DNA of 64,000 nt. Origin: Phycisphaerae bacterium RAS2 (lineage in GTDB: Bacteria > Planctomycetota > Phycisphaerae > UBA1845 > UTPLA1). A program made the position numbers and the translations under genes. Below are positions 1 through 64,000 of the stretch, one piece after another. A model generated the notes under the pieces. The model had not been told where the DNA came from. It did not search any database and worked only from the letters and a program-made list of their open reading frames with translations. The stretch is from positions 3,659,306 to 3,723,305 of the forward strand of contig CP036352.1 in the NCBI GenBank assembly GCA_007753915.1, given 5' to 3'. The stretch's first letter is position 1; every line of letters begins with the position of its first letter.

Positions 1-2721
1 CTGCGCGGCGAGAAGCCGGGGGAGTTTGTTCTCGACGGAAGTCTAAGCGGCTTCCCGCCCGATGCGAACAAGACGTTTGCATGGAAGGTGGAGAAATCAG
101 CCGGCGGCGAGTTGCCGGTGAAAAACGCGGACGACTCGACGGCCCGTGTGACCGTTGCAACGCCCGGCGGGTATCGCATCCGGCTCACGGTCGGCGGCGA
201 CGATGCAGCGGCGTTCGCTTCGGCCGTGCGAACGTGGGAAGTTCGCCCGGAAGAATTGGACGCACGGCTGCCCGCGACGGAGTTTCGCTGGTCGCCGAGC
301 GGATCGTGGACGAAGAAATCGCTGCCGATCGAGCGGGTCGACGTCGTGGGCGATTTCAACGGCTGGCGGCCCGGCGCGACGCCGATGTACGCAACAACGC
401 CGGCCGGGCCGTTCGCAGCGCGCCTCGCGATGGAGGACGGGCTTCATCAATACAAGTTTCTTGTTAACGGGGTGGACTTCGTCGAGGACCCGTCGGCCGA
501 CACACGCTACCGCGTGCCCGACCGCAACGGCGGGTTCAACAGCGGCCTGCTCGTCGGGCCGGACGCCGCGCAGCTCGGCCCGGCCAGGCCCGACGCGATC
601 GCCGCGGCCGCCGTTCAGCACGATCTTCGCCGGGCGAAGTACCTTTCGCCGATCAGCGACGACGTGATTCGTCTCGGGGTGCGCACGCTGGCAGACGACG
701 TGCAGGCGGTCGACGTGCTCGCGCCGGGGGATTCGTCGGACGGCAACGCCGTCGGCACGCTGTCCGCCATCCCGATGCAGCGCGGCGCGGCGCTGCACGG
801 ATTTGAAACGTGGAGCTGTCAATTGACCGCGCCGCGGCGCAGCCTTAAATACGCCTTCCGCCTGCGCGACGGCAGCGCGACGCGCACGCTGGATGCAACG
901 GGGATACATGAATCGCCGACGGTGAAGCGCTATTTCGAGCCGGACCTTTCCATGAGTTTCAAAACGCCCGACTGGGCCAAGCAGGTCGTGTGGTACCAGA
1001 TCTTCCCCGAGCGGTTTCGCAACGGCGACCCGTCGAACGATCCACCGTCGACCGTGCCGTGGACGCATAACTGGTTCAAACCGTACAAGCCGCGCGGCGG
1101 GAAGGGCTACACCGAGCACGGAACGCTGGAGGATTTCATTTACGACCGGCGCTACGGCGGGGACATGCAGGGCGTGCGAGAGAAGCTGGGCTACCTTCGC
1201 TCGCTGGGCATCACGGCGATTTACTTCAACCCGGTGTTCCAGGCTCAATCGCTGCACAAATACGACGCGAGTGACTTCCGGCACATCGACGATTTCTTCG
1301 GCGTGAAGGACAGCCTGAAGGACGTGCGCGGCGAGACGATCGACCCGGCGACGTGGCAATGGTCGAAGACGGATCTGATTTTCCTGGAATTCCTCGCCGA
1401 GGCGCACCGCATGGGCTTCAAGGTGATTCTCGACGGCGTGTTCAATCACGTCGGGCGCGAGTTCTGGGCGTTTCAGGACTTGCTCAAGCACGGCAAGGAT
1501 TCGCGCTACGCCGGGTGGTTCGACATCAAGAGCTTCAAGCCGTTTCACTACCAGGCGTGGGACGGCGACGACGGTTCGCTGCCGCGGTTGAAGCACGACG
1601 ACGCGCTGGGCCTGGCGAAGGAAGTGCGCGAGCATCTGTTCGCGGTGACGCGGCGATGGATGGACCCCAACGGCGACGGCGATCCGTCCGACGGCATCGA
1701 CGGCTGGCGGCTGGATGTGGCCAGCGACATCAACGTGAACTTCTGGAAGGACTGGCGCACGCTGGTGAAGTCGATCAACCCCGATGCCTACATCGTGGCG
1801 GAGCTTTGGCAGGAGTCGCGCGAGTGGCTGGACGGGCGCAGCTTCGACGCGGTGATGAACTACCCCTTCGCGCGAAGCTGCCAGCGGTTTTTCGTGAACA
1901 ACGGCAAGCGCATCACGGCGAGCGAGTTCGACCGGCAGCTCAAGGAGATGCAGGGTTGGTACGCGCCGCAGGTGAATTACGTGCTGCAAAACCTGTTCGA
2001 CAGCCACGACACCGACCGCGTCGCGTCAATGTTCATGAATCCCGATCTGGAATACGACCAGGCGAATCGACTGCAGGACAACGGGCCGAACTACAACCCG
2101 GCCAAGCCGACGCCGGATTGCTACAAGCGACTTAAACTGCTCGTGACGTTTCAGATGACGGCGCTGGGCGCGCCGATGGTGTATTACGGCGACGAGGCCG
2201 GCATGTACGGCGCGGACGACCCGAGCTGCCGCAAGCCGATGTTGTGGGACGACCTGCCGCCCAATGACGACAAGGACGAACGCATTGAGGCCGACGTTCT
2301 CGAGCATTACCGGTGGATGATCGCGATTCGGAACACGTGCCCGGCGCTGCACCTCGGCACGATGGAGACGTTGCGGATTGACGATGAGAAAGGCTTGTAC
2401 GCCTTCTCGCGCACGCTGGGAAGCGAGCGCGTCGTGGTCGTCATCAACAACAGCGACCACCGCCATCGATTGGACATCGCCGTGCCCTGGGCCGACGGCA
2501 CGCACGTGATTCGTCTTGACGATCGCAAGGCCTGCGAGCGTGTCGAACCCGGACCCGAGCAGCCCGCGGCGCGTCCGCGGATCGTGGAACGCAAGATCGA
2601 GGGCAAACCGGGCACGCACCATGCAGGGATGGCGCGCGTGGAGGGCGGCCATCTGCGCGGCCTCGTGCTGGAACCGTTCACCGGCGCAGTGTTCACGGCG
2701 CGGACGGCAGCCGGCGAATGA
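1..2721 (+). CDS. GH13 alpha-amylase/neopullulanase-type alpha-glucan hydrolase, 5' end outside window
   Basis: The reading frame is open to base 1, so the true start lies upstream; a GTG at 88 is only an internal codon. About 906 residues are visible. Residues ~1-75 look like the end of an Ig/PKD-like domain. Residues ~95-185 form a CBM48/E-set-like module (GDFNGWRPGATPMY, HQYKFLVNG). The (beta/alpha)8 GH13 domain runs from ~330. Its nucleophile is D572 in GWRLDVA, acid/base E601 in VAELWQE and third acid D670 in FDSHDTDR; the ILDGVFNHVG region I motif is also present. The family hydrolyses alpha-1,4 (sometimes alpha-1,6) glucans or cyclodextrins. The downstream sugar permeases and GH31 enzyme support maltodextrin use. 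Exact substrate is unknown. Confidence 0.93.
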   Translation: MRGEKPGEFVLDGSLSGFPPDANKTFAWKVEKSAGGELPVKNADDSTARVTVATPGGYRIRLTVGGDDAAAFASAVRTWEVRPEELDARLPATEFRWSPSGSWTKKSLPIERVDVVGDFNGWRPGATPMYATTPAGPFAARLAMEDGLHQYKFLVNGVDFVEDPSADTRYRVPDRNGGFNSGLLVGPDAAQLGPARPDAIAAAAVQHDLRRAKYLSPISDDVIRLGVRTLADDVQAVDVLAPGDSSDGNAVGTLSAIPMQRGAALHGFETWSCQLTAPRRSLKYAFRLRDGSATRTLDATGIHESPTVKRYFEPDLSMSFKTPDWAKQVVWYQIFPERFRNGDPSNDPPSTVPWTHNWFKPYKPRGGKGYTEHGTLEDFIYDRRYGGDMQGVREKLGYLRSLGITAIYFNPVFQAQSLHKYDASDFRHIDDFFGVKDSLKDVRGETIDPATWQWSKTDLIFLEFLAEAHRMGFKVILDGVFNHVGREFWAFQDLLKHGKDSRYAGWFDIKSFKPFHYQAWDGDDGSLPRLKHDDALGLAKEVREHLFAVTRRWMDPNGDGDPSDGIDGWRLDVASDINVNFWKDWRTLVKSINPDAYIVAELWQESREWLDGRSFDAVMNYPFARSCQRFFVNNGKRITASEFDRQLKEMQGWYAPQVNYVLQNLFDSHDTDRVASMFMNPDLEYDQANRLQDNGPNYNPAKPTPDCYKRLKLLVTFQMTALGAPMVYYGDEAGMYGADDPSCRKPMLWDDLPPNDDKDERIEADVLEHYRWMIAIRNTCPALHLGTMETLRIDDEKGLYAFSRTLGSERVVVVINNSDHRHRLDIAVPWADGTHVIRLDDRKACERVEPGPEQPAARPRIVERKIEGKPGTHHAGMARVEGGHLRGLVLEPFTGAVFTARTAAGE

Positions 2722-2737
2722 GAAGCGTGGCGCGGTA

Positions 2738-5107
2738 ATGGAACCAATCGCACGATGGGCGCGGTGGATCACGGCGGCGACGGCGGCGGCCATGCTGGTC
2801 GGCTCGTTCGGCTGGATGGGCTGGCGGCGGTTAAGCGTCGCGCGGGCGAAGGACGATCGCATCGCGATCAAGGTTCTGCATTGGGGTGAAAAGACGGAAG
2901 ACGACATCGTTCGCCGGCTCGTGGCGGATTTTGAGTCACAACCCGAAAACGCCGGCATCCGCATCGAGCGCATCAATCTCGGCCAGGCGGCGGCGGTGCG
3001 CACCAAGTTGCAGACCATGTTCGCCGCGGGCGAGCCGCCCGATGTGTTCTACCTCGGCCTGGAGAACGTGTCCGACCTTGCGATCAAGCACGCGCTGGTC
3101 GACATGGAAGAACTGATCGAGACCGATCGCGCCGTTGGGCGCGAGACGGTGGACCTTGACGCTTTTTTTCCATCCGTCGTGCGCTGCTTTCGCGTGAACG
3201 AACAGACCGGCGCAGTCGGCGACGGCAAGCTCGTCGGCCTGCCGAAGGACTTCACCACCGTCGGGTTTTATTACAACCGCGATCTGTTCCGCCGCGCGGG
3301 CGTCACCGAGCCGCCGGCGACGGGCTGGACGTGGGAGCAGTTCCACGCGGCGGCGAAGAAGATCGGCGAATTGCCCGATTGCTACGGCGCGGATTTTGTC
3401 TCGTGGGAGCAGATGGTGCGCATTTATCTCTGGACCCACGGGCACGATTTCACGTCGCCCGGCTGGGCCGCGCCGTACTCGTTCAACCATCCTGAACTTC
3501 AGGCGGCAGTCCAACAATTGCAGGACTGGTTCAACGACGGCCGCACGCTGCTCTCTGCCAAGACGCAAATGGAGACGCTTCAGGACCCGTTCCTCGCGGG
3601 CAACGTCGGCATGGCTGGGCCATTCGGCCGGTGGAAGGTGCCGGCGTATCGGCAGATTCGCGGATTTGATTGGGACCTCGCGCCGCTCCCGCATGTGCCG
3701 GGCAAGCCGGAGCGCAACGGCGTCTTCACGGTTGCGTGGGGGATTTCCAGCGCGACGAAGCACAAGGATGAATCGTGGCGATTCGTGAAGTACCTGATGA
3801 GCCGCCGCGGGCAGGAACTGATGACGCAGGCGGGGCTGGCTGTGTCGGTGTTGCGCGATGTCGCCGAAGACGCGCTGAAGAGCGAAGGGCCGACGCGCCC
3901 GCGCAACGCGCGCCTGTTTCTCGACGCGGCGGAGCACGCGCTGCCGACCGACTTCCCCGTTATTCCGCAGTTTCAACAGTTGCTGCGCGTGCGGCTGGAG
4001 GAGATTTTCAAGATCGGCCGGCCGGTGAAGCCGACGCTCGCGCGGCTCGATGCCGAGTGGCATGCCCTGGAAAAACAGTATGAAGTCGGTGGTGGTGGTC
4101 GCCTGATGCCCTGGGGGCGATTGATTTCCATCTGGGCGTGGCCGTTCGGCGCGATGCTTGTGGCCGGTGCGATCCTCTGGCGGCGCGGTCGGCCGCGCGG
4201 GGGCGAACTGCGCGAGGAGCGCGCCGGGTTGCTGATGATGTCGCCGTGGGTGATCGGGTTCATGGCCTTCACGGCGTTTCCAATCTTGTTGTCCGCGGCG
4301 CTGGCGTTCACGCGCTGGAGCTCACTGACGACGCTGGATCAGGCGGAGTTCATCGGCTGGGAGAATTTCCTCAATCTCTGGCGCGACGACGCGACCTTCG
4401 GCATCGCCCTGCGCAAGACAGCGTGGTACGCGCTGCTGGCCGTGCCGAGCAGCCAGATCGTGGCGCTGGCGGCGGCGATGCTGCTGAATCGCGAGCACTG
4501 GTCGGTCGGGATCTTTCGATCGATCTGGTATCTGCCGGGCGTGTTGGCGGGCGTGGGAATGGCGGTGATGTGGAAATGGGTGTTCCACCATGAGCACGGG
4601 TTGCTCAAATCGCTGCTGGACCCGGCGCTGCCGGGCGGCATGGCGACGCCCGCCTTTTTTGAGAAAGACGCCGAGGCGTGGGGCGTGCCGGTCTTTGCGC
4701 TGATCAATCTGTGGGGCATCGGCGGCACGATGATGATCTACCTCGCCGGGTTGAAGGGAATCCCGAAAGACCTGTACGAGGCCGCGTCGATCGACGGCGC
4801 GCTGGGCTGGCGGCGGTTTCGGCATGTGACGCTGCCGATGCTTAGCCCGGTGATTTTCTTCAACGGGATCATGGCAATCATCGCGTCGTTTCAGGTGTTC
4901 ACGCAGGCGCACGTCATGACCGGCGGCGGCCCCGCCGATGCGACGCGATTCTACGTCGTTTATCTGTACAACCAGGCGTTTGATTTTCACGAGATGGGTT
5001 ACGCGTCGGCGATGGCGTGGCTGCTGCTGCTCATCGTGCTGGTGCTGACGTTTGCCATGATGTGGGGCACGAAGCGCTTCGTTCACTACGAGGGGCTGAA
5101 AGCATGA
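2738..5107 (+). CDS. Fused ABC solute-binding protein and MalF-type sugar permease
   Basis: A 789-residue ORF starting at ATG 2738, 16 bp after the GH13 stop. Residues ~10-30 form one N-terminal membrane segment. Residues ~40-445 are a family 1 extracellular solute-binding protein (KVLHWGEKTEDDIV, AAGEPPDVFYLGLENVSDLA). From Met457 onwards it is a six-helix binding-protein-dependent permease with an EAA loop (EAASIDGALGWRRFRHVTLP). These are normally two proteins, MalE and MalF. Here no stop separates them, so the binding domain would be tethered to its own channel. It overlaps the MalG-type gene by ATGA, implying translational coupling. No ATPase subunit is encoded nearby. A separate internal start at Met457 (base 4106) cannot be excluded. 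Confidence 0.9.
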   Translation: MEPIARWARWITAATAAAMLVGSFGWMGWRRLSVARAKDDRIAIKVLHWGEKTEDDIVRRLVADFESQPENAGIRIERINLGQAAAVRTKLQTMFAAGEPPDVFYLGLENVSDLAIKHALVDMEELIETDRAVGRETVDLDAFFPSVVRCFRVNEQTGAVGDGKLVGLPKDFTTVGFYYNRDLFRRAGVTEPPATGWTWEQFHAAAKKIGELPDCYGADFVSWEQMVRIYLWTHGHDFTSPGWAAPYSFNHPELQAAVQQLQDWFNDGRTLLSAKTQMETLQDPFLAGNVGMAGPFGRWKVPAYRQIRGFDWDLAPLPHVPGKPERNGVFTVAWGISSATKHKDESWRFVKYLMSRRGQELMTQAGLAVSVLRDVAEDALKSEGPTRPRNARLFLDAAEHALPTDFPVIPQFQQLLRVRLEEIFKIGRPVKPTLARLDAEWHALEKQYEVGGGGRLMPWGRLISIWAWPFGAMLVAGAILWRRGRPRGGELREERAGLLMMSPWVIGFMAFTAFPILLSAALAFTRWSSLTTLDQAEFIGWENFLNLWRDDATFGIALRKTAWYALLAVPSSQIVALAAAMLLNREHWSVGIFRSIWYLPGVLAGVGMAVMWKWVFHHEHGLLKSLLDPALPGGMATPAFFEKDAEAWGVPVFALINLWGIGGTMMIYLAGLKGIPKDLYEAASIDGALGWRRFRHVTLPMLSPVIFFNGIMAIIASFQVFTQAHVMTGGGPADATRFYVVYLYNQAFDFHEMGYASAMAWLLLLIVLVLTFAMMWGTKRFVHYEGLKA

Positions 5108-5964
5108 TGAAGCGCTGGTCAAACATCTTCGCGCTGGCGTTGCTGCTCGTCGGCAGCGTCGTCATGCTTTTCCCATTCTGGTGGATGCTGGTGACGAGCC
5201 TGTCGCGCGCGGAGGACGCCGGCGCGTCGGCGTCGGTCAGCGGGTTTCGCTGGTGGCCGAGCGATCCGCAGTGGAGCAATTATCCCAGCGCGCTGTCACG
5301 CATGGGCAGCAAACCGTGGTACGGATTCCTCGACGCCTTGAGCAACACGGTGGTCGTGACGTCATTGAGCGTCGTCGGGCAGGTGCTCTCGTGCAGCCTC
5401 GTGGGCTACGCGCTGGCGCGCGTGCGGTTTCGCGGGCGCGGCGCGATGTTCCTCGTCATGATCGCCACGATGATGCTGCCGGCGCAGGTGACCATGATCC
5501 CGCTGTTCATTCTTTTCCGCTGGTTCGGCTGGGTCGATACGATCCTGCCGCTGGTCGTGCCGACGTTCTTCGGCACGGCGTATTTCATCTTCATGTTCCG
5601 TCAGTTCTTCGCGCAGATTCCCGAGGCGCTGCTGGAGGCCGCGCGAATCGACGGCTGCGGGCACCTGCGCATCTGGTGGCAGATCATGTTGCCGCTGTGC
5701 AAGCCGGTGATGGCCATCACGGCGATCTTCACGTTCATCGGCGTGTGGAATGATTTCCTCGGTCCGCTGATTTACCTGCAGAGCGAGGACCGCATGACGC
5801 TGGCCGTCGCCCTGAACTCGTTTCAGAATCAGTATGGCGATTTTCGCGAGGCGCATTTCATGATGGCGGCGAGCATCGTGACGATGGTGCCGTGCATCGT
5901 GTTGTTCTTTGTGGCGCAGCGGCAGTTTGTCTCGGGGCTGATCATGGGCGGGGTGAAGGAGTGA
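5104..5964 (+). CDS. MalG-type ABC sugar transporter permease
   Basis: A 286-residue inner-membrane permease, the partner of the preceding fused SBP-permease. Its ATG overlaps the stop of that gene by four bases. About six transmembrane segments are visible, beginning at residues ~8-28. The EAA cytoplasmic loop that contacts the ATPase is ALLEAARIDGCGHLRIWWQI. Family knowledge: MalG-type subunits import di- or oligosaccharides with MalF, a binding protein and a MsmK/MalK ATPase. The GH13 and GH31 neighbours point to malto-oligosaccharides. Confidence in the fold is high; substrate is inferred from context. Confidence 0.93.
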   Translation: MMKRWSNIFALALLLVGSVVMLFPFWWMLVTSLSRAEDAGASASVSGFRWWPSDPQWSNYPSALSRMGSKPWYGFLDALSNTVVVTSLSVVGQVLSCSLVGYALARVRFRGRGAMFLVMIATMMLPAQVTMIPLFILFRWFGWVDTILPLVVPTFFGTAYFIFMFRQFFAQIPEALLEAARIDGCGHLRIWWQIMLPLCKPVMAITAIFTFIGVWNDFLGPLIYLQSEDRMTLAVALNSFQNQYGDFREAHFMMAASIVTMVPCIVLFFVAQRQFVSGLIMGGVKE

Positions 5965-6144
5965 CGCGCCGAGTTGAAATCGCTCGGCTCGCCCGCAGCC
6001 ATCGTGCGACCCCGGTTTGCGCGGCATGCGGTTTGACCGTCGGGAATCGCGCCGGTACATTGCGCGGCCGTTTCCAATCGTGAGAGACCAGTTCGCGCGG
6101 TGGGCCGGCAGGCTCGCCGCGTTGCGTTTACGGGGAAAGTGGGA

Positions 6145-8595
6145 ATGACTTCAGTTCGATACGGCGGCGTCCCGGCGGCGATCACGGTGCGCGAGCGCAG
6201 CGGCTGGCAATCGCTGGGCAACATCAGCGCGCACCGCACCGAGGACGACGCGCTGATCATCGAGTGCGGCGAGGCGCGCGTGCGCTTGAGCGTCGAGCGC
6301 GAGGACATGATCCGCGTGCGGCTCGCCCCGCGCGGAAAGTTCCGCCGCGATTTTTCCTGGGCCGTGCAGCCCGACGCCGTGACGCGCGTGCCCTTCGGCC
6401 TCGAGGAGCACGACGAACACCTCGAAATGGTGACGGACCAGCTTCGCGTGCGCATCGCGCGGCGGCCGTGTCGCATCTCGTTCCACACGAACGAGGGCGA
6501 TCTCATCGCCGCGGACGACGCGAGCAAGGGCATGGCCTGGGACGGACCGGAGATACGCTGCTGGAAATCGCTGGCGGGCGAGGATCATTTCTTCGGCCTC
6601 GGCGAGAAAGGCCCGCCGCTCGACAAGCGCAACGGCGCGATCGTGAACTGGAATCACGACGCCGCCGAGCACGAGCCGTACACCGATCCCCTCTACCAGA
6701 CGCATCCGTTTGTGATCGTCCTGTCGCGCGGCCAGGCGCACGGGCTGTTCTTCGACAACACGCATCGTTCGTTCTTCGACCTCGGCAAGACGTCGCGCAC
6801 GGCGTGGTCGTTCGGGGCGGATGGCGGCGAGCTGGATTACTACTTCATCCCCGGGCCGACGCCGGGCGAAGTCGTGCGGCGCTACGGGCGGCTAGTCGGC
6901 ACAACGCCGCTGCCGCCGATGTGGGCGCTGGGCTACCAGCAGTGCCGCTGGAGTTACGAATCGGCCAAGCGGGCGCAGCGCATCGCGAAGGAGTTCCGCA
7001 GCCGGAAAATCCCCTGCGACACCATCTACCTCGACATTGACTACATGGACGGGTTTCGCTGCTTCACGTGGGACCCGAAGCGCTTCGCCAAGCCGTCGAC
7101 GCTGCTGACGAGCCTGGCGCGACAGGGTTTCAAGACAGTCGTCATCATTGATCCGGGCATCAAGGCCGAGCGAGGGTATTCCGTCTTCGAGAGCGGCGCG
7201 GCGGGCGATCATTTCTGCCGCGACGCCGACGGGCACGTCTATGTCGGCAAGGTCTGGCCCGGCGAGAGCGTCTATCCCGACTACACGCGCGAATCGACGC
7301 GCCACTGGTGGGGCGATCTGTACAAGAAGCTGATCGCCGACGGGGTCACCGGTTTCTGGAACGACATGAACGAGCCGGCCGACTTCACGCACGGCGACGG
7401 CACGATCCCGCTCACCGTCCGTTTCGACAACGATGGCGAGCCGACCGACCACCGCGAGGCGCACAACGTTTACGGCATGCAGATGGCCCGCGCCACTTTT
7501 GAAGGCATGCAGAAACTGCGACGCGGCGAACGGCCGTTCGTGCTGACGCGCGCGGGCTACGCCGGCGTGCAGCGCTACGCGGCCGTGTGGACCGGTGACA
7601 ACGCCTCGACCTGGGACCACCTGCGGATGAGCCTTCCGATGCTGTTGTCGATGAGTGTCTCGGGCGTGGCATTCTGCGGAGCCGATGTCGGCGGGTTCCG
7701 GGCGTATCCCTCGCCGGAGCTGTACACGCGCTGGCTGCAACTGGGCATCTTCTACCCGCTTTGCCGCACGCACACGGCCGGCGGCGCCGAGCAGGACCCG
7801 TGGTCCTTTGGCAAGCGGCACGAGCGAATCAATCGCTCCGTGATTGAGCTGCGCTACGCGATGCTGCCGTACCTGTACTCCGAGATGCAGTACACGACCA
7901 AGTCCGGCGCGCCGCTGTTGCGTCCGGTCTTTCTCGACAATCCCGAGATGAAGGACGTGCACAAACTCGAACACGAGTTTCTCTTCGGTCGGCAGTTGTA
8001 CGTCGCACCGGTCGTGCACGAGGGCGCGAAGGAGCGGAAGTTCCGCCTGCCGCCGGGCGAGTGGTACGGTTTCGACGACGGCGCCCGGCGCACCGGCGAC
8101 GCGGAACACAAGATCGCCGTCGATATCGAAAAGATTCCGATGTTCGCCCGCGCCGGCGCGGTCATCCCGATGCGCCGCCCGGTGCAGTTCGTCGATGACA
8201 AGCCGCTGAACGAGTTGATCCTGTCGGTCTATCCCGGGCGCGGCCGCGGCTGTTTCTACAACGATGACGGCCGCACGTACGACTATCAGAAGGGCCGTTT
8301 CCTGTTGGATGAGTACGAGACGTCCACCGAGCAGGATGTGACCGTGTTGAAGCTCGCGCGGCGCACCGGCCGCGACACGTTCGCGCCGAAAGTCTATTTA
8401 GTGAAATTTAACGGCGTGCTGAAGCCGCCTGCGGTGGTGGAACTGACCGGCCGCAAGCTCGCCGAGTGCAAAGACGCCCGACGGTTCGAGCGCGCGGGGG
8501 ACACCTGGCGATACGACAAAAAATCGCGCGTGCTGTGGGTGCGTCTAAAGCGCTTCACCGCGGGCGACGCGCTGGCAGTGATCCGTAAGGCCTGA
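6145..8595 (+). CDS. GH31 alpha-glucosidase
   Basis: An 816-residue family 31 glycoside hydrolase. ATG 6145 is preferred over the GTG at 6100 because a GGGGAAAG stretch precedes it. The N-terminal beta-sandwich is followed by the catalytic barrel: entry motif CDTIYLDIDYMDGFRCFTWD, nucleophile D407 in GFWNDMNEPADF, acid/base D485 in WTGDNASTW. A C-terminal beta domain follows. The family releases glucose from non-reducing ends of alpha-glucans. No signal peptide is evident, so it probably acts in the cytoplasm on imported oligosaccharides. It completes the hydrolase-transporter cluster, although a 180-bp gap separates it from the permease genes. Confidence 0.94.
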   Translation: MTSVRYGGVPAAITVRERSGWQSLGNISAHRTEDDALIIECGEARVRLSVEREDMIRVRLAPRGKFRRDFSWAVQPDAVTRVPFGLEEHDEHLEMVTDQLRVRIARRPCRISFHTNEGDLIAADDASKGMAWDGPEIRCWKSLAGEDHFFGLGEKGPPLDKRNGAIVNWNHDAAEHEPYTDPLYQTHPFVIVLSRGQAHGLFFDNTHRSFFDLGKTSRTAWSFGADGGELDYYFIPGPTPGEVVRRYGRLVGTTPLPPMWALGYQQCRWSYESAKRAQRIAKEFRSRKIPCDTIYLDIDYMDGFRCFTWDPKRFAKPSTLLTSLARQGFKTVVIIDPGIKAERGYSVFESGAAGDHFCRDADGHVYVGKVWPGESVYPDYTRESTRHWWGDLYKKLIADGVTGFWNDMNEPADFTHGDGTIPLTVRFDNDGEPTDHREAHNVYGMQMARATFEGMQKLRRGERPFVLTRAGYAGVQRYAAVWTGDNASTWDHLRMSLPMLLSMSVSGVAFCGADVGGFRAYPSPELYTRWLQLGIFYPLCRTHTAGGAEQDPWSFGKRHERINRSVIELRYAMLPYLYSEMQYTTKSGAPLLRPVFLDNPEMKDVHKLEHEFLFGRQLYVAPVVHEGAKERKFRLPPGEWYGFDDGARRTGDAEHKIAVDIEKIPMFARAGAVIPMRRPVQFVDDKPLNELILSVYPGRGRGCFYNDDGRTYDYQKGRFLLDEYETSTEQDVTVLKLARRTGRDTFAPKVYLVKFNGVLKPPAVVELTGRKLAECKDARRFERAGDTWRYDKKSRVLWVRLKRFTAGDALAVIRKA

Positions 8596-8637
8596 CCACG
8601 TCCTTCGTAGACGCACCAAGCCATCTATCGCGCGCCA

Positions 8638-8764
8638 TCATCCGAGCCGCGACCGTAAGGGAGCGCCGCGCGGCGCTCTGATTTGGGCTCAGCTCCAAAC
8701 CTCAACGGCCGCTCCTATTTACTGCGTTACTCGGTGATCCCTGACGGTCGCGGCTCGGATTCAT
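8638..8764. repeat. Dispersed element with ~23-bp inverted ends, copy 1
   Basis: The left end reads TCATCCGAGCCGCGACCGTA (8638-8657). The right end carries its near-exact reverse complement (ACGGTCGCGGCTCGGATTCA, 8744-8763). A GC-rich imperfect palindrome follows the left arm. Copy 2, with the same ends, lies at 28792-28919. Together with the palindrome at 8781-8803 it fills the gene-free stretch 8596-8920. No transposase is present, so it is a non-autonomous repeat of unknown mobility. Confidence 0.75.
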
Positions 8765-8780
8765 ACAGTACCGTAGTATC

Positions 8781-8803
8781 GTAGGGTGCGTCCTCGACGC
8801 ACC
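8781..8803 (-). repeat. GGTGCGTC palindrome, copy 1
   Basis: A short stem-loop repeat whose core is GTGCGTC, a 3-4 nt loop, GACGCAC, flanked by CCTAC on one side. The same 23-bp sequence occurs on the other strand at 19975, 54489 and 57218. A degraded half-copy lies near 8604-8622. Intergenic, function unknown. Confidence 0.8.
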
Positions 8804-8920
8804 AAGCCGTCGGCCTCTCGGGCGTTCATTCCCCCAATTCGCTTATGGTATGATGTTTGCGGCGGGGTCCGATCGACGATCTCCGCGGCGGTTGCCATTC
8901 GGCTACATCAGGAGCATGTC

Positions 8921-9454
8921 ATGTTGCAGGAGCAAGCCATGTCGAGGGAAGAGTTCATGAAGCAGCAGTACCTGACGCTTCGGGATGAGATTCGCACGAG
9001 CAAGGCGAGGATCTTCGCTTTGCTGGTGATCGGCACGCTGCTGATCCCGGCGGTGGGGTATTTCGCTCGCGAGTCGGTCGGGATGTTCGCCTCGGCGTCG
9101 ATGCCGTTCGTGATCATCATCATGATGATCGCGTTTTTGATGGAGCAGAACAGCATCATCCGCGCGGGGCGCTACCTGAAGCTGCACGTCGAGCCGCACA
9201 TCGAGGGCGTCGTCACGTGGGAGGAATGGCTGGAGAGCAATCACCGGCTGCGCGACACCGATCGATATTTCTTCGGCAGTTTTCTGCTGGTGTTCTTCCT
9301 GTTCTACGCGATCGGCGCGGGAGCAGCCGTGCAGGGGCTGGCCGAGCAATGGCCCGAACATTACTGGTACGGCGCGGCGGCCTACGGCGTCGGCGGATTG
9401 TGGTTTGTGATCGTGCTGATCGGCCACTGGCATTCTTGCACGTCGACGAAGTAA
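8921..9454 (+). CDS. Small four-helix membrane protein, function unknown
   Basis: A 177-residue protein. The start at ATG 8921 is set by AGGAG at 8910-8914, spacing 6. A charged N-terminal ~30 residues (AMSREEFMKQQY) precedes four hydrophobic segments: ~33-52, ~57-80, ~110-132 and ~148-170. Between helices 2 and 3 is an amphipathic region with WEEWLESNHRLRDTDRYF. I recognise no family. It stands alone between two repeat-rich gaps with no obvious operon partner. Confidence 0.8.
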   Translation: MLQEQAMSREEFMKQQYLTLRDEIRTSKARIFALLVIGTLLIPAVGYFARESVGMFASASMPFVIIIMMIAFLMEQNSIIRAGRYLKLHVEPHIEGVVTWEEWLESNHRLRDTDRYFFGSFLLVFFLFYAIGAGAAVQGLAEQWPEHYWYGAAAYGVGGLWFVIVLIGHWHSCTSTK

Positions 9455-9559
9455 TTGATCGAACGCGGCACGGCGGCGGGGTCCGTATCCGGTTTGAAAC
9501 AGGATCGACCCCCACCTCAACCGTTTCCCTGGAAGGGAGAGGGTGGATGAGTCCGCTGC

Positions 9560-10189
9560 TTACATGCGGCGGCGGTGAATCTTTGGCGCGACGTGTTCGA
9601 ACGGATGCTCCAGCAAACACGACGCAGCCGAGCGATCATCAACCAGCAGGTAACCGCCCGGCCGGATCACATCGACCACATGCCGCATCGCCCGCGGCGG
9701 ATCGCTTGACCGGCAAATCACGTTGAACGCAATCACGACATCGGCAAGAAAGGGCACGGCCGATGCATCCGTCGGTGCAGGCATGATCGGGTGCGCGGCA
9801 ATGTCCCGTTGCAACGGCCGGGCATCGGGCAGATCGCGCGCGACGGCTTCCAGCACGCGGGCCGAGCGATCCACCACGGTCAACTCAAACGGCATCGACA
9901 GCACGGCGCGCAGCTCGACCGGCTCCAGCGAGCGCAAAGCCGCCCACGGCACGCGCCGGACGACCTGATCGGCGTAGCGCGCCAGGTCCGCGACGATCTG
10001 GCGCACCGGCCCGGCGCGCCGAGCGCCGTCGCTCAAGAACGGCGCCGTCAGGCGCGTCACCGCGCCCGGCCCGATGAGCACGATCACGGGGCGCGTCGCG
10101 CCGTCGGCGCGGAGCAATTCATCCAGTTTGTGAAATGCCGACAGGTGTCGATGATGCCAGGAGGTGGATCCGACGGAGTCCATTTGCAT
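9560..10189 (-). CDS. Putative class I SAM-dependent methyltransferase
   Basis: A 209-residue protein with a Rossmann-like order. VIVLIGPGAVTRL near residue 36 resembles motif I, FELTVVDRSARVLEAV near ~110 motif II, and DVVIAFNVI with VIRPGGYLLVDDRS near ~160-185 motifs IV-V. The C-terminus is short for the family, so substrate-recognition elements may be reduced. Motif I has GPGAV rather than the usual GxGxG, which lowers certainty. The next minus-strand gene upstream (a lipoprotein) ends 119 bp away. Function and substrate are unknown. Confidence 0.7.
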   Translation of the reverse strand: MQMDSVGSTSWHHRHLSAFHKLDELLRADGATRPVIVLIGPGAVTRLTAPFLSDGARRAGPVRQIVADLARYADQVVRRVPWAALRSLEPVELRAVLSMPFELTVVDRSARVLEAVARDLPDARPLQRDIAAHPIMPAPTDASAVPFLADVVIAFNVICRSSDPPRAMRHVVDVIRPGGYLLVDDRSAASCLLEHPFEHVAPKIHRRRM

Positions 10190-10308
10190 TCCGTGGGCGG
10201 CGTGAACGAGATCGTGATCCTGGTCGCGGTTCCGGCGAAACGGCGAAGCCGACGGATGGCGATCCGTCGGCCTCCGTGTGCCGATGCGATTCGCTGCCGA
10301 ACGACGCC

Positions 10309-11958
10309 TTACGGCGCGAGCTTGAACTTGATGGTGTTGCTGTTGATCTTCTGCGCGAGGACGTCCTCGACCTCGACCTTGATCGTGTACTCGCCCTCGC
10401 CCAACTGCTTGGGAATCTTCAACCCGTTCTCCGGGTAGCCGAAGAAAAAGTCCGACCGGCGGTCGCGCGAGATGTCTTCGACGTTCTCAATCTTGTCGGT
10501 CCAGCGCTCGCGGCCTTCAGGATCGATCAGGCTGAACCGCAGCGACAACAGCGTGCGAAACTGGCCCGACTCGGTCCGCTCGCACTTGAAGTTCTCAATC
10601 GGCACATAAAGCAGGAACCGCGACTCGGCGCCGACCTTGAACGTCGGCGGGTCGATCGGCTCGTATTGCCCGAACTGCGAGATCGACCGGCAAATGACGA
10701 CCTTACTCACACGAAGGTCGGCCCGCTCGGCCACGAGGTGGCGCAGCTTTTCAATCGCCTCGAACTGGCGGTTTGCCCAGGTCGCCGGATCGCGCTGCGC
10801 GCTGGACCGCGCCGTCATCAGCGCCGAAAGCTGCGCCCGCATGATCTCCAGCACGTCGGCGTTGATGCCGTCGATGGCGGCGAGGGCTTTCTCATCCTGC
10901 CCGCTTGCGAGATACAGAATCCGAAGGCGGAATTGCTCCTCGACGTTGTTCGGGTCGGCCGAGACCTTCGCCTCCTGCTCCTCGATGCGCTGCTTGAGCG
11001 TATCGACGATCACCGTCTCTTTTTGCGGCGACAGGCTCGCGGGAGTCGATGCGCCCTCGGTCGGTGCGTCCGGCTTTTTGGCCATCGGCTCGTCCGACGC
11101 CTCAACGCTCAAGTTGGTAATGACCGGCGGGCGCTTCGCAATACCCGGCGCGGTCTCACTCTTCGCTTCCTTCGATGCAGCGGCCGGCGCGTCAGCCTCG
11201 CTCGCGTCGAGTTCGTCATCGAGCGGCTCATCCTCCGTCGCGGGCTTGCCGGTCGTGCCGGGAGCCACGCCCGCCGGCTTGTTCGCCGGACTTGGCCGTT
11301 CCGCGCCCGATGCAGTCGGCTTGGTCGCGCCGTCTTCACGCTGCATCGCGGGTTGCGGCTTCACAAGCGGATCATTCGCGTCGCCCGGGTCCGCCAGTTG
11401 CGGCCGGCCGTCGGCGGCATCTCCTGTCGGAGAATCGTTCTTCGTCGGCGGTTCATTCGTCGCCGGCGTCGAGCCAGGTTCCGCCGTTCGCGCGCCGTAG
11501 ACGGGCGATGCGTCAGGCGAAGCGGGTTGGGTCATATTGCTGTCATCAGGCAGCGTGCGATCCGGTCCGGTGTCGCCGTTGCGATGGCGCGTGGCGGTCT
11601 GCTGGATGCGCGTGTTGCGGTTCGGGTCTTCCTGCCGACGGATCTTCGAGTTGAAATCGTTGCTCTCATAGCCCTGCTGATAGCGCGGATTCATCGAGCT
11701 GACGTATTGCTCGACTTTCTGATCCACCTCGCGCGCCTTGGCGTCGTCGGCGCCGGTCTTGGCCGGCGCGGCCGCCGTGGATTCGCCGGACGAAGGCCGG
11801 TTCGTGCCGGCGGTCGCGCGCGTCTTGGGCTTCTCCTCCTTCTTCTTCATGCCGAACCAGTCCCAGTCCGACATCGAACCGCCCGAGCACCCGGCCATCA
11901 CGCCGATGCACGCGGCGACCATCAGAAATCCCAGGCGAGTGTTCCACATTCGCGACAT
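10309..11958 (-). CDS. Large lipoprotein with disordered middle and conserved C-terminal domain
   Basis: A 549-residue protein. ATG 11958 gives a lipoprotein signal (hydrophobic LGFLMVAACIGVMAGC, lipidated Cys about residue 21); an upstream TTG would only lengthen it. Residues ~30-330 are low-complexity, Pro/Ala/Asp-rich and probably disordered. Residues ~335-400 contain a helical EEQEAKVSADPNNVEEQFRL segment, TPR-like. Residues ~430-549 form a compact beta-rich domain ending NTIKFKLAP. Such proteins are typical planctomycete envelope lipoproteins of unknown role. It follows holA on the same strand, 23 bp apart, so the two may be cotranscribed. Confidence 0.85.
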   Translation of the reverse strand: MSRMWNTRLGFLMVAACIGVMAGCSGGSMSDWDWFGMKKKEEKPKTRATAGTNRPSSGESTAAAPAKTGADDAKAREVDQKVEQYVSSMNPRYQQGYESNDFNSKIRRQEDPNRNTRIQQTATRHRNGDTGPDRTLPDDSNMTQPASPDASPVYGARTAEPGSTPATNEPPTKNDSPTGDAADGRPQLADPGDANDPLVKPQPAMQREDGATKPTASGAERPSPANKPAGVAPGTTGKPATEDEPLDDELDASEADAPAAASKEAKSETAPGIAKRPPVITNLSVEASDEPMAKKPDAPTEGASTPASLSPQKETVIVDTLKQRIEEQEAKVSADPNNVEEQFRLRILYLASGQDEKALAAIDGINADVLEIMRAQLSALMTARSSAQRDPATWANRQFEAIEKLRHLVAERADLRVSKVVICRSISQFGQYEPIDPPTFKVGAESRFLLYVPIENFKCERTESGQFRTLLSLRFSLIDPEGRERWTDKIENVEDISRDRRSDFFFGYPENGLKIPKQLGEGEYTIKVEVEDVLAQKINSNTIKFKLAP

Positions 11959-11981
11959 AAGCAGCGTCCTCAAGCGGTTCG

Positions 11982-13028
11982 TCAGGCTCGCGCGGCCGGC
12001 CGGGTGGGCCGGCTCAAACCGATGACCAGTTTCTCAACATTCGTCTGCACGTCGCCAAGACCGGTCTTGGCGTCGAGGTCGATTTTCAGCAACTTTAACA
12101 GATGATCGTACCATTGGGCGAGAGGAAATCGGGCCAGCTGCCGTTCAAGGCCGTAATCGCCCCAGATTCGCAGTCGCCGGGCCGCTTCCATCGCGGGGAC
12201 GCCCTGCTCCACGAGATTCTTCGCTTCGGCCAGTCGCCGGAATGCGTAAGCCAGCCCGCCGACCGCCCGGTAGGGCGCGCTGCGGTCGGTGGCGAGAACC
12301 TGATCCCAGATGGCCAGGGCCGCCGGGGCGTCGCCGCGCGTGACGGCATCGGTGATTCGGAAGATGACTTCTTCTCGCGTCGCGCCGACCATCTGCTCGA
12401 CGTCCGATTGCGCAATCGCGGTGCGCGGTGCGACAAATGTCGCCAGCTTGGCCAGCTCCATATCGAGGATGCCCAGCCGGGAGCCGACCAATTCGGCGAG
12501 CCGGCGCGAAGCGGCGGAATCGAGCGAGACGCCGTAGGTGGACCTGGCCCGTGCGACGAGCCACGTGGGGATCTCTTGCGGCTTGGGCGGGTCGCAGGCA
12601 AAGTTGCGCCCGATCTTGTCGACGAGTTTGTACAGGCGCGTGGTCTTCGCCCACGAGCGGCAGACGAGAATAAGAATGCCCGTGGGCGTCGGCGCGCCGA
12701 GGTACTTTTCCATTAACTCGCGGTTGGTGATCTTCGCCTCGGGGTCGCTTTTGAGCAGATCATCCGCATCGCGCACGAGGACGACGCGACGCGGTGCGAG
12801 CAGCGACGGCGTGCGCAGCTCGTCCAGCACGGTGGTGATCGTGGTCGACGGCCCCTCATACTCCGCGAGGGCCATCGCGTCGGGCTCGTCGCCGAGCACC
12901 TCGCGCAGGATGCGCTGCAGCGCTTCGAGTCGGAGGAATGAATCCGCCCCGAAGATGACATACACCGGCAGCGGGCCTTTCGACGCGTCAGCGGCGAGCG
13001 GCGCGGGGGTGGGTTTTCGCGTGGCCAC
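11982..13028 (-). CDS. holA: DNA polymerase III delta subunit
   Basis: A 348-residue clamp-loader subunit that opens the sliding clamp. The GTG at 13028 begins just before the family-typical GPLPVYVIFGADSFLRLEAL; the longer frame would overlap the preceding TPR gene. The AAA-like N-terminal domain (ALAEYEGPSTTITTVLDEL, RRVVLVRDADDLLK) is followed by the helical domain II (LDMELAKLATFVAP, TREEVIFRITDAVTRGD) and the C-terminal collar (AYAFRRLAEAKNLV). Length matches the usual ~340 residues. The gene starts 13 bp after the stop of the TPR protein gene, suggesting one operon. Confidence 0.93.
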   Translation of the reverse strand: MATRKPTPAPLAADASKGPLPVYVIFGADSFLRLEALQRILREVLGDEPDAMALAEYEGPSTTITTVLDELRTPSLLAPRRVVLVRDADDLLKSDPEAKITNRELMEKYLGAPTPTGILILVCRSWAKTTRLYKLVDKIGRNFACDPPKPQEIPTWLVARARSTYGVSLDSAASRRLAELVGSRLGILDMELAKLATFVAPRTAIAQSDVEQMVGATREEVIFRITDAVTRGDAPAALAIWDQVLATDRSAPYRAVGGLAYAFRRLAEAKNLVEQGVPAMEAARRLRIWGDYGLERQLARFPLAQWYDHLLKLLKIDLDAKTGLGDVQTNVEKLVIGLSRPTRPAARA

Positions 13029-13041
13029 GGTTGGGCTTTCG

Positions 13042-14475
13042 TCAGGGCGCCGCGACGGCCGGGCGCGGCGGATACAGTTCCAGCCGCTTTTCGGCTCGCC
13101 GGCGAGCGTCGGGGTCGGACGCCGCATGGGCCGCCGCGCGAGTCCACGCCTCGCGAGCCGATTCACGGTCGCCGCTGAACAGGGCGACATCTCCCGAAGC
13201 GAGCAATCCTTCCACGTCGTCGGGGGATGCGGCGAGCACGTCGTCGAGCGTCTTTCGAGCAGAGTTGTAATCGCCGCGTCGCGCCTGAACAAGTGCCAGC
13301 CCGCGAAGCGACGGCACATGTTGCGGCGCCTTGGCCAGGGCCGTCTTGAAGGCGCGCTCCGCATCCTCCTGCCGCCCCTGGAGAATGAGAATCCCGCCCA
13401 GGTCGTGCCATGCGTCGACCATGTTCGGGTCGAGTTTCAACGCTTCGCGCAGCCGCACGACGGCAAGGTCGTACTCCCCGCGAAGCCGGTGGTAAGTTCC
13501 CAGATCGAATCGCTTCTTCGCGTCGCGACTGGTCTTCACATCGACACGTGTCGCGCCGGCGTCCGGTTCACCGGCAGGCGTGAGGCGCTCGGCGGGGATC
13601 GGCTCCGCTGGTGCAAGCAGTGGATTCTTGACGCCGATTCCTTCAACGGCTGCACGCGAATCCGCCAAGTCGCGCCCGGCGGCGGACTCCTCCGCACCGC
13701 GAACCCGCGCGCCGTCGGCGGTGATGAGCAGCCGGTCGGAAACGTATTGACCGACGTTGCCCGCGCGATCGCGCGCCGTCAGGCGAATCTCCACGCGGCC
13801 GCTCACTTCGCCGGGCACGGTCCAGCGGTACGCGCTAATGTCGGGGAGCCCGTCGGCGATTCGGCGATAGGTCTTGGAGGCTTCTGTCCTCCAGTCGATC
13901 GCGACGGGGCGGTCGGCCAGTGCCGCGTCGGCCGCTCGCCAGCGAAGGTGCACTTCGCGATTCACGGGGAAATCCGGATCGGCCGCGAGGCTCAAGAGCT
14001 GCACTTCCGGCGACGTTGCATCGACGCGGATGAAGGTCTGCGGCGCGATGCCCGGCTTCGGCGCATCGGAGGACGGCCCTGCGTCGTTGTGAAGCACCAG
14101 GAACAAGCCGTATTCGCCGTCGCCGGGGAGGGCGCATCGAACCGCGCCCGACTCAAGGGTCGCATCGTGCGCCTTGGTCCATGTGCGTCCGTGATCCGCG
14201 GTGAACCACAACTCGGCGGAGTTGGGCGCCGCCTGGCCTTCCATTGTCTGAAAACCGACGCGAACGGTTCGGGATTTGACGATGGGCGATGCGGGTGCGG
14301 TATCTGGTTGAACCTCCGACCCCTGCGACTCGCTGGTGCGATCCGCTTGCTCGGTCCGCGGCGCTTCGTGCGACTCGATGCTTGCCGGGCGATTGGGAGC
14401 GGGGCTTGCGATTGTGATCGTTCCACCGAGCGACAGGATGGAAATGGCAGAAATGGCAAACCGGGCAATCAGCAT
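13042..14475 (-). CDS. Secreted Ig-like plus TPR protein
   Basis: A 477-residue protein. ATG 14475 gives a signal peptide (MLIARFAISAISILSLGG, cleavage near ITIASPA). The N-terminal half contains beta-sandwich segments (VGFQTMEGQAAPNSAELWFT, VEIRLTARDRAGNVGQYVSD) resembling bacterial Ig-like or sensor domains. From ~residue 345 come at least three TPR units (LKLDPNMVDAWHDLGGILI, ALAKAPQHVPSLRGLALVQA, AASPDDVEGLLASGDVALF). This suggests a periplasmic or surface scaffold that binds other proteins. It is followed by holA 13 bp downstream. The specific partner is unknown. Confidence 0.85.
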   Translation of the reverse strand: MLIARFAISAISILSLGGTITIASPAPNRPASIESHEAPRTEQADRTSESQGSEVQPDTAPASPIVKSRTVRVGFQTMEGQAAPNSAELWFTADHGRTWTKAHDATLESGAVRCALPGDGEYGLFLVLHNDAGPSSDAPKPGIAPQTFIRVDATSPEVQLLSLAADPDFPVNREVHLRWRAADAALADRPVAIDWRTEASKTYRRIADGLPDISAYRWTVPGEVSGRVEIRLTARDRAGNVGQYVSDRLLITADGARVRGAEESAAGRDLADSRAAVEGIGVKNPLLAPAEPIPAERLTPAGEPDAGATRVDVKTSRDAKKRFDLGTYHRLRGEYDLAVVRLREALKLDPNMVDAWHDLGGILILQGRQEDAERAFKTALAKAPQHVPSLRGLALVQARRGDYNSARKTLDDVLAASPDDVEGLLASGDVALFSGDRESAREAWTRAAAHAASDPDARRRAEKRLELYPPRPAVAAP

Positions 14476-14949
14476 GTGAATGAACTTCGCACTTGGGTGA
14501 CGGATCGGGCAGGCGACGCGCAATGGGCAGCCGCCTCTTTCGTTACCTTCTTATCGGGCAAATATCCGTCTTGCGGGCAGTCAGCATGTGGCATGGCCAG
14601 CGCGCGACGTAGCGCCCCGCAGGACACCATTCACGGTGGCATCGATCAGGAACGAGTTAACGGTACTCATACAGCGATGCCCCGATAGCAACGTCACTCC
14701 AGACCCTGCTGCAAAGCCTGTCCCTTTCGCAGCCCGGTAGAAGTCAACCCGCCAGCACTGCCGTTCGATGAGGATTGCGTTGGCGGTCTGACCGGCATTT
14801 TCAATACTGAAAATGCAGGTAAGGCCGGCCGGGTAATCGATGCCGCCATGCGACGCGGGCACCAGACCGTCGCGAATCGAACACCCGGAGCGGATTCACA
14901 CAAGCCGGCGAGTCATCGCTTCGACCGGCCAAGGTGGGGGGACAGGGCG
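14476..14949. other. Gene-free divergent region with one dyad
   Basis: This 474-bp gap lies between the start of the Ig/TPR gene and the start of a plus-strand lipoprotein gene. It contains a perfect 9-bp dyad at 14795-14803 and 14808-14816 (arm GCATTTTCA, loop ATAC). It has the size and symmetry of an operator, but no regulator is encoded beside it. A 93-codon minus-strand frame at 14581-14862 shows no domain or start signal and was not called. Confidence 0.4.
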
Positions 14950-15543
14950 ATGGGGCACGTACTTCTTCGCAATCAGATCACCGTTCACGCAAGTTATTTC
15001 GCGCGACATCGAAACTTGCCGCGCGGGACGCCGGTTCTTCGGCTCGCAGCGATTGGACTGGCCTGCCTCGCGGTCGGCTGTTATCCCGCGCGCGATGCGG
15101 ACATGGCGATGTCTCCGCAATCCAGGCCGATGTCAGGCTATCGAAATGGTTCGCCACCGGGGAATCGATCCACGTCGGGCTACTCTTCGACACCCGGTTA
15201 TCGAAGCAATGTCGGCACCGGCGGATCGACGAGTTATCGATCTTCGAGCAAGGGCAGTTCGCAGGGAACCTACCGAGCGTCGCCAAACCGCGTGAGCGCG
15301 CCGCGCAATCTCAACGCCCCGCTGCCGGACCTCGTGCCCGCGCGCCCCGGTTCGCCGGTGTATCGCAATTCCCCTTCCACGCCTCCTCCCCAGCCGGACA
15401 GCGGCTGCGGATCGTGCCCCCGCGGACAGGCCGCGCCGGTTGATTCTCCCGCGCGCGAGCCGGCGCAGAAGCCAGTGGACGCTTCGGATGACGATCGCCA
15501 TCCGAGCCGCTGGAAGAAGAAGCTCAAAGCGCATTACGCCTGA
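14950..15543 (+). CDS. Putative Ser/Gly/Pro-rich lipoprotein
   Basis: A 197-residue frame from ATG 14950. A Leu/Ala-rich segment, LRLAAIGLACLAVGC at about residues 30-45, ends in a lipobox-like Cys. The next ~110 residues are rich in Ser, Gly, Tyr, Pro and Asn, with no regular fold expected. A CGSCPRG motif follows near ~residue 150, and the C-terminus is very basic (RWKKKLKAHYA). No family is recognised. The hydrophobic segment starts unusually late, so the start could lie slightly downstream. Expression as a protein is plausible but unproven. Confidence 0.55.
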   Translation: MGHVLLRNQITVHASYFARHRNLPRGTPVLRLAAIGLACLAVGCYPARDADMAMSPQSRPMSGYRNGSPPGNRSTSGYSSTPGYRSNVGTGGSTSYRSSSKGSSQGTYRASPNRVSAPRNLNAPLPDLVPARPGSPVYRNSPSTPPPQPDSGCGSCPRGQAAPVDSPAREPAQKPVDASDDDRHPSRWKKKLKAHYA

Positions 15544-15652
15544 CTGACGCCCGTTCGTGGCGTTGCGAATCAATGAGTCGGTTCCGGCGACGAGTCGACG
15601 CGGTTGCACGTTCGACCACGATGGCCGCCAGAAGCCGCCGCCATGCCACCCG

Positions 15653-15694
15653 ATCAATGGCCGCTGCCCACTGATCACTGGCCACTGGCAACTG
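15653..15694. repeat. Heptamer tandem repeat array A
   Basis: Six contiguous 7-bp units of the form NNcACTG (for example CCCACTG, ATCACTG, GCCACTG, GCAACTG). The array ends 2 bp before the stop codon of the SDR gene. Related arrays occur at 31440, 41888 and 52483. Confidence 0.75.
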
Positions 15695-15695
15695 A

Positions 15696-16436
15696 TCATT
15701 TCTTGTTAATCGGAATCGTTTGCCCGCTGATGTGGCGACAGGCCGGCGAGAGCAGCGCTTCCACCAGCGCTGCCACGTCGTCGGGGGCGAGGGTCTGCTC
15801 GACGGGGTATTCCGGAAACGCGCCGCGGAGCATGTCGGTCTCGACGGCGCCGGGTGCGACGGCGTAAGCCCGCACGCCGTGCGGCGCGCCTTCGGCCGCC
15901 AGGCCGCGCGTGTATAAATTGACAAACGCCTTTGTCGCGCCGTAGGCCGCCAACCCGGGAAACGGATCGAACGACGCCATCGAAGAGATGCTGATCACCG
16001 CGCCGCGCTGCCGCACAAGATCGGGCCAGGCCGCCCGGGTGCACAGATAAACCGAGCGCACGTTGGCCGACAGCAGGTGTTCGAACGCCTGCGGCTGCAA
16101 TTCCACCAGCGTGCTCAAGTACGCAAACCCCGCGTTGTTAATGAGTACGTCGATCGGCCCCAGCGTCGCGCGCGTCGCCTCCACGATCCGCTGCACGTCG
16201 GCCTCGTTCGACACATCGCCGACCACGGCCAGCGCCCGTCCGCCCTGCTGCGTCACAAGGTCGCGCGTCTGTTGAATCTGATCCGCATTGCGTGACACGC
16301 ACGCTGCGTTTGCCCCGGCCGCCGCGAGCCGCCGCGCGATCGCCCGGCCGATGCCGCGCCCCGCGCCGGTCACCAACACTGTCTTCCCTGCCAGCGATGT
16401 TTGAGTCAGTTCAAGAGACACGGTCGCGACCCTCAT
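15696..16436 (-). CDS. Short-chain dehydrogenase/reductase
   Basis: A 246-residue classical SDR of the NAD(P)-dependent Rossmann fold. The cofactor motif is TGAGRGIG near the N-terminus, followed by NNAG, then SISSMAS with the catalytic Ser, and the YGATK catalytic Tyr/Lys pair. The C-terminus ends in GQTIPINKK. A start 27 bp upstream (16463) is also open; neither has a convincing Shine-Dalgarno sequence, and the shorter one overlaps the upstream small gene less. These features fit a 3-oxoacyl-ACP reductase-like or general alcohol dehydrogenase, but substrate cannot be assigned from sequence. Confidence 0.93.
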   Translation of the reverse strand: MRVATVSLELTQTSLAGKTVLVTGAGRGIGRAIARRLAAAGANAACVSRNADQIQQTRDLVTQQGGRALAVVGDVSNEADVQRIVEATRATLGPIDVLINNAGFAYLSTLVELQPQAFEHLLSANVRSVYLCTRAAWPDLVRQRGAVISISSMASFDPFPGLAAYGATKAFVNLYTRGLAAEGAPHGVRAYAVAPGAVETDMLRGAFPEYPVEQTLAPDDVAALVEALLSPACRHISGQTIPINKK

Positions 16437-16644
16437 TCGCCGGTCGACCGGCCACGTGGACATCGATCAATTCACGGCGCGTGCCCAGTCGGTTCGCTTC
16501 GGCCGATTGCCCACTTGCACGATTTGAGGCGGTGCAGCCACAGGACGTGCCGCAATCGGACGGGCGGCGAAGCCCCTGCACGATTCGGCGGATCAGGACC
16601 GCCGCGGCGCATGCGACGACGGCGAGCGTGACAGCAGTTTGCAT
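16411..16644 (-). CDS. Small FeoB-associated-Cys-rich-like membrane protein
   Basis: A 77-residue frame with an N-terminal membrane helix (MQTAVTLAVVACAAAVLIRR). A basic stretch then leads to a short Cys-rich motif, CGTSCGC. This layout matches small FeoB-associated Cys-rich membrane proteins. The remaining C-terminal ~35 residues are polar and not conserved-looking. It overlaps the start of the SDR gene by ~26 bp on the same strand, in another frame. No feoA or feoB is in the window, so an iron-uptake role is only a guess. The start lacks a clear Shine-Dalgarno sequence. Confidence 0.45.
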   Translation of the reverse strand: MQTAVTLAVVACAAAVLIRRIVQGLRRPSDCGTSCGCTASNRASGQSAEANRLGTRRELIDVHVAGRPANEGRDRVS

Positions 16645-16774
16645 GGGGGGATTCTACGCACGCGTCCGGCGCGATGCCATGCATGGTTCGACGCTTTGGC
16701 CAGCGCAGCCGGGAGCGGATAAAATGCCGCACGGCATCGACGCAACGCCACTTTGTTTCGCAAGGAGCCTACGC

Positions 16775-17272
16775 ATGAACGTCGCCGAATTGTTGGCCAA
16801 TCGACTGAACCTCGCCCGCCATTGGACGCTTAGCCTGCTCGGCGATATCCCGGAATCGTCGTGGTACGACTGCCCAATCCCGGACTTCGGTCACGTCGCG
16901 TGGCAGGTGGCGCACCTCGCCGTGTCGCAGATCGGTCTGGTTCACGTGCGCTGTTTCGGCAAGTCGTTCACCGAGTTCGCGCCGGAGCCGTATCTGAAAT
17001 TGTTCGGGCGCGCGTCGAAACCCACCAACGGCCCGGCGGGCTACCCGCCGCTCGGCGAAATCAAAACGTTTTTCCACAAAACGCAGGAGAGCACGCTGCA
17101 GCTCATCCGCTCGATGGACAACGCCATGCTGGCGCGCCCGACGGCCGGCGATCCGCACCCGATGTTCAGCGACTGCGCCGGGGCCGCGGCGATGGCCGGC
17201 GCGCACGAGACGTTTCACGGCGGGCAGATCGCGATGATTCGGCGCATGCGCGGACTCGCACCGTTGCGATGA
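16775..17272 (+). CDS. DinB-like metal-binding four-helix protein
   Basis: A 165-residue DinB/YfiT-like protein. The start at ATG 16775 is preceded by AAGGAG at 16762-16767, spacing 7. The family metal triad is H47 (VAWQVAHLAV) with H144 and H148 (AHETFHGGQIAMIRRM). Family members are small metalloenzymes, often thiol-dependent transferases such as bacillithiol S-transferases, or damage-inducible proteins of unknown activity. The helical N-terminal segment MNVAELLANRLNLARHWTL is typical. It stands alone between divergent genes; no thiol-synthesis gene is nearby. Confidence 0.85.
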   Translation: MNVAELLANRLNLARHWTLSLLGDIPESSWYDCPIPDFGHVAWQVAHLAVSQIGLVHVRCFGKSFTEFAPEPYLKLFGRASKPTNGPAGYPPLGEIKTFFHKTQESTLQLIRSMDNAMLARPTAGDPHPMFSDCAGAAAMAGAHETFHGGQIAMIRRMRGLAPLR

Positions 17273-17318
17273 GCGTTTGGGTTTACAACGGGGATCAAAC
17301 GAACCGAAGAAGCCGGCG

Positions 17319-18320
17319 CTATTCGCTGCGGCGAACGAGATCGTCGAGCAGGTCGTCGGTCACGGGGATGAATCGCCCGCCGGTGGCGTCGGCAATGGGC
17401 GTGAGATCCTGCGTGGCGGCCTGCCCCAGTGCGACCACGTGGGTGACGGCTCCGGACTGCTCCGCGGCCTGCGTCAACAGGGCCATCTGCACATCGTCAA
17501 CCGGTTTGCTCAACACGAGGAACAGTTGATCGGCATACCAGCCGCGCGTAGTCAGCAGGGCGCGAGGCAGATCGGTGTCGCCCGTGGGAACGCGGGAGAC
17601 CAGTACACCGCGGGCGCCCTCAAGATCGCCCGACGGCTCGGCGACTTCGACGATGTTGCTGCGGTCGCGATTGACGGGGCGGACGATTCCGAACCGCCTG
17701 CCCTGAAGATGCTCCGAGCGAGTCAGGGAGTTGGTCACGGCGGCGAGGCGGTCAATGAACGGAGCCATCGTGCGATCGTTGTCGACGACGAGGCCGATGG
17801 TCTTGCCTTCAAGCGGCAAGCCGAAGTAGCTGACTTTTGGATCCGACTCAAGGATGGCGGTCTTCGGATCCCACGGGGCGGGCGGCGACGGCTCAATCGG
17901 CGTCGCGACAACCGGGGGCGTCATGGCGACAATTGTCGGCGGCTCGCTCCGACCTTCGCCGGTCCACAGCCACACCGTCAGACCGACACCGACGAACATG
18001 CACGCCGCCGCTCCACCCGTGAGAAGTTTGGCCGTCAGCGTGCGAGGAAGGTATCTCGCTGACGACCATCGTGTCGGCTTCGCAGCCTGGCTGCCCAAAG
18101 AGCGTGCGGGGGCGCCAGCGCGGGTTTTGATTCGAGTTGGAACCGAGGCCGCGAGAGGCGGCGCGGCGGGGCGCTGCGAGGGCCGCGCAGGAGAATCTTC
18201 ACCGGCGCGCGGAACGTGTGACACATTGCGACAGCGCGGACATTTGCAGCTCGCTCCGGCGAAGACCGGATCAAGCGAAAGATCCTTGCCACAGGATGTA
18301 CACTTCATCCGCAGCGGCAT
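17319..18320 (-). CDS. Zinc-ribbon, single-span protein with VWA-like domain
   Basis: A 333-residue protein. ATG 18320 places a zinc ribbon first (CTSCGKDL ... CPRCRN, residues ~6-30). A Pro/Ala-rich linker follows, then one membrane helix near residues ~105-128 (LLTGGAAACMFVGVGLTVWL). The C-terminal ~190 residues resemble a von Willebrand A fold (IGLVVDNDRTMAPFIDRL ... QLFLVLSKPVDDVQ ... HVVALGQAAT). The usual metal-site DxSxS is DNDRT here, so metal binding may be lost. Cytosolic zinc ribbon plus exported VWA-like domains are common in Planctomycetota; role unknown. Confidence 0.82.
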   Translation of the reverse strand: MPLRMKCTSCGKDLSLDPVFAGASCKCPRCRNVSHVPRAGEDSPARPSQRPAAPPLAASVPTRIKTRAGAPARSLGSQAAKPTRWSSARYLPRTLTAKLLTGGAAACMFVGVGLTVWLWTGEGRSEPPTIVAMTPPVVATPIEPSPPAPWDPKTAILESDPKVSYFGLPLEGKTIGLVVDNDRTMAPFIDRLAAVTNSLTRSEHLQGRRFGIVRPVNRDRSNIVEVAEPSGDLEGARGVLVSRVPTGDTDLPRALLTTRGWYADQLFLVLSKPVDDVQMALLTQAAEQSGAVTHVVALGQAATQDLTPIADATGGRFIPVTDDLLDDLVRRSE

Positions 18321-18479
18321 AGAGATACCGCTCCTGACGAAAGGCATTCCCACCTGGGCTTGGCAGACTGACGCCTTTTTCGCCGCGGGATTCTAGCCAG
18401 TTGCGGGAGATGTCAGACGACGGCTATCCGCAACACATGAATTGCAAAGGCCTTACCGCACGACGATTCTGCCACGACC

Positions 18480-19481
18480 CTACCCTTCCACACGCCAAAT
18501 ATACATGAAACGGGGGCCTCCTGTAAAGAGCGAAGGCAGTTGAAGATTGAAAACGTTAACATTTGCCGGGCTTTCCGGTCCTCCGCGGGCGTAGATATTC
18601 GGCGTCCAATCCAACGGGCGGTGGTAAACCACGACGTTTGCACGCTTTATGTTGGCACGGGTCTTCGCGGCGGTCAGGGCATCGTCCAGCGTCCCGATTC
18701 GATCAATCAGGCCCGCCTCCAAGGCCTGCGGGGCGTTGTATACCCGGCCGTCCGCCAGTTTCACGATCTGATCGCGCGACAGCTTGGGCCGGCCGGCGGC
18801 GACAATATCGACAAATTGATTATAGAAGCCGTCGACCAGGTCCTGAAACACCTTGCGCTCTTCGGGCTTCATCTTTCGAAGCGGCGAGCCGGCGTCCTTG
18901 AACGCGCCCGAGGTGATCGCGTCCGTCACGATGCCGATCTTTCCCATCGTGCCCGAGACATCCATCATCTGCATGATGACACCGATCGAGCCGGTCACGC
19001 TTGTTCGCTGTGCGACGATCTCGTCAGCGGCACAGGAAAGATAATATGCGCCGCTTGCGGAGACATCCTGAAAATAAGCGATCACCGGCTTCTTCGTCTT
19101 TTTCCGAAACGCGAGGAGTTCTTCGTACATCGTGTCGCTCGCCGTCACGCTGCCGCCGGGGGAGTTGATGCGCAGGACGACGGCTTTCACGCGGTCGTCC
19201 TTCGCCGCGGCCTGAAGCTTCTCGACCAGCAGCGAAACAGGATGCTCGCCCTCGGAGAATAAACCCATCTGATGGCTGTTCATCAGAATGCCGGAGACCT
19301 CGATCAGTGCGATGCGGTTGGATTCCCAGACCGACTCGGTGATGACCATGCGCTCCTTGAGCGACAGGTCGGCGGGCAGCGCCGTCACCTTGAAGCTGCC
19401 CGTCGGCGCGCAGCCGGCGGCGACACCCATCACGATCCCGAACAAACCCTGATTCAACAGGCGATGCAATCGCTGAAACAT
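18480..19481 (-). CDS. sppA: Signal peptide peptidase SppA-type serine protease
   Basis: A 333-residue S49 peptidase that cleaves leftover signal peptides in the membrane. A GGAGT Shine-Dalgarno sequence precedes ATG 19481. The N-terminus is a lipoprotein signal with likely lipidated C24 (GVAAGC) rather than a plain membrane helix. The conserved RINSPGG loop is at ~105-110. Catalytic S143 lies in SASGAYYL and catalytic K195 in SGAFKDAGSP, giving the family's Ser-Lys dyad. Length matches the short, single-domain SppA form. The C-terminal ~35 residues are extra and not conserved-looking. Confidence 0.93.
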   Translation of the reverse strand: MFQRLHRLLNQGLFGIVMGVAAGCAPTGSFKVTALPADLSLKERMVITESVWESNRIALIEVSGILMNSHQMGLFSEGEHPVSLLVEKLQAAAKDDRVKAVVLRINSPGGSVTASDTMYEELLAFRKKTKKPVIAYFQDVSASGAYYLSCAADEIVAQRTSVTGSIGVIMQMMDVSGTMGKIGIVTDAITSGAFKDAGSPLRKMKPEERKVFQDLVDGFYNQFVDIVAAGRPKLSRDQIVKLADGRVYNAPQALEAGLIDRIGTLDDALTAAKTRANIKRANVVVYHRPLDWTPNIYARGGPESPANVNVFNLQLPSLFTGGPRFMYIWRVEG

Positions 19482-19678
19482 AAGATCGGTACTCCTTAGC
19501 AGCTATATCGGCGGTGGCGACTCGGCAAGCCAAGCCGGGGCGTCTGCGATGCACCGATCATCCTGCCAGGCGGGATGGCGTCGCTGCGATCACTTGCCGC
19601 GGCAAATCCGGGCCTCTCGCGATCGGCTCTTTCGGCGTCGCGTTGTCCGATTGGCCCGCGCTGGTTAACGTATCGGGC

Positions 19679-19954
19679 ATGGCAACCAGCGACCGAACGA
19701 TGTTTGAGATTTATCGCGAAGCGGGCTACGGCCGGGCGTATCGCGTGGTGTACTTCACCGAGCTGGAAGAGAAGAACAAGGAGCAGGAGATCAATCGCGC
19801 GATGGCTGGCGAGCATGTCTTCGACGGGTTTCTGCTCGACTTGAAGAAGGAGACCGGCAAGGCGCGCGTGGCGGAGATTCTCGCACGGCTCAACGCGGGG
19901 GAGTCGATGGGGGCGGGGGAGATTACGGCGCAGCTGGAAGGGTTCCTGGCGTAG
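19679..19954 (+). CDS. Conserved-looking small protein of unknown function
   Basis: A 91-residue charged, mostly helical protein beginning MATSDRTMFEIYREAGYGRA. The middle is very acidic/basic (ELEEKNKEQEINRAMAGEHV), and the end reads EITAQLEGFLA. It has no signal peptide, membrane segment or Cys. ATG 19679 was chosen because residues before it look like non-coding sequence. No family is recognised. It ends 21 bp before a copy of the GGTGCGTC palindrome. Confidence 0.7.
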   Translation: MATSDRTMFEIYREAGYGRAYRVVYFTELEEKNKEQEINRAMAGEHVFDGFLLDLKKETGKARVAEILARLNAGESMGAGEITAQLEGFLA

Positions 19955-19974
19955 AGCGCGCTGTGCAGGTTCCT

Positions 19975-19997
19975 GGTGCGTCGAGGACGCACCCTAC
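19975..19997 (+). repeat. GGTGCGTC palindrome, copy 2
   Basis: A 23-bp copy identical to those at 54489 and 57218: GTGCGTC, GAG loop, GACGCAC, then CCTAC. It lies between two convergent genes, where a stem-loop could act as a bidirectional transcription or RNA-decay signal. It lacks the T-tract of an intrinsic terminator. Confidence 0.85.
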
Positions 19998-20030
19998 GAA
20001 CGGCTCGTTGTTTGCCTATCGTAGGTGCGA

Positions 20031-20828
20031 CTACGGCAGCGCAATCGTGTACGCGTGCCAGCCGGGGCAATTCTCGGCGCGTTCGGCCCGGCGAAAAACG
20101 CCGTTGCCCTCGCCATCACGGCCCGTGCCTTCCCAATAGACGTGCGACGATTTGAATCCCGCGGCGCGGAGGCAGTCGCGGATTCCGCCGATCGTCCATA
20201 GCCGCCAGTCATAGGTGAACGCGCGCTTCATCTTCGTGCCGTCGGGAAACTCAAAGTGAATGTGGCAGGTCGTGTCGTCGTTGGTCGGGTCGTATGCGGC
20301 CTGGTCCCAGACGTAGGTGAAGCCCTTGTAGCGCGTGCGTTCCTGCATGACTTTCTGCGACTCCCAGCCGCCGTAGGAATCGAGCACGAACAAGCCGTCG
20401 CGCGAAAGCGAATGGCGCACCTGCGTGAAGTACGCCGTCAGCAGTTCCGGGGTCTTGAAGACGAAGAAGCTGAAGTTGAACGCGCCGACGACATCGACCT
20501 TCGGTTGCTTTACATGCAAAACGTTGCGCCGCAGCAGGTGGATGCGCCGTTGTTGTTCGCCCGTCAGCTTTGACAGGTTGTTCCTGCGGCCCCAATCGAG
20601 CGTGTCGGCGCAGAGGTCCACGCCCCAGGCGACGTTCTCGCGCCGCCGGCGCGCCCATTCGCAGGAGATGAGCGCCGTGCCGCAGAAGTCCTCGCGGAAG
20701 CGGGTTGGCAGATGCCCGTATTCTTTCCGGTAAACGCGGTCGATGAAATCAATCTCTGCCTCGGGCGATTGAACCGATTCCTGGTAGAGCACGAACTTGT
20801 CAGCCGTGCGTGCGGTGAACTTTCCCAT
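20031..20828 (-). CDS. Class I SAM-dependent methyltransferase
   Basis: A 265-residue protein. The SAM-binding region is the variant motif FREDFCGTALISCEWARR (residues ~44-61), where family members carry DFCGT instead of GxGxG. ENVAWGVDLCADTLDWG follows as motif II, and VVGAFNFSFFVFKTPELL as motif IV. DGLFVLDSYGGWESQ lies in the later strand. The C-terminal domain (FTYDWRLWTIGGIRDCLRAA) resembles methyltransferases acting on small molecules. It lies 131 bp downstream of ileS on the same strand. The substrate is unknown. Confidence 0.88.
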   Translation of the reverse strand: MGKFTARTADKFVLYQESVQSPEAEIDFIDRVYRKEYGHLPTRFREDFCGTALISCEWARRRRENVAWGVDLCADTLDWGRRNNLSKLTGEQQRRIHLLRRNVLHVKQPKVDVVGAFNFSFFVFKTPELLTAYFTQVRHSLSRDGLFVLDSYGGWESQKVMQERTRYKGFTYVWDQAAYDPTNDDTTCHIHFEFPDGTKMKRAFTYDWRLWTIGGIRDCLRAAGFKSSHVYWEGTGRDGEGNGVFRRAERAENCPGWHAYTIALP

Positions 20829-20959
20829 GCGCGCTTCAATCCTCTTGCTGCTTCGGGATCCAATTCCGCTTTAACTTCTTCCGCCGCCAGGTTGACGGAG
20901 GGACGAGGAAGTTAATGGCTGCGCCGCAAGTTGCAAGGCGGAATCCAATACGAGGCGGG

Positions 20960-23900
20960 TCACAGATGATGCACGTAGATTTCCACGGCGTGCCCATCGA
21001 CCTCCACGCGCGCAGGCTCCACGTCGTGCAGCGGCGCATCACGCAGCGAATCCGCCAGCGTTTCGCCGCGGATCGTGTCGCCATGCGCCTTCAGCACACG
21101 CTGGATGTCCGCGTCACCGAGGATTGCAAGGTCGATGTGCTGCTCGTAACGGAGATTGAGGTTCTTCCGCACCTGTTGAATCTGGTTCACCAGGTCGCGG
21201 GCCATGCCCTCATCCAGCAATGCCGGCGTCAGGTGCGTATCGAGCACGAGGATGCCGCAGCCCGGCACCCGCTCCGCGGCGAAGCCTTCCTTTGCGTGCA
21301 GCTCGACGAGCATCTCCTCGGAAGTCAGCTCCACATCCTGCCCGGCGACGCTGATCCTGCACGCGCCCCCCTGCTCCAACTGCCGAACGAGGGCATCCAC
21401 GTCCTTCTGCGCCGCCAGGGCCGCCTTGATCTTCGGCGCGAGCGACCCGTGCTTGGGGCCGATCTTGCGGAAGTCGGGCTTCAATTCGTACGTCACGTAC
21501 TCCGCGATGGCGGCCGAGTCCTTGAACTCAATTCGCTTGACGTTCAACTCGTCGCAGATGACGGCTTCGTACTTGCGCACCACATCCGCCCGCCGGTGGA
21601 ACAGTTCCATCGTCGCCAGCGGCTGCCGCACGCGCAGCTTCGAAGCCGCCCGCGCCGCGCGGCCGCAGGACACGAGTTGCCGAACGAGTTCGATTTCCTC
21701 GTTGAGCGCAACGTCGATCCGCGCGCGCGCTGCCTCGCGCGTCTCGTCGGTGACGGGATAATCGCACAGGTGTACGCTCGACGGCAGCAACGGGCCGCGG
21801 GCTTCAGCACGAGCGGCGCCAGGATCTTTCGCGCCTTGAACCACCAGGTTTTGATACATCTCCTCGGCGATGAACGGCGTGAACGGCGCGATCAGTTTCG
21901 ACACCGTCACGAGGCATTCGTACAGCGTCGCGTAGGCGCTGTGCTTGTCGGCATCCATCGCCGATTTCCAGTAGCGGTCTCGGCTGCGGCGGATGTACCA
22001 GTTTGACAGCGCATCGACAAAGGCGCTCAACGTCCGCGCTGCCGTGAAGTTGTCGTATGCCTCCATCGCATCGAAGACACGCACGCTGCACTGCGCCAGC
22101 TCGCTCAAGATCCAGCGGTCGAGTTCGGATCGGAATTCGCCGGACGGCGCTCCCGTCGACGTCGCCGCGCGGGCTGAAGCCCGCGGCTCGTTGGGTGTCC
22201 ACCGGTCGATGTTCGCGTAGATCACGAAAAAGCTGTAGCAGTTGTACAGGCGAATAAGAAACTCGCGCTGGCCCTCGGCGATGGCGCTCTCCTGAAAGCG
22301 GATGCTCGTCCACGGCGTCTGACCGCTGAAGAACAGCCAGCGCATCGCGTCGGCGCCTTCGTGATCGAAGATGTACGTCGGCTCCTTGTAGTTCTTCTTG
22401 CTCTTGGACATCTTCAGGCCGTCTTCGCCCATGAGCAGTCCGAGGACGATGCAATTGCGGAATGGCAAGGGATAAGGCGCAGTCATGTTGACACTGTTGA
22501 TTGATCCATCAAGCCCTTTGGCCATTGATACGGATTTGACATCTCGTCCGCGAGGCTCAGCAAGGATTTTCTCCCATTGCGCTATCATGTCCTGCATCAT
22601 CTTGAGACGTTCATCGGGCACACCCTTTGCCTTCGCGTCGATGATGTTGCGCTCCATCTGAGACTTCATATGAGCAGAGCTGAAAAGCATCACGCTAATA
22701 GCTGTTAGCGAATAAAACCAACCGCGCGTCTGATCGAGTGCCTCACTAATAAAATCAGCGGGAAATTGACTTAGGAACATTTCATGATTCTTGTGCGGCC
22801 AGCCCCACTGCGCAAACGGCATCGCTCCGCTGTCGTACCAGCAGTCAATCACCTCCGGAACGCGCTTCATCCTCGCTGACGCATCATTCCCCAGCGAGCC
22901 GCGGGCTTCAGCCCGCGCGGCCTGTCGATCGTGCGCGCACTTCGGACATGCAAACGTCACCGCGTCGATGTACGGCTTGTGGATTTTTAGATGATCCGAG
23001 AGCGACGGCTCGGCGGCCTTCGCCTTCTCCCACACATCCAAACCCGCCACGCCCGATTTCGCGGACAGCGATTCGTACGAATCGACGGCTTCCATGTGGC
23101 CGCACGATTCGCAGACCCAGATCGGCAGCGGCGTGCCCCAGTAGCGCTCGCGCGAGAGGGACCAGTCGACGTTGTCGCGCAAAAAGTTGCCGAATCGCCC
23201 CTCCTTGATGTGTTCGGGCAGCCAGTTGATCTTCTCATTGTTGGCGAGCATCGCATCGCGAAACTGCGTCGTGCGGATGAACCAGCTCCTGCGCGGGTAT
23301 TGAATGAGCGGGTCTTCATCGGCCCGCCAGCAAAACGGGTAGTCGTGGCGGTACTGCTCCTGGTGCAACAGCAAGCCGCGCTCCTTCAGATCGCGACAGA
23401 TGTCCTTGTCGCACTCCTTCACCCAGCGGCCGCGGCAATACTCGGGGCCTTCGTCGGTGAACGTGCCGTTCGGAGCGACGGCGCAGAGCAGCGGGATGCT
23501 CGCGGGATTCGTGAAACGCTTGCGCTCCTGATTCATCAGGTCGAAGTCCACTTCGCCGAACGCCGGCGCTTCGTGGACGAGGCCCGTGCCTGATTCGAGC
23601 GTCACAAAATCGGCATGCAGCACGCGCCAGCAGGCGTAGTCCGCGCCGCCGGCGGCGAGTTCCGGCTTGTAATCGCCGAGGATGTCCGTCGCGCTCGCGT
23701 GAGCGACGTGCTTCTTCGCCGCGCTCTTGCGGTACAAGTCAAACGGCGGGCGATAGCTCAACCCCAGCAGGTCAGCTCCCTTCACCGTCCGCTCGATCTT
23801 CCACGCGTCGGTCTTCTTCACCTTCTTGGCGATTTGCTCGACCAGCGCCGCGGCGAAGATCAGCCGCTCGCCGGTCTCGCTGTCGTGCACGACGGCGTAG

Positions 23901-24751
23901 TCGAAATCCTTGTGCACCGCCGCGAACATGTTGCTCGGCAGGGTCCACGGCGTCGTCGTCCAGACGAGGAGCGAATAACGAGCCGCGGGCTTCAGCCCGC
24001 GCGGCGCTGAATCCACGAGGGAATCGTTCACTCCTGCTTGGTCGGCCGCGCGGGCTGAAGCCCGCGGCTCGTTGTCCAAAGCGGCGAGCGCTTGGTGGAA
24101 CCGCTGATCCTCCACGAGCGGAAAACGCACGAACACGCTGGGGTCGTCCACCTCGCGATAACCCTGGCCCACCTCGCCGGATGACAGCGCGGTGCCGCCC
24201 TGCGCCCACCACCAGACGATCTTGTGCCCCTGGTAGAGCAGCCCGGCGTCGAACAGACTCTTGAGCGACCACCAGACGCTTTCCACGTACGACTGGTGAT
24301 ACGTGACGTAGGCCTCTTCGAGGTTGACCCAGAAGCCCAGTCGCCGGGTCATTTCCTCCCATTCGCGCGTGTAGCGAAAGACGCTTTCGAGGCACTTGCG
24401 GTTGAACGCCTCGACGCCGTAGGCCTCGATCTCTTCTTTTGTATGAATGCCAAGCTCTTTGCAAACCTCGACTTCGACCGGCAGGCCGTGCGTGTCCCAG
24501 CCGCCCTTGCGCGTGCAGAGGTGGCCCGTCATGGTCTTGTATCGAGGAAACAGATCCTTGATGGCGCGGGTGAGGCAGTGGCCGGGGTGCGGCAGGCCGT
24601 TGGCCGTCGGCGGGCCTTCGAAGAAGACAAACGGCTTGCAACCCTGTCGCGCGTCGAGCGACCGCTGGTAGACGTTGTCGGCCTGCCAGTAGGCGAGGAT
24701 GCGCTTCTCCATCGCGGGGAAGTCGAGTTGACTGGGGACTTCGTTGAACAT
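20960..24751 (-). CDS. ileS: Isoleucyl-tRNA synthetase, type 2, enlarged by in-frame palindromic insertions
   Basis: A 1263-residue class I synthetase that charges tRNA-Ile. The HIGH box is HPGH (55-58) within GPPTANGLPHPGH, the KMSKS box is at ~780 (GLKMSKSKKNY) and the editing-domain strand is LLVWTTTPWTLPSN. This HIGH context is that of the archaeal/eukaryotic-like type 2 enzyme, which in other bacteria is mupirocin-resistant. It is ~200 residues longer than usual. The extra length comes partly from four palindrome-derived peptides (residues ~225-258, ~610-620, ~852-862, ~978-987) and from ~65 extra residues before KMSKS. All sit in loops between conserved blocks, so the enzyme is probably functional. 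It follows the MATE gene by 29 bp. Confidence 0.95.
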   Translation of the reverse strand: MFNEVPSQLDFPAMEKRILAYWQADNVYQRSLDARQGCKPFVFFEGPPTANGLPHPGHCLTRAIKDLFPRYKTMTGHLCTRKGGWDTHGLPVEVEVCKELGIHTKEEIEAYGVEAFNRKCLESVFRYTREWEEMTRRLGFWVNLEEAYVTYHQSYVESVWWSLKSLFDAGLLYQGHKIVWWWAQGGTALSSGEVGQGYREVDDPSVFVRFPLVEDQRFHQALAALDNEPRASARAADQAGVNDSLVDSAPRGLKPAARYSLLVWTTTPWTLPSNMFAAVHKDFDYAVVHDSETGERLIFAAALVEQIAKKVKKTDAWKIERTVKGADLLGLSYRPPFDLYRKSAAKKHVAHASATDILGDYKPELAAGGADYACWRVLHADFVTLESGTGLVHEAPAFGEVDFDLMNQERKRFTNPASIPLLCAVAPNGTFTDEGPEYCRGRWVKECDKDICRDLKERGLLLHQEQYRHDYPFCWRADEDPLIQYPRRSWFIRTTQFRDAMLANNEKINWLPEHIKEGRFGNFLRDNVDWSLSRERYWGTPLPIWVCESCGHMEAVDSYESLSAKSGVAGLDVWEKAKAAEPSLSDHLKIHKPYIDAVTFACPKCAHDRQAARAEARGSLGNDASARMKRVPEVIDCWYDSGAMPFAQWGWPHKNHEMFLSQFPADFISEALDQTRGWFYSLTAISVMLFSSAHMKSQMERNIIDAKAKGVPDERLKMMQDMIAQWEKILAEPRGRDVKSVSMAKGLDGSINSVNMTAPYPLPFRNCIVLGLLMGEDGLKMSKSKKNYKEPTYIFDHEGADAMRWLFFSGQTPWTSIRFQESAIAEGQREFLIRLYNCYSFFVIYANIDRWTPNEPRASARAATSTGAPSGEFRSELDRWILSELAQCSVRVFDAMEAYDNFTAARTLSAFVDALSNWYIRRSRDRYWKSAMDADKHSAYATLYECLVTVSKLIAPFTPFIAEEMYQNLVVQGAKDPGAARAEARGPLLPSSVHLCDYPVTDETREAARARIDVALNEEIELVRQLVSCGRAARAASKLRVRQPLATMELFHRRADVVRKYEAVICDELNVKRIEFKDSAAIAEYVTYELKPDFRKIGPKHGSLAPKIKAALAAQKDVDALVRQLEQGGACRISVAGQDVELTSEEMLVELHAKEGFAAERVPGCGILVLDTHLTPALLDEGMARDLVNQIQQVRKNLNLRYEQHIDLAILGDADIQRVLKAHGDTIRGETLADSLRDAPLHDVEPARVEVDGHAVEIYVHHL
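21792..21818. repeat. In-frame palindromic repeat in ileS, solo copy (C-terminal region)
   Basis: A diverged copy of the GCGGGCTTCAGCCCGC palindrome, read in frame as AARAEARG between YQNLVVQGAKD and the conserved VHLCDYP. Two mismatches in the right arm suggest an older insertion than the other copies. Confidence 0.75.
22164..22195. repeat. In-frame palindromic repeat in ileS, solo copy (before anticodon-binding domain)
   Basis: A perfect GCGGGCTGAAGCCCGC core flanked by GCC and GGCTCGTTGG. It is translated as NEPRASARAA between ANIDRWTP and the conserved SELDRWILSEL, i.e. the linker from catalytic to anticodon-binding domain. Confidence 0.85.
22890..22922. repeat. In-frame palindromic repeat in ileS, solo copy (near catalytic-core Zn loop)
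   Basis: A perfect GCGGGCTTCAGCCCGC core. It is translated as AARAEARGSLG directly after the CPKC motif and before RVPEVIDCWYDSG, a surface loop in other IleRS proteins. Confidence 0.85.
23977..24073. repeat. Composite palindromic element inside ileS editing domain
   Basis: Two 29-bp palindrome-containing arms (23977-24005 and 24045-24073) are perfect reverse complements of each other and flank a 39-bp spacer. The element is read in frame as a ~32-residue insert starting EPRASARAADQAGVNDS and ending PRGLKPAAR, just before the YSLLVWTTTPW strand of the CP1 editing domain. A homologous composite copy with the same spacer length lies at 24786-24879. Confidence 0.92.
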
Positions 24752-24780
24752 GCGATTGTCTCAAATACGTTTAGCAAACC

Positions 24781-26316
24781 TCAATGGGCCGCGGGCTTCA
24801 GTCCGCGCGGCGATGGGTTCGCAGGAGAGTCGTTCACGTCCGCTTGATCGGCCGCGCGAGCTGAAGCTCGCGGCTCGCTTTGGAGTTCCTTCGGCTCGGT
24901 GATTTCTGAATCACTCTCGCGCTGGTGCGCGAAAATGTCGATCTTCCGCCATTTTCCGCCCTGCCAGCGACCGTACATCAGCACGCCGAGGAAGATAATG
25001 TAAAGCGTGCAGGTCATCCACGGGCCGTGATGCAGCCAACCGGGCAGCAGCTTCGTCGCGAGCCAGCCGCCGCCGATGAACAGGATCCAGCAATTGAGAA
25101 TGACCACGACGGCCGGCCACTTCGCGTCGCCCGCGCCGCGCAGGGCGCAGGTGTAGGTGATGCACGCCGCGTCGAAGACCTGAAATACGGCCGCCCAGAT
25201 GAGGATTCCCGCGCCGACGGCAATCACCGCAGCATCGGACGAGAGAATCCGCATCAGCGAATCGTTGAACACCCAGAAACCGATGCCCACGACGCCCATG
25301 TACACACCCGTGATCCACATGCACGCGCGGACCCGGCGCAAGGCCAGCTCCGGCTGCTTCTCGCCGATCGCGTTGCCCACGAGCGTGCTGACGGCAATGC
25401 CCACGCCGATGGCAGGCATGAATGAAACGTGCATGTACTGGATGGCGATGTTGGTCGCCGCGAGGGTGGCGGTGTCAAACCCTGCCATGAGCCAGGCGAG
25501 GAACACAAACCACGATGCGACGTCGAGGGTCCACTGGATGCTGGCCGGCGCGCCGATGTTCAGGATGCCGCGCTGGCGCGACAGGTCGAATCGCCACCCC
25601 GCGCGCGAGGCGAACTGCCGGTGGTACTCGCGCGACAGGAAGATCGCCGTGAGCATCACGGCGCGCACGAGCCACGAGATCAGCGTGGCCCAGGCCGCGC
25701 CCTCGATCCCCATCCGCGGCAGGCCGAACTTTCCGAAGACCAGGCCGATGTCGGCAAAGATGTTCAGCACGACGGCCACGAGCACCGAATGCATGGCCAC
25801 TTTCGGATGGTGCACGCCGTTGAAGAACGATTCCAGTCCGGTACAGAGGATGGCCGGGCCGATCGACCACATCACAATGCGACAATAGGCAATTTCCATC
25901 TCCTGCACGGCGGGCGCGTGCCCGACCGTCGCCCAGAACGCGGGCAGGGCCGAGTTGATCAACGGCACCAGGGCGGTGAACGCCGCGCCGATGTAAAACG
26001 TCTGCCACGCGTACGCGGCGCCTTCGGCGGGCCGGCCGCGACCGAGCGACTGCGCGGCGAACGTCTGCACGGCGTTGGACAGGCCCATGCCGAGGCAGAG
26101 GATGATGAACAGGAAAAACGTGCTGGGGCTGATCGCGGCGGTGGCTTCGGTGCCGAGGCGCGAGACAACGATGAAGTCGGTCAGGCCCAGCGCGAAGTGG
26201 GAGACCTTGGTGCCGATGATCGGCAGCGCGAGAATGATCAAGGCGCGCATGTCGGCACGGAGGCCCACGTGGTTGGGTTGCTCGGCGGTCGGCAGCGGCA
26301 CGGACTGATTACTCAT
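24781..26316 (-). CDS. MATE family multidrug/metabolite exporter with repeat-derived tail
   Basis: A 511-residue inner-membrane exporter of the MATE superfamily. Twelve hydrophobic segments occur in two pseudo-repeats, with family patterns such as LALPIIGTKVSHFALGLTDF, AQSLGRGRPAEGAAYAW and ALRGAGDAKWP. Members use a Na+ or H+ gradient to expel cationic drugs or metabolites. The last ~32 residues, beginning EPRASARAADQADVND and ending RGLKPAAH, are encoded by the composite palindromic element and are absent from normal MATE proteins. The gene starts 15 bp after the T-run of an intrinsic terminator and is followed closely by ileS. Confidence 0.93.
   Translation of the reverse strand: MSNQSVPLPTAEQPNHVGLRADMRALIILALPIIGTKVSHFALGLTDFIVVSRLGTEATAAISPSTFFLFIILCLGMGLSNAVQTFAAQSLGRGRPAEGAAYAWQTFYIGAAFTALVPLINSALPAFWATVGHAPAVQEMEIAYCRIVMWSIGPAILCTGLESFFNGVHHPKVAMHSVLVAVVLNIFADIGLVFGKFGLPRMGIEGAAWATLISWLVRAVMLTAIFLSREYHRQFASRAGWRFDLSRQRGILNIGAPASIQWTLDVASWFVFLAWLMAGFDTATLAATNIAIQYMHVSFMPAIGVGIAVSTLVGNAIGEKQPELALRRVRACMWITGVYMGVVGIGFWVFNDSLMRILSSDAAVIAVGAGILIWAAVFQVFDAACITYTCALRGAGDAKWPAVVVILNCWILFIGGGWLATKLLPGWLHHGPWMTCTLYIIFLGVLMYGRWQGGKWRKIDIFAHQRESDSEITEPKELQSEPRASARAADQADVNDSPANPSPRGLKPAAH
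24786..24879. repeat. Composite palindromic element forming the 3' end of the MATE gene
   Basis: This is homologous to the element at 23977-24073 in the same orientation, with an equally long 39-bp spacer. In arm 2 (24851-24879) the hairpin reads GCGAGC-TGAA-GCTCGC instead of GCGGGC-TGAA-GCCCGC, a compensatory pair change that keeps the stem. It supplies the last codons before the MATE stop. Confidence 0.9.
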
Positions 26317-26330
26317 ACGTCTTGCGTTCC

Positions 26331-26365
26331 AAAAAAAAAGCCCTGGAAGGTTGGTCTTCCAGGGC
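26331..26365 (-). terminator. Intrinsic terminator immediately upstream of MATE
   Basis: On the minus strand a perfect 10-bp stem (GCCCTGGAAG / CTTCCAGGGC, 6-nt loop) is followed by nine T residues (26331-26339). It lies between the 28-codon ORF and the MATE start, so it would either end that small transcript or act as an attenuator for MATE-ileS. Confidence 0.92.
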
Positions 26366-26405
26366 CGGTGAACATGTTTCGCGCGAGATCGCGGATCGTC
26401 CCAGC

Positions 26406-26492
26406 CTAGGAAGCTCCTGTCATTACAATGTCCGGCGCAATCAGCGTGGGCTGATTGGCCGTGGCAAGAATGATGGAGTACCGCTGGAACAT
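26406..26492 (-). CDS. 28-residue leader-like peptide upstream of MATE-ileS
   Basis: An ORF of 28 codons plus TAG, beginning MFQRYSIILATANQ and ending IVMTGAS. A GAGGA Shine-Dalgarno sequence lies ~8 nt before the ATG, and a TTGACA-N17-TATCAT promoter ends ~26 nt upstream of it. An intrinsic terminator follows ~40 nt after its stop. Four of 28 codons are Ile (two adjacent), which would suit ribosome stalling in an ileS attenuator; a stand-alone small protein or sRNA is the alternative. A second 20-codon frame at 26313-26375 reads through the terminator and overlaps the MATE start by ATGA. Translation is inferred, not shown. Confidence 0.6.
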   Translation of the reverse strand: MFQRYSIILATANQPTLIAPDIVMTGAS

Positions 26493-26518
26493 GGGACTTT
26501 CCTCAAATCAGCGGTGGC

Positions 26519-26547
26519 ATGATAGAGAGATGCGCTGGACGTGTCAA
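26519..26547 (-). promoter_or_regulatory. Sigma70-type promoter for the leader/MATE unit
   Basis: On the minus strand, TTGACA (26542-26547), a 17-bp spacer and TATCAT (26519-26524) nearly match the housekeeping consensus. Predicted transcription start is near 26512, giving a short 5' UTR before the 28-codon ORF. Confidence 0.8.
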
Positions 26548-26592
26548 GAGGGCGTGCAAACAGTGGATTGCGAATGGCAACTTGTATTCGAC

Positions 26593-26624
26593 GCAAAACA
26601 AGCCCCAGGTAAATACCTGGGGCT
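26593..26624 (-). terminator. Intrinsic terminator after the NifU-like gene
   Basis: An 11-bp perfect stem (AGCCCCAGGTA / TACCTGGGGCT, 2-nt minimal loop) at 26601-26624 is followed on the minus strand by TTGTTTTG. It lies ~80 bp after the NifU-like stop codon and upstream of the leader promoter, insulating the two units. Confidence 0.85.
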
Positions 26625-26702
26625 TTGGAAAGAATCGACGATCCCGCGCTAACGGCGGTGCAGTAGTTCGGGATTACGTTGTTACGATTATCCTGGCGTT
26701 AT

Positions 26703-26984
26703 CTAGACGCAGACCACTTCGCGAACCTGCGGCAGGTGCTTCTTCAATGAAGCCTCGACGCCCATCTTGAGCGTCATGGCCGCCGAGGGGCAGCCGATGC
26801 AGGCGCCGTGCAATCGTACGCGGACCACGCCTTCCGGCGTGATGTCTACCAGCTCGATGTCGCCGCCGTCGCTTTGAACAGCCGGCCGAAGCTGATGAAT
26901 GATGTCTGCAACCTGATCGCGCAGGGCCGACGATTCGGGCGCGGCCTTGTCCGGTGCGACCAGAGATTTGGGGGCGGCAGGCAT
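26703..26984 (-). CDS. NifU C-terminal-like iron-sulfur scaffold (Nfu)
   Basis: A 93-residue stand-alone NifU-like domain that carries and delivers Fe-S clusters. ATG 26984 has GGAG 8 nt upstream; the longer frame starts in non-coding sequence. The core QLRPAVQSDGGDIELVDI is followed by the cluster-binding C62 and C65 in GACIGCPSAAMTLK, and by KMGVEASLKKHLPQV. Length and Cys spacing are typical of Nfu proteins lacking an N-terminal domain. It has its own promoter (27013-27041) and terminator, so it is probably monocistronic. No isc or suf genes are in the window; nuoE and nuoF would be potential clients. Confidence 0.92.
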   Translation of the reverse strand: MPAAPKSLVAPDKAAPESSALRDQVADIIHQLRPAVQSDGGDIELVDITPEGVVRVRLHGACIGCPSAAMTLKMGVEASLKKHLPQVREVVCV

Positions 26985-27012
26985 CAAACGACTCCGCAAG
27001 TGCGTCGACAAG

Positions 27013-27041
27013 ATTATAACACCTTCGGGCGATTCGACCAA
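27013..27041 (-). promoter_or_regulatory. Predicted promoter of the NifU-like gene
   Basis: On the minus strand, TTGGTC (27036-27041), a 17-bp spacer and a perfect TATAAT (27013-27018). The start codon is ~28 bp downstream of the -10 box, leaving a very short leader. Confidence 0.65.
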
Positions 27042-27240
27042 GCTCGGCGGCAGGCGAGTCCGATTCAGCGGTCGGGTCCTGAAAAGTCGTCGCCAGCCGT
27101 ACGCATTACCTTCAATATGGCGCAACCCCATGTTTCACGTCGCGCGGCGCCGATTTGTATCTGATACTTGGTGTGCGGCGATGCCCGATTCGGAGGCGCG
27201 CCCGGAAGATCGGACTCTGCACCCGATTGTGAGTACCGCG

Positions 27241-28104
27241 ATGAACCTGGATCTTACCTCCTCGCGCACGTCGCGCCGCGCTCCGCGTGTCGGCCGTTTG
27301 CGCCCGTTGTACTTATCGTTTGCCCTGTTGATTGCAACGTTGCTTGCAGTTGGGTGCGGCAGCGGCGCTGAAAACGTCTCGGGCCTGTTGAGCGCGTTGG
27401 GCGGGCAGACGTTGCCGCCCGTCACACTCGAGCAGTTGCAACAGATGACCGACTCCGACGGCGACGGCATCCCCGACACGTTCGACCCGTTTCCGAACAA
27501 CCCCGACGCCGACAACGACGGCATCATCGACGGCCTCGACGACGACTGGGACAACGACGGCATCCCAAACAATGTCGATCCCGACAACACCGGCAATGAT
27601 GCCGACGGCGACGGCATCCCCGATCTGCTGGATTCGTATCCGCTCAATCCCGATGCCAACAACAACGGCGTGCCGGATGGCCAGGAGACCGATTCCGACG
27701 GCGACGGGCTGTTCGACTCGGACGACCCCAACCCCGGCAACCCCGACATCGACGGGGACGGCATCCCAGACGGGGCGGACAGCGACCCGTTCAATCCCGA
27801 TGTCAACGGCAACGGAATCCCTGACGGCTACGAGACCGATTCCGATGGCGACGGCATCGTCGATGCCGAGGACGCCTACCCGCTCAACGGCGACGCGAAC
27901 GGCAACGGCATTCCTGACGGCAATGACCCCGACTACGACAACGGCGACCCCTACGGGGATCACACCGGCGTGGATGAAGACGTCGACGCCGACAGCGATG
28001 GTCTGCCGGCGGGCCTCGATGCCGACGACAACAATCCCGACATTGACGGCGACGGCGTCATCGACGGGCTGGACCGATTCCCCAAAGATCCCACGTTGTG
28101 GTGA
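27241..28104 (+). CDS. Lipoprotein with thrombospondin type 3 calcium repeats
   Basis: A 287-residue protein. ATG 27241 precedes a basic N-terminus and a lipoprotein signal (LSFALLIATLLAVGC). From ~residue 75 to the end it consists almost wholly of Asp/Asn-rich repeats of the form DSDGDGIPDxxDxxPxNPD, a dozen or more, which bind Ca2+ in thrombospondin type 3 and dockerin-like loops. The product is a rigid, calcium-dependent surface stalk with no attached catalytic domain. The tandem DNA repeats could recombine and change repeat number. Upstream in-frame ATGs (27130, 27181) are less likely starts because they push the signal inward. Confidence 0.9.
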   Translation: MNLDLTSSRTSRRAPRVGRLRPLYLSFALLIATLLAVGCGSGAENVSGLLSALGGQTLPPVTLEQLQQMTDSDGDGIPDTFDPFPNNPDADNDGIIDGLDDDWDNDGIPNNVDPDNTGNDADGDGIPDLLDSYPLNPDANNNGVPDGQETDSDGDGLFDSDDPNPGNPDIDGDGIPDGADSDPFNPDVNGNGIPDGYETDSDGDGIVDAEDAYPLNGDANGNGIPDGNDPDYDNGDPYGDHTGVDEDVDADSDGLPAGLDADDNNPDIDGDGVIDGLDRFPKDPTLW

Positions 28105-28137
28105 TGGGATCGCATCGCCCGGGAAAGGAGATCGCCT

Positions 28138-28701
28138 CTAAACTCGGCGCGCGTAGCGGACGATGTCCAGCCCCGCGTCATTCGCGACGGGTGTCGCGGT
28201 CCAGTCGGCCTTGTTCCATTCGGGGAAGTACGTGTCGCCCTCGGCCTCGGGGCGATGCATCCACGTGACAATCAACTCATCCGCGCGCGGCAACGCCGCG
28301 GCGTAGACTTGCGCGCCGCCGATCACGAACACGGCGTCCTCTCCGCGCCTCCGGCATGATTCAACGGCTGCCTCGAGCGAATCGGCCGTCTCGAACGTGC
28401 CGTGGGCGGCCGCCGGGATGGGGTCGTCCGGTGCGCGGCGACTCGCCGTTGCCGCGTTGGCCGAATCGCCGAACCGTTTGAGCTGCGCCGCGGACCAAGC
28501 CGTGTCGCGCGTCAGAACGATGTTGTGACGCTTCGCCAGCGGCTTGCCGATTGATTCGAACGTCTTGCGGCCCATGAGGACGGCATGGCCGGCGGTGGTG
28601 CGTTTGAAGTGCGCGAGGTCGGCCGGATCGTGCCAGGGCAGCGATCCGCCGCGACCGATCAGGCCCTGCGGCGTCATGGCAACGATGAGGATGACTTTCA
28701 T
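28138..28701 (-). CDS. folA: Dihydrofolate reductase
   Basis: A 187-residue enzyme reducing dihydrofolate to tetrahydrofolate with NADPH. It starts at ATG 28701 with AGGA 8 nt upstream. Family motifs are present: IVAMTPQGLIGRGGSLPWHD (Met-20 loop with the PW pair and the catalytic acid D), VLMGRKTFESIGKPL, and VFVIGGAQVYAAAL near the C-terminus. It carries ~25 extra residues in the middle (SANAATASRRAPDD region). It lies downstream of thyA on the same strand, separated by a repeat element, and the pair couples dTMP synthesis to folate recycling. Confidence 0.95.
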   Translation of the reverse strand: MKVILIVAMTPQGLIGRGGSLPWHDPADLAHFKRTTAGHAVLMGRKTFESIGKPLAKRHNIVLTRDTAWSAAQLKRFGDSANAATASRRAPDDPIPAAAHGTFETADSLEAAVESCRRRGEDAVFVIGGAQVYAAALPRADELIVTWMHRPEAEGDTYFPEWNKADWTATPVANDAGLDIVRYARRV

Positions 28702-28791
28702 GAGAGTGTCCTGGAGCTTGCTGCCTTTGGCCTGGCACTCGCTTCCGCCTTTGCGGCGCGACTCTTTCGGCTGCAATCATGCGAGTCGCAA

Positions 28792-28919
28792 TCATCCGAG
28801 CCGCGACCGTAAGGAAGCGCCGCGCGGTGTTCCGTATCGAGTCATCATCCGCAAATGAAGGATCGCTCACCAGTGAATCGTTTTTCGACGCTCCCTAACG
28901 GTCGCGGCTCGGATGATTC
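28792..28919. repeat. Dispersed element with ~23-bp inverted ends, copy 2
   Basis: The same ends as the copy at 8638: TCATCCGAGCCGCGACCGTA at 28792-28811, and its reverse complement near 28894-28915. The interiors differ more than the ends. It separates thyA from folA and ends 7 bp before the thyA stop region. It would place a long hairpin inside the probable thyA-folA transcript. Confidence 0.75.
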
Positions 28920-28925
28920 ATTTCG

Positions 28926-29780
28926 TCACACCGCCACCTTGAATCGAATCGGATCGTGGCAGCGGTAGCCGACCAGTTCAAAATCCTCGAAGCGCAGCTC
29001 GTCAAATGGCTTCGGCGCGATCATCAGCTTCGGCAGCGGGTACGGCTCGCGCGCGAGTTGCTGCTTCAATCCTTCGAGATGATCGTGATCCTGCGTCGCC
29101 GCGCCGGGCTTGGCCACGTAAATGTGCGCATCGACAATCGTATGCGCGAAGCGCCCGGCCAGCATGCCCACCTCCTGCGCGATCATCTGCGTCAGCGCGG
29201 CGTAGGCCGCCATGTTGAACGGAATCCCCAGTGCGATGTCGCCCGACCGCTGACAGAGATGGCAATTCAGCCGTCCGTTGGCCGCGTGGAACGCGAACGT
29301 GTAATGACAGGGCGGCAGCTTGCTGCGGATCGCGTTGCCCGGTTCCCATGCCGACACGACGAGCCGCCGGCTTTCGGGATTCTTTTTCAATGAATCAATC
29401 ACATGGCGGATCTGATCAATCTCGCGCACACGCCACGCCCCGCTTGCGTCCTTCTCGGCGCTGGGGAAGTGCCGCCAGTAGTAGCCATAGGCCGTGTCGA
29501 GGTTGCCGTCGGCGTCGGCCCAGTCGTCCCAGATCTTCGTGTGTTGCCGGAGATTGCGAATGTGATTCTCGCCGGAGAGATACCAGAGCAGTTCGCGCAA
29601 CACGGCATTCCAGTTCATCTTCTTCGTGGTCAGCAACGGAAACCCGGCGGCGAGATCAAGCTGATAATGCGCCGAGAAGAGGCTGATCGTGTCGACGCCG
29701 GTGCGCGAAGGCTTGAACACGCCCTCGTCCATGACGCGCTTCACAAGATCGAGGTAAACGACATCGGCGTGGGTGGACAT
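28926..29780 (-). CDS. thyA: Thymidylate synthase
   Basis: A 284-residue enzyme converting dUMP to dTMP with methylene-tetrahydrofolate. AGGGAG lies 6 nt upstream of ATG 29780. Conserved segments include SRTGVDTISLFSAHYQLDLA, FPLLTTKKMNWNAVLRELLW, the catalytic C158 in KLPPCHYTF, LCQRSGDIALGIPFNMAAYA and VDAHIYV. It is slightly longer than the 264-residue E. coli enzyme. folA follows on the same strand; dihydrofolate made by this reaction is the FolA substrate. Confidence 0.97.
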   Translation of the reverse strand: MSTHADVVYLDLVKRVMDEGVFKPSRTGVDTISLFSAHYQLDLAAGFPLLTTKKMNWNAVLRELLWYLSGENHIRNLRQHTKIWDDWADADGNLDTAYGYYWRHFPSAEKDASGAWRVREIDQIRHVIDSLKKNPESRRLVVSAWEPGNAIRSKLPPCHYTFAFHAANGRLNCHLCQRSGDIALGIPFNMAAYAALTQMIAQEVGMLAGRFAHTIVDAHIYVAKPGAATQDHDHLEGLKQQLAREPYPLPKLMIAPKPFDELRFEDFELVGYRCHDPIRFKVAV

Positions 29781-29916
29781 GCGGACTCCCTTCCGACCGT
29801 TAGCTTGTCCGGTCTACGGACTCGTGTGAAGGTAAAAAAAGAGGGTCTGTGAATTCTGACGCTGGCGACGATCGCACCTCGGCGAAGAGCGCGAGCATCC
29901 AAGCACACCCCCTTCA

Positions 29917-31419
29917 CTATTCGTCATTCTTCACCACTTGTTTCGCGTAGATGGCCCGGCTCGCCAGAAACATCGCACCAAGCGCCAAGAGGCCCTGCAC
30001 GATCAGGCCGCGCCACACCGGCGCATCGAACCGCTTAAACGCCCACAGCCACGTCCCGACCGGAGACATCGTGAAGAGAGTGGATCGCGGTCCTTCGTAA
30101 TCCCGTTCGCGCATCGCATCGAGCGAGGCATCCGCGAACGGTGGAATGGCCCAGGTTGCCACGACGAAGAGAATGATCGCCCAGACGGCCTTGGGCGTCG
30201 CAGCGTACACATAGCGAAGAATGCCGCCGAGCGTCACAAGCGTGAGGAATGACGCGGCCAGCGATGCCGCGACGCGGAGCGCCACGTCGTTCCGAATGCG
30301 CGATTCAAACAGCCGGCTCCAGTCGCGCCCGGCCACAGCTATCAACACGCCAAGACCGAGGACGCACGCCAGCAGCGCACCGGTCCAGTAGTTCATGGGA
30401 GCCCGTTCGCGAAACAGCGGGTCCAGCGCCCTGCGGCGGGCCCAGACAGCGCGATGAAACGCGGTGCTGGCCACGGGCATGATTAGCACCAGCGTCAGGA
30501 GCATCGTCGTGAGGAATAGCCAGTTCGAAGGCTCATCGATGACGGTGGTGATTTCTTGCAGGAACGTGCCGCGCGGCCGCCAGAAGCGCAGACCGACACC
30601 GCCGACCAGTCCGCTCAATGCGGCGAGCGCCATGGCCAGCAGGGGATCGAAGGCGGCAACGTCGTCGTGGTGGTACTTTCGCGTTGACGCGATAAAGAAA
30701 ATCAGCGTGAAGCTAAGCTGCGCGATGATCGAGAACACGAGCCACCATGCGACCGTCGCCAGCGACGATTGCTCGAGCAGTTCGCTGGCTGCGGTGGAGC
30801 CGAACAGCATCGCCAGTCCCGGCACGATGTAGATGAACTTCGCGTTCGTGGCGATGAACACACCCACGATCAGCGGCGCGACCGATACTTTGCCGCGCGT
30901 GCAGAGGCCCACCAGAACGGCAAAGGTCCACCAGCTCAACCCCATCACGAGCATGACCGCGAACATGCCGATCATGCCGATCGGCGACCGCCCCATTGGC
31001 GTGGTGCCCAGCATCGCGAGGATGGTGCAGATCAGCCAGTTCACGAACGTGACCATCATGGCCTGCGCGAGCGGCCCGGTGAGGTAACCCATGCAGGCCG
31101 TCGCGCCGCTCATGTTCGTGCGCCGGTGGGAGGAGATCATCTCCGACGTGAAGTCGCGCAGGATGGCCTTCTTGATCGCGCCGGTGCCGACGAAAAAAAT
31201 GAACGCGGCGGAGATCATGAGATTGACGTTCAAGGCTGCGTTCGCGAAGTTCGGCAGCGTTACTTCCTCGCGGACCAACCGATAAATCAGAACATGCACG
31301 ACCAGCGACACGAGGGCATAGCTGCCGGTTGCCATCGCCAGCCGTTTCCACCCGCCGGACAGCCGCACCTGCGCCCAGCCGATCGGATCGTGAATCAGTT
31401 CGTCAGCAATTGTTGCCAT
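29917..31419 (-). CDS. Polytopic membrane component of an ABC-2-like transporter
   Basis: A 500-residue integral membrane protein with about ten to twelve hydrophobic segments and a soluble N-terminal stretch (MATIADELIHDPIGWAQVRL). ATG 31419 was chosen over an upstream TTG. It has no recognisable EAA loop, so it is not an importer permease. Its pairing with the ATPase gene 46 bp upstream on the same strand suggests the membrane half of an ABC-2-type exporter. A Yip1-like architecture is an alternative. The substrate is unknown. Confidence 0.75.
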   Translation of the reverse strand: MATIADELIHDPIGWAQVRLSGGWKRLAMATGSYALVSLVVHVLIYRLVREEVTLPNFANAALNVNLMISAAFIFFVGTGAIKKAILRDFTSEMISSHRRTNMSGATACMGYLTGPLAQAMMVTFVNWLICTILAMLGTTPMGRSPIGMIGMFAVMLVMGLSWWTFAVLVGLCTRGKVSVAPLIVGVFIATNAKFIYIVPGLAMLFGSTAASELLEQSSLATVAWWLVFSIIAQLSFTLIFFIASTRKYHHDDVAAFDPLLAMALAALSGLVGGVGLRFWRPRGTFLQEITTVIDEPSNWLFLTTMLLTLVLIMPVASTAFHRAVWARRRALDPLFRERAPMNYWTGALLACVLGLGVLIAVAGRDWSRLFESRIRNDVALRVAASLAASFLTLVTLGGILRYVYAATPKAVWAIILFVVATWAIPPFADASLDAMRERDYEGPRSTLFTMSPVGTWLWAFKRFDAPVWRGLIVQGLLALGAMFLASRAIYAKQVVKNDE

Positions 31420-31439
31420 ATCAAAACTCACCAACCTTG

Positions 31440-31460
31440 TTTACTGACCACTGACCGCTG
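31440..31460. repeat. Heptamer tandem repeat array B
   Basis: Three 7-bp units (TTTACTG, ACCACTG, ACCGCTG) lie in the 46-bp gap between the ABC ATPase and its membrane partner. They share the ACTG-ended register of the arrays at 15653, 41888 and 52483. Confidence 0.6.
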
Positions 31461-31465
31461 CCTTT

Positions 31466-32404
31466 CTAATCCACCTGGCGGATGCCGGTTCGCAGGTACG
31501 CCTGTTCCAGGTCGTGCTCCACCGGGGCAAACCGCGCGACCGGCAGCCCGGCATCCAGAAACTTCGCCAGCAGGTCGGCCGCCGCTTGATCGTCATGCTC
31601 ATACTCAAACGAAACCTGCCGTCCGTGCACTTCCAGCGCTGTCAACCCCGGAATCGCTCCGATCGAACCGGCGACATCGTGGATCTGCCTTGCAAGCGTC
31701 ACTTCCCATCGGCATCGATTGTCTTCTTTCGCGCCAACGACCTGCGCCACCGTCCCAAACTGCATCATTCGCCCGCCCTGCATGATCCCGATGTGCGTGC
31801 AGTACTCGTGCAGGTCGGCCAGGATGTGCGAGCTGACGATCAACGCTTTGCCCTGATCGCGCAGGCTGGCGAGCATCTTCCGGAACGCAACGCGCCCAGC
31901 CGGGTCCAGACCGGCGGCCGGCTCATCGAGCAGCACCAGCGGCGGATCGGGCAGCAGCGTTCGCGCGACCGTGAGACGCTGCTTCATGCCGCGCGACAAG
32001 CTCTTGATTTTCGAATTGCGTCGATCGTGCAGCCAGAGCTGCTCCAGCCAGAAATCGATCCGCTCGCTGATGACGCCCAGCCGGATGCGATGCGCGCGAC
32101 CGATGAACTCAAGGAACTGCGCGACAGTCAGCTCGTCGTAGACCGGCGGCGTGTCCGGCGCGAACCCGCAGCGCGAGCGCACCAGCGGGTCGGTAATCGT
32201 CAACTCATCGCCGAGAATCGTGACGCGCCCGGCCGTTACCGGCACGATGCCGCACATCGCCTTGAGGGAGGTTGTCTTGCCCGCGCCGTTCGGCCCGATC
32301 AACCCGAGCAAATGACCGGCTGACAGTTGCAGCGAGAAATCCGACAAGGCCGTGAATCGGCCGTAATCGACGCGCAGGCGTTGGGCATCCAGAACGAGGG
32401 TCAT
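31466..32404 (-). CDS. ABC transporter ATP-binding protein
   Basis: A 312-residue ATPase. ATG 32404 begins MTLVLDAQRLRVDYG. The Walker A is GPNGAGKTTS, the signature LSRGMKQRL, the Walker B LVLLDEPAAGLDP and the switch His lies in VSSHILADL. The C-terminal ~80 residues (EVTLARQIHDVAGSIGAIPG onward) resemble the regulatory tail of ABC-2 exporters of the NatA/CcmA class. It is followed 46 bp later by the membrane partner. Direction and cargo of transport are not evident. Confidence 0.93.
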   Translation of the reverse strand: MTLVLDAQRLRVDYGRFTALSDFSLQLSAGHLLGLIGPNGAGKTTSLKAMCGIVPVTAGRVTILGDELTITDPLVRSRCGFAPDTPPVYDELTVAQFLEFIGRAHRIRLGVISERIDFWLEQLWLHDRRNSKIKSLSRGMKQRLTVARTLLPDPPLVLLDEPAAGLDPAGRVAFRKMLASLRDQGKALIVSSHILADLHEYCTHIGIMQGGRMMQFGTVAQVVGAKEDNRCRWEVTLARQIHDVAGSIGAIPGLTALEVHGRQVSFEYEHDDQAAADLLAKFLDAGLPVARFAPVEHDLEQAYLRTGIRQVD

Positions 32405-32568
32405 GCGAGGGTCCGTAACGGTTATCTGCTTTGATGGTCGGGTCGCCGCGGCGTGTCGGAGCCAAGGCCCGCTTCGTACCTGACGATACCCCCGTCGGGC
32501 CACGAATTCGAGCCCGCGATGCCGGGACCTTTGAATCGCGGCCATTCACGGCCTTCCAAACCCCGGAT

Positions 32569-32598
32569 TTGACAGACAATTGAAAATAAAGCTAGAAT
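32569..32598 (+). promoter_or_regulatory. Predicted sigma70 promoter of the CslA-like glycosyltransferase
   Basis: TTGACA (32569-32574), an 18-bp spacer and TAGAAT (32593-32598) lie in the divergent gap 32405-32687. Predicted start near 32605 leaves an ~83-nt leader before ATG 32688. Confidence 0.7.
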
Positions 32599-32687
32599 CC
32601 ATCGGCAATTAGCTTCAAGGGATCATCGCCGCGATCCAGCCGAAACCCCCAGCGACTTGCACCGTCTGAAAGGGCGACCGCCTCATC

Positions 32688-34292
32688 ATGGAATCGTATT
32701 CGTTCTGGCATTACCTGCTTCTCTTCACGCACCTGTTCGTCTGCCTGGCGCTGGCCGCTTACGGCATTCATCGTTACTCGCTGGTCTACCTCTACTACAA
32801 ATACCGCCGCAATTCGCCTCGTGCGAAGGCGTGCTTCCGCGAGAAGCCCTTCGTCACCATCCAGCTTCCCATGTTCAACGAGCAATACGTCGCCCAGCGC
32901 GTCATCGAGGCCGCCTGTCGCATCGACTGGCCGCGCGACCGGCTGGAAATACAGGTGCTGGACGATTCGACCGACGAGACCGTGGAGATCGCCCGCTCGA
33001 CCTGCGAACGAATGGCGGCACAGGGCAACCCGGTAACGTTCATCCACCGCGACAACCGCGAGGGCTTCAAGGCCGGCGCGCTGGCCAGCGGGCTGAAATC
33101 CGCGCGCGGTGAATACGTCGTCATCTTCGACGCGGACTTTATCCCGCCGGAAGACATCCTCGAACACCTGATCGATCATTTTGTCGACGACAAGGTCGGC
33201 ATGGTCCAGGCGCGGTGGGAGCATATCAACCGCGAGCAATCCCTGCTCACCAAGACGCAGGCGATCCTGCTCGACGGGCACTTTGTCATCGAGCACACGG
33301 CACGGCATCGATCCGGCCGATTCATGAGTTTCAACGGCACCGCCGGCGCGTGGCGGCGAAGCTGCATCGACGATGCCGGCGGCTGGCAGCACGACACCCT
33401 GACCGAAGACCTCGACCTGTCCTATCGCGCCCAGATGCGCGGCTGGAAGTTCATCTATCTGCCCGATGTGGTCAGTCCGGCCGAGCTTCCGCCGGAAATG
33501 AACGCCTTCAAGAGCCAGCAGCACCGCTGGGCCAAGGGCGGCGCGCAGACCTGCCGCAAGTTGCTGCCCGCCATTCTCCGCTCGCGTCTGTCGTGGCGCA
33601 TCAAGCTGGAGGCGTTCTTCCACCTGACCAGTTGCGTCAGTTACTTCTTGATTGTCATCCTCGTATTGCTGCTGCTGCCGGTGCTGCACTTGAAGCTGCA
33701 CATCTTTTCCAACAACGCGGCATTGCGTGCGATCTTCGACATCTCGCTTGTGCTGATCGCCACCTGCTCGGCGAGCACGTTTTACGTCGCCTGTCAGCGT
33801 GAGCTGTTCCGAAGCTGGGGCGACAGCCTCAAGTACCTGCCGTTTCTGATGAGCCTCGGCGTCGGCGTCTCGTTGAACAACGCTCGCGCCGCCATGGAGG
33901 GTTTCTTCGGCAAGGCCGGTGAGTTCGTTCGCACGCCCAAGTTCGGCGCCGCCGGGCGCGAGGACAAGGAGCTGGCCCGAAAGGCCGCTCGCCACCGGCT
34001 CGATCCGAAGCGCGTCCAGGCATGGTGCGAATTGTTCATCGGACTGTACCTGGCGACCTGTGTCGGCTACTGCCTCATTCACAAGTTCTGGATCGGCACG
34101 TTCTTCATCTGCCTGTTTATGATCGGTTACTTGTACGTGGCCATGATGACCCTCCATGGGCAATTCATGACCGCCCGTGCCGCGGATCAGCCGGAAGACC
34201 CGGCAACGGATGCGGCCCTGCCCGAGCAATCGGCAATGCCGTCTCACCCTTACAGCGCCCGGGCTTTCGCACCGGTCAGGACGCGCGACTAG
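32688..34292 (+). CDS. Processive-type membrane glycosyltransferase, family 2 (CslA/BcsA-like)
   Basis: A 534-residue protein. An N-terminal membrane helix (residues ~8-28) precedes the GT-A domain: QLPMFNEQYVAQRVIE, VLDDSTDET (D92-D93), FDADF (D148-D150), TEDLDLSYRAQMRG and QQHRWAKGG, the full D,D,D,Q(Q/R)xRW set of processive beta-glycosyltransferases. Four to five C-terminal membrane helices follow. The closest known type is glucomannan or beta-mannan synthase-like, making a beta-linked polysaccharide exported through the same protein. It has its own predicted promoter. No cyclic-di-GMP PilZ domain is visible. Confidence 0.92.
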   Translation: MESYSFWHYLLLFTHLFVCLALAAYGIHRYSLVYLYYKYRRNSPRAKACFREKPFVTIQLPMFNEQYVAQRVIEAACRIDWPRDRLEIQVLDDSTDETVEIARSTCERMAAQGNPVTFIHRDNREGFKAGALASGLKSARGEYVVIFDADFIPPEDILEHLIDHFVDDKVGMVQARWEHINREQSLLTKTQAILLDGHFVIEHTARHRSGRFMSFNGTAGAWRRSCIDDAGGWQHDTLTEDLDLSYRAQMRGWKFIYLPDVVSPAELPPEMNAFKSQQHRWAKGGAQTCRKLLPAILRSRLSWRIKLEAFFHLTSCVSYFLIVILVLLLLPVLHLKLHIFSNNAALRAIFDISLVLIATCSASTFYVACQRELFRSWGDSLKYLPFLMSLGVGVSLNNARAAMEGFFGKAGEFVRTPKFGAAGREDKELARKAARHRLDPKRVQAWCELFIGLYLATCVGYCLIHKFWIGTFFICLFMIGYLYVAMMTLHGQFMTARAADQPEDPATDAALPEQSAMPSHPYSARAFAPVRTRD

Positions 34293-34439
34293 CGCGCCGC
34301 CTCGATCGCTGCATCGAGTCTTCGATCGCCGAGCAGCTTTTTGCGTTGACACGGTTTCGCTCGCCGCGCACCATGCGCCCGGCGCGCGTCCATAAAGCCG
34401 GCTGACCTCGGCGGGCCGCGCTCGCCGGGAGATTCGCGC

Positions 34440-35150
34440 ATGGATGCCCGATTGCCTGACCTTTCGCGTCAACCCAAATCTCGCGCCGGCATGATTGCAA
34501 CGGCTCTCGTGGGCGTCGCATTGGGGACGGCCTGCAACCGCGCGCCCTCCGCGGAGCCGCCACCCGTTCAGGACACATTGAGCGTCTACATCGACGGCGG
34601 CGAATCCGGCGCGCCTCCGCGTGCTCCGCGAGACGGCGCATCAGCGACCGATCCGGCCAAATCGCCCGAGCACCTTCCGCGCACGCTTGCGTTCGAGATG
34701 GCCGGCGTCGCCCGTGCCGACGCGAAGCAGGCCGAGGCCGCGCGACAGGCGGCGGTGGTGGAAGCGTTTGCGCAGGCCCTGATCGAAGCGCGCCGACTGC
34801 GCCGCCAGCCGACCGCGGATTTCACGGCGCGACTCGGGCCGAGGCTGACCGTCATTCATCGCTCGCTCGGCGACGGCTGCGAAATCGAAGTCTCGCTCAC
34901 GCACCGCGGCGAGGAAATCCGCTTCGAGGTCAAACGCGGCGTCCTGCAACACGAACCGCGCAATCCCGATTCGCTGGCGCGACTCTTCGATGAAACCAAC
35001 GGCGAATTTGCTCTGCTCGAAACGCGCTGGCTGCCGTCTGGCGATGAGTGCATCGCGCGCGTCGCCTGTTTCCGGCCGGCCGGCATGGGCACGCTCGCGC
35101 CCGAAACGATCGCCGGTCATCCCGATGATGAGCCGCCCATCGAGCCGTAG
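34440..35150 (+). CDS. Lipoprotein of unknown function
   Basis: A 236-residue protein. GGGAG lies 8 nt before ATG 34440. A lipoprotein signal ends near residue 33 (MIATALVGVALGTAC). A Pro/Ala-rich linker follows to ~residue 80, then a helical, Ala-rich segment (ADAKQAEAARQAAVVEAFAQ) resembling LPP20/FlgP-type starts. A beta-rich C-terminal domain ends the protein (EIEVSLTHRGEEIRFEVKRG). No catalytic motif is visible. It is 23 bp upstream of the GH20 gene and probably cotranscribed with it. Confidence 0.8.
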   Translation: MDARLPDLSRQPKSRAGMIATALVGVALGTACNRAPSAEPPPVQDTLSVYIDGGESGAPPRAPRDGASATDPAKSPEHLPRTLAFEMAGVARADAKQAEAARQAAVVEAFAQALIEARRLRRQPTADFTARLGPRLTVIHRSLGDGCEIEVSLTHRGEEIRFEVKRGVLQHEPRNPDSLARLFDETNGEFALLETRWLPSGDECIARVACFRPAGMGTLAPETIAGHPDDEPPIEP

Positions 35151-35173
35151 CCGCCACGCCGTTCGGATTCGCT

Positions 35174-37063
35174 GTGCCTTCCAACGCTGACATCATCGAA
35201 ACCCTCTTCCCGCGGCCGCGTCGAATCCGTTGCCGCGCAGGCGGCCCGCTTGCCATCAGCCGATCCACAACGCTGACCGTCGAATGCCCCGCTCGGGCAG
35301 ACGGCGCGCGAGCGGTCGTTCGAGCCTTGTTGCGAGGTGTTCCTTCGTTAATTCGCCCTCGTTTGAGATGGCTGCCCGCCCTCGCGACGAAACAATTGAA
35401 GGCGCAGGCGTATCAGCTATCCATCCGTGCCGACGGCATTCACGTCATCGCGTGCGATGCTCTCGGCGCGCGATATGCCGTCACGGCGCTCGTGCAATTG
35501 ATGAAAGCGGCCAAGAAATCCCTGCCGCTTCTCGACATCTCCGATTGGCCCGACTTTCCCGTCCGCGGTGTCATGCTTGACATCAGTCGCGACAAGGTCC
35601 CGACGATGCGCACGCTCACGCGGCTTATCGACCGCCTCGCCGACTGGCGAATCAATCACCTGCAACTGTACATCGAGCACACGTTCGCCTATCGCAGGCA
35701 TGCGCGGGTCTGGCGCGGCGCCTCGCCGATGACGTCGGCGCAGGTTCGCCGGCTGGATCGTTACTGTGCCGCGCGCGGCATCGAACTCGTGCCCAATCAG
35801 AACTCGTTCGGGCACATGGAGCGCTGGCTCAAACACAAGCCTTACCGCGCCCTCGCCGAAACGACCGGCCCATGGAAATCTCCATTTGGCACGATTCGAA
35901 CGCAGGCGGCGACCCTGAACCCGCTCAACCCACGCTCGCTGAAACTCGTCACCGGGCTGTACGACCAGTTGCTGCCGAACTTCACCAGCCGGCTGCTGAA
36001 CGTCGGCTGCGATGAGACGTTCGAGCTGGGCCAGGGCCGCAGCGCCGCCGAGTGCAAGCGCCGGGGCATCGGCGAGGTCTATCTCGACTATTTGCTGAAA
36101 ATCCACCGCGCCGTGACGCGCCGCGGCCGGCGCATGATGTTCTGGAGCGACATCGTCCATCAGCACCCGGGAATCATTCCGCGCCTTCCGAAGGACGCGG
36201 TCGGCTTGATCTGGGGTTACGAGGCCGATCACCCGTTCGACGCGCAATGCCGCGCGCTGCGCCGCGCAGGGCTGGATTTCTTTGTCTGCCCCGGCACGTC
36301 AAGCTGGTGCAGCTTCGGCGGGCGCACGGCCAACATGCTCGCCAATCTGCGCAATGCCGCCCGCACGGGCCGAAAGCATGGCGCGAGCGGTTACCTCATC
36401 ACCGACTGGGGCGACTACGGCCACCGTCAGCAGTTGCCCGTCAGCTATGCCGGCTTGCTGTACGGCGCAGGCGTCGCGTGGTGCGCCGGATCGAATGAGC
36501 GCATCGACCTTGCCGCGGAGTTGAGCCGACACGTGTTTGACGGATCATCACGCCGCGCGGGCGAACTCTGGTGCGAGGCGGGCCGCATCCACGAACCGAC
36601 GCGATTAAATCTGAAGAACAAGACGCCGCTGTTCGTGGCGATGCACGGCGACTGGCTCGACCCGGCGAGCACAAAGGGACTGACGCCCCGAAACATCGAT
36701 GCCATGCTTGCGCGACTCAAACATCTGCATCAATCCGCGTTGACCATCAGACTCAAGGGTGCGGACAGCACCCTCGTTCGGCGGGAATTGATCCTCACGA
36801 TTTTCGTTTTGCGCCATGCCGTGTTGCGCGCCCGAGCCGCGCTGAACCCACGCTCGCTCGCCACCGCCGCGCGGCATCTGCACGTCGACCTGCGCCGCAT
36901 CATGGCCGAGCATCGGCGGCTTTGGCTGGCGCGCAATCGCCCCGGCGGGCTTGCTTCGAGCCTTAGTTACTACGAACGCAATCTGAAGGAATACGCCGAC
37001 TTCCTGAAACGCGTCGGCCCGCGCGCCCGTCGGCGGACGAATCTAATCACCGTAATGGACTAG
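35174..37063 (+). CDS. GH20-type beta-N-acetylhexosaminidase
   Basis: A 629-residue glycoside hydrolase. GTG 35174 is the first usable start and lies 23 bp after the lipoprotein. The N-terminal GH20b-like domain includes GIHVIACDALGARYAVTALV. The barrel begins PVRGVMLDISRDKVPTM and contains the catalytic Asp-Glu pair D280-E281 in LNVGCDETFELG. Family members remove terminal GlcNAc or GalNAc by substrate-assisted catalysis. No signal peptide is evident. The C-terminal ~150 residues are helical and Arg-rich. Its last 21 bases overlap the end of the convergent anti-sigma gene. Confidence 0.88.
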   Translation: MPSNADIIETLFPRPRRIRCRAGGPLAISRSTTLTVECPARADGARAVVRALLRGVPSLIRPRLRWLPALATKQLKAQAYQLSIRADGIHVIACDALGARYAVTALVQLMKAAKKSLPLLDISDWPDFPVRGVMLDISRDKVPTMRTLTRLIDRLADWRINHLQLYIEHTFAYRRHARVWRGASPMTSAQVRRLDRYCAARGIELVPNQNSFGHMERWLKHKPYRALAETTGPWKSPFGTIRTQAATLNPLNPRSLKLVTGLYDQLLPNFTSRLLNVGCDETFELGQGRSAAECKRRGIGEVYLDYLLKIHRAVTRRGRRMMFWSDIVHQHPGIIPRLPKDAVGLIWGYEADHPFDAQCRALRRAGLDFFVCPGTSSWCSFGGRTANMLANLRNAARTGRKHGASGYLITDWGDYGHRQQLPVSYAGLLYGAGVAWCAGSNERIDLAAELSRHVFDGSSRRAGELWCEAGRIHEPTRLNLKNKTPLFVAMHGDWLDPASTKGLTPRNIDAMLARLKHLHQSALTIRLKGADSTLVRRELILTIFVLRHAVLRARAALNPRSLATAARHLHVDLRRIMAEHRRLWLARNRPGGLASSLSYYERNLKEYADFLKRVGPRARRRTNLITVMD

Positions 37064-37960
37064 CGCCAGCCGAACGGCGACATCCAGCTTCGCCAGCGCC
37101 TCGCGCGACGAACCGACCATCTCGATGATCCGCTCGAAGGGCACCGGCCCGCAGCAGACGTAGGTCGTGGAGTTCTGGTGCCACGCGACGATGTGCAGTG
37201 TCTGACCGGATTCATCATCGACTTCGTAGCGGCGGAAACCCTCGCCGGTGCGAATGCCGCCCTTGCCGCATTTGTCGAGGCAATCCCAGCGCGGAATGCT
37301 GAAGACGCTCAACCGCTGTGCTCCGCCCGCAGACGCGTAGATCAGGTGCGCCCCTTCGCAGCCGGGCTTGTTGCGCACGCCGCAGAGATTGACCGACTCG
37401 AAGGAAAAGCCAAACCGGCTCAAGTCGGGCGTCAGCGACGCGATCGTCTCGTGGTATTTGCCTTTCAGGACGGGTGACAGGGCCTTCAGCTCGCGCGGAA
37501 GCGCGTCGCTCTGGTGGTCCGGTCCGTGCGAGCAGCAGGTGTTGTGCGTCTGGGCGATCATCGTCGCCGCTGACGCGCTGCGCGGCACGGTGATCGTCGC
37601 ACTGGACGATTCCACCACGCCCGGCAAGTACCACACCGCGCCGACCGCCAGCAGCAGACAGGCCGCGACCGCCACCGGTCGAAACACGCTTAATTGCCTC
37701 GACGCCATCGTCGGCCGCGGCGCGCCGGCCAACACGGCATCGCTTCCTGTCGCAGCGAAGATCTGCTGCTTCAACCGCGACGGAACCGGCACACGCTCCA
37801 GGTCCTTCGCCAGCTTCGAACGAAGGGCCTGATGTTCGTCCACCAGCGCGCCACACACGCGGCACATCTTGAGATGGTCCAGAATGTCGCAATTGCCCTT
37901 CACGTCCAACTGGCCGTCGGCAAATGCGTAGATGTATTTTCGAACGCTGTCGCAATTCAT
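37043..37960 (-). CDS. Membrane anti-sigma factor with HC2 zinc finger and Cys-rich sensor domain
   Basis: A 305-residue protein following the ECF sigma gene by 47 bp. Residues ~1-45 form a zf-HC2 anti-sigma domain (HLKMCRVCGALVDEH). One membrane helix lies near ~98-115 (VAVAACLLLAVGAVWYL). The exported part is unusually Cys-rich: HNTCCSHGP, NLCGVRNKPGCEG, WDCLDKCGKGG and TTYVCCGPV. By analogy with other ECF/anti-sigma pairs it would hold the sigma factor until a signal alters the periplasmic domain. The Cys clusters suggest metal or redox sensing, which is an inference. Confidence 0.9.
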   Translation of the reverse strand: MNCDSVRKYIYAFADGQLDVKGNCDILDHLKMCRVCGALVDEHQALRSKLAKDLERVPVPSRLKQQIFAATGSDAVLAGAPRPTMASRQLSVFRPVAVAACLLLAVGAVWYLPGVVESSSATITVPRSASAATMIAQTHNTCCSHGPDHQSDALPRELKALSPVLKGKYHETIASLTPDLSRFGFSFESVNLCGVRNKPGCEGAHLIYASAGGAQRLSVFSIPRWDCLDKCGKGGIRTGEGFRRYEVDDESGQTLHIVAWHQNSTTYVCCGPVPFERIIEMVGSSREALAKLDVAVRLALVHYGD

Positions 37961-38007
37961 CGGTCTTCGTCGGCCTCCACCCGGCCTCTTGCTCCTGCCG
38001 TCTTATT

Positions 38008-38604
38008 CTAGCGTTCCACCGGTCGGATGCCCCGGTTGGCGGCGTACTCGGTTAGCGCCGTGGCGAGTTGACGTCTCGCCCGAAAAAGTCGGCTCATCAC
38101 GGTTCCGATGGCGATGCCCAGCACCTGCGCGATTTCCTTATACGACATGTCGCCCAAGGCCCACAACAGCAGCACCATCCGGTATTCCGGGGCGAGCTTT
38201 TCCACTGCGTGCTTCAACTCTTCGTCGAACAAGTCCCAGTTCAACCGGCCCGGTGCGAGGCTGTCCAGCGTCTGCGGCTCGAAGTCGGCGGCGAAGTCGT
38301 TGAGACTCAAGTCGTCCAGCAGCGTCGGCCCGCGCCCCGCGACCCCTCGCCGCGTCAGGTACGCGTTGTGCATGATCTTCAGCAGCCAGGGCTTCGCGCC
38401 GTAATCGCGCAGCTCGAATCCGCCGAAGCTCCGTCGGGCCTTCAGGAAAACCTCCTGCACCAAGTCTTCGGCTTCGTGAACATCCCCCGTGAGTTTGTAG
38501 GCCAGCCGGTAGACGAGATCGAAGTGCGGTAGGACCAGCGCCTCAAAGGAGCGGTCTTCCGTCGGCTCGTCGGAACGGGTTCCCTGTGTCGTCGGCATCG
38601 CCAT
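38008..38604 (-). CDS. ECF-family RNA polymerase sigma factor
   Basis: A 198-residue sigma70-family factor. Region 2 reads LPHFDLVYRLAYKLTGDVHE and AEDLVQEVFLKARRSFGGFE. Region 4 reads LAPEYRMVLLLWALGDMSYK, then EIAQVLGIAIGTVMSRLFRA with its helix-turn-helix. No regions 1 or 3 are present, as in ECF factors. A start at 38598 is equally possible. The anti-sigma gene lies 47 bp downstream. The stress it answers is not known. Confidence 0.94.
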   Translation of the reverse strand: MAMPTTQGTRSDEPTEDRSFEALVLPHFDLVYRLAYKLTGDVHEAEDLVQEVFLKARRSFGGFELRDYGAKPWLLKIMHNAYLTRRGVAGRGPTLLDDLSLNDFAADFEPQTLDSLAPGRLNWDLFDEELKHAVEKLAPEYRMVLLLWALGDMSYKEIAQVLGIAIGTVMSRLFRARRQLATALTEYAANRGIRPVER

Positions 38605-38769
38605 GGTTCAGCCTACTCTAACCCGCCCCAGGGACGGATTATTCCAGCGAACCAGCAGACCGGCGAATCCGGCCGGACCCGGAAATTCTGACTTGGTAAT
38701 TCAGGGTTTTCTGCCGACGGGCTTGCCCGTCGCGATATCGCCGAGGACATCCGCCACCGTCGGCCCGCG

Positions 38770-40164
38770 TCAGGCCAGCCGCAACTGCACAATCTCGGCC
38801 GGTGCGTTGATTCGCACCGGGAACCAGTTTCCCACACCGGAGTTCACAAACAGCCGCGACCGGTCATCCCCGAAGAACCCGCGGATGTATCGAAACAAAA
38901 GTTCCCCTGCCCCACGGTCAAAACCCGACCCCGGCGGCGCGATCATGAGCTGCCCCCCGTGCGTGTGACCCGAGAGCGTGAGCGGCACGCCGCTGTCCCG
39001 CAAAGCATCCCACGTGTGCGGGTGATGCGCCAGCGCGATCATCGGCCCTTCGACGTGCTTGTCATAATTCATCAGCGCCGACCGGACATCGCGGCGATGC
39101 CCCGGCCGACTGCCGCGCGGCTCGTCGCTTCCCGCGTAGTCGATGCCGGCGATGCAGAGTCGCTCGCCGCCGATCTCCAAGGAGCGCCGGCGATTGATAA
39201 GCAAGTCAAACCGCTCGCGCACCATGTGGATGAACTCCGCCCGATCGTCGATCTCGTCGTGATTCCCGATGCAGAGAAAGCAGCCGTACCGGTGCTGCAT
39301 GCGCCCGATCGCATCCAGCGTCGGCGGCAGCAGGGCGTTGGAGTTATCGACGATGTCGCCGGTGATCAGAAGCAAGTCGCTGTTCAGCGCATTCACCGCT
39401 TCCACGACGCGCGGGAGCATGTCGGGCCGGAACAACCGCCCGACGTGCAGATCGCTCACATGCGAGATCGTCAGGCCGCGCAGGCGGTCAGGCAGCCACG
39501 GCGCCGGCACTTCGTGTTGGCGAACCACGAACGCCGCCTGATCGCGCCACGCCAGAACCGATCCTCCCAGCGCCGCCATGGGAACCGATGCGACGGCTGT
39601 CTTCAACAGCGCGCGGCGCGACACAAAGGCAGTGGGCATCGTCGCATTGTCGGCAGAAGACTTTTCACCCAGCGACGGCTGCGCGGGGCCGCTTTCAACG
39701 CGACCGCGCCCGCTCCATCGTTGCCACGACCAGTAGCCTGCGAGCGCCGCGAGCCGAAGCCCTGCGATAACGGGCAGGCAAAACGCCAATCCAATGTTCC
39801 AGAGTGTGACCGCCGACGCGTACCAGACCGGCCCTTTCATGAACTGCGGCACGCGGCCGGTGATGAACATATAGACCAGCGGCGCGACAAGGCCGGCGGT
39901 GAAGACGCCTGCGATCGCGCGGGCCGCTTTCGAGAGTCGTGCAGACTCGACGAATCGTGCGAATCGCCGATCGGCGACCGACCACCAGAGCGCGTTGAAC
40001 GCGAGCATGGAGAGGAGAAAGAGTCGAAAGCCCAGCCCGCGCGGCGTCGGCACGAACCGCGCGATCACGAATCCGTACAAAAGCAGCGCCGCCACGAGGG
40101 CGATCAGCGTCCATTGAAGACGCGAATAAAATCGATCCGAGGGGGCGCGCGGTGACATCGACAT
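38770..40164 (-). CDS. Membrane-anchored metallophosphoesterase (YkuE/LpxG-like)
   Basis: A 464-residue protein. About four N-terminal membrane helices (residues ~18-155) lead to an Arg-Arg segment (SRRALLKTAVASVPMAALGG) resembling a twin-arginine signal. The calcineurin-like phosphoesterase domain then shows all metal motifs: SDLHVG, GDIVD, GNHD, ALAHHP and GHTHGG. Related enzymes hydrolyse lipid pyrophosphates such as UDP-diacylglucosamine or act as YkuE-type hydrolases. The fused multi-helix N-terminus is like YaeI/LpxG relatives. The actual substrate is uncertain. It ends 165 bp upstream of the ECF sigma gene on the same strand. Confidence 0.9.
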   Translation of the reverse strand: MSMSPRAPSDRFYSRLQWTLIALVAALLLYGFVIARFVPTPRGLGFRLFLLSMLAFNALWWSVADRRFARFVESARLSKAARAIAGVFTAGLVAPLVYMFITGRVPQFMKGPVWYASAVTLWNIGLAFCLPVIAGLRLAALAGYWSWQRWSGRGRVESGPAQPSLGEKSSADNATMPTAFVSRRALLKTAVASVPMAALGGSVLAWRDQAAFVVRQHEVPAPWLPDRLRGLTISHVSDLHVGRLFRPDMLPRVVEAVNALNSDLLLITGDIVDNSNALLPPTLDAIGRMQHRYGCFLCIGNHDEIDDRAEFIHMVRERFDLLINRRRSLEIGGERLCIAGIDYAGSDEPRGSRPGHRRDVRSALMNYDKHVEGPMIALAHHPHTWDALRDSGVPLTLSGHTHGGQLMIAPPGSGFDRGAGELLFRYIRGFFGDDRSRLFVNSGVGNWFPVRINAPAEIVQLRLA

Positions 40165-40252
40165 GGGCGATTATAGGGTGGCGCGGCACGCTCGCCTTTA
40201 AGCGGGTCGGCCGCCCCTCACGCATCGACCACCTTCCGCGCATAATGCCGCC

Positions 40253-41779
40253 ATGACGAGTCCGGCAAGCCGATCTGTCTCAAGACGACGCACGCGCGCA
40301 GCCTTCGCCGCCGGTTTTGCCCATCTCCTGCTGGCACAAGTCGCCTGCCTTCACCCTATTTCGCAGAAGTACGACATCCCGCCCGCGCCAAAACCGGCTG
40401 CAACAGAGCGGGCCGCCGAGCCGCAGCCGTTCTGGTGGGGCGTATCAACGTCGCCGTACCAGATCGAAGGCCCGCCCCTTGTCGGCGGCGAGGCAAGTCG
40501 TTCGTTCAAGACCGATTGGGACCTGTTGCACGAGATGGGCAAACTCGACGCCACGCGCGATCGAAGGATCGACAGCTTTGAATGCTTTGAGCGCGACCTG
40601 GCGGCGTTGAAGTTCCTCGGCGTGACGCATTATCGCTTCGGCATCGAGTGGGCGCGCGTCGAGCCGGCGCCGGGCGCATTCGATGAAGCGGCAATCAAGC
40701 ACTACGTCATGATGGCTCGCCGCCTGCGCGAAGAGGGCATCACGCCCGTCGTCTGCCTGTGGCACTTCTCCCTGCCCGATTGGCTGTGCAACATGGTCGA
40801 AGACCCCGACGCCCACGGCTGGTTTCACCCCGACGCCCCGGCCGCCTGGGAGCGATACGTCTCGCGCATGGCGAAAGCCCTCGCGCCGCACGTGGAATGG
40901 TTCGCGCCGCAGAACGAACCGAATATCTACGCGCTCGCGGTGTCGATCGGCATCTTCCCGCCGGGCAAGAGTCTGGGTAAGCCCTACTATGAGAAGTTGA
41001 CGCAGCGCGAGGCCGAGTTGTTCATTCGCGCGGCCGAGATCATCCGCGCCGAGCGCCCCGGCGCGAAGATCGTCAGCGTGCAGAACATCATTCACTGGGA
41101 GCGGGATGCGTTTGACCTTTTCGGAATCTGGTACGATATCGCCTTGTGGCACAATTATGAACACCTCGACCGCGTGGCGGCGACGGTCGATTACATCGGC
41201 TTCAACTACTATCAGCGCGAAGTGGCCAGTCCGCTGGCGTTGTGGGCGCAGTCGATGCGAAAGGGTGAGCACGTTTCCGACCTCGGCTGGATCATCGACC
41301 CGCGCGGGCTGGAGGAGGAGATCGTCGAGCTGGCCCGGCGCTATAAGAAGCCGATGGTGATCATGGAGAACGGCATCGCCGACGCGGGGGATGAAAAGCG
41401 TCAATTGTATTTATTGCAGCACGTCCAGGCCGTGCGCCGCGTGCGCGAGGCGGGCTACGACCTCCGCGGCTACTTTCACTGGTCGCTCATGGACAACTAC
41501 GAATGGACGCACGGCTATCAGCAGAAGTTCGGCCTGTTCTCGGTAATGCCGGAGAACTCCGCGCCAACCGTCGAGTTCTTCGCGCAACCCGCGGCGAACC
41601 CCCAAGCGACCTCGCGCCTGAGCGACGCCGCCCCGGCACCAAGCGACCGCGTCGAGCCGCTGCTGGTGCCTAAGCCCTCGGCGAAACTGTATCGATTCCT
41701 GATTCGCAACGGGTTGACCAACTCATCAACGAGCCAGCCGACGGACAGACAATTCGAAACCGAGCCGCGACCGAATTAG
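40253..41779 (+). CDS. Exported GH1 beta-glycosidase, probable lipoprotein
   Basis: A 508-residue family 1 glycosidase. The N-terminus (basic SRRRTRA, then FAAGFAHLLLAQVAC) resembles a lipoprotein signal. The barrel starts FWWGVSTSPYQIEG. Acid/base E222 lies in PQNEPN and nucleophile E372 in VIMENG. SLMDNYEWTHGYQQKFGLF is the typical closing motif. The family cleaves beta-glucosides, galactosides or fucosides, usually in the cytoplasm. An exported lipid-anchored form is unusual. The last ~80 residues are Pro/Ala/Ser-rich and lie outside the catalytic fold. Confidence 0.92.
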   Translation: MTSPASRSVSRRRTRAAFAAGFAHLLLAQVACLHPISQKYDIPPAPKPAATERAAEPQPFWWGVSTSPYQIEGPPLVGGEASRSFKTDWDLLHEMGKLDATRDRRIDSFECFERDLAALKFLGVTHYRFGIEWARVEPAPGAFDEAAIKHYVMMARRLREEGITPVVCLWHFSLPDWLCNMVEDPDAHGWFHPDAPAAWERYVSRMAKALAPHVEWFAPQNEPNIYALAVSIGIFPPGKSLGKPYYEKLTQREAELFIRAAEIIRAERPGAKIVSVQNIIHWERDAFDLFGIWYDIALWHNYEHLDRVAATVDYIGFNYYQREVASPLALWAQSMRKGEHVSDLGWIIDPRGLEEEIVELARRYKKPMVIMENGIADAGDEKRQLYLLQHVQAVRRVREAGYDLRGYFHWSLMDNYEWTHGYQQKFGLFSVMPENSAPTVEFFAQPAANPQATSRLSDAAPAPSDRVEPLLVPKPSAKLYRFLIRNGLTNSSTSQPTDRQFETEPRPN

Positions 41780-41887
41780 AACGGGTGTTGTACGAATGAG
41801 ACGGCCGTAACAGATTGTCGCGGACTTCTCCTCCAAGATCGTGACTCGGATCGCACAAATCTACCGCTCGCCAAGAACGGACATCTG

Positions 41888-41929
41888 GCTACTGTCCACT
41901 GACTCCTGACCACTAGCCACTGATCACTA
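41888..41929. repeat. Heptamer tandem repeat array C
   Basis: Exactly six contiguous 7-bp units (GCTACTG, TCCACTG, ACTCCTG, ACCACTA, GCCACTG, ATCACTA). It ends 7 bp before the 3' end of the RNase P RNA, a place where transcription of rnpB should terminate. Confidence 0.8.
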
Positions 41930-41935
41930 GAAAAA

Positions 41936-42373
41936 GCAGAGTGGGCCGGTAAGCCGAATTCTGTCCCGCGAGATTGCTCCCGCGGTGGCGATCATTTCTC
42001 TGGGCCGACGATTGCTCGCCGGCTCAAGCGCCCTACCCGCGGCGTGGTGCGAGACGGGCCGCCTCGCGCCGTCGCGACGCCGACCGACTCGCGCCGATCA
42101 ACCTCGCAACGATCTCGCCGCATACATGGGCTTGCTGGCGGTGGGGTTTGCCGTGCCGCGACCGTCGCCGGCCGCGCGGTGCGCTCTTACCGCACCGTTT
42201 CACCCTTGCCTGTGATGCCGTCTCGAGAGCCGGCACCCATCGGCGGTTTGATCTCTGTGGCACTGTCCCTGGCGTCGCCGCCGGTGGCCGTTAGCCATCA
42301 CCGCGCTCGGACCAGTTCGGACTTTCCTCCCGCGGCGATTTCTCGCCGCGAGCGACCGCCTGGCCCACTCTGC
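41936..42373 (-). ncRNA. rnpB: RNase P RNA, bacterial type A
   Basis: A 438-nt ribozyme RNA that trims tRNA 5' leaders. On the minus strand the 5' end GCAGAGTGGGCC pairs with the 3' end GGCCCACTCTGC to form helix P1. Universally conserved blocks are present in order: GAGGAAAGTCCG, GGGTGAAACGGTGCGGTAAG, AGCGCACC and ACAGAATTCGGCTTACCG. Length and order match type A bacterial RNAs. Short frames inside this stretch on either strand are spurious. Confidence 0.97.
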
Positions 42374-42437
42374 TTGGGGATATTGTAGCCGAATTGATTG
42401 TGTTCGACTGGTCCAGCCCGATAGGGGCACACAAGAC

Positions 42438-42887
42438 ATGCTTAGTGAGTACACTTCGCATACTATTTCACATGCGTTGCTTCAAGAGGCCCCTAATATG
42501 GCAAATCGCGGCTTGGAAGCCGTCTTACGACTAGGTCTAAAATGGAACGTTCATGGCCCCGGAATACTCGCGCTCGGTTGGAACGCGAATGGACCGGCCA
42601 AGTCTCTGATTCGAAAGGAACCGGATATCGCATTCACCGTGATTTCGTTGAGCAACAACAATGTCTTCGTTGACAAAGTAAAAGAGGCTCATGAGTTTCT
42701 CGTCCAACATGAAGCCCGGATCACGAAACTAATCGAATTGAGTAATAGACCCGCAGAACTCGACTTTGGAGTCGTCACAGACAGCGAAACGGATGGTGGC
42801 GGGATCATGAATCACCGCTTTCCGCCTGAATTCCTTGACATCCTGCACCGCTTGGGGATCACACTGAACGTCAGCGTCTATTATTGA
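42438..42887 (+). CDS. Orphan 149-residue protein in AT-richer DNA
   Basis: A 149-residue frame starting MLSEYTSHTISHALL. Its DNA is clearly poorer in GC than its neighbours (visibly about half A+T) and uses codons rare elsewhere here, suggesting recent acquisition. The C-terminal segment HRFPPEFLDILHRLGITLNV loosely recalls DUF4279-like immunity-type proteins, which is weak evidence only. No signal or membrane segment is present. It sits alone between rnpB and rluD, with no mobility gene beside it. The start has no strong Shine-Dalgarno sequence. Confidence 0.7.
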   Translation: MLSEYTSHTISHALLQEAPNMANRGLEAVLRLGLKWNVHGPGILALGWNANGPAKSLIRKEPDIAFTVISLSNNNVFVDKVKEAHEFLVQHEARITKLIELSNRPAELDFGVVTDSETDGGGIMNHRFPPEFLDILHRLGITLNVSVYY

Positions 42888-42911
42888 GAAATCGAACCTC
42901 GCGAATTCATC

Positions 42912-44102
42912 TCACCGCCCGCGCTTCGATCCCGTCGGATGGATCAACGGCCGATGTTCCAGCAAGTCCATCAACTCCTGCATGTCCGCCGCGACCGGGG
43001 CAACAACTTCCAGCGGCGTCTGATGGATCGGGTGCTGCACCACCAGCCGCTGCGCGTGCAGCATCTGCCGGCAGAATCGCGGCTCGGCGCTGTCGCTCGG
43101 CCGGCCGGTCACGTCGCGCAGCGAGATATTCCGCCCGCCGTAGAACGGATCGCCGACGATCGGGTGGCGGATATGCGACATATGAATACGCAACTGGTGC
43201 GTACGGCCGGTGCGCGGGTGCAGCTCCACGAGCGAAAAACCCTGATAGCGTTTGAGCACCTTGTAGCGCGTGACGGCGCTCTTGCCCAGCTTCTTCTCGA
43301 ACTTGCCGCCCATGCGCTCGGCCAGGCCGCTGGCGACGTAGCGGTCGTGCACCGTCGGATGCTGACCGATGGGCACGTCGATCACGTCCTCATCGAATTC
43401 GGGGTTGCCATGCACAACGGCGATATATACTTTCGTCGTCGTGCGATTCTCGAATTGCGCCGCCAGCCGCCAGTGCGCCTCGTCGGTCTTGGCGACGATC
43501 ATCACGCCGGTCGTGTTCTTGTCCAGCCGATGGACGATGCCGGGGCGGAAGACATCCCCCCCGCGCGACAGGCTTTTGCAATAAAACGCCAGCGCGTTGG
43601 CGATCGTGCCGCCCTGCGTTCGACTGGCCGGGTGGCAAATGATGCCCACGGGCTTGTTCAGCGCGAGGACGAAATCGTCCTCGTAGATGATATTCAGCGG
43701 AATGTCTTCCGGCGAGACGTCATACACCGGCGGCGGCGGGAACGTGATATCAATCACGTCGTCGCCTTCCATCTCGTAGCTGTTCTTCGTCGGTCGGCCG
43801 TTGACCAGCACCTCGCCCTGTTTGATGAGCCGTTGGATGGTGGTGCGCGAGACCTTGGGGAATCGGCCCGTCAGGTATTTATCGAGCCTCGCGCCGGGCA
43901 GTCTTCGGCGGACGACGATCTGCACGCGCGGGCGGGACTCATCTTCGGTGGAGTCGAGCGTTTGGATGCTGGCCGCATCGTCGGCGGCGATGACGGAGGG
44001 GTCTTCGATCGGCGCAGCAGGCGCGACCGGCGCGACGATTTCATCGTCGATGTCGCCCGATGGGGAAGAAAGGTCCTTGTTTTCGTGCGAATTGCCCATC
44101 AT
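42912..44102 (-). CDS. rluD: RluD-type 23S rRNA pseudouridine synthase
   Basis: A 396-residue RluA-family enzyme. An acidic, disordered N-terminal ~65 residues is unusual. An S4 RNA-binding domain follows (RLDKYLTGRFPKVSRTTIQR, GEVLVNG). The catalytic domain carries ALNKPVGIICHPA and the catalytic Asp in GIVHRLDKNTTG; later motifs are LGKSAVTRYKVL and ELHPRTGRTHQLRIH. The family isomerises uridines in helix 69 of 23S rRNA. Start alternatives 44126 and 44099 differ only in the poorly conserved tail. The assignment to RluD rather than another RluA paralogue is tentative. Confidence 0.93.
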   Translation of the reverse strand: MMGNSHENKDLSSPSGDIDDEIVAPVAPAAPIEDPSVIAADDAASIQTLDSTEDESRPRVQIVVRRRLPGARLDKYLTGRFPKVSRTTIQRLIKQGEVLVNGRPTKNSYEMEGDDVIDITFPPPPVYDVSPEDIPLNIIYEDDFVLALNKPVGIICHPASRTQGGTIANALAFYCKSLSRGGDVFRPGIVHRLDKNTTGVMIVAKTDEAHWRLAAQFENRTTTKVYIAVVHGNPEFDEDVIDVPIGQHPTVHDRYVASGLAERMGGKFEKKLGKSAVTRYKVLKRYQGFSLVELHPRTGRTHQLRIHMSHIRHPIVGDPFYGGRNISLRDVTGRPSDSAEPRFCRQMLHAQRLVVQHPIHQTPLEVVAPVAADMQELMDLLEHRPLIHPTGSKRGR

Positions 44103-44266
44103 GACACGGGGATGGTAGATGAACAACCGCGCTGTTGAAAGCAGATGCCGAATCGAAGCTGCACATGATCTGAACCGGGAGCGCGCACGACGAGGAGATC
44201 GTGCGAGAAATGACGCTGAAATAATCGCACTGGGTGCCCACTCGCTCGCGCTCGGGGCTTGGATCG

Positions 44267-45889
44267 TTAGCGTGCCATGGCGACGGCCGGATTGAGCGCC
44301 GGCGCATGGTGTGCTGCAGCGGAAGCGGTCTTCGCAACAGCCGGCAGATGCAGCGTCGGGGTAGCGGGGACCGCCGCCGGCTCAAGTTCGCCCGCCGTGT
44401 CGGAAGTCGCCGCATTGCCGCGGGTCAGCCAACCGGTGTTGCGAAGCGTGAAGGCCGAGTAGGGGATGATCCACGAGAAGCCCGGCACCCAACTGAACTC
44501 ATAGAGGAACAGCCAGATCCAATCGCTGTCGCGCTCGTTGATGTAGTAAATCGTCGCCATCGTCGCGCCGTAGATGAGCAACATGCCCATCTGGTGCATC
44601 ACATAGCCGTAGCTGGTGAAGAGCAGCAGGGTGCTGTTGAAGATCATGAACGGCGGCAGGACGAGCGTCAGCGCGACCAGCACCATCTGAAACTGAAACG
44701 TGCGCAGGTACTCGCTGCGGAATCGCTTGAACAGGAAGCGGAACAGGATGATCGTCTCGCGGATGTTGCTGCGACCCCAGCGGAGCAGCATGCGCACCAT
44801 GCCCGGGTACGTGTGCGGCATCTGGCTATAGACGACGGCGTTCTGCTGATAGGCCGTCAGCCAGCCTTCGCGAAGGATCAGGTTCGTCATGGCGCGGTCT
44901 TCGCCGGTCGTGCAGGGCAGGCCGAGGAAGTGCTGATTCAGCCATTCATCGGCGACTTTGCGGACGACATCGGCGCGATAAACGCTCAAGGCGCCCGGCG
45001 TGCAGAAGACGCCGTAGTATTGATTCTGATACGCGCGAACAAACTTGAACGACAGGCTGAACGTGGTCTTCAGGAATCGCGTGATGACGCTTTGCTTCGG
45101 GTTCATGACCTCGACGCAGCCGGCGACCGCGCCGATGCGCGGGTTGCGCACGACCGGCGACACCGCATTTCGCAGGGCCTCGGGGTGCAGCACGCTGTCC
45201 GAGTCAATCGACACAAACACATCGCCGCGACCGTGCATGAAGCCGTGGTAAAGCGCGTGGCGCTTGCCCATGTTTTTCGGCTGCTTGTGCGTGGTGATGC
45301 GGATGCGCGGATCGACTTCGGCCGCCGCCGCGCGAATGTGCAGCCATGTGTCATCGCTGCTGCCGTCATCAATGGCGAAGATTTCCAGCTTGTGGCGCGG
45401 GTAGCGGTTGGCCGCGACGGACAGGATCGACTGACGAACCAGCGCGCCTTCGTTGAAGGCGGGAATGATCACCGTGATCGACGGAAGATGCTTCTCCGGC
45501 ACGGCGTCCATCGGCTTGTACCGCCGCCACATGACAACGCGCCAGATCAGCACGGCGTACATCAGGCCGCCGTAGAAAATCGCCGAATACCAGAACGTGT
45601 TCCCAAGGACGCTCCCGGAAAAGAGCGAATGGCGAAGCGAGAACTTCCCGCTTATCGCCACGACGGCGGCGACGATGACACACACGGCGAGAATCGCCGC
45701 CTTGATCCACGCCTCGTGGCGAACCAGCGACTGGGGCTGCTCCGGCATGAACCGCGCCACGTCTTCAACCGATGGGCGGTCGGCCGGCTGCCGTTCGGCG
45801 GAACGGACGGTTGGTTTGCGGAACGAGTTGGTGCGGCGACCGCGCGGCGCGAGCCGCTGTGCCCCTTCGACGAATTGAGCGCGATACAT
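44267..45889 (-). CDS. Membrane glycosyltransferase, family 2 (NodC/HasA-like)
   Basis: A 540-residue protein. ATG 45889 has AGGA 6 nt upstream. Two membrane helices at ~55-120 precede the GT-A domain: TVIIPAFNEGALVRQSIL, AIDDGSSDDTW, SIDSDSVLHPEAL, TTGEDRAMTNLIL and a MLLRWGRSN motif in place of QxxRW. Four or more C-terminal helices follow, then a ~45-residue Ala/Pro-rich tail. This matches chitin-oligosaccharide or hyaluronan-synthase-like enzymes building a beta-linked glycan from UDP-sugars. The product is unknown. It is the second processive-type enzyme in the window. Confidence 0.92.
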   Translation of the reverse strand: MYRAQFVEGAQRLAPRGRRTNSFRKPTVRSAERQPADRPSVEDVARFMPEQPQSLVRHEAWIKAAILAVCVIVAAVVAISGKFSLRHSLFSGSVLGNTFWYSAIFYGGLMYAVLIWRVVMWRRYKPMDAVPEKHLPSITVIIPAFNEGALVRQSILSVAANRYPRHKLEIFAIDDGSSDDTWLHIRAAAAEVDPRIRITTHKQPKNMGKRHALYHGFMHGRGDVFVSIDSDSVLHPEALRNAVSPVVRNPRIGAVAGCVEVMNPKQSVITRFLKTTFSLSFKFVRAYQNQYYGVFCTPGALSVYRADVVRKVADEWLNQHFLGLPCTTGEDRAMTNLILREGWLTAYQQNAVVYSQMPHTYPGMVRMLLRWGRSNIRETIILFRFLFKRFRSEYLRTFQFQMVLVALTLVLPPFMIFNSTLLLFTSYGYVMHQMGMLLIYGATMATIYYINERDSDWIWLFLYEFSWVPGFSWIIPYSAFTLRNTGWLTRGNAATSDTAGELEPAAVPATPTLHLPAVAKTASAAAHHAPALNPAVAMAR

Positions 45890-46231
45890 GGGTGATCCTG
45901 AACTGATGAACCCCATCCAGAAGGACGTTGGTGTTGACCTGGCTTTTCTGGAATGCGAACCCTCGCGAGCGATTGCGACGCGCCGATCACTCCCACGAAG
46001 ACTCGACCCGTTACAGGCGGGGCATCCAATTCTTCAAACTAGACAGGACCGACGCAAGAACGTTAGTCACAAACCACTTGCGTGCTTATCATGACCCTCG
46101 CGCTGACCTCGCAAGGGCATGGAAGGTCCGAAAACTCACGCCGGACCGGCGAGCGCCATGGATTGTTAACAGCATGGTTCATTTTCGGAACGGCGGGAGT
46201 CTCACTGTAATCCGTTAAGGCAACGAAGGAT
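45890..46231. other. Divergent intergenic region
   Basis: A 342-bp gap between the start of the NodC-like gene (minus) and the HhH protein gene (plus). It must contain both promoters. I see no convincing -35/-10 pair, RNA gene or repeat. Base composition is slightly less GC-rich than the flanking genes. Confidence 0.4.
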
Positions 46232-46621
46232 ATGTACACCGGGTCATCAGTTTCGGTTGCAGACCGTCGCCAGTTGACGGACCAGGCCGGGGTGTGGAAT
46301 CAGACGCTTATTTCGTTGTTTCTGCTTCTCCTGATTGTTCTGTTGGGGACGATTCCGGTGAGCCGGCCGATTTCCGGACCGGAATATGGGATCGCCGGAA
46401 CCCGTTCGGCAGAGCCTTCGGGAAAATTGAACCTGAACACCGCGGAGTGGTATGAGCTGGCGCAATTGCCGGGAGTCGGCGAGGGCCTCGCCCGACGGAT
46501 CGTTGAATACCGGAAAAACGCAGGTCGTCCGCTCCGCGTTCACGACCTGATCGCAGTGAAGGGAATCGGCCGGCGGACGCTGGAGCGAATCAGTCCCTAC
46601 CTGTACGCGAATTCCAATTGA
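46232..46621 (+). CDS. ComEA-like helix-hairpin-helix protein
   Basis: A 129-residue protein. One membrane helix (residues ~28-44, LFLLLLIVLLGTIPV) anchors a C-terminal DNA-binding HhH domain: KLNLNTAEWYELAQLPGVGE and LIAVKGIGRRTLERISPYL. This is the ComEA layout, which binds incoming DNA during natural transformation in other bacteria. No other competence genes are nearby, and such short HhH proteins can have other roles. Orientation with the HhH outside the membrane is inferred from family knowledge. Confidence 0.88.
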   Translation: MYTGSSVSVADRRQLTDQAGVWNQTLISLFLLLLIVLLGTIPVSRPISGPEYGIAGTRSAEPSGKLNLNTAEWYELAQLPGVGEGLARRIVEYRKNAGRPLRVHDLIAVKGIGRRTLERISPYLYANSN

Positions 46622-46722
46622 CGCGTGCCGGCAAGGCAGGGATTGAGTTGACAGCCGTTCGGGACACCGATACCGTGACCATCGCTGGCGGGGGATTCCG
46701 TGCCTGATTTGGGGCAGATGCA

Positions 46723-47058
46723 ATGTCACTGAAAGACTGGTCCGACAACATCATTCTCGCGGAATTGCAGGACGACCCCCTCTTTTCCGACGATCTGAAC
46801 TCCCTGCATGAAAGCGTGGAGCGGCGCGGCGGCTGCCACGTCGTCCTCGACTTCGCGGCCGTGAACTACCTGAACTCATCCAACATCGCCAAGCTGCTCA
46901 AGCTTCGGAAGATGATGACGAGCACGGCCCTCGGCAAGCTCCGCCTGTGCGGCATCAAGACCGGTGTCTGGGGCGTATTCCTTGTCACCGGCCTCGACAA
47001 AATCTTCGATTTTTGCGACGACGTTCCCAGCGGACTCGCCAGCGTTCAATTGAGCTAG
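46723..47058 (+). CDS. STAS-domain anti-anti-sigma-like protein
   Basis: A 111-residue single STAS domain (HVVLDFAAVNYLNSSNIAKL, then KLRLCGIKTGVWGVFLVTGL and KIFDF). The Ser pair in LNSSN occupies the position phosphorylated in SpoIIAA/RsbV-type regulators. Such proteins switch partner kinases or sigma-factor antagonists. No kinase or phosphatase partner is adjacent. The next genes are a TPR protein and fliS on the opposite strand. Confidence 0.9.
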   Translation: MSLKDWSDNIILAELQDDPLFSDDLNSLHESVERRGGCHVVLDFAAVNYLNSSNIAKLLKLRKMMTSTALGKLRLCGIKTGVWGVFLVTGLDKIFDFCDDVPSGLASVQLS

Positions 47059-47274
47059 TCTCGAGGACTCACAGCGAAAGTGAATTCGCGCGGTCTTCCG
47101 CCCGTTCCGCGCCTCGGCGTTGGTCGGAGTTTCGCGCTGTCAATCGGACTGTTCCACTTTTTGCGCACCGGCCGTCGAGGCCCATTTCGTCGACCGCGAC
47201 ACGGGGACGGGGGCGGCGCACAGTGCCCGGCAACGCGGAGTTTGCAAGATCACCGCATTGCCGCTGCGCCGTTG

Positions 47275-48327
47275 CTATTTCTGGTCGCCGGTGAGTTGGC
47301 GGCGCAGATCCAGGGCTTCGGTGTTCTCGGGGTCATCGCGCAACACTTCGGCGATGTGCTCATCGGCGTCGCTGAAGGCCCCCAGGGCTGCCTCGATCCG
47401 CGCCAGAAATATCTTGATCTGAATCGTCGTGCGCGAGTCGGCCTGCTCCTTGCGCAAGGCCTGCAATGCGATGTCTCGCGCATCCACCAGTGAGAGCTGT
47501 CGCTGCGCTTCGCCGGCCTGTTGAACGGCGATCGCCACGTTGAAGGTCGGCACCGGATTCTTGGGGCTCTTGTCCGCCTGCTTCATTCCCGTGCTGATTT
47601 TGAACTGGTGCGCGTTCAGCATCGCCCGATAGTCCGCCTTATCCAGCGGTGCGGTCTTGATGCGCGCGCGATAGAGGTTAATGGCTTTGTCAGCCGCCTG
47701 AATTGCCGTTTCAAAATCCTCGCTTCCCAATGCGACTTCCGCCAGGCGCAATTGAATTTGCGGATCACCGCCGGCCAATTGCTCCGCCTCTTTTGCCTCC
47801 TCGAGGGCCATCTTGTGTTTCTTCAACCCGTGATAGACCATTGCCAGATCGAGGGTGATGTCCGCCCGAACATTCTTGCCATTCACCGGCTCGCGCGGCG
47901 CGAGGCCCTTGGCCGTCAGCAGTGGGCCGGACGCCAGCAAATAACGACGCGATTCCTGATACACGCGCCCGACCGCCGCATGCCCGCGATAGTCATTGCG
48001 ACCTTCGGCGGACTTGTTGTATTCCTCCAGAGCCACAAGCGCTTCGGGAACGTTCGGCGGTTTGAGTTTCAGTTGCAGCAACCCTTCCACCAGTTTCAGC
48101 TTCTTATTGTCCCGACTGACGCCGCGAATCGCCTGGAGGTATTCGATCCTCGCGCCTTCAATGTCGTCGTTGTCCAGCTTGCGGATCGCTTCATCCAGCC
48201 GCAATTCGGGGTTGACCGTCGGGTCCTGTCCGGCTGCCTGCCCGCGCGCCTCCGGCAGTCGCGCCAGGCTCGCCAGTGTGATCAACAAGACGGCTGTCTG
48301 AAAAATAGTTGCGGAGCGCTGGGTCAT
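47275..48327 (-). CDS. Secreted TPR-repeat protein
   Basis: A 350-residue protein with a signal peptide (residues ~1-28, cleavage near ARGQAAG). TPR-like helical pairs cover the rest: LDEAIRKLDNDDIEGARIEY, ALVALEEYNKSAEGRNDYRG, LDLAMVYHGLKKHKMALEEA and DADEHIAEVLRDDPENTEAL. It probably forms a periplasmic or outer scaffold. It lies 48 bp after fliS on the same strand and may be cotranscribed with the filament genes. A flagellar role is not established. Confidence 0.85.
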   Translation of the reverse strand: MTQRSATIFQTAVLLITLASLARLPEARGQAAGQDPTVNPELRLDEAIRKLDNDDIEGARIEYLQAIRGVSRDNKKLKLVEGLLQLKLKPPNVPEALVALEEYNKSAEGRNDYRGHAAVGRVYQESRRYLLASGPLLTAKGLAPREPVNGKNVRADITLDLAMVYHGLKKHKMALEEAKEAEQLAGGDPQIQLRLAEVALGSEDFETAIQAADKAINLYRARIKTAPLDKADYRAMLNAHQFKISTGMKQADKSPKNPVPTFNVAIAVQQAGEAQRQLSLVDARDIALQALRKEQADSRTTIQIKIFLARIEAALGAFSDADEHIAEVLRDDPENTEALDLRRQLTGDQK

Positions 48328-48375
48328 GGGACTTATCCTGCGATTAAGGGTCCGGGCGAAGGGCCGGCGTCGCCT

Positions 48376-48861
48376 TCAGCATTGTAGGCTGATTGAGGCC
48401 CGCGGCAACGAATCGTCCGTCCGCGGTGCGGCGTTCGAGGCTTGATTCGCCTGCGCCTCCCCACCCTCTTTCTCGCGCGCCGCCTGGACGCGCTCAATCA
48501 GCATACGCCAGGTCTCCCGCTGATGTTCGAGGATTTGCAGGGCTTCCTGCATGGCCCCTGCGTCGTGGGAGATGTTCGCATCCACCAGACGGTTGTAAAC
48601 AAAGGTGTACAGCCCTTCCAGATTGCGACACAGCTCGGGGTTGTGCTCGGGCCGCAGGCCGCGCTGCATTTCCAGCACGATTCGCTGCGCGCGAATAAGC
48701 TTCTCGCAGCACGCCTCCAGATTTTTCGCAGCCAAGGCATCCTTCGCCTGGGTGATGAACCGGATCGCGCCGTCATAGAGCATCAAATGAAGTTGCTCCG
48801 GCGTCGCGGTCATGACCGCGTTTCGCAGATACTCGCCGGATGCCCCAGGGGTGCGCTGCAT
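48376..48861 (-). CDS. fliS: Flagellar export chaperone FliS
   Basis: A 161-residue four-helix cytosolic chaperone that binds the flagellin C-terminus and prevents early polymerisation. ATG 48861 has GGAA ~9 nt upstream. Diagnostic motifs are YLRNAVMTATPEQLHLMLYD near residues ~11-30, AIRFITQAKDAL, and LYTFVYNRLVDANISHDAGA. It carries a ~35-residue polar C-terminal extension beyond the usual ~125. It lies between fliD and a TPR gene in the order fliC-fliD-fliS. Confidence 0.95.
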   Translation of the reverse strand: MQRTPGASGEYLRNAVMTATPEQLHLMLYDGAIRFITQAKDALAAKNLEACCEKLIRAQRIVLEMQRGLRPEHNPELCRNLEGLYTFVYNRLVDANISHDAGAMQEALQILEHQRETWRMLIERVQAAREKEGGEAQANQASNAAPRTDDSLPRASISLQC

Positions 48862-49045
48862 GGTGATCTTTCCGTGGCGCCGGACGCGAAACGAGCGGCC
48901 CGGACGTCGTCCGAGATTCGACCGAGCCACCGTATCCATCGGTCGGCTGCACGCATGAATTCAGTTATTACAGGGCGCGATGAGGGAACCGCCGTAGCGC
49001 GGCGCGATTCCGCGCGGCGTCATCGCCCACGTCCGAGAACGGCGC

Positions 49046-52000
49046 TTAGGACAGCGCCAGCAGCCCCGACAAGGATTGCTGCTGCGACTGCAATCGGGCG
49101 ATGGCGGTCTCCATCGCCGCGAACTGGGCATACAGCCGTTCCTTTCGCCGGCCCAGCAGGGTCTCCATGGAAGTGATGCGATCCGTCAGTTGCTTGACGG
49201 AGTTTTCAATGACGCCCCCCTGCACCGCGATCAATCCGGTCTCGGTTTTTGAGAGCCGATCCAGCTCGTCGTTGATCGCCTTGCCGTAGCCGGCGACGGT
49301 GTCGGTGAAGAAGGCCTCCACCTGGGCCGGGTTGTTCTCCATCGATTCTCTAAATTTGTCTTCGTCAAGCGTCAATTGCGAGCCGGCCCCAATGCGGATG
49401 CCGACCGATGCAAGCCGGTTGACCGCCCCACCGCCCGGCGTCACGCGATTCGCCAGCCCGACCAGCCGCTCGCGCACGCGCCGCGCCGTCGGATCCCCCG
49501 TCAGCGCCTGCCGCTGTTCGGTCTCGGCGTCGAATCGCGTCAAGCCGTCGATCGTGCTCATCACCTTGTTGAACGAAGCGACAAACGTCTGAAACTCCTT
49601 CAGCACCGCCGACGTATCCCGCGTGACGTTCACCGTCACCGCCTCATCGCTCGGCGAAACAAGATCCAGCTTCACTCCCGCCACCGCCGTGCTCAAGGTG
49701 TTCGACGCGCCCGTCAGCACGATGGGGTTCAACGCCCCCGGCGGGCCGAACAGCACCGTCGAATTTTGCCCGCGCACCAGCGTCTCGAACGAAAGCCCCG
49801 TCGCGCCGGAATCAATCGCCAGTGCCGCGTCCCGTCCGAGGCTCGATGCCGTCAGGCTCAATCGGAACGGTTGCCCGCTGGCCCCGTCGTTGATGATCGA
49901 TGCGTTCGCCGGGCCGCCCGACGCCTGAATCTTGGTCAGCACATCCGTCAGCGTGTCGTTGCCGGTGACCGTGATCCGCGTCTCGTAGGACCCGTCGATG
50001 AACGTCTGCCCCGATGCGGCGGTACCGGCGATGCGCAGCGCCTTGGCGGCGGTGCCCGATTCATCTGCGACCTTCAAGCTGCCCGCGCCGCCGGCCGTGT
50101 CGGTCAGAAGCAGACCGTCGCCGGTGTCGTTCACGCGCGCGATGACACCGATGCCGCGCGAGTTGATTTCCTCGATCACATCCGCCAGGGAGACCTCGTT
50201 CCCCTGCGTCAGGTCCACGACCGCCGACGCGCCCGAGCTGTCGGTGATTCGAAACTTGCCCGGCGGGACACCCTTGCCATAGTTGAGCGCCGTCAGCAGC
50301 GACGCATCGGAGACGTATTGCCGCTGGAGATTCCCGCTCGACGCGGAATCGGCCGCCACGTTCACGGCGATGCCCAAATCCGCGGCCAGCGTGCCGGCGA
50401 CATCGGCCACGATCAGATTCCCCGCCCCCCCGCTCGTGTCGTTCAGTTGAATGCCCAACCCGTTCGACGAGACGTTCGCGCGCACCCCGGTGGATGCCGC
50501 ATTGATGGCATTGATGACATCGGAGAGCGTCTGCGCGCCAGCGAGATCCACGGCAGCCGACGCGCCCGCGCGATCGGTGATCTGTATCTGCCCGCCCGCG
50601 ACGCCCGCTCCCCCGCGCAGGCTGCGAAGCAACACGCTGTTCAGCGATGCAACGAGCCGGCGCGATTGGATCGCATTGCCCGACGCCGGCGCGGTCAATC
50701 CCAGGTCGTCCAGCGCCTTGGACCCGCCCAACGCCGTCACCGAAAGCGTTCCCGCCCCACCCGATGTGTCCGTCAGCGTCAGGCCGGTTCCACTGGCCGA
50801 GATCGACGCAACCAGTCTGCCCGCATTGGCCGGATCGGTGTTGATCAGCCGCAACACATCGCCGATGGTGCCGACCGAATAGATGTTCTTGCCGTTGATC
50901 GTGCCGGTGGCGGATGAAGTCTTGATCCCCAGGGCCGCGGCCGTGGTCCCGCCGCCGACCTCCTCCACGCGCAAGGCGTTGTCCTCCGGCGTAGAGTCGG
51001 GCGTCGAGCTATCGCTTAGCAGCAGCTTGGCCCCGCTCACTGTCACCGTCACGTTCAGCCCCGCCGCCTGAATCGCGCTCTTCACGTCGCCGATCGTCTG
51101 CGCGCTCGAGAGATCGATTTCCTGCGAAACACCCGCGCGATTGGTGATCTTGATCGAGCCGGCCGGCACGCCCGCGCCGCCATTCAGATTGGAGAGCCGC
51201 GTCGCATCGGTCAGGCGCTCGGAGAGTTCATAGGTCAGTGTGCCGCCGTCGGCCAGCGTGACGGAGAAGTCCGGCTGATTGCGCAGCCGGCGGATGCCGT
51301 TGCCGTCGTTGAGCTGATCAAGGCGCGTGTGCTGCGAAAGCCGCACGAGGTCGACGCCTTCCAGCGTGCCGGTCGCGCTGGAGCCGACCAGGCCCAAGTC
51401 CTGCGCCGTTCGGCCGCTGTCCACATCGGCGACGGTGAGCGAGCCGGTGAGCAGGCCGGTCTGATCGACAATCGCAAGGCGATCGCCGCGGACTTCGGCA
51501 TGCACATTGACATTCGTCTGGCTATTAATCGCGCCGAGCAGGTCGTCAAGTGTCGTCGCCGTCGTCAGGTCGATCACGGCGCTGGCGCCGGTGCGATCGG
51601 TGATTCGGATTTTGCCCCCGCGCACGCCCTCGCCGCCGCGCAGCGACCCCAGCGAAGTCGTTCGATCGACCGTCGCGATGGCCGTTTCAAAGGTCAGCGT
51701 TCCCGCGCCCACCGGGGTCGCGTTGCTCGTGGCAAAACCGCCGGAGATGACCTGGTGCGCCGTCGCCAGCGATTTCACCGTGAACGTGTACGAGCCGACC
51801 GCCGCGCCGGCCGTGGCACTGGCCAGCAACACGCTGTCCTTCGTGGAAGCGGCCTTGGTGGTTCGAAACAACTCGGTGGCGCTGAAGCGCGTCGTGGTGT
51901 TCTTGAGCGCGAGAATCTGCGCGGAGATTTGCAGAAGCGCGGTTCGCCGAGCGTTGAGCGCCGAGACGCGGCCCTGGAGCAGCGTTATGGGCTGCCGTTG

Positions 52001-52078
52001 CACCGCAATGAGCGATTCGACAATCTGTTGAGTCGGCAGGCCGGACACGAGCCCGACGCTGGACGAAATCGATGCCAT
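49046..52078 (-). CDS. fliD: Flagellar filament cap protein FliD with expanded repeat region
   Basis: A 1010-residue hook-associated protein 2, about twice the 468 residues of E. coli FliD. The conserved N-terminus reads SSVGLVSGLPTQQIVESLIA. The C-terminus contains FVASFNKVMSTIDGLTRFD and the coiled-coil end IARLQSQQQSLSGLLAL. Between ~150 and ~680 lie four or more repeated modules with the signature GGxGVxxGxIxITDRxGxSAxxDL, related to flagellin-IN motifs. They should form extra surface domains on the cap. GGGAG lies ~10 nt before ATG 52078. fliS follows downstream. Confidence 0.95.
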   Translation of the reverse strand: MASISSSVGLVSGLPTQQIVESLIAVQRQPITLLQGRVSALNARRTALLQISAQILALKNTTTRFSATELFRTTKAASTKDSVLLASATAGAAVGSYTFTVKSLATAHQVISGGFATSNATPVGAGTLTFETAIATVDRTTSLGSLRGGEGVRGGKIRITDRTGASAVIDLTTATTLDDLLGAINSQTNVNVHAEVRGDRLAIVDQTGLLTGSLTVADVDSGRTAQDLGLVGSSATGTLEGVDLVRLSQHTRLDQLNDGNGIRRLRNQPDFSVTLADGGTLTYELSERLTDATRLSNLNGGAGVPAGSIKITNRAGVSQEIDLSSAQTIGDVKSAIQAAGLNVTVTVSGAKLLLSDSSTPDSTPEDNALRVEEVGGGTTAAALGIKTSSATGTINGKNIYSVGTIGDVLRLINTDPANAGRLVASISASGTGLTLTDTSGGAGTLSVTALGGSKALDDLGLTAPASGNAIQSRRLVASLNSVLLRSLRGGAGVAGGQIQITDRAGASAAVDLAGAQTLSDVINAINAASTGVRANVSSNGLGIQLNDTSGGAGNLIVADVAGTLAADLGIAVNVAADSASSGNLQRQYVSDASLLTALNYGKGVPPGKFRITDSSGASAVVDLTQGNEVSLADVIEEINSRGIGVIARVNDTGDGLLLTDTAGGAGSLKVADESGTAAKALRIAGTAASGQTFIDGSYETRITVTGNDTLTDVLTKIQASGGPANASIINDGASGQPFRLSLTASSLGRDAALAIDSGATGLSFETLVRGQNSTVLFGPPGALNPIVLTGASNTLSTAVAGVKLDLVSPSDEAVTVNVTRDTSAVLKEFQTFVASFNKVMSTIDGLTRFDAETEQRQALTGDPTARRVRERLVGLANRVTPGGGAVNRLASVGIRIGAGSQLTLDEDKFRESMENNPAQVEAFFTDTVAGYGKAINDELDRLSKTETGLIAVQGGVIENSVKQLTDRITSMETLLGRRKERLYAQFAAMETAIARLQSQQQSLSGLLALS

Positions 52079-52155
52079 GAGCAAGCACTCCCGGTCAGCA
52101 GTCGGGCGAGGCAGACAGACAAGGCGCAAAAACTGCGCGGTGGAATGACGCCGGG

Positions 52156-52365
52156 TCAGTCACCTTGTGAAGGTGAAGGCCGCTTGATCGCCGTAAGCAG
52201 TCCGCTAAGTTCAATCTCGCCGGCCTGCTCATCCAGTCCGCCGATTGCTTCCGGATCCCCCGGATGGACCGGAACCGCGCGAAAGCGCTTTCGCCCGTCT
52301 ACGAAGCACGTCAGGATCACCCCGTGTTTGCGGCATGATTCAGGTTGCGTCACGTGCGGTGTCAT
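52156..52365 (-). CDS. Small conserved-looking protein between fliC and fliD
   Basis: A 69-residue frame starting MTPHVTQPESCRKHGVILTC. AGGTG lies ~7 nt before ATG 52365. The first half contains two Cys and a basic HGVILTCFVDGRKRFRA beta-like stretch; the rest is acidic (DPEAIGGLDEQAGEIEL). It is transcribed in the same direction as fliC and fliD. No family is recognised. It could be a small flagellar regulator or a chance frame. Confidence 0.45.
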   Translation of the reverse strand: MTPHVTQPESCRKHGVILTCFVDGRKRFRAVPVHPGDPEAIGGLDEQAGEIELSGLLTAIKRPSPSQGD

Positions 52366-52482
52366 GGGTTGCACCTGCCTCGGCGAGCGGATGCGGCGAG
52401 CGAACTCGCCGGTTCGATTCAGATCACGATCCCGGTCAGAGGTCGTTGACTACCAGCCTCTGACCGCTTGCTTCTGACCACG

Positions 52483-52517
52483 GCCACTAGCAACTGGCCA
52501 CTAGCTACTGACCACTG
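52483..52517. repeat. Heptamer tandem repeat array D
   Basis: Five 7-bp units (GCCACTA, GCAACTG, GCCACTA, GCTACTG, ACCACTG) lie 11 bp beyond the fliC terminator. Degenerate CTG-containing heptamers extend it to ~52441. Confidence 0.75.
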
Positions 52518-52527
52518 TTCTATCGGC

Positions 52528-52566
52528 AAAGAAAAGCGGCCGACGTGCATGGAGCGCGTCGGCCGC
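52528..52566 (-). terminator. Intrinsic terminator of fliC
   Basis: On the minus strand a perfect 10-bp stem (GCGGCCGACG / CGTCGGCCGC, 11-nt loop) is followed by TTTTCTTTG. It lies 40 bp after the fliC stop and would make fliC its own transcript. Confidence 0.88.
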
Positions 52567-52605
52567 CTGGAAAAACTTCTCTTGTTGCTGCCGCGTTTCG
52601 CGCAA

Positions 52606-54057
52606 TTACCGCAGCAGCGCCAGCACCGTCTGCGGGATCTGGTTCGCCAGCCCCAGAATCTGGGTGGACGACTGAACCAGGATCTGCGCCCGCGTCAGGT
52701 TGGAAACTTCCTGCGAGTAGTCCGTGTCGCGAATCGCAGATTCCGACGCCTTGACGTTCTCCAGCGCCACGCGCCGGCTGTTCAGGTTCGTCTCGATCTG
52801 GTTCGCCTGGAATCCGCCGAGGCGGCCGCTCAAAATCGACACCTGACGAATCGCCGCCGACACGATGGCTTCCGCCGTCGGGAGCGACCCGCGCTGGGCG
52901 AGGGTGTTGGCCCCACCGGTGCCGAGCGAGTTCAGGTAGCCCTCGACCGAACTGCCGAGATTGGTCGTCGTGATCGAGGGAAGCCCGACGCTCACGAGGC
53001 CGTCACTGTTCACTTCGGGGCCGATCTGGAAGTTTGCTCCGCCGCCGGTCACGGCGAACGTTGACGTACCAAGCGCGGTTCCGAACGTGGCGGACAGGTC
53101 AGCGACGACATCCAGACCGCTCGATCGAATGCTCGCGATCAGGCCCTTCACATTGGCGGACTGACCATTGATGAGGACACCGGCGTCGCGGCCGCGATCC
53201 TGCGTGTCGCCCTGGTCGCCGGGGCTGACGGTGAACGTACCGCTGATGGCCCGGACCGAGACAAACTCGTCGCTACCGTAGTTGACGCTGTTGAAGGAGA
53301 TGCCCGCGCCGCTGGCCGTTGCGGAAATGCCGGTGAGCGACTTGAAGCTGCTGACCGTGTCAGCGATGGTCGCCAGGTCGGTTCCACCGGTGAACGTGAA
53401 GGTCTCGGTGCCCAGTCGTCCGCGGACTTCGATGGTGACGTTGTTGCCGGCCGACAGCACGCCGCTGGACGAGAGCCCGTTCGCGCCGCCCGTTGCGATG
53501 CCCAGCGCCGCGGTCTGTGCCGACTGGGTCACCTGCACGGAGACTTGCAGGGTTTGGCCGGTCGGGATGCGGGCGCCGAAGACCTGCAGGCGTTGCAGCT
53601 CGGTGCTGTTCTGGCCGCTGATTGTGTAGGCCAGTTCGCCATTCAGCAGCTTCTTGCCGTTGAACTGCGTGGAGTTCGCCACGCGGTTGATGCTTTCCAG
53701 AAGCGAGTCGATCTGGAGCTGGTTGGCGGCGACTTCGTCGTCCGACAACGCGCCATCGTTGCTCGACTGGTTCACCAAGCTCTTGATCTCGAGCAACAGC
53801 TTCGAGACCTCGCCCAGCGCGCCGTCGGCCGTGCTGATGACGTTGATCGCTCGCGCCGAGTTGTCGATCGCGGCGGACAGGCCGCGAATCTCGGCTCGCA
53901 GAGACTCGGAGGCAATCAATCCGGCCGGGTCGTCCGCGCCACGGTTGATCCGCACGCCGGTGCTAAGGCGTTCAAGGCGGAGCGCCAGGTCTTCCTGGTT
54001 GCTGATCAGTGTCCGGATGGACTGAAGCGCCGAGACGTTGGTGTTGATCCGACTCAT
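52606..54057 (-). CDS. fliC: Flagellin
   Basis: A 483-residue filament subunit. GGAGG lies 6 nt upstream of ATG 54057. The D0/D1 N-terminus (INTNVSALQSIRTLISNQED, LERLSTGVRINRGADDPAGL) and C-terminus (QVSNLTRAQILVQSSTQILG, ending TVLALLR) are canonical. The middle (~165-380) is a Gly/Ser/Thr-rich variable surface domain. It has no signal peptide and is exported by the flagellar type III system with FliS. A sigma28-like promoter and an intrinsic terminator flank it. Confidence 0.97.
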   Translation of the reverse strand: MSRINTNVSALQSIRTLISNQEDLALRLERLSTGVRINRGADDPAGLIASESLRAEIRGLSAAIDNSARAINVISTADGALGEVSKLLLEIKSLVNQSSNDGALSDDEVAANQLQIDSLLESINRVANSTQFNGKKLLNGELAYTISGQNSTELQRLQVFGARIPTGQTLQVSVQVTQSAQTAALGIATGGANGLSSSGVLSAGNNVTIEVRGRLGTETFTFTGGTDLATIADTVSSFKSLTGISATASGAGISFNSVNYGSDEFVSVRAISGTFTVSPGDQGDTQDRGRDAGVLINGQSANVKGLIASIRSSGLDVVADLSATFGTALGTSTFAVTGGGANFQIGPEVNSDGLVSVGLPSITTTNLGSSVEGYLNSLGTGGANTLAQRGSLPTAEAIVSAAIRQVSILSGRLGGFQANQIETNLNSRRVALENVKASESAIRDTDYSQEVSNLTRAQILVQSSTQILGLANQIPQTVLALLR

Positions 54058-54255
54058 GGATTCCTCCCTGAACCCGCAGGCCCGCTTCCTTGCGCCGCCT
54101 GACCTGGCACACGACCTTGCGTGCCGTCATTCGTCGTCGCCGGCCACCAGGCTCGTTGCGACAACGATTGTTTATTTTCCGCCACTGCCTTGCGGACCTT
54201 GTTTCGCACGACCGCCGCGGGGGCGTCGCCGGTCTGCAATGCAGTGACGGCGGTC

Positions 54256-54283
54256 CTATCGGGCCGAGTGGTTTGGGACTTTC
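54256..54283 (-). promoter_or_regulatory. Sigma28 (FliA)-like promoter upstream of fliC
   Basis: On the minus strand, GAAAGTCC (54276-54283), a 12-bp spacer and CCCGATAG (54256-54263) resemble TAAAGTTT-N11-GCCGATAA. It would leave an ~190-nt leader before fliC. No fliA gene is in the window. Confidence 0.5.
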
Positions 54284-54488
54284 GTTAAGGTCGAAAATGT
54301 TTCATTTCGCGGAATGCGGACCTGCGCGGGCGGTTCATATCGGACCAGCCGTAGCGTGGACTCACCCTTCGGCGCGACCGGTCCGAGCCGCCGCAGTCAT
54401 GCGGCGGAACGCAGTCAATCGGCGACCGTGCGCTTTCCTACGGCTCTGACAGACGCGCGCGGCGCTCCTCGCCGTGGTGAGCTTGCAT

Positions 54489-54511
54489 GGTGCGTCGAGG
54501 ACGCACCCTAC
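54489..54511 (+). repeat. GGTGCGTC palindrome, copy 3
   Basis: Identical to the copies at 19975 and 57218. It lies in the 717-bp gap (54058-54774) between fliC and the pectate-lyase-like gene. That gap also holds the sigma28-like promoter, heptamer array E and a sigma70 promoter. Confidence 0.85.
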
Positions 54512-54576
54512 GACTCTGCTTTACCATCATCGCGACCCCACCCTCGCTGCGCGAGGATGGGGCATCCGTGCTTACG

Positions 54577-54632
54577 GCTCACCGCCCAAGGCTCTTGGCT
54601 CTCGGCTCATGACTCTTGGCTCATGTCATATG
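54577..54632. repeat. Heptamer tandem repeat array E (GCTC family)
   Basis: Eight 7-bp units with conserved GCTC or ACTC at the start (GCTCTTG, GCTCTCG, GCTCATG, ACTCTTG, GCTCATG and degenerate neighbours). The period matches arrays A-D but the sequence differs. It ends 28 bp before the -35 box of the next gene. Confidence 0.7.
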
Positions 54633-54660
54633 GCAAACATCTAATAGTCCGCAAATAACC

Positions 54661-54690
54661 TTGACATGCCCGTGGCATTTGTGTTATACT
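54661..54690 (+). promoter_or_regulatory. Strong sigma70-type promoter of the pectate-lyase-like gene
   Basis: A perfect TTGACA (54661-54666), an 18-bp spacer and TATACT (54685-54690). Predicted start near 54697 gives a ~78-nt leader with AAGGAGG at 54760-54766, 8 nt before ATG 54775. Confidence 0.85.
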
Positions 54691-54774
54691 CGCGTCATCT
54701 CGTGGGGCCGGACGGGCCGCTCACCGGGCAAGCGGGCGGCGAGAAGTGTGCCGTTGGCGAAGGAGGCCAATCCA

Positions 54775-56450
54775 ATGGACCGTCGTAGCTCGTTTCGACC
54801 CGTAGCCGTTCTCTCTCTCTCTCTCTCGTGATCTGCGCGCTGACCGCTCGATCAACGATTGCTGACCCCGATCCGCCGCAAGAGTATCCCTGTCCACCGA
54901 TGCCCACCGAGGCATCGCCGGCATTCGAGGGCGCGATGGGCTGGGCCAAGTTTGCCTTCGCCAACCCGCCGCAGAACTACAACCCGAACTTCTGGTACGA
55001 AGTCACCAATGCCGACGACTACATCCCCGGTGTGGATGATCCCGAAGACTTCGACGATACGCTGCGGTACGCGATCGAAGAAATCAGCGGCCCGCGCAAC
55101 ATCAAGGTGCTCGTCAACGGGACCATCACGCTCAAGAGCCAGCTTAGCATGGATGACCAGTCTTACGTGAAGATCACCGGCGAATACGCCACCGGGATCG
55201 GCCCGACCATCATCGGCGACGAGTTTCGCATCAAGGACTGCAACAACATCGTTCTGCGGTACATGCGTTTTCGTTCGCGTGAGAACGCGACTCACCATTG
55301 CGCCCGCTCGCTGCTGATCCTCGGCGAGGACGAAGGCTGCAACGACGTCATCGTGGACCATTGCTCCATCGGCGCATCGCGCGATGACAACATCTCCGTC
55401 TATGGCAAGCTTTGCCGCGTCACGGTCCAGAACTGCATCATCGGCGGCGGGATGATCGGTTTTTCCCGCGCGGGCATCGGGTCCGGTTCGACCAGTGCCC
55501 ACGTCCACGAACGGCTGACCTATTGCAGAAACCTCATCACCAACACATCGGATCGGCAATTGCTTTTCTTCGGTCCCGGCCGGGTGGATTTCTTTAATAA
55601 CATTGTCTCAATCAACAAGTCCGCGATGCAGCTGGGAGCCGAGACCGGCACTTACGGCCCGCAGATCAACATCATCAAGAATCACTTCCGGACGGCCAAC
55701 GCCTTCACACGCGGCGCTTACTTCGAGGACCCGATTCGGGCGAAGGTGGTCGCCAGCCCCATCGGACCGGGCAACCAGGAATTGCCCGTGAGTTCCAACG
55801 GGTTCTCCATCCACCTCAACGGAAACCTTTACAGGAAGTACAATGTGGTCGAACAAACCTATGAAGACCCTTATGAGAACCAGTGGGACCTGACTTACGA
55901 CCTCAACAATCACGAGGGCCACGAAGACCCGCCGCCCGGCGAGGCCAACTTCCCGACCGACTTCCAGAAGGTGGGTGCGTGGGACATGCCGTCCGACACG
56001 ATCCTCAACGCAGTGGATGTCGAGGCGCATGTACTGGCCAACGCGGGCTGCCAATTGCCGACGTCGCAGCCCACGTGGGATGATTATGATTCGATCCTCG
56101 TTGAATCGGCGATGATTGATGATGGCTCGAAACCCAATCGCGTCTTTCCGGATACCGAACCGGATAACGACGGCTTCCCCGGCACGCCCGCGCTGACCTA
56201 CCCCGCCCACAATGCAACGGGCGTCTCGACGAGCGTCACGCTCTCGTGGATCCAAAGCGATGAAACGGATGACTACGAAGTTTTTCTCGACACTAACATA
56301 TTTCCAACAACAAGTATCGGCGTAACCTCGAACACACAGATACAAGCCTCGAACCTCCAGGCGAATACTCTCTATCGATGGAGAATCGTGGCAAGAGATA
56401 GCTGTGAAAACACATCGGGTACGCAATCTCGCGAATTTACAACGGAGTAA
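54775..56450 (+). CDS. Secreted pectate-lyase-like beta-helix protein, out of frame at a (TC)9 tract
   Basis: The start at ATG 54775 has AAGGAGG 8 nt upstream, and its first 18 codons (MDRRSSFRPVAVLSLSLS) form the first half of a signal peptide. They run through a TC repeat and hit TGA at 54829-54831. The rest of the signal (VICALTARSTIADPDPP) and the mature protein continue in another frame from 54828. With eight or eleven TC units the frames join. The mature part (~530 residues) is a parallel beta-helix of pectate lyase type (YVKITGEYATGIGPTIIGDE, DVIVDHCSIGASRDDNISVY), with a C-terminal fibronectin-III-like domain. Substrate is not proven. An assembly error is the alternative. Confidence 0.85.
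54810..54827. repeat. (TC)9 microsatellite in signal-peptide codons
   Basis: Nine uninterrupted TC units lie inside the signal-peptide region. Dinucleotide tracts of this length slip during replication. One unit fewer or two more would restore the frame from ATG 54775 to the pectate-lyase-like domain. Confidence 0.95.
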
Positions 56451-56468
56451 TTTCATAAGGGTTGTCTC

Positions 56469-57176
56469 ATGCGAAATACACACTTAGTAATCGCTGTCGG
56501 ATTTGTCAGTTGCGCGACATCTGCGCTGGCTGAAATAGTTGTTTGGCAAACGGCTATGCCACTGTCTGCCAACGCCTTCATAGCAGGCCAAGGAAACGGA
56601 TACACTCGCCTCGACCTCGGATGCAACGCCACTGTCGGCGAGTGCAAATGGAAAATTACCACACAGGTCTTCATCGCTGACGGCACGCTCCGCAGTTACA
56701 GCCTGTCGATTCGCGATCCGGCCGGAGCGGCCACGCAGTTGAGCGTCTCCGAAAGCAGCTTCGCCGGCGCGCCGTTTACGAATGTCTTCGCGCAACACGA
56801 GAACATGCCGCCCTTTCTCTCGTATCTTTCGGCGGGGCTTTTCCCCGGTCAGCCGGATGTTCCCGCCGGGCCGACGGTTTACAACCTGCACAGCTACGTC
56901 CTGACCTCGCAGGCAGGCATCGCTCCCGGCACGCTGACCCAACTCCGCGGCGGGTCCAACGGGTTCGTCGGTTTCGAACCATTTGATCCGCTCGACAGCC
57001 ACCGCATCACGGCCTTCGGCGCAAATCCCGGGTTTGACATCAGCAGCGGCGAATGGCCCAACCCGGTCATTCACATCAACTACGTCCCCGAACCAACCAC
57101 GGCCGCGATGCTCCTCGCCCCGGCGGTGTTGCTGATGCGCCGACGGCGGTCGCGCGGTCGCACACTTCGGCAGTAA
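56469..57176 (+). CDS. PEP-CTERM sorted secreted protein
   Basis: A 235-residue protein 18 bp after the pectate-lyase-like gene, probably cotranscribed. A signal peptide (VIAVGFVSCATSALA) is followed by a ~180-residue beta-rich domain with one Cys pair (DLGCNATVGECKW). It ends in the classic sorting signal: VPEP, a hydrophobic stretch (AAMLLAPAVLLM) and an Arg-rich tail (RRRRSRGRTLRQ). Such proteins are processed by an exosortase and attached to or released from the cell surface, often with exopolysaccharide. No exosortase gene is in the window. Confidence 0.92.
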   Translation: MRNTHLVIAVGFVSCATSALAEIVVWQTAMPLSANAFIAGQGNGYTRLDLGCNATVGECKWKITTQVFIADGTLRSYSLSIRDPAGAATQLSVSESSFAGAPFTNVFAQHENMPPFLSYLSAGLFPGQPDVPAGPTVYNLHSYVLTSQAGIAPGTLTQLRGGSNGFVGFEPFDPLDSHRITAFGANPGFDISSGEWPNPVIHINYVPEPTTAAMLLAPAVLLMRRRRSRGRTLRQ

Positions 57177-57217
57177 GGCCACGGTGCGATGCACGAATCG
57201 CGGCGTTATTAACCCGT

Positions 57218-57240
57218 GGTGCGTCGAGGACGCACCCTAC
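57218..57240 (+). repeat. GGTGCGTC palindrome, copy 4
   Basis: Identical to copies 2 and 3. Its terminal CTAC overlaps the flavoprotein gene, supplying that gene's TAG stop codon (minus strand, 57237-57239). Confidence 0.85.
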
Positions 57241-58523
57241 AAATTAAGGCCCACGGCTCTTCCCGCTACGAAGCCCGTGCTCCATGCCCATTGGAAGTTA
57301 AATCCCCCGATGCGGCCGTCGACGTCGAGTATCTCGCCGACCAGATACAACCCCAGACACTTCCGCGAGGCCATCGTGGCGGGGTCGATCTCGTTCAGCG
57401 CCACGCCGCCGGCTGTCACTTCGGCATGGACATAACCGCGACTGTCCACGATCGGCAGCGGCCACTGGCGCAGTGCGAGAATCAACCGCCGGCGGACCTC
57501 GCGCGAAAGGTGCGCGAGAGCGGTGCGACCATCAATGGAAAGCGCCGTCAGAACGGCGTCAACGAGACGGGCGGGCAGCCGTTCGCACAGGGCGGATTTC
57601 AAGTGCGCCCGAGGGGAGCGGGCGGCCAGTTCGATCCAGCGTTGCTCCTCCGCCTCGAATGTGTCGGCGGCCCCGCCGGCGGCCGGGCCGTGCAGCAACA
57701 GATTGACGGCGAGTTCGGCAGGGCGGCCCTCGAGCGCGGCTCGATGCCAGACGCGCGACACATCCATGGCGGCCGGACCGCTGACGCCGAAGTGGGTCCA
57801 GAGCATGGGACCGCGAACGCGAACCGGCTTCTCCCCTTGCACGCGGGCGGTGATCTCGACATCGTGGGCGATGCCCGATAGCCCCTTGTGAAAGTCGCCG
57901 CTCAAGACGAGCGGAGCAAGCGCCGGGGTCGTCGGCACGATGGTGTGACAAAGACTTTTAGCTAATTCATAGCCGTGGCCGTCGCTGCCGGTCTTGGGCA
58001 GGGACTTCCCCCCGGTGGCCAGCACGACGCGCTGTGCGAGGACGGGGCCGCGCGATGTGACGATGCGGAATTCGCAGGCACCGCCGCCGGATTGAACCCG
58101 GTCGATCGATTCAACTCGCGAATCGGTCCGGATTTTCACGCCGAGCCGGTCGGCCTCTCGCAGCAAGGCATCGAGAACGGTCCGGGCGGAGTTTGAATCA
58201 GGAAAGAGCTTGCCCCATTGCTCTTCGTGCAGCCCGACGCCCAGATCACGGAAAAACACCGCGGCGTCGCGCTCGCTGAAGGCGGCGAGGATTTTTTTCA
58301 CGATGGGGCGGCTCGGCGCGAAAAAGTCTTCGGGCGACACGCGGGCGTTGGTGACGTTGCAGCGACCCCCGCCGCTGACGAGGATCTTCGCGCCGAGCTT
58401 CTTCGCACCGTCGAGGATCAGCACGTCCAGACGCGGTCGGTGGCGCGCCGCGAAGATCGCGGTCGCCAGCCCCGCCGCGCCACCGCCGATGATCGCCACG
58501 TCCGCGAAGGTTCCGGTTTGCAT
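57237..58523 (-). CDS. BaiN/HI0933-type FAD-dependent oxidoreductase
   Basis: A 428-residue flavoprotein. ATG 58523 begins just before the dinucleotide-binding ADVAIIGGGAAGLATAIFAA. Family motifs are VSGGGRCNVTNARVSPEDFF, EEQWGKLFPDSNSARTVLDA, VVLATGGKSLPKTGSDGHGY and the C-terminal IGGFNFQWAWSTGFVAGRAV. Members reduce enone or other unsaturated bonds, or are uncharacterised. The stop codon lies inside a dispersed palindrome. The upstream frame to 58562 lacks conservation. Confidence 0.93.
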   Translation of the reverse strand: MQTGTFADVAIIGGGAAGLATAIFAARHRPRLDVLILDGAKKLGAKILVSGGGRCNVTNARVSPEDFFAPSRPIVKKILAAFSERDAAVFFRDLGVGLHEEQWGKLFPDSNSARTVLDALLREADRLGVKIRTDSRVESIDRVQSGGGACEFRIVTSRGPVLAQRVVLATGGKSLPKTGSDGHGYELAKSLCHTIVPTTPALAPLVLSGDFHKGLSGIAHDVEITARVQGEKPVRVRGPMLWTHFGVSGPAAMDVSRVWHRAALEGRPAELAVNLLLHGPAAGGAADTFEAEEQRWIELAARSPRAHLKSALCERLPARLVDAVLTALSIDGRTALAHLSREVRRRLILALRQWPLPIVDSRGYVHAEVTAGGVALNEIDPATMASRKCLGLYLVGEILDVDGRIGGFNFQWAWSTGFVAGRAVGLNL

Positions 58524-58743
58524 CGGGGTGTCGTGCAAATAGGACCTTTCCGCGTCGTGCATTCCCGCATCGTAGCCGCCGGCCGACGGGCTTCAATTCA
58601 CCAACCGCCGGTTCGCAACCACCGTCGCGAAACTCGCCGCCCAAAAGAGCCGGGGCGCGTCGCCCCGGTTAAGAGAGCAACACGCCCCGGATTTACGCTT
58701 CAAATCACGAGCGGGGAATTCGCCGATGGCGACCCCGCCCCGA

Positions 58744-59217
58744 TCAGCACGGCTTGGAGAATGCAGCCTTCATCCGGTCCATCATCTGATCCGGCGGCAC
58801 ATCCTCGACATGCGTCGCAATCGACCAGCGGTGGCCGAACGGATCCTTCACTTTCGCAAAGCGGTCGCCCCAGAACATGTTGGTCGGCGGCATCATCGAC
58901 TCGGCGCCCGCTCCGACGGCCCGCTTGTGCGCGGCGTCGACGTCCTCGACGTACAGGTGAATCGTGACGGGCGAATTGTTCAGCGCGAGCGGCGAGACGA
59001 TGCCCATGTCCGGGCACTCTTCGCCGAGCATGATGACGGAATTGCCGATCATCATTTCGGCGTGCATGACGCTCTTGCCGTCAGGCCCGGGCATGCGGAA
59101 CATTTCCTCGGCCCCGAACGCCTTCTTGTAAAAATCAATCGCCGCACCCGTGTTCTTCAGGGTAAGGTAGGGCGTGACCGAATGATGCCCTTCTGGAATC
59201 GGATTGACCTGCGCCAT
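58744..59217 (-). CDS. VOC-superfamily (PhnB/glyoxalase-like) protein
   Basis: A 157-residue protein. AAGGAG lies 9 nt before ATG 59217. The paired beta-alpha-beta-beta-beta modules read VTPYLTLKNTGAAIDFYKKA and HLYVEDVDAAHKRAVGAGAE. WGDRFAKVKDPFGHRWSIAT is the hallmark C-terminal segment of PhnB-like proteins, including the terminal-module His. Related proteins bind small molecules or metals, and some give antibiotic resistance. Function here is unassigned. Confidence 0.93.
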   Translation of the reverse strand: MAQVNPIPEGHHSVTPYLTLKNTGAAIDFYKKAFGAEEMFRMPGPDGKSVMHAEMMIGNSVIMLGEECPDMGIVSPLALNNSPVTIHLYVEDVDAAHKRAVGAGAESMMPPTNMFWGDRFAKVKDPFGHRWSIATHVEDVPPDQMMDRMKAAFSKPC

Positions 59218-59447
59218 GTGTAATGCTCCTTTTCTAGCTTCGGACGATTTGGGTGATTGCACGGCAAACAAGGGTCGGTCGTTGCCGCTGGGTCTCGCCA
59301 GCTCACATTGTCGCACAAGTCGCCGTCCGACTCAATGCAAGCCGTCGACGAACCTCGACATTCCATGCCGTCCTTGCCCTCCGGTTTTCCGATCGCGCAA
59401 AATCGGCTATCATCCGGCGATTGCGACACTTACCGGAGAATTGAGAC

Positions 59448-60554
59448 ATGATTCAACCATCCACGCGACCCCTTTTTGGCATGATCCTGCTCGCCCTCGC
59501 TTCCTGTGCCCCGGGCCAGTCGCGCGCGCCGGCGGAAGGGTCGGCCGGGGGACCGGCTTTCTCGCCGGCTTCCGCTGATGCCAAACCGGCGGCAGATCAA
59601 ATCCTGCTCGCGCCGCGGTACGTTGCCGGGTATTCCGATTACATCGAATTCAAGCAGGACGTCACACAGACGCAATCGGAGCGCGGCGCGCCGGACGTGA
59701 CTGCCGGCCTGAAGCGGTTGTACGGCATGATCCGCCGGGTCGAATCGGCTTCCAAGGACGGCGCCACGCTGACGCTGACGCTCGATCGCGCGATGCATGA
59801 GAAATGGAGCATGTACCTTCGCCGCTGGTACGACTCCGATCGCCATGACAACACCGACGAGCTGCCGATTCTCTCACGCGCCCTGAACATCGTGCTCCAC
59901 CGCGTATTTCAGTTTCAAGTGAACAAACGCCTGGAGGTCGTCGACGTGCAGGTGCCCGATGATCTCGAAAAGGCGATCATTGAAACGCAGGACGGATTCT
60001 TTGCTCCCGAGGTGCAGCGCGATTTCAGCGCCCAGCGGCTCAAGATCAATTGGTTCCTGATGCCCGGCGCGCTTTACGCCGACCGGCCGGTCAAGGTCGG
60101 CGACTCGTGGAAGAACTGGGTGGAGGACCAGCTTCCGTTGCAAGGCCCGGCGCGGATGCACTTCGAGTGCAAACTCGAAAAACTCGAAGGGCCTCCCGGA
60201 AAGCGCGTCGCGACGGTTTCCTTCAAAGGCGCGCTGGAACTGACCGGCGATCTCTCGAAACTCGATCGGTTTGCGCGCTCCTACCAAAGCGAGTGGGACG
60301 GCGTCGCCACATTTGATGAAGCCCGGAGTGAATACACGCGACGCATCCAGCAGACGCGCACGAGGCTGATGTTCGCCGGCAAGGCGGCCGACCCAAAAAC
60401 TCCACCGCCGGATCAGCTGCTTTTCCTGAAAGTGGATCAGTCCTACCGTGTGCTGACGATGGACGAGCGCATGAATGAGCAGAAATCGCTCGCGGCGGCA
60501 TCGCAACCCAAGGCGACCAGCCAGCCGGCGCCCGCACCCACCATACAACCTTAG
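59448..60554 (+). CDS. Lipoprotein with DUF6263-like beta domain
   Basis: A 368-residue protein. GGAG lies ~9 nt before ATG 59448, and a lipoprotein signal ends at about Cys20 (MILLALASCAPG). A linker rich in Ala/Pro is followed by a beta-rich domain (~50-335) with KVGDSWKNWVEDQLPLQGPA and ATVSFKGALELTGDLSKL. The C-terminus is Pro/Ala/Gln-rich. Such all-beta lipoproteins are common in Planctomycetota and uncharacterised. The similarity to DUF6263 is tentative. Confidence 0.8.
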   Translation: MIQPSTRPLFGMILLALASCAPGQSRAPAEGSAGGPAFSPASADAKPAADQILLAPRYVAGYSDYIEFKQDVTQTQSERGAPDVTAGLKRLYGMIRRVESASKDGATLTLTLDRAMHEKWSMYLRRWYDSDRHDNTDELPILSRALNIVLHRVFQFQVNKRLEVVDVQVPDDLEKAIIETQDGFFAPEVQRDFSAQRLKINWFLMPGALYADRPVKVGDSWKNWVEDQLPLQGPARMHFECKLEKLEGPPGKRVATVSFKGALELTGDLSKLDRFARSYQSEWDGVATFDEARSEYTRRIQQTRTRLMFAGKAADPKTPPPDQLLFLKVDQSYRVLTMDERMNEQKSLAAASQPKATSQPAPAPTIQP

Positions 60555-60699
60555 TTTAGGCCATACCAAAAAAGGAAACGGCAACGAGTCGTGAGGCACC
60601 AGCGCCCCGCCCGTGGGCCGTCAAGTCTAAGATTGCCGGATTCGACTGGCTGTTCGAGGCAATGACTTTATAATCGCGATTGAAAAGGGAGCATCGCTC

Positions 60700-61332
60700 A
60701 TGGCTTGGCAGGTATTAGATCGAATTACCCCCGTCGTCGATACCGAGGCGCCTCCGGTCCTCAATGACGCCATTCGCGACAAGATTCGTGCGTTCTTCCC
60801 CCGCTACGAGACAAAACGCGCGGCGTTGCTACCCGCTCTGCACGTCGTGCAGGACGCACTGGGCCACGTCAGCTACGCCGCCATGCTCGAAATCGCGCAG
60901 GTACTGGAAATTCCCCCCAGTGCCGTCATGGATACCTTGAGTTTCTACACCCACTTCTGGGACCATCACAAGGGCCAGAAAGTGGTCGTTCTTTGCCGCA
61001 GCCTTTCCTGTCAGCTCATGGGCGCTGATGCCGTCCTGGAGACACTCAAAGACCAATTGAACATCGACGAGCACGGAACCACAGCCGACGGTCAATTCAG
61101 CCTGCTCACAGAGGAATGCCTCGCAGCCTGTGACCACGCACCGTGCATGTTGATCAACGAAAAATTGCACAAAAAGGTCAAGCCTGACGACGTGGCCAAG
61201 GTGCTCAAGGACCCGAAGAACGACCAGATCGTCCCGGAGCGATCCGATCTCTTCGACAAGCCGTCGGCGGCCGCACCGGCGCCGCCCGAACTGCCGACGA
61301 CGTCGGATGTGAACGAAATGAAACGGGCCTGA
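60700..61332 (+). CDS. nuoE: NADH-quinone oxidoreductase subunit E
   Basis: A 210-residue thioredoxin-like subunit of complex I carrying the N1a [2Fe-2S] cluster. GGGAG lies ~9 nt upstream, and a TATAAT box at 60669-60674 may be part of its promoter. Ligands are C99 and C104 (LCRSLSCQL) with C140 and C144 (CLAACDHAPC). The helical start FFPRYETKRAALLPALHVVQ is typical. A ~35-residue Pro/Ala-rich tail exceeds the usual ~160 residues. nuoF follows after one intervening membrane-protein gene. Confidence 0.95.
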   Translation: MAWQVLDRITPVVDTEAPPVLNDAIRDKIRAFFPRYETKRAALLPALHVVQDALGHVSYAAMLEIAQVLEIPPSAVMDTLSFYTHFWDHHKGQKVVVLCRSLSCQLMGADAVLETLKDQLNIDEHGTTADGQFSLLTEECLAACDHAPCMLINEKLHKKVKPDDVAKVLKDPKNDQIVPERSDLFDKPSAAAPAPPELPTTSDVNEMKRA

Positions 61333-61411
61333 TGGCTTCCGGCATCGCAATTCCTCACATCGTCGACGCAACGGCCATGCCCCCGGGCCGTGGACAACGT
61401 CCCTTTGACCC

Positions 61412-62803
61412 ATGTCGCAGCTAACGCCCCACGCACAGCCATCCGACCCGCCCATGCCGGCCGCACTGCCCGCGCCCGGTCGCGATGCCCGCGGGCGGCT
61501 GCAATCCCTCGCTGTCTTTCTGCTGCTCCTGATTGCCATTCACCTCATCGCCGGTAAAAAACTTCAACTGTCTCAATGGACTGCCTCGGCCGATGACAAC
61601 GCCGCCATCGCCGAGGCCATGGCCTGGCGAGCCGGCCGGCTCGACCTGCCCCATGATGGCCGCGACGCCGCCGTCGACCGCATGCACGACACGGCATGGC
61701 ACAATGAAAAGGTTTACAACGTCTTTCCGCCGCTGATGGTTTTTTTGAGCTATGCCGCTGCGCCGCTGAACGCGGCGCTTTCCGGTCGTCCCGATTTCTG
61801 GCAGCCGACGCTCTACACGCTACTTGCCTTCGGACCGCTTCCACTGCTTGGATTCCTCGTGTTCCGACGCGCCACGAATTCCGATTGGCGCGGCGCGATT
61901 ATTACGCTCGCCTGGATCGCCGGCTCACCGCTGCTTCCGGCGCTCGGCGAAGCGCGCGGGGCATACCTCGGCTCGCTCAATCACGTCTTCTCGCAGTCGG
62001 GCCTGCTCCTTCTGCTTTGGGATGTGCTCGGAAAACGCCGCATCTGGCCGGGGTTGGTCGGACTCGCCGTTGCCGTCTGGAGCCGGCAGATGACCGCGCT
62101 CTATGCACCCGCACTGCTCTGGGCCGCCTGGCGCCGACCATCAGTCGAGCGAGGTTTCTCGCGTAACAAGCGAGCGGCTGGGACGATCCTGGGGCTTGCG
62201 GTTATCGCCGCACCGCTCCTTACGCTTAACTACCTGAAGTTCGGTAACCCCCTCCAGTTCGGCTACGGCTACATCTACGAAAACCGCTCCGCAGGCTACG
62301 TCGAGGATCGCTTCCGCGCTCACGGTGTCTTCTCGCATCACTTCATCCCCGAGAACGCTTACTACCAGTTCATTGCCCCGCCGCACGTCGCCTTGGGTTG
62401 GGACGGCGTGCAGGTTACCGAGTTGAACAACATCGGCACGGGAATCCTTTGGACGACTCCCATCGTGATTTGGTTGTTGATCGCATTCGGATCGTGTCTC
62501 GCGCAGCCAAGTACGCGAACACTGCTCCTATGCAGCCTCGCGGTCATGCTCGGCGACATGTGCTATCACAGCCCCGGATTCCTCCAGAGCGGCTATAGCC
62601 GATTCGCCCTGGACTATCTGCCAATCTGGCTGGCTCTCGCCGCGGGACGGATGTTCGACATGCCTTGCACCAAGCCCGTCAAGATCGATCAATCGCCGTG
62701 GGGCTGGCGAAACTGGGTCACGGTCGCCTGTGTTGCATGGAGCCTCTTTTACTTCCAAACTATCACCCCTGACGCGTATTTCCGCACAGTGGTCGGAGGC
62801 TAA
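61412..62803 (+). CDS. Polytopic membrane protein between nuoE and nuoF
   Basis: A 463-residue protein with about nine to ten membrane helices, starting at ~30 (LQSLAVFLLLLIAIHLIAG). The first periplasmic loop holds acidic residues and DTAWHNEKVYNVFPPL, resembling GT-C glycosyltransferases or DUF2029-type mannosyltransferases. Its TAA is immediately followed by the nuoF ATG, so translation is coupled. It is not a known complex I subunit. A lipid-linked-sugar glycosyltransferase is the best guess. Confidence 0.75.
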   Translation: MSQLTPHAQPSDPPMPAALPAPGRDARGRLQSLAVFLLLLIAIHLIAGKKLQLSQWTASADDNAAIAEAMAWRAGRLDLPHDGRDAAVDRMHDTAWHNEKVYNVFPPLMVFLSYAAAPLNAALSGRPDFWQPTLYTLLAFGPLPLLGFLVFRRATNSDWRGAIITLAWIAGSPLLPALGEARGAYLGSLNHVFSQSGLLLLLWDVLGKRRIWPGLVGLAVAVWSRQMTALYAPALLWAAWRRPSVERGFSRNKRAAGTILGLAVIAAPLLTLNYLKFGNPLQFGYGYIYENRSAGYVEDRFRAHGVFSHHFIPENAYYQFIAPPHVALGWDGVQVTELNNIGTGILWTTPIVIWLLIAFGSCLAQPSTRTLLLCSLAVMLGDMCYHSPGFLQSGYSRFALDYLPIWLALAAGRMFDMPCTKPVKIDQSPWGWRNWVTVACVAWSLFYFQTITPDAYFRTVVGG

Positions 62804-64000
62804 ATGGCGAAGTTTGAACCGGTCCTGCTCAGGAACGTCGGCGTACCCGACTCCCACAAGCTGGAAGTCTATCGCTCGCGCGGAGGGTATGCCGCCGCCA
62901 GGAAAGTCCTCACTGAATGGACCGCGGACGCCACCGTGGAATTTATCAAGTCCAGCGGGCTGCGCGGCCGCGGCGGAGCGGGCTTCCCCACCGGCATGAA
63001 ATGGTCGTTCTTGCCGGCCGATCGCACGATCACTTATCTCTGCGTCAATGCCGACGAATCCGAACCGGGGACGTTTTGCAACCGCGTGCTCATGGAGCAG
63101 GACCCGCACCAGTTGCTCGAAGGAATCCTCATCGCCGGCTTCGCCACTCGAACCACCGTGGCCTACATTTACATGCGCGTGGAGTTCCACGAGCAGTTTC
63201 ATCGATTGCAGAAGGCCCTCGATGAGGCCTATGCCGCCGGGCTGTTCGGAAAGAAACTTTTCGGCACGGATTACAACCTCGAGTGCTACATTCACCGCGG
63301 CGCGGGGGCCTATGTCTGCGGCGAAGAAACCGGCCTGATCGAGAGCCTCGAAGGCAAGCGGGGCTGGCCGCGGATCAAGCCGCCCTTTCCCGCGATTGAG
63401 GGGCTGTTCCACCGGCCGACCGTTGTAAACAACGTGGAGACGATCTGCTGCGTGCCGCACATCGTCGAGCGAGGCGTGGACTGGTTCAAATCCCTCGGCC
63501 CGGAAGGCTCCAATGGCCCGAAGCTCTATACCCTAAGCGGACCGGTGAAACGGCCCGGCTGCTTTGAGGCTCCTCTGGGAATAACCTGCCGCGAGCTGAT
63601 CTTCGGCGAGGATTTCGGCCAGGGCATGCTCGAAGGCAAACGGGTCAAGGGGTGCATCCCCGGCGGCTTATCGGTCGGCGTCCTGACGGAGCAGGAATTA
63701 GATTGTCGCCTTGATTTCGACGACGTTCGCAAGTACGGCCTTCTGGGACTCGGCACGGCCGGAGCGATCGTCATCCCGCACGACGCCGACATCCGACAGG
63801 TCCTGGCCAACATCGCCCGGTTTTATTCGCACGAAAGCTGCGGCCAGTGCACGCAATGTCGTGAAGGAACCAACTGGCTGTACAAGATTGCCCTGCGCAT
63901 CGCCCTGGGGGCCGGGCGGATCGAGGACCTGGACCTGATCGTCGAGGTCACGAAGAACATGGGCATGATGCCGGGGCTGTCGATCTGCGGCCTGCCGGAC
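62804..64000 (+). CDS. nuoF: NADH-quinone oxidoreductase subunit F, 3' end outside window
   Basis: The frame is open to the end of the window; 399 residues are visible of a usual ~420-440. GGAGG lies 6 nt before ATG 62804. The NADH/FMN site is GLRGRGGAGFPTGMKWSF (53-70), with VNADESEPGTFCNR and GAYVCGEETGLIESLEGKRG downstream. The N3 [4Fe-4S] ligands C346, C349, C352 (ESCGQCTQCREG) and C395 are all present. It accepts electrons from NADH and passes them to the NuoE and NuoG clusters. nuoG is expected beyond the window. Confidence 0.96.
   Translation, partial: MAKFEPVLLRNVGVPDSHKLEVYRSRGGYAAARKVLTEWTADATVEFIKSSGLRGRGGAGFPTGMKWSFLPADRTITYLCVNADESEPGTFCNRVLMEQDPHQLLEGILIAGFATRTTVAYIYMRVEFHEQFHRLQKALDEAYAAGLFGKKLFGTDYNLECYIHRGAGAYVCGEETGLIESLEGKRGWPRIKPPFPAIEGLFHRPTVVNNVETICCVPHIVERGVDWFKSLGPEGSNGPKLYTLSGPVKRPGCFEAPLGITCRELIFGEDFGQGMLEGKRVKGCIPGGLSVGVLTEQELDCRLDFDDVRKYGLLGLGTAGAIVIPHDADIRQVLANIARFYSHESCGQCTQCREGTNWLYKIALRIALGAGRIEDLDLIVEVTKNMGMMPGLSICGLPD

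Follow-up and report, generated by a model that had tools for sequence, protein, structure and literature searches.

The pectate-lyase-like gene analysed here belongs to a dispersed family whose members carry a pure dinucleotide tract within the signal sequence, and the best explanation for this arrangement is very probably SSR-mediated translational phase variation of a dispersed multi-gene secreted repertoire. The gene lies in the window, i.e. the whole stretch of 64,000 nucleotides that was analysed, from Phycisphaerae bacterium RAS2. In the genome of this bacterium (G000, a 4.32-Mb single contig), the only (TC)6-or-longer and (AC)6-or-longer tracts are all found between the start codon and the mature protein of six paralogs. 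The first-pass annotation had read the window gene as a contingency locus, and this reading is supported by paralogs that differ in tract length and state, by relatives of opposite state in a second genome and by a sixth paralog that uses AC. On these grounds, a contingency family is far likelier than a single accident, and the feature is larger than first described: a gene family, not a single locus.

The window locus

The coordinates of the window locus are collected in Table 1. The promoter elements, the AAGGAGG and the ATG that the first-pass annotation had placed ahead of the tract hold base for base, as do the closure of the ATG frame by a TGA behind nine TC units and the intact frame downstream. 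A promoter scan of the window alone was not significant (1 site against 1.0 +/- 0.9 in shuffles), and the promoter call is retained because of its conservation across cassettes rather than because of the scan: all 11 aligned cassettes of two genomes have TTGACA, and 9 of the 11 have TATACT. The ATG is conserved in 10 of these 11 cassettes and replaced by AAG in one copy with a deletion.

Table 1. Coordinates of the repeated unit and its parts at the window locus
Feature	Positions	Strand	Basis
31-bp repeat with palindromic core (CCGCCGCAGTCATGCGGCGG)	54378..54408	+	Script scan
Sigma-70-type promoter TTGACA-18-TATACT (-35 TTGACA, 54661-54666; -10 TATACT, 54685-54690; spacer 18)	54661..54690	+	Pattern scan; cassette alignment of two genomes
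Shine-Dalgarno (SD) sequence AAGGAGG	54760..54766	+	Sequence; AGGAGG in 11 of 11 cassettes
OFF-state ORF from ATG 54775, 18 codons (MDRRSSFRPVAVLSLSLS), then TGA 54829-54831	54775..54831	+	Translation
(TC)9 tract, OFF phase, alternating Leu/Ser in any frame	54810..54827	+	Sequence; homologous tracts in relatives
Rest of signal sequence and mature pectate-lyase-like protein, 540 codons including stop, from GTG 54828	54828..56450	+	Open frame; family profile against PDB
Fibronectin-III-like C-terminal segment, residues 467-526	56226..56405	+	Pfam fn3, E 0.002, 18.7 bits, under the gathering cut-off of 25; PDB FN3 profile matches
PEP-CTERM gene, 18 nt past the lyase stop, without a tract, part of the repeated unit	56469..57176	+	TIGR02595; tblastn

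The tract consists of exactly nine perfect TC units and occupies codons 12-18 of the ATG frame; chance matches to (TC)9 with up to two mismatches average 0.01 in the window (100 shuffles). As expected of a translational phase-variable locus mediated by SSRs, the repeat is pure, lies within the gene and has a unit length that is not a multiple of three, and the reading frame past the tract is intact and under selection even in the off state (540 open codons; dN<dS, see below). The earlier proposal that one TC unit fewer or two more would join the two frames is arithmetically sound: a copy is ON when its unit number equals 2 mod 3, and the 23-, 14- and 26-unit copies do have a continuous frame in the existing assemblies.

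Paralogs in the same genome

The pattern (TC)6 has 49 overlapping matches in G000, none of them on the other strand, and these correspond to five tracts of 23, 12, 16, 14 and 9 units, each located directly before a dispersed copy of the lyase family. The four TC copies outside the window are 61, 63, 59 and 39% identical to the window protein. All five share an ATG 35 bases ahead of the tract and the residues MDRRSS(L/F)R(P/S)VAV preceding the Leu-Ser run, and the frame from ATG to mature protein is open at 23 and 14 units and closed at 12, 16 and 9. The sole (AC)6-or-longer tract of the genome has 16 units and is found, in frame, in the signal sequence of the sixth paralog (42% identical to the window protein). 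In this AC subfamily the repeat codes for Thr-His ahead of the hydrophobic core, for which reason the tract is not explicable as a Leu-Ser core. Two weaker homologs (33 and 31% identity over part of the protein) lack a tract of this kind within their fetched surroundings (L066 and L067). Apart from the window tract, the tracts of the six paralogs are located at contig positions 1027192, 2240181, 2837320, 3484181 and 1106280.

Pure CTC/TCT runs are, moreover, unlikely to be plain Leu-Ser coding given the codon use of the genome (5,290 codons), with probabilities of 10^-4.6 at nine units down to 10^-16.7 at 26. The four ON copies of the two genomes compared here have a net positive N terminus and a 12-residue hydropathy maximum of 2.2-2.5. 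As for other repeat types, a scan for tri- to hexanucleotide repeats covered the window and 17 other stretches, and poly-G runs of nine or more were found at four places in G000. The same-genus genome described below has 13 such runs, the longest of 13 (one is located at G001:C1:280754-280766), and a single (CG)7.

State and selection in a same-genus genome

The same-genus genome G001, also a single contig, was scanned for TC tracts at (TC)9, and its full copies are a (TC)12 copy that is off, a (TC)26 copy that is on and a (CA)11 copy that is off; the pattern (AC)6 marks one tract there, that of the (CA)11 copy, which again lies in a signal sequence. Taking both genomes together, four of the nine full copies are ON and five are OFF. 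None of the nine coding regions, which share 36-93% amino acid identity, contains a stop or a frameshift, dN is lower than dS in all 36 pairs, and the coding regions are under purifying selection.

The closest relatives across genomes are found in opposite states. In the first pair, a (TC)16 copy that is off in G000 corresponds to a (TC)26 copy that is on in G001 (81% amino acid identity, dN 0.146, dS 0.571, dN/dS about 0.26); in the second, an (AC)16 copy that is on in G000 corresponds to a (CA)11 copy that is off in G001 (93%, dN 0.045, dS 0.285, dN/dS about 0.16). Unit number and state hence differ between related genomes (16 versus 26 and 16 versus 11) in pairs that were matched by sequence, and the members of each pair may sit at different places, since their flanks beyond the repeated unit gave no alignment.

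Contig C31 of a further genome (G015; L077) was considered as a second strain for tract stability and rejected, because the 10.3 kb round its tract are identical to those of G001 (L070). Both carry (CA)11, the first 10.3 kb, tract included, are 100% identical and all 41 mismatches fall in the last 1.7 kb, while the two genomes are assigned to two genera. The contig probably represents the same strain as G001, contamination or a very recent transfer. Loss of mismatch repair was likewise rejected as the reason for the long tracts, mutS1 and mutL being above cut-off in both G000 and G001. Helicobacter pylori lacks this mismatch-repair pathway, and with mutS1 and mutL present slippage may be slower here than in that species.

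Anatomy and spread of the repeated unit

Four additional G001 copies lack the tract and most of the lyase domain and share a common joint at the tract start, apparently through one deletion that was copied to four places. At the joint (tract-start position on the gene strand: L071, 6823; L074, 6687; L073, 6705; L072, 6555), the beginning of the signal sequence runs straight into the C-terminal third of the lyase-like gene. One of these four copies is preceded by the upstream flank of the window (84-91% over about 4.4 kb) and is dispensable, because the G001 locus has lost the tract and most of the lyase domain.

Over the 165 bases that precede the tract, the five G000 copies agree with one another at 86-96%, and identity between genomes is 80-84%, whereas in the coding regions G0d is paired with G1b of the other genome (81%; the remaining comparisons give 51-72%). 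The 5' cassette of G000 hence evolves in concert, probably by gene conversion. In G001, identity between the two full cassettes is just 83% and does not exceed the level between genomes, yet one of the two resembles three deletion copies at 89-96%.

The 31-bp repeat was sought in 18 stretches, allowing up to four substitutions. It flanks 6 of the 11 TC units in direct orientation: L062 (positions 6503 and 9387), L064 (6482 and 9532) and L069 have a copy on either side of the unit, the window, L063 and L074 a single one. It is absent in the other 12 of the 18 stretches, including that of the unit in L061. This repeat may mark how the unit was copied round the genome.

The encoded protein and the downstream gene

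The protein encoded past the tract looks like a secreted pectate lyase, from which an enzymatic activity of this type would be expected. A profile built from seven of the nine full-length family members matches, in its N-terminal part, the pectate lyase 9buj of the PDB (E 3.7e-22, positions 28-293), and near the C terminus it also matches FN3 chains. Within these same seven members, the residues DHCSIGAS (window residues 177-184) and DDN (186-188) are invariant. PF00544 (Pectate lyase PL1) is recognised in two of the seven (best E 1.4e-4). The likeness to PL1-like pectate lyases (PF00544; PDB 9buj) concerns the N-terminal profile match, whereas the window protein differs from them in falling below the Pfam gathering threshold, with no Pfam match at 1e-3, and in its FN3-like C-terminal segment. 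A weak match to PelZ was also seen.

The Pfam matches of the window protein (scanned at E up to 10) and of the seven members (E up to 0.01) were confined to fn3, Pur_ac_phosph_N, GH85_C, Beta_helix and Pectate_lyase_4, with no outer-membrane homolog of Opa or OipA. No named relative of the lyase protein was found among the contigs of named genomes, a set that may not include records close to the window's genome.

The gene that follows the lyase is recognised as PEP-CTERM by TIGR02595 (18 bits against a cut-off of 16, E 0.0038, residues 206-228), while its Pfam PF07589 score of 7.5 bits is under the cut-off of 20.7. According to tblastn, a homolog is present at the same place in all seven full TC units and in all four deleted units; none was found by this means in the two AC units, where another gene is located.

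Proposed mechanism and alternative explanations

From the perspective of its proposed operation, phase variation would begin with slipped-strand mispairing during replication, which would add or remove dinucleotide units. With the ATG in frame, the signal peptide would be made and the pectate-lyase-like protein exported; with the ATG out of frame, translation would end after 18-34 codons and yield no useful product. The shared promoter and SD sequence would keep every copy transcribed and ready, so that which members of the repertoire are shown would be random in each cell. In the TC copies the repeat would itself be the (Leu-Ser)n core of the signal peptide, and for this reason three extra units would lengthen the core, adding two residues; such a change in core length is a possible fine-tuning of secretion. 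That one protein family has unrelated dinucleotides, TC and AC, in corresponding positions suggests that switching itself has been selected.

Four alternatives were weighed against this mechanism. An assembly or sequencing error, by which the true window tract would be in frame and the off copies artefacts, is unlikely. Dinucleotide runs are error-prone in long-read assemblies, both genomes are single-contig and probably of long-read origin, and the unit counts given for long tracts in such assemblies may be off by one. Nine units would nevertheless be short for long-read repeat errors, and five of the nine family copies are out of frame across two separate assemblies. In addition, a long tract occurs at this point in every full-length copy of both tract-bearing subfamilies, which is no artefact, whatever the exact length.

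About as unlikely is the view that the off copies are still expressed, either because ribosome or RNA polymerase slips on the repeat or because translation re-initiates at a start codon beside the tract, in which case the repeat would set a ratio, for instance of secreted to cytoplasmic form. At the window locus the stop TGA overlaps the GTG of the downstream frame (GTGA), an overlap that had previously been overlooked, and re-initiation at GTG 54828, giving a product without signal sequence, is conceivable. An ATG in the mature frame stands directly behind the tract in the six other full-length TC copies, and the (CA)11 copy of G001 has an in-frame GTG three bases before the tract. These tract-adjacent starts are, however, not preceded by a Shine-Dalgarno sequence, whose place is occupied in the TC copies by the pyrimidine-only tract, the re-initiated product would be devoid of the charged n-region, and the (AC)16 copy of G000 has no start codon at the end of its tract.

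It is quite improbable that the chief role of the repeat is to serve as a recombination or gene-conversion junction, by which paralogs would exchange promoter/signal cassettes, with frame switching as a secondary effect. In favour of this view are the likeness of the 5' cassettes within G000, as against the pairing of the coding regions across genomes, and the joint at the tract start that is common to the four deletion copies. The low mutual likeness of the two full G001 cassettes speaks against it, although one of them is close to three deletion copies. Besides, conversion needs no pure, length-variable dinucleotide run, and in the AC subfamily this position is taken by another run.

Finally, the notion that the off copies are decaying pseudogenes and the tract a passive mutational scar is very unlikely: copies do decay, as evidenced by the four G001 cassettes without tract, one of them with the window's upstream flank, but the nine full-length coding regions are intact and constrained whether on or off, and the promoter and SD sequence are conserved in the cassettes.

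Relation to known phase-variable systems

Work on repeat-driven phase variation has centred on host-associated pathogens, Helicobacter and Neisseria among them, and usually attributes it to immune evasion. With the phase-variation reading adopted here, the lyase family is a case of a known mechanism in an unexpected host and with unexpected cargo. If true, it would call for another driver than immune evasion, e.g. phage pressure, cheating on shared enzymes or bet-hedging on polymers.

Two systems resemble the family most closely in layout. The oipA (hopH) gene of H. pylori carries (CT)n in the 5' part that codes for the signal peptide and is switched on and off by unit number through slipped-strand mispairing, according to passages of PMC10564699. 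A pyrimidine dinucleotide in the signal-peptide region, switching by unit number, is what is proposed for the lyase family too. In contrast, oipA encodes a single outer-membrane protein of a pathogen, whereas the genes described here form a dispersed pectate-lyase-like set with an (AC)n subfamily, in a planctomycete-type host that has mutS and mutL. The opa genes of Neisseria, as portrayed in parts of PMC3960869, are dispersed multi-copy genes with a CTCTT repeat in the leader-peptide region and are diversified by recombination. They share with the lyase family the dispersed copies, each with a pyrimidine repeat in the leader, and differ in that their repeat is a pentamer and their products are outer-membrane adhesins, as opposed to the dinucleotides and the lyase-like proteins in tandem with a PEP-CTERM gene found here. 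No homology of the lyase family to opa or oipA was seen.

The earlier remark that such loci are rarely reported in this kind of bacterium fits the literature searches. Among the searchable papers naming both, a body that leaves most of the subscription literature outside, no title has phase variation in planctomycetes as its subject. To judge by titles and the starts of abstracts, no phase-variable pectate lyase is apparent among the papers listed that name both pectate lyase and phase variation. In a term search, neither 'planctomycet' nor 'phase vari' occurred in the body of PMC12699852, which surveyed short tandem repeats in 2025.

Tracts beyond the genus

A wider reading is put forward tentatively, with a somewhat less than even chance of being right. 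Phycisphaerae-type planctomycetes may commonly run secreted families as contingency repertoires, with several independent origins of the dinucleotide tracts in signal peptides, both of multi-copy exoenzymes and of beta-helix, dockerin, FG-GAP, TSP3 and subtilase-type proteins. Slippage would both switch copies and alter core length, and clonal cells would randomly divide polymer attack or surface display among themselves.

At the level of the order, 14 of 114 genomes contain (TC)9. Leaving aside G000 and G001, every tract of the remaining 12 was fetched, 29 in total. An open frame of at least 240 codons follows the tract on the TC strand in 15 of the 29 and on the GA strand in 5 of the 29, and in 10 of the 29, several of them at contig ends, the TC strand offers no frame that reaches 90 codons. 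The layout SD-ATG-(TC)9 occurs in 15 of 397 genomes of the class, where several matches lead into short frames or contig ends, against 5 for the (GA)9 control; two of these five control hits read a tract of a TC hit from the other strand. In named genomes the same layout is found in at least 118 stretches from many phyla, 17 of 80 being planctomycete by title among the matches listed. Ten of the proteins behind such tracts were considered, six from the order and four from the named set: three have no Pfam match, and the others include subtilase, beta-helix, FG-GAP, TSP3, dockerin and DUF7948 types.

Multi-copy sets with (TC)9-16 near the start were also observed in two other genomes of the order, with four paralogs of other secreted-looking proteins in G056 (L144-L147) and three or four in G095 (L163-L166). 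All four tract genes of G056 are out of frame from the SD-bearing ATG, so that their starts may be misassigned, and for this reason they are not counted as proven. Within G095, L165 and L166 are located at contig ends and have the same following residues; they are probably one gene split in two, hence three copies are possible. A compound arrangement was observed in G068:C99 (L141, 2425-2446), in which a CA run is directly followed by a TC run of 11 units, and this CA/TC tract precedes an open frame of at least 808 codons with FG-GAP repeats.
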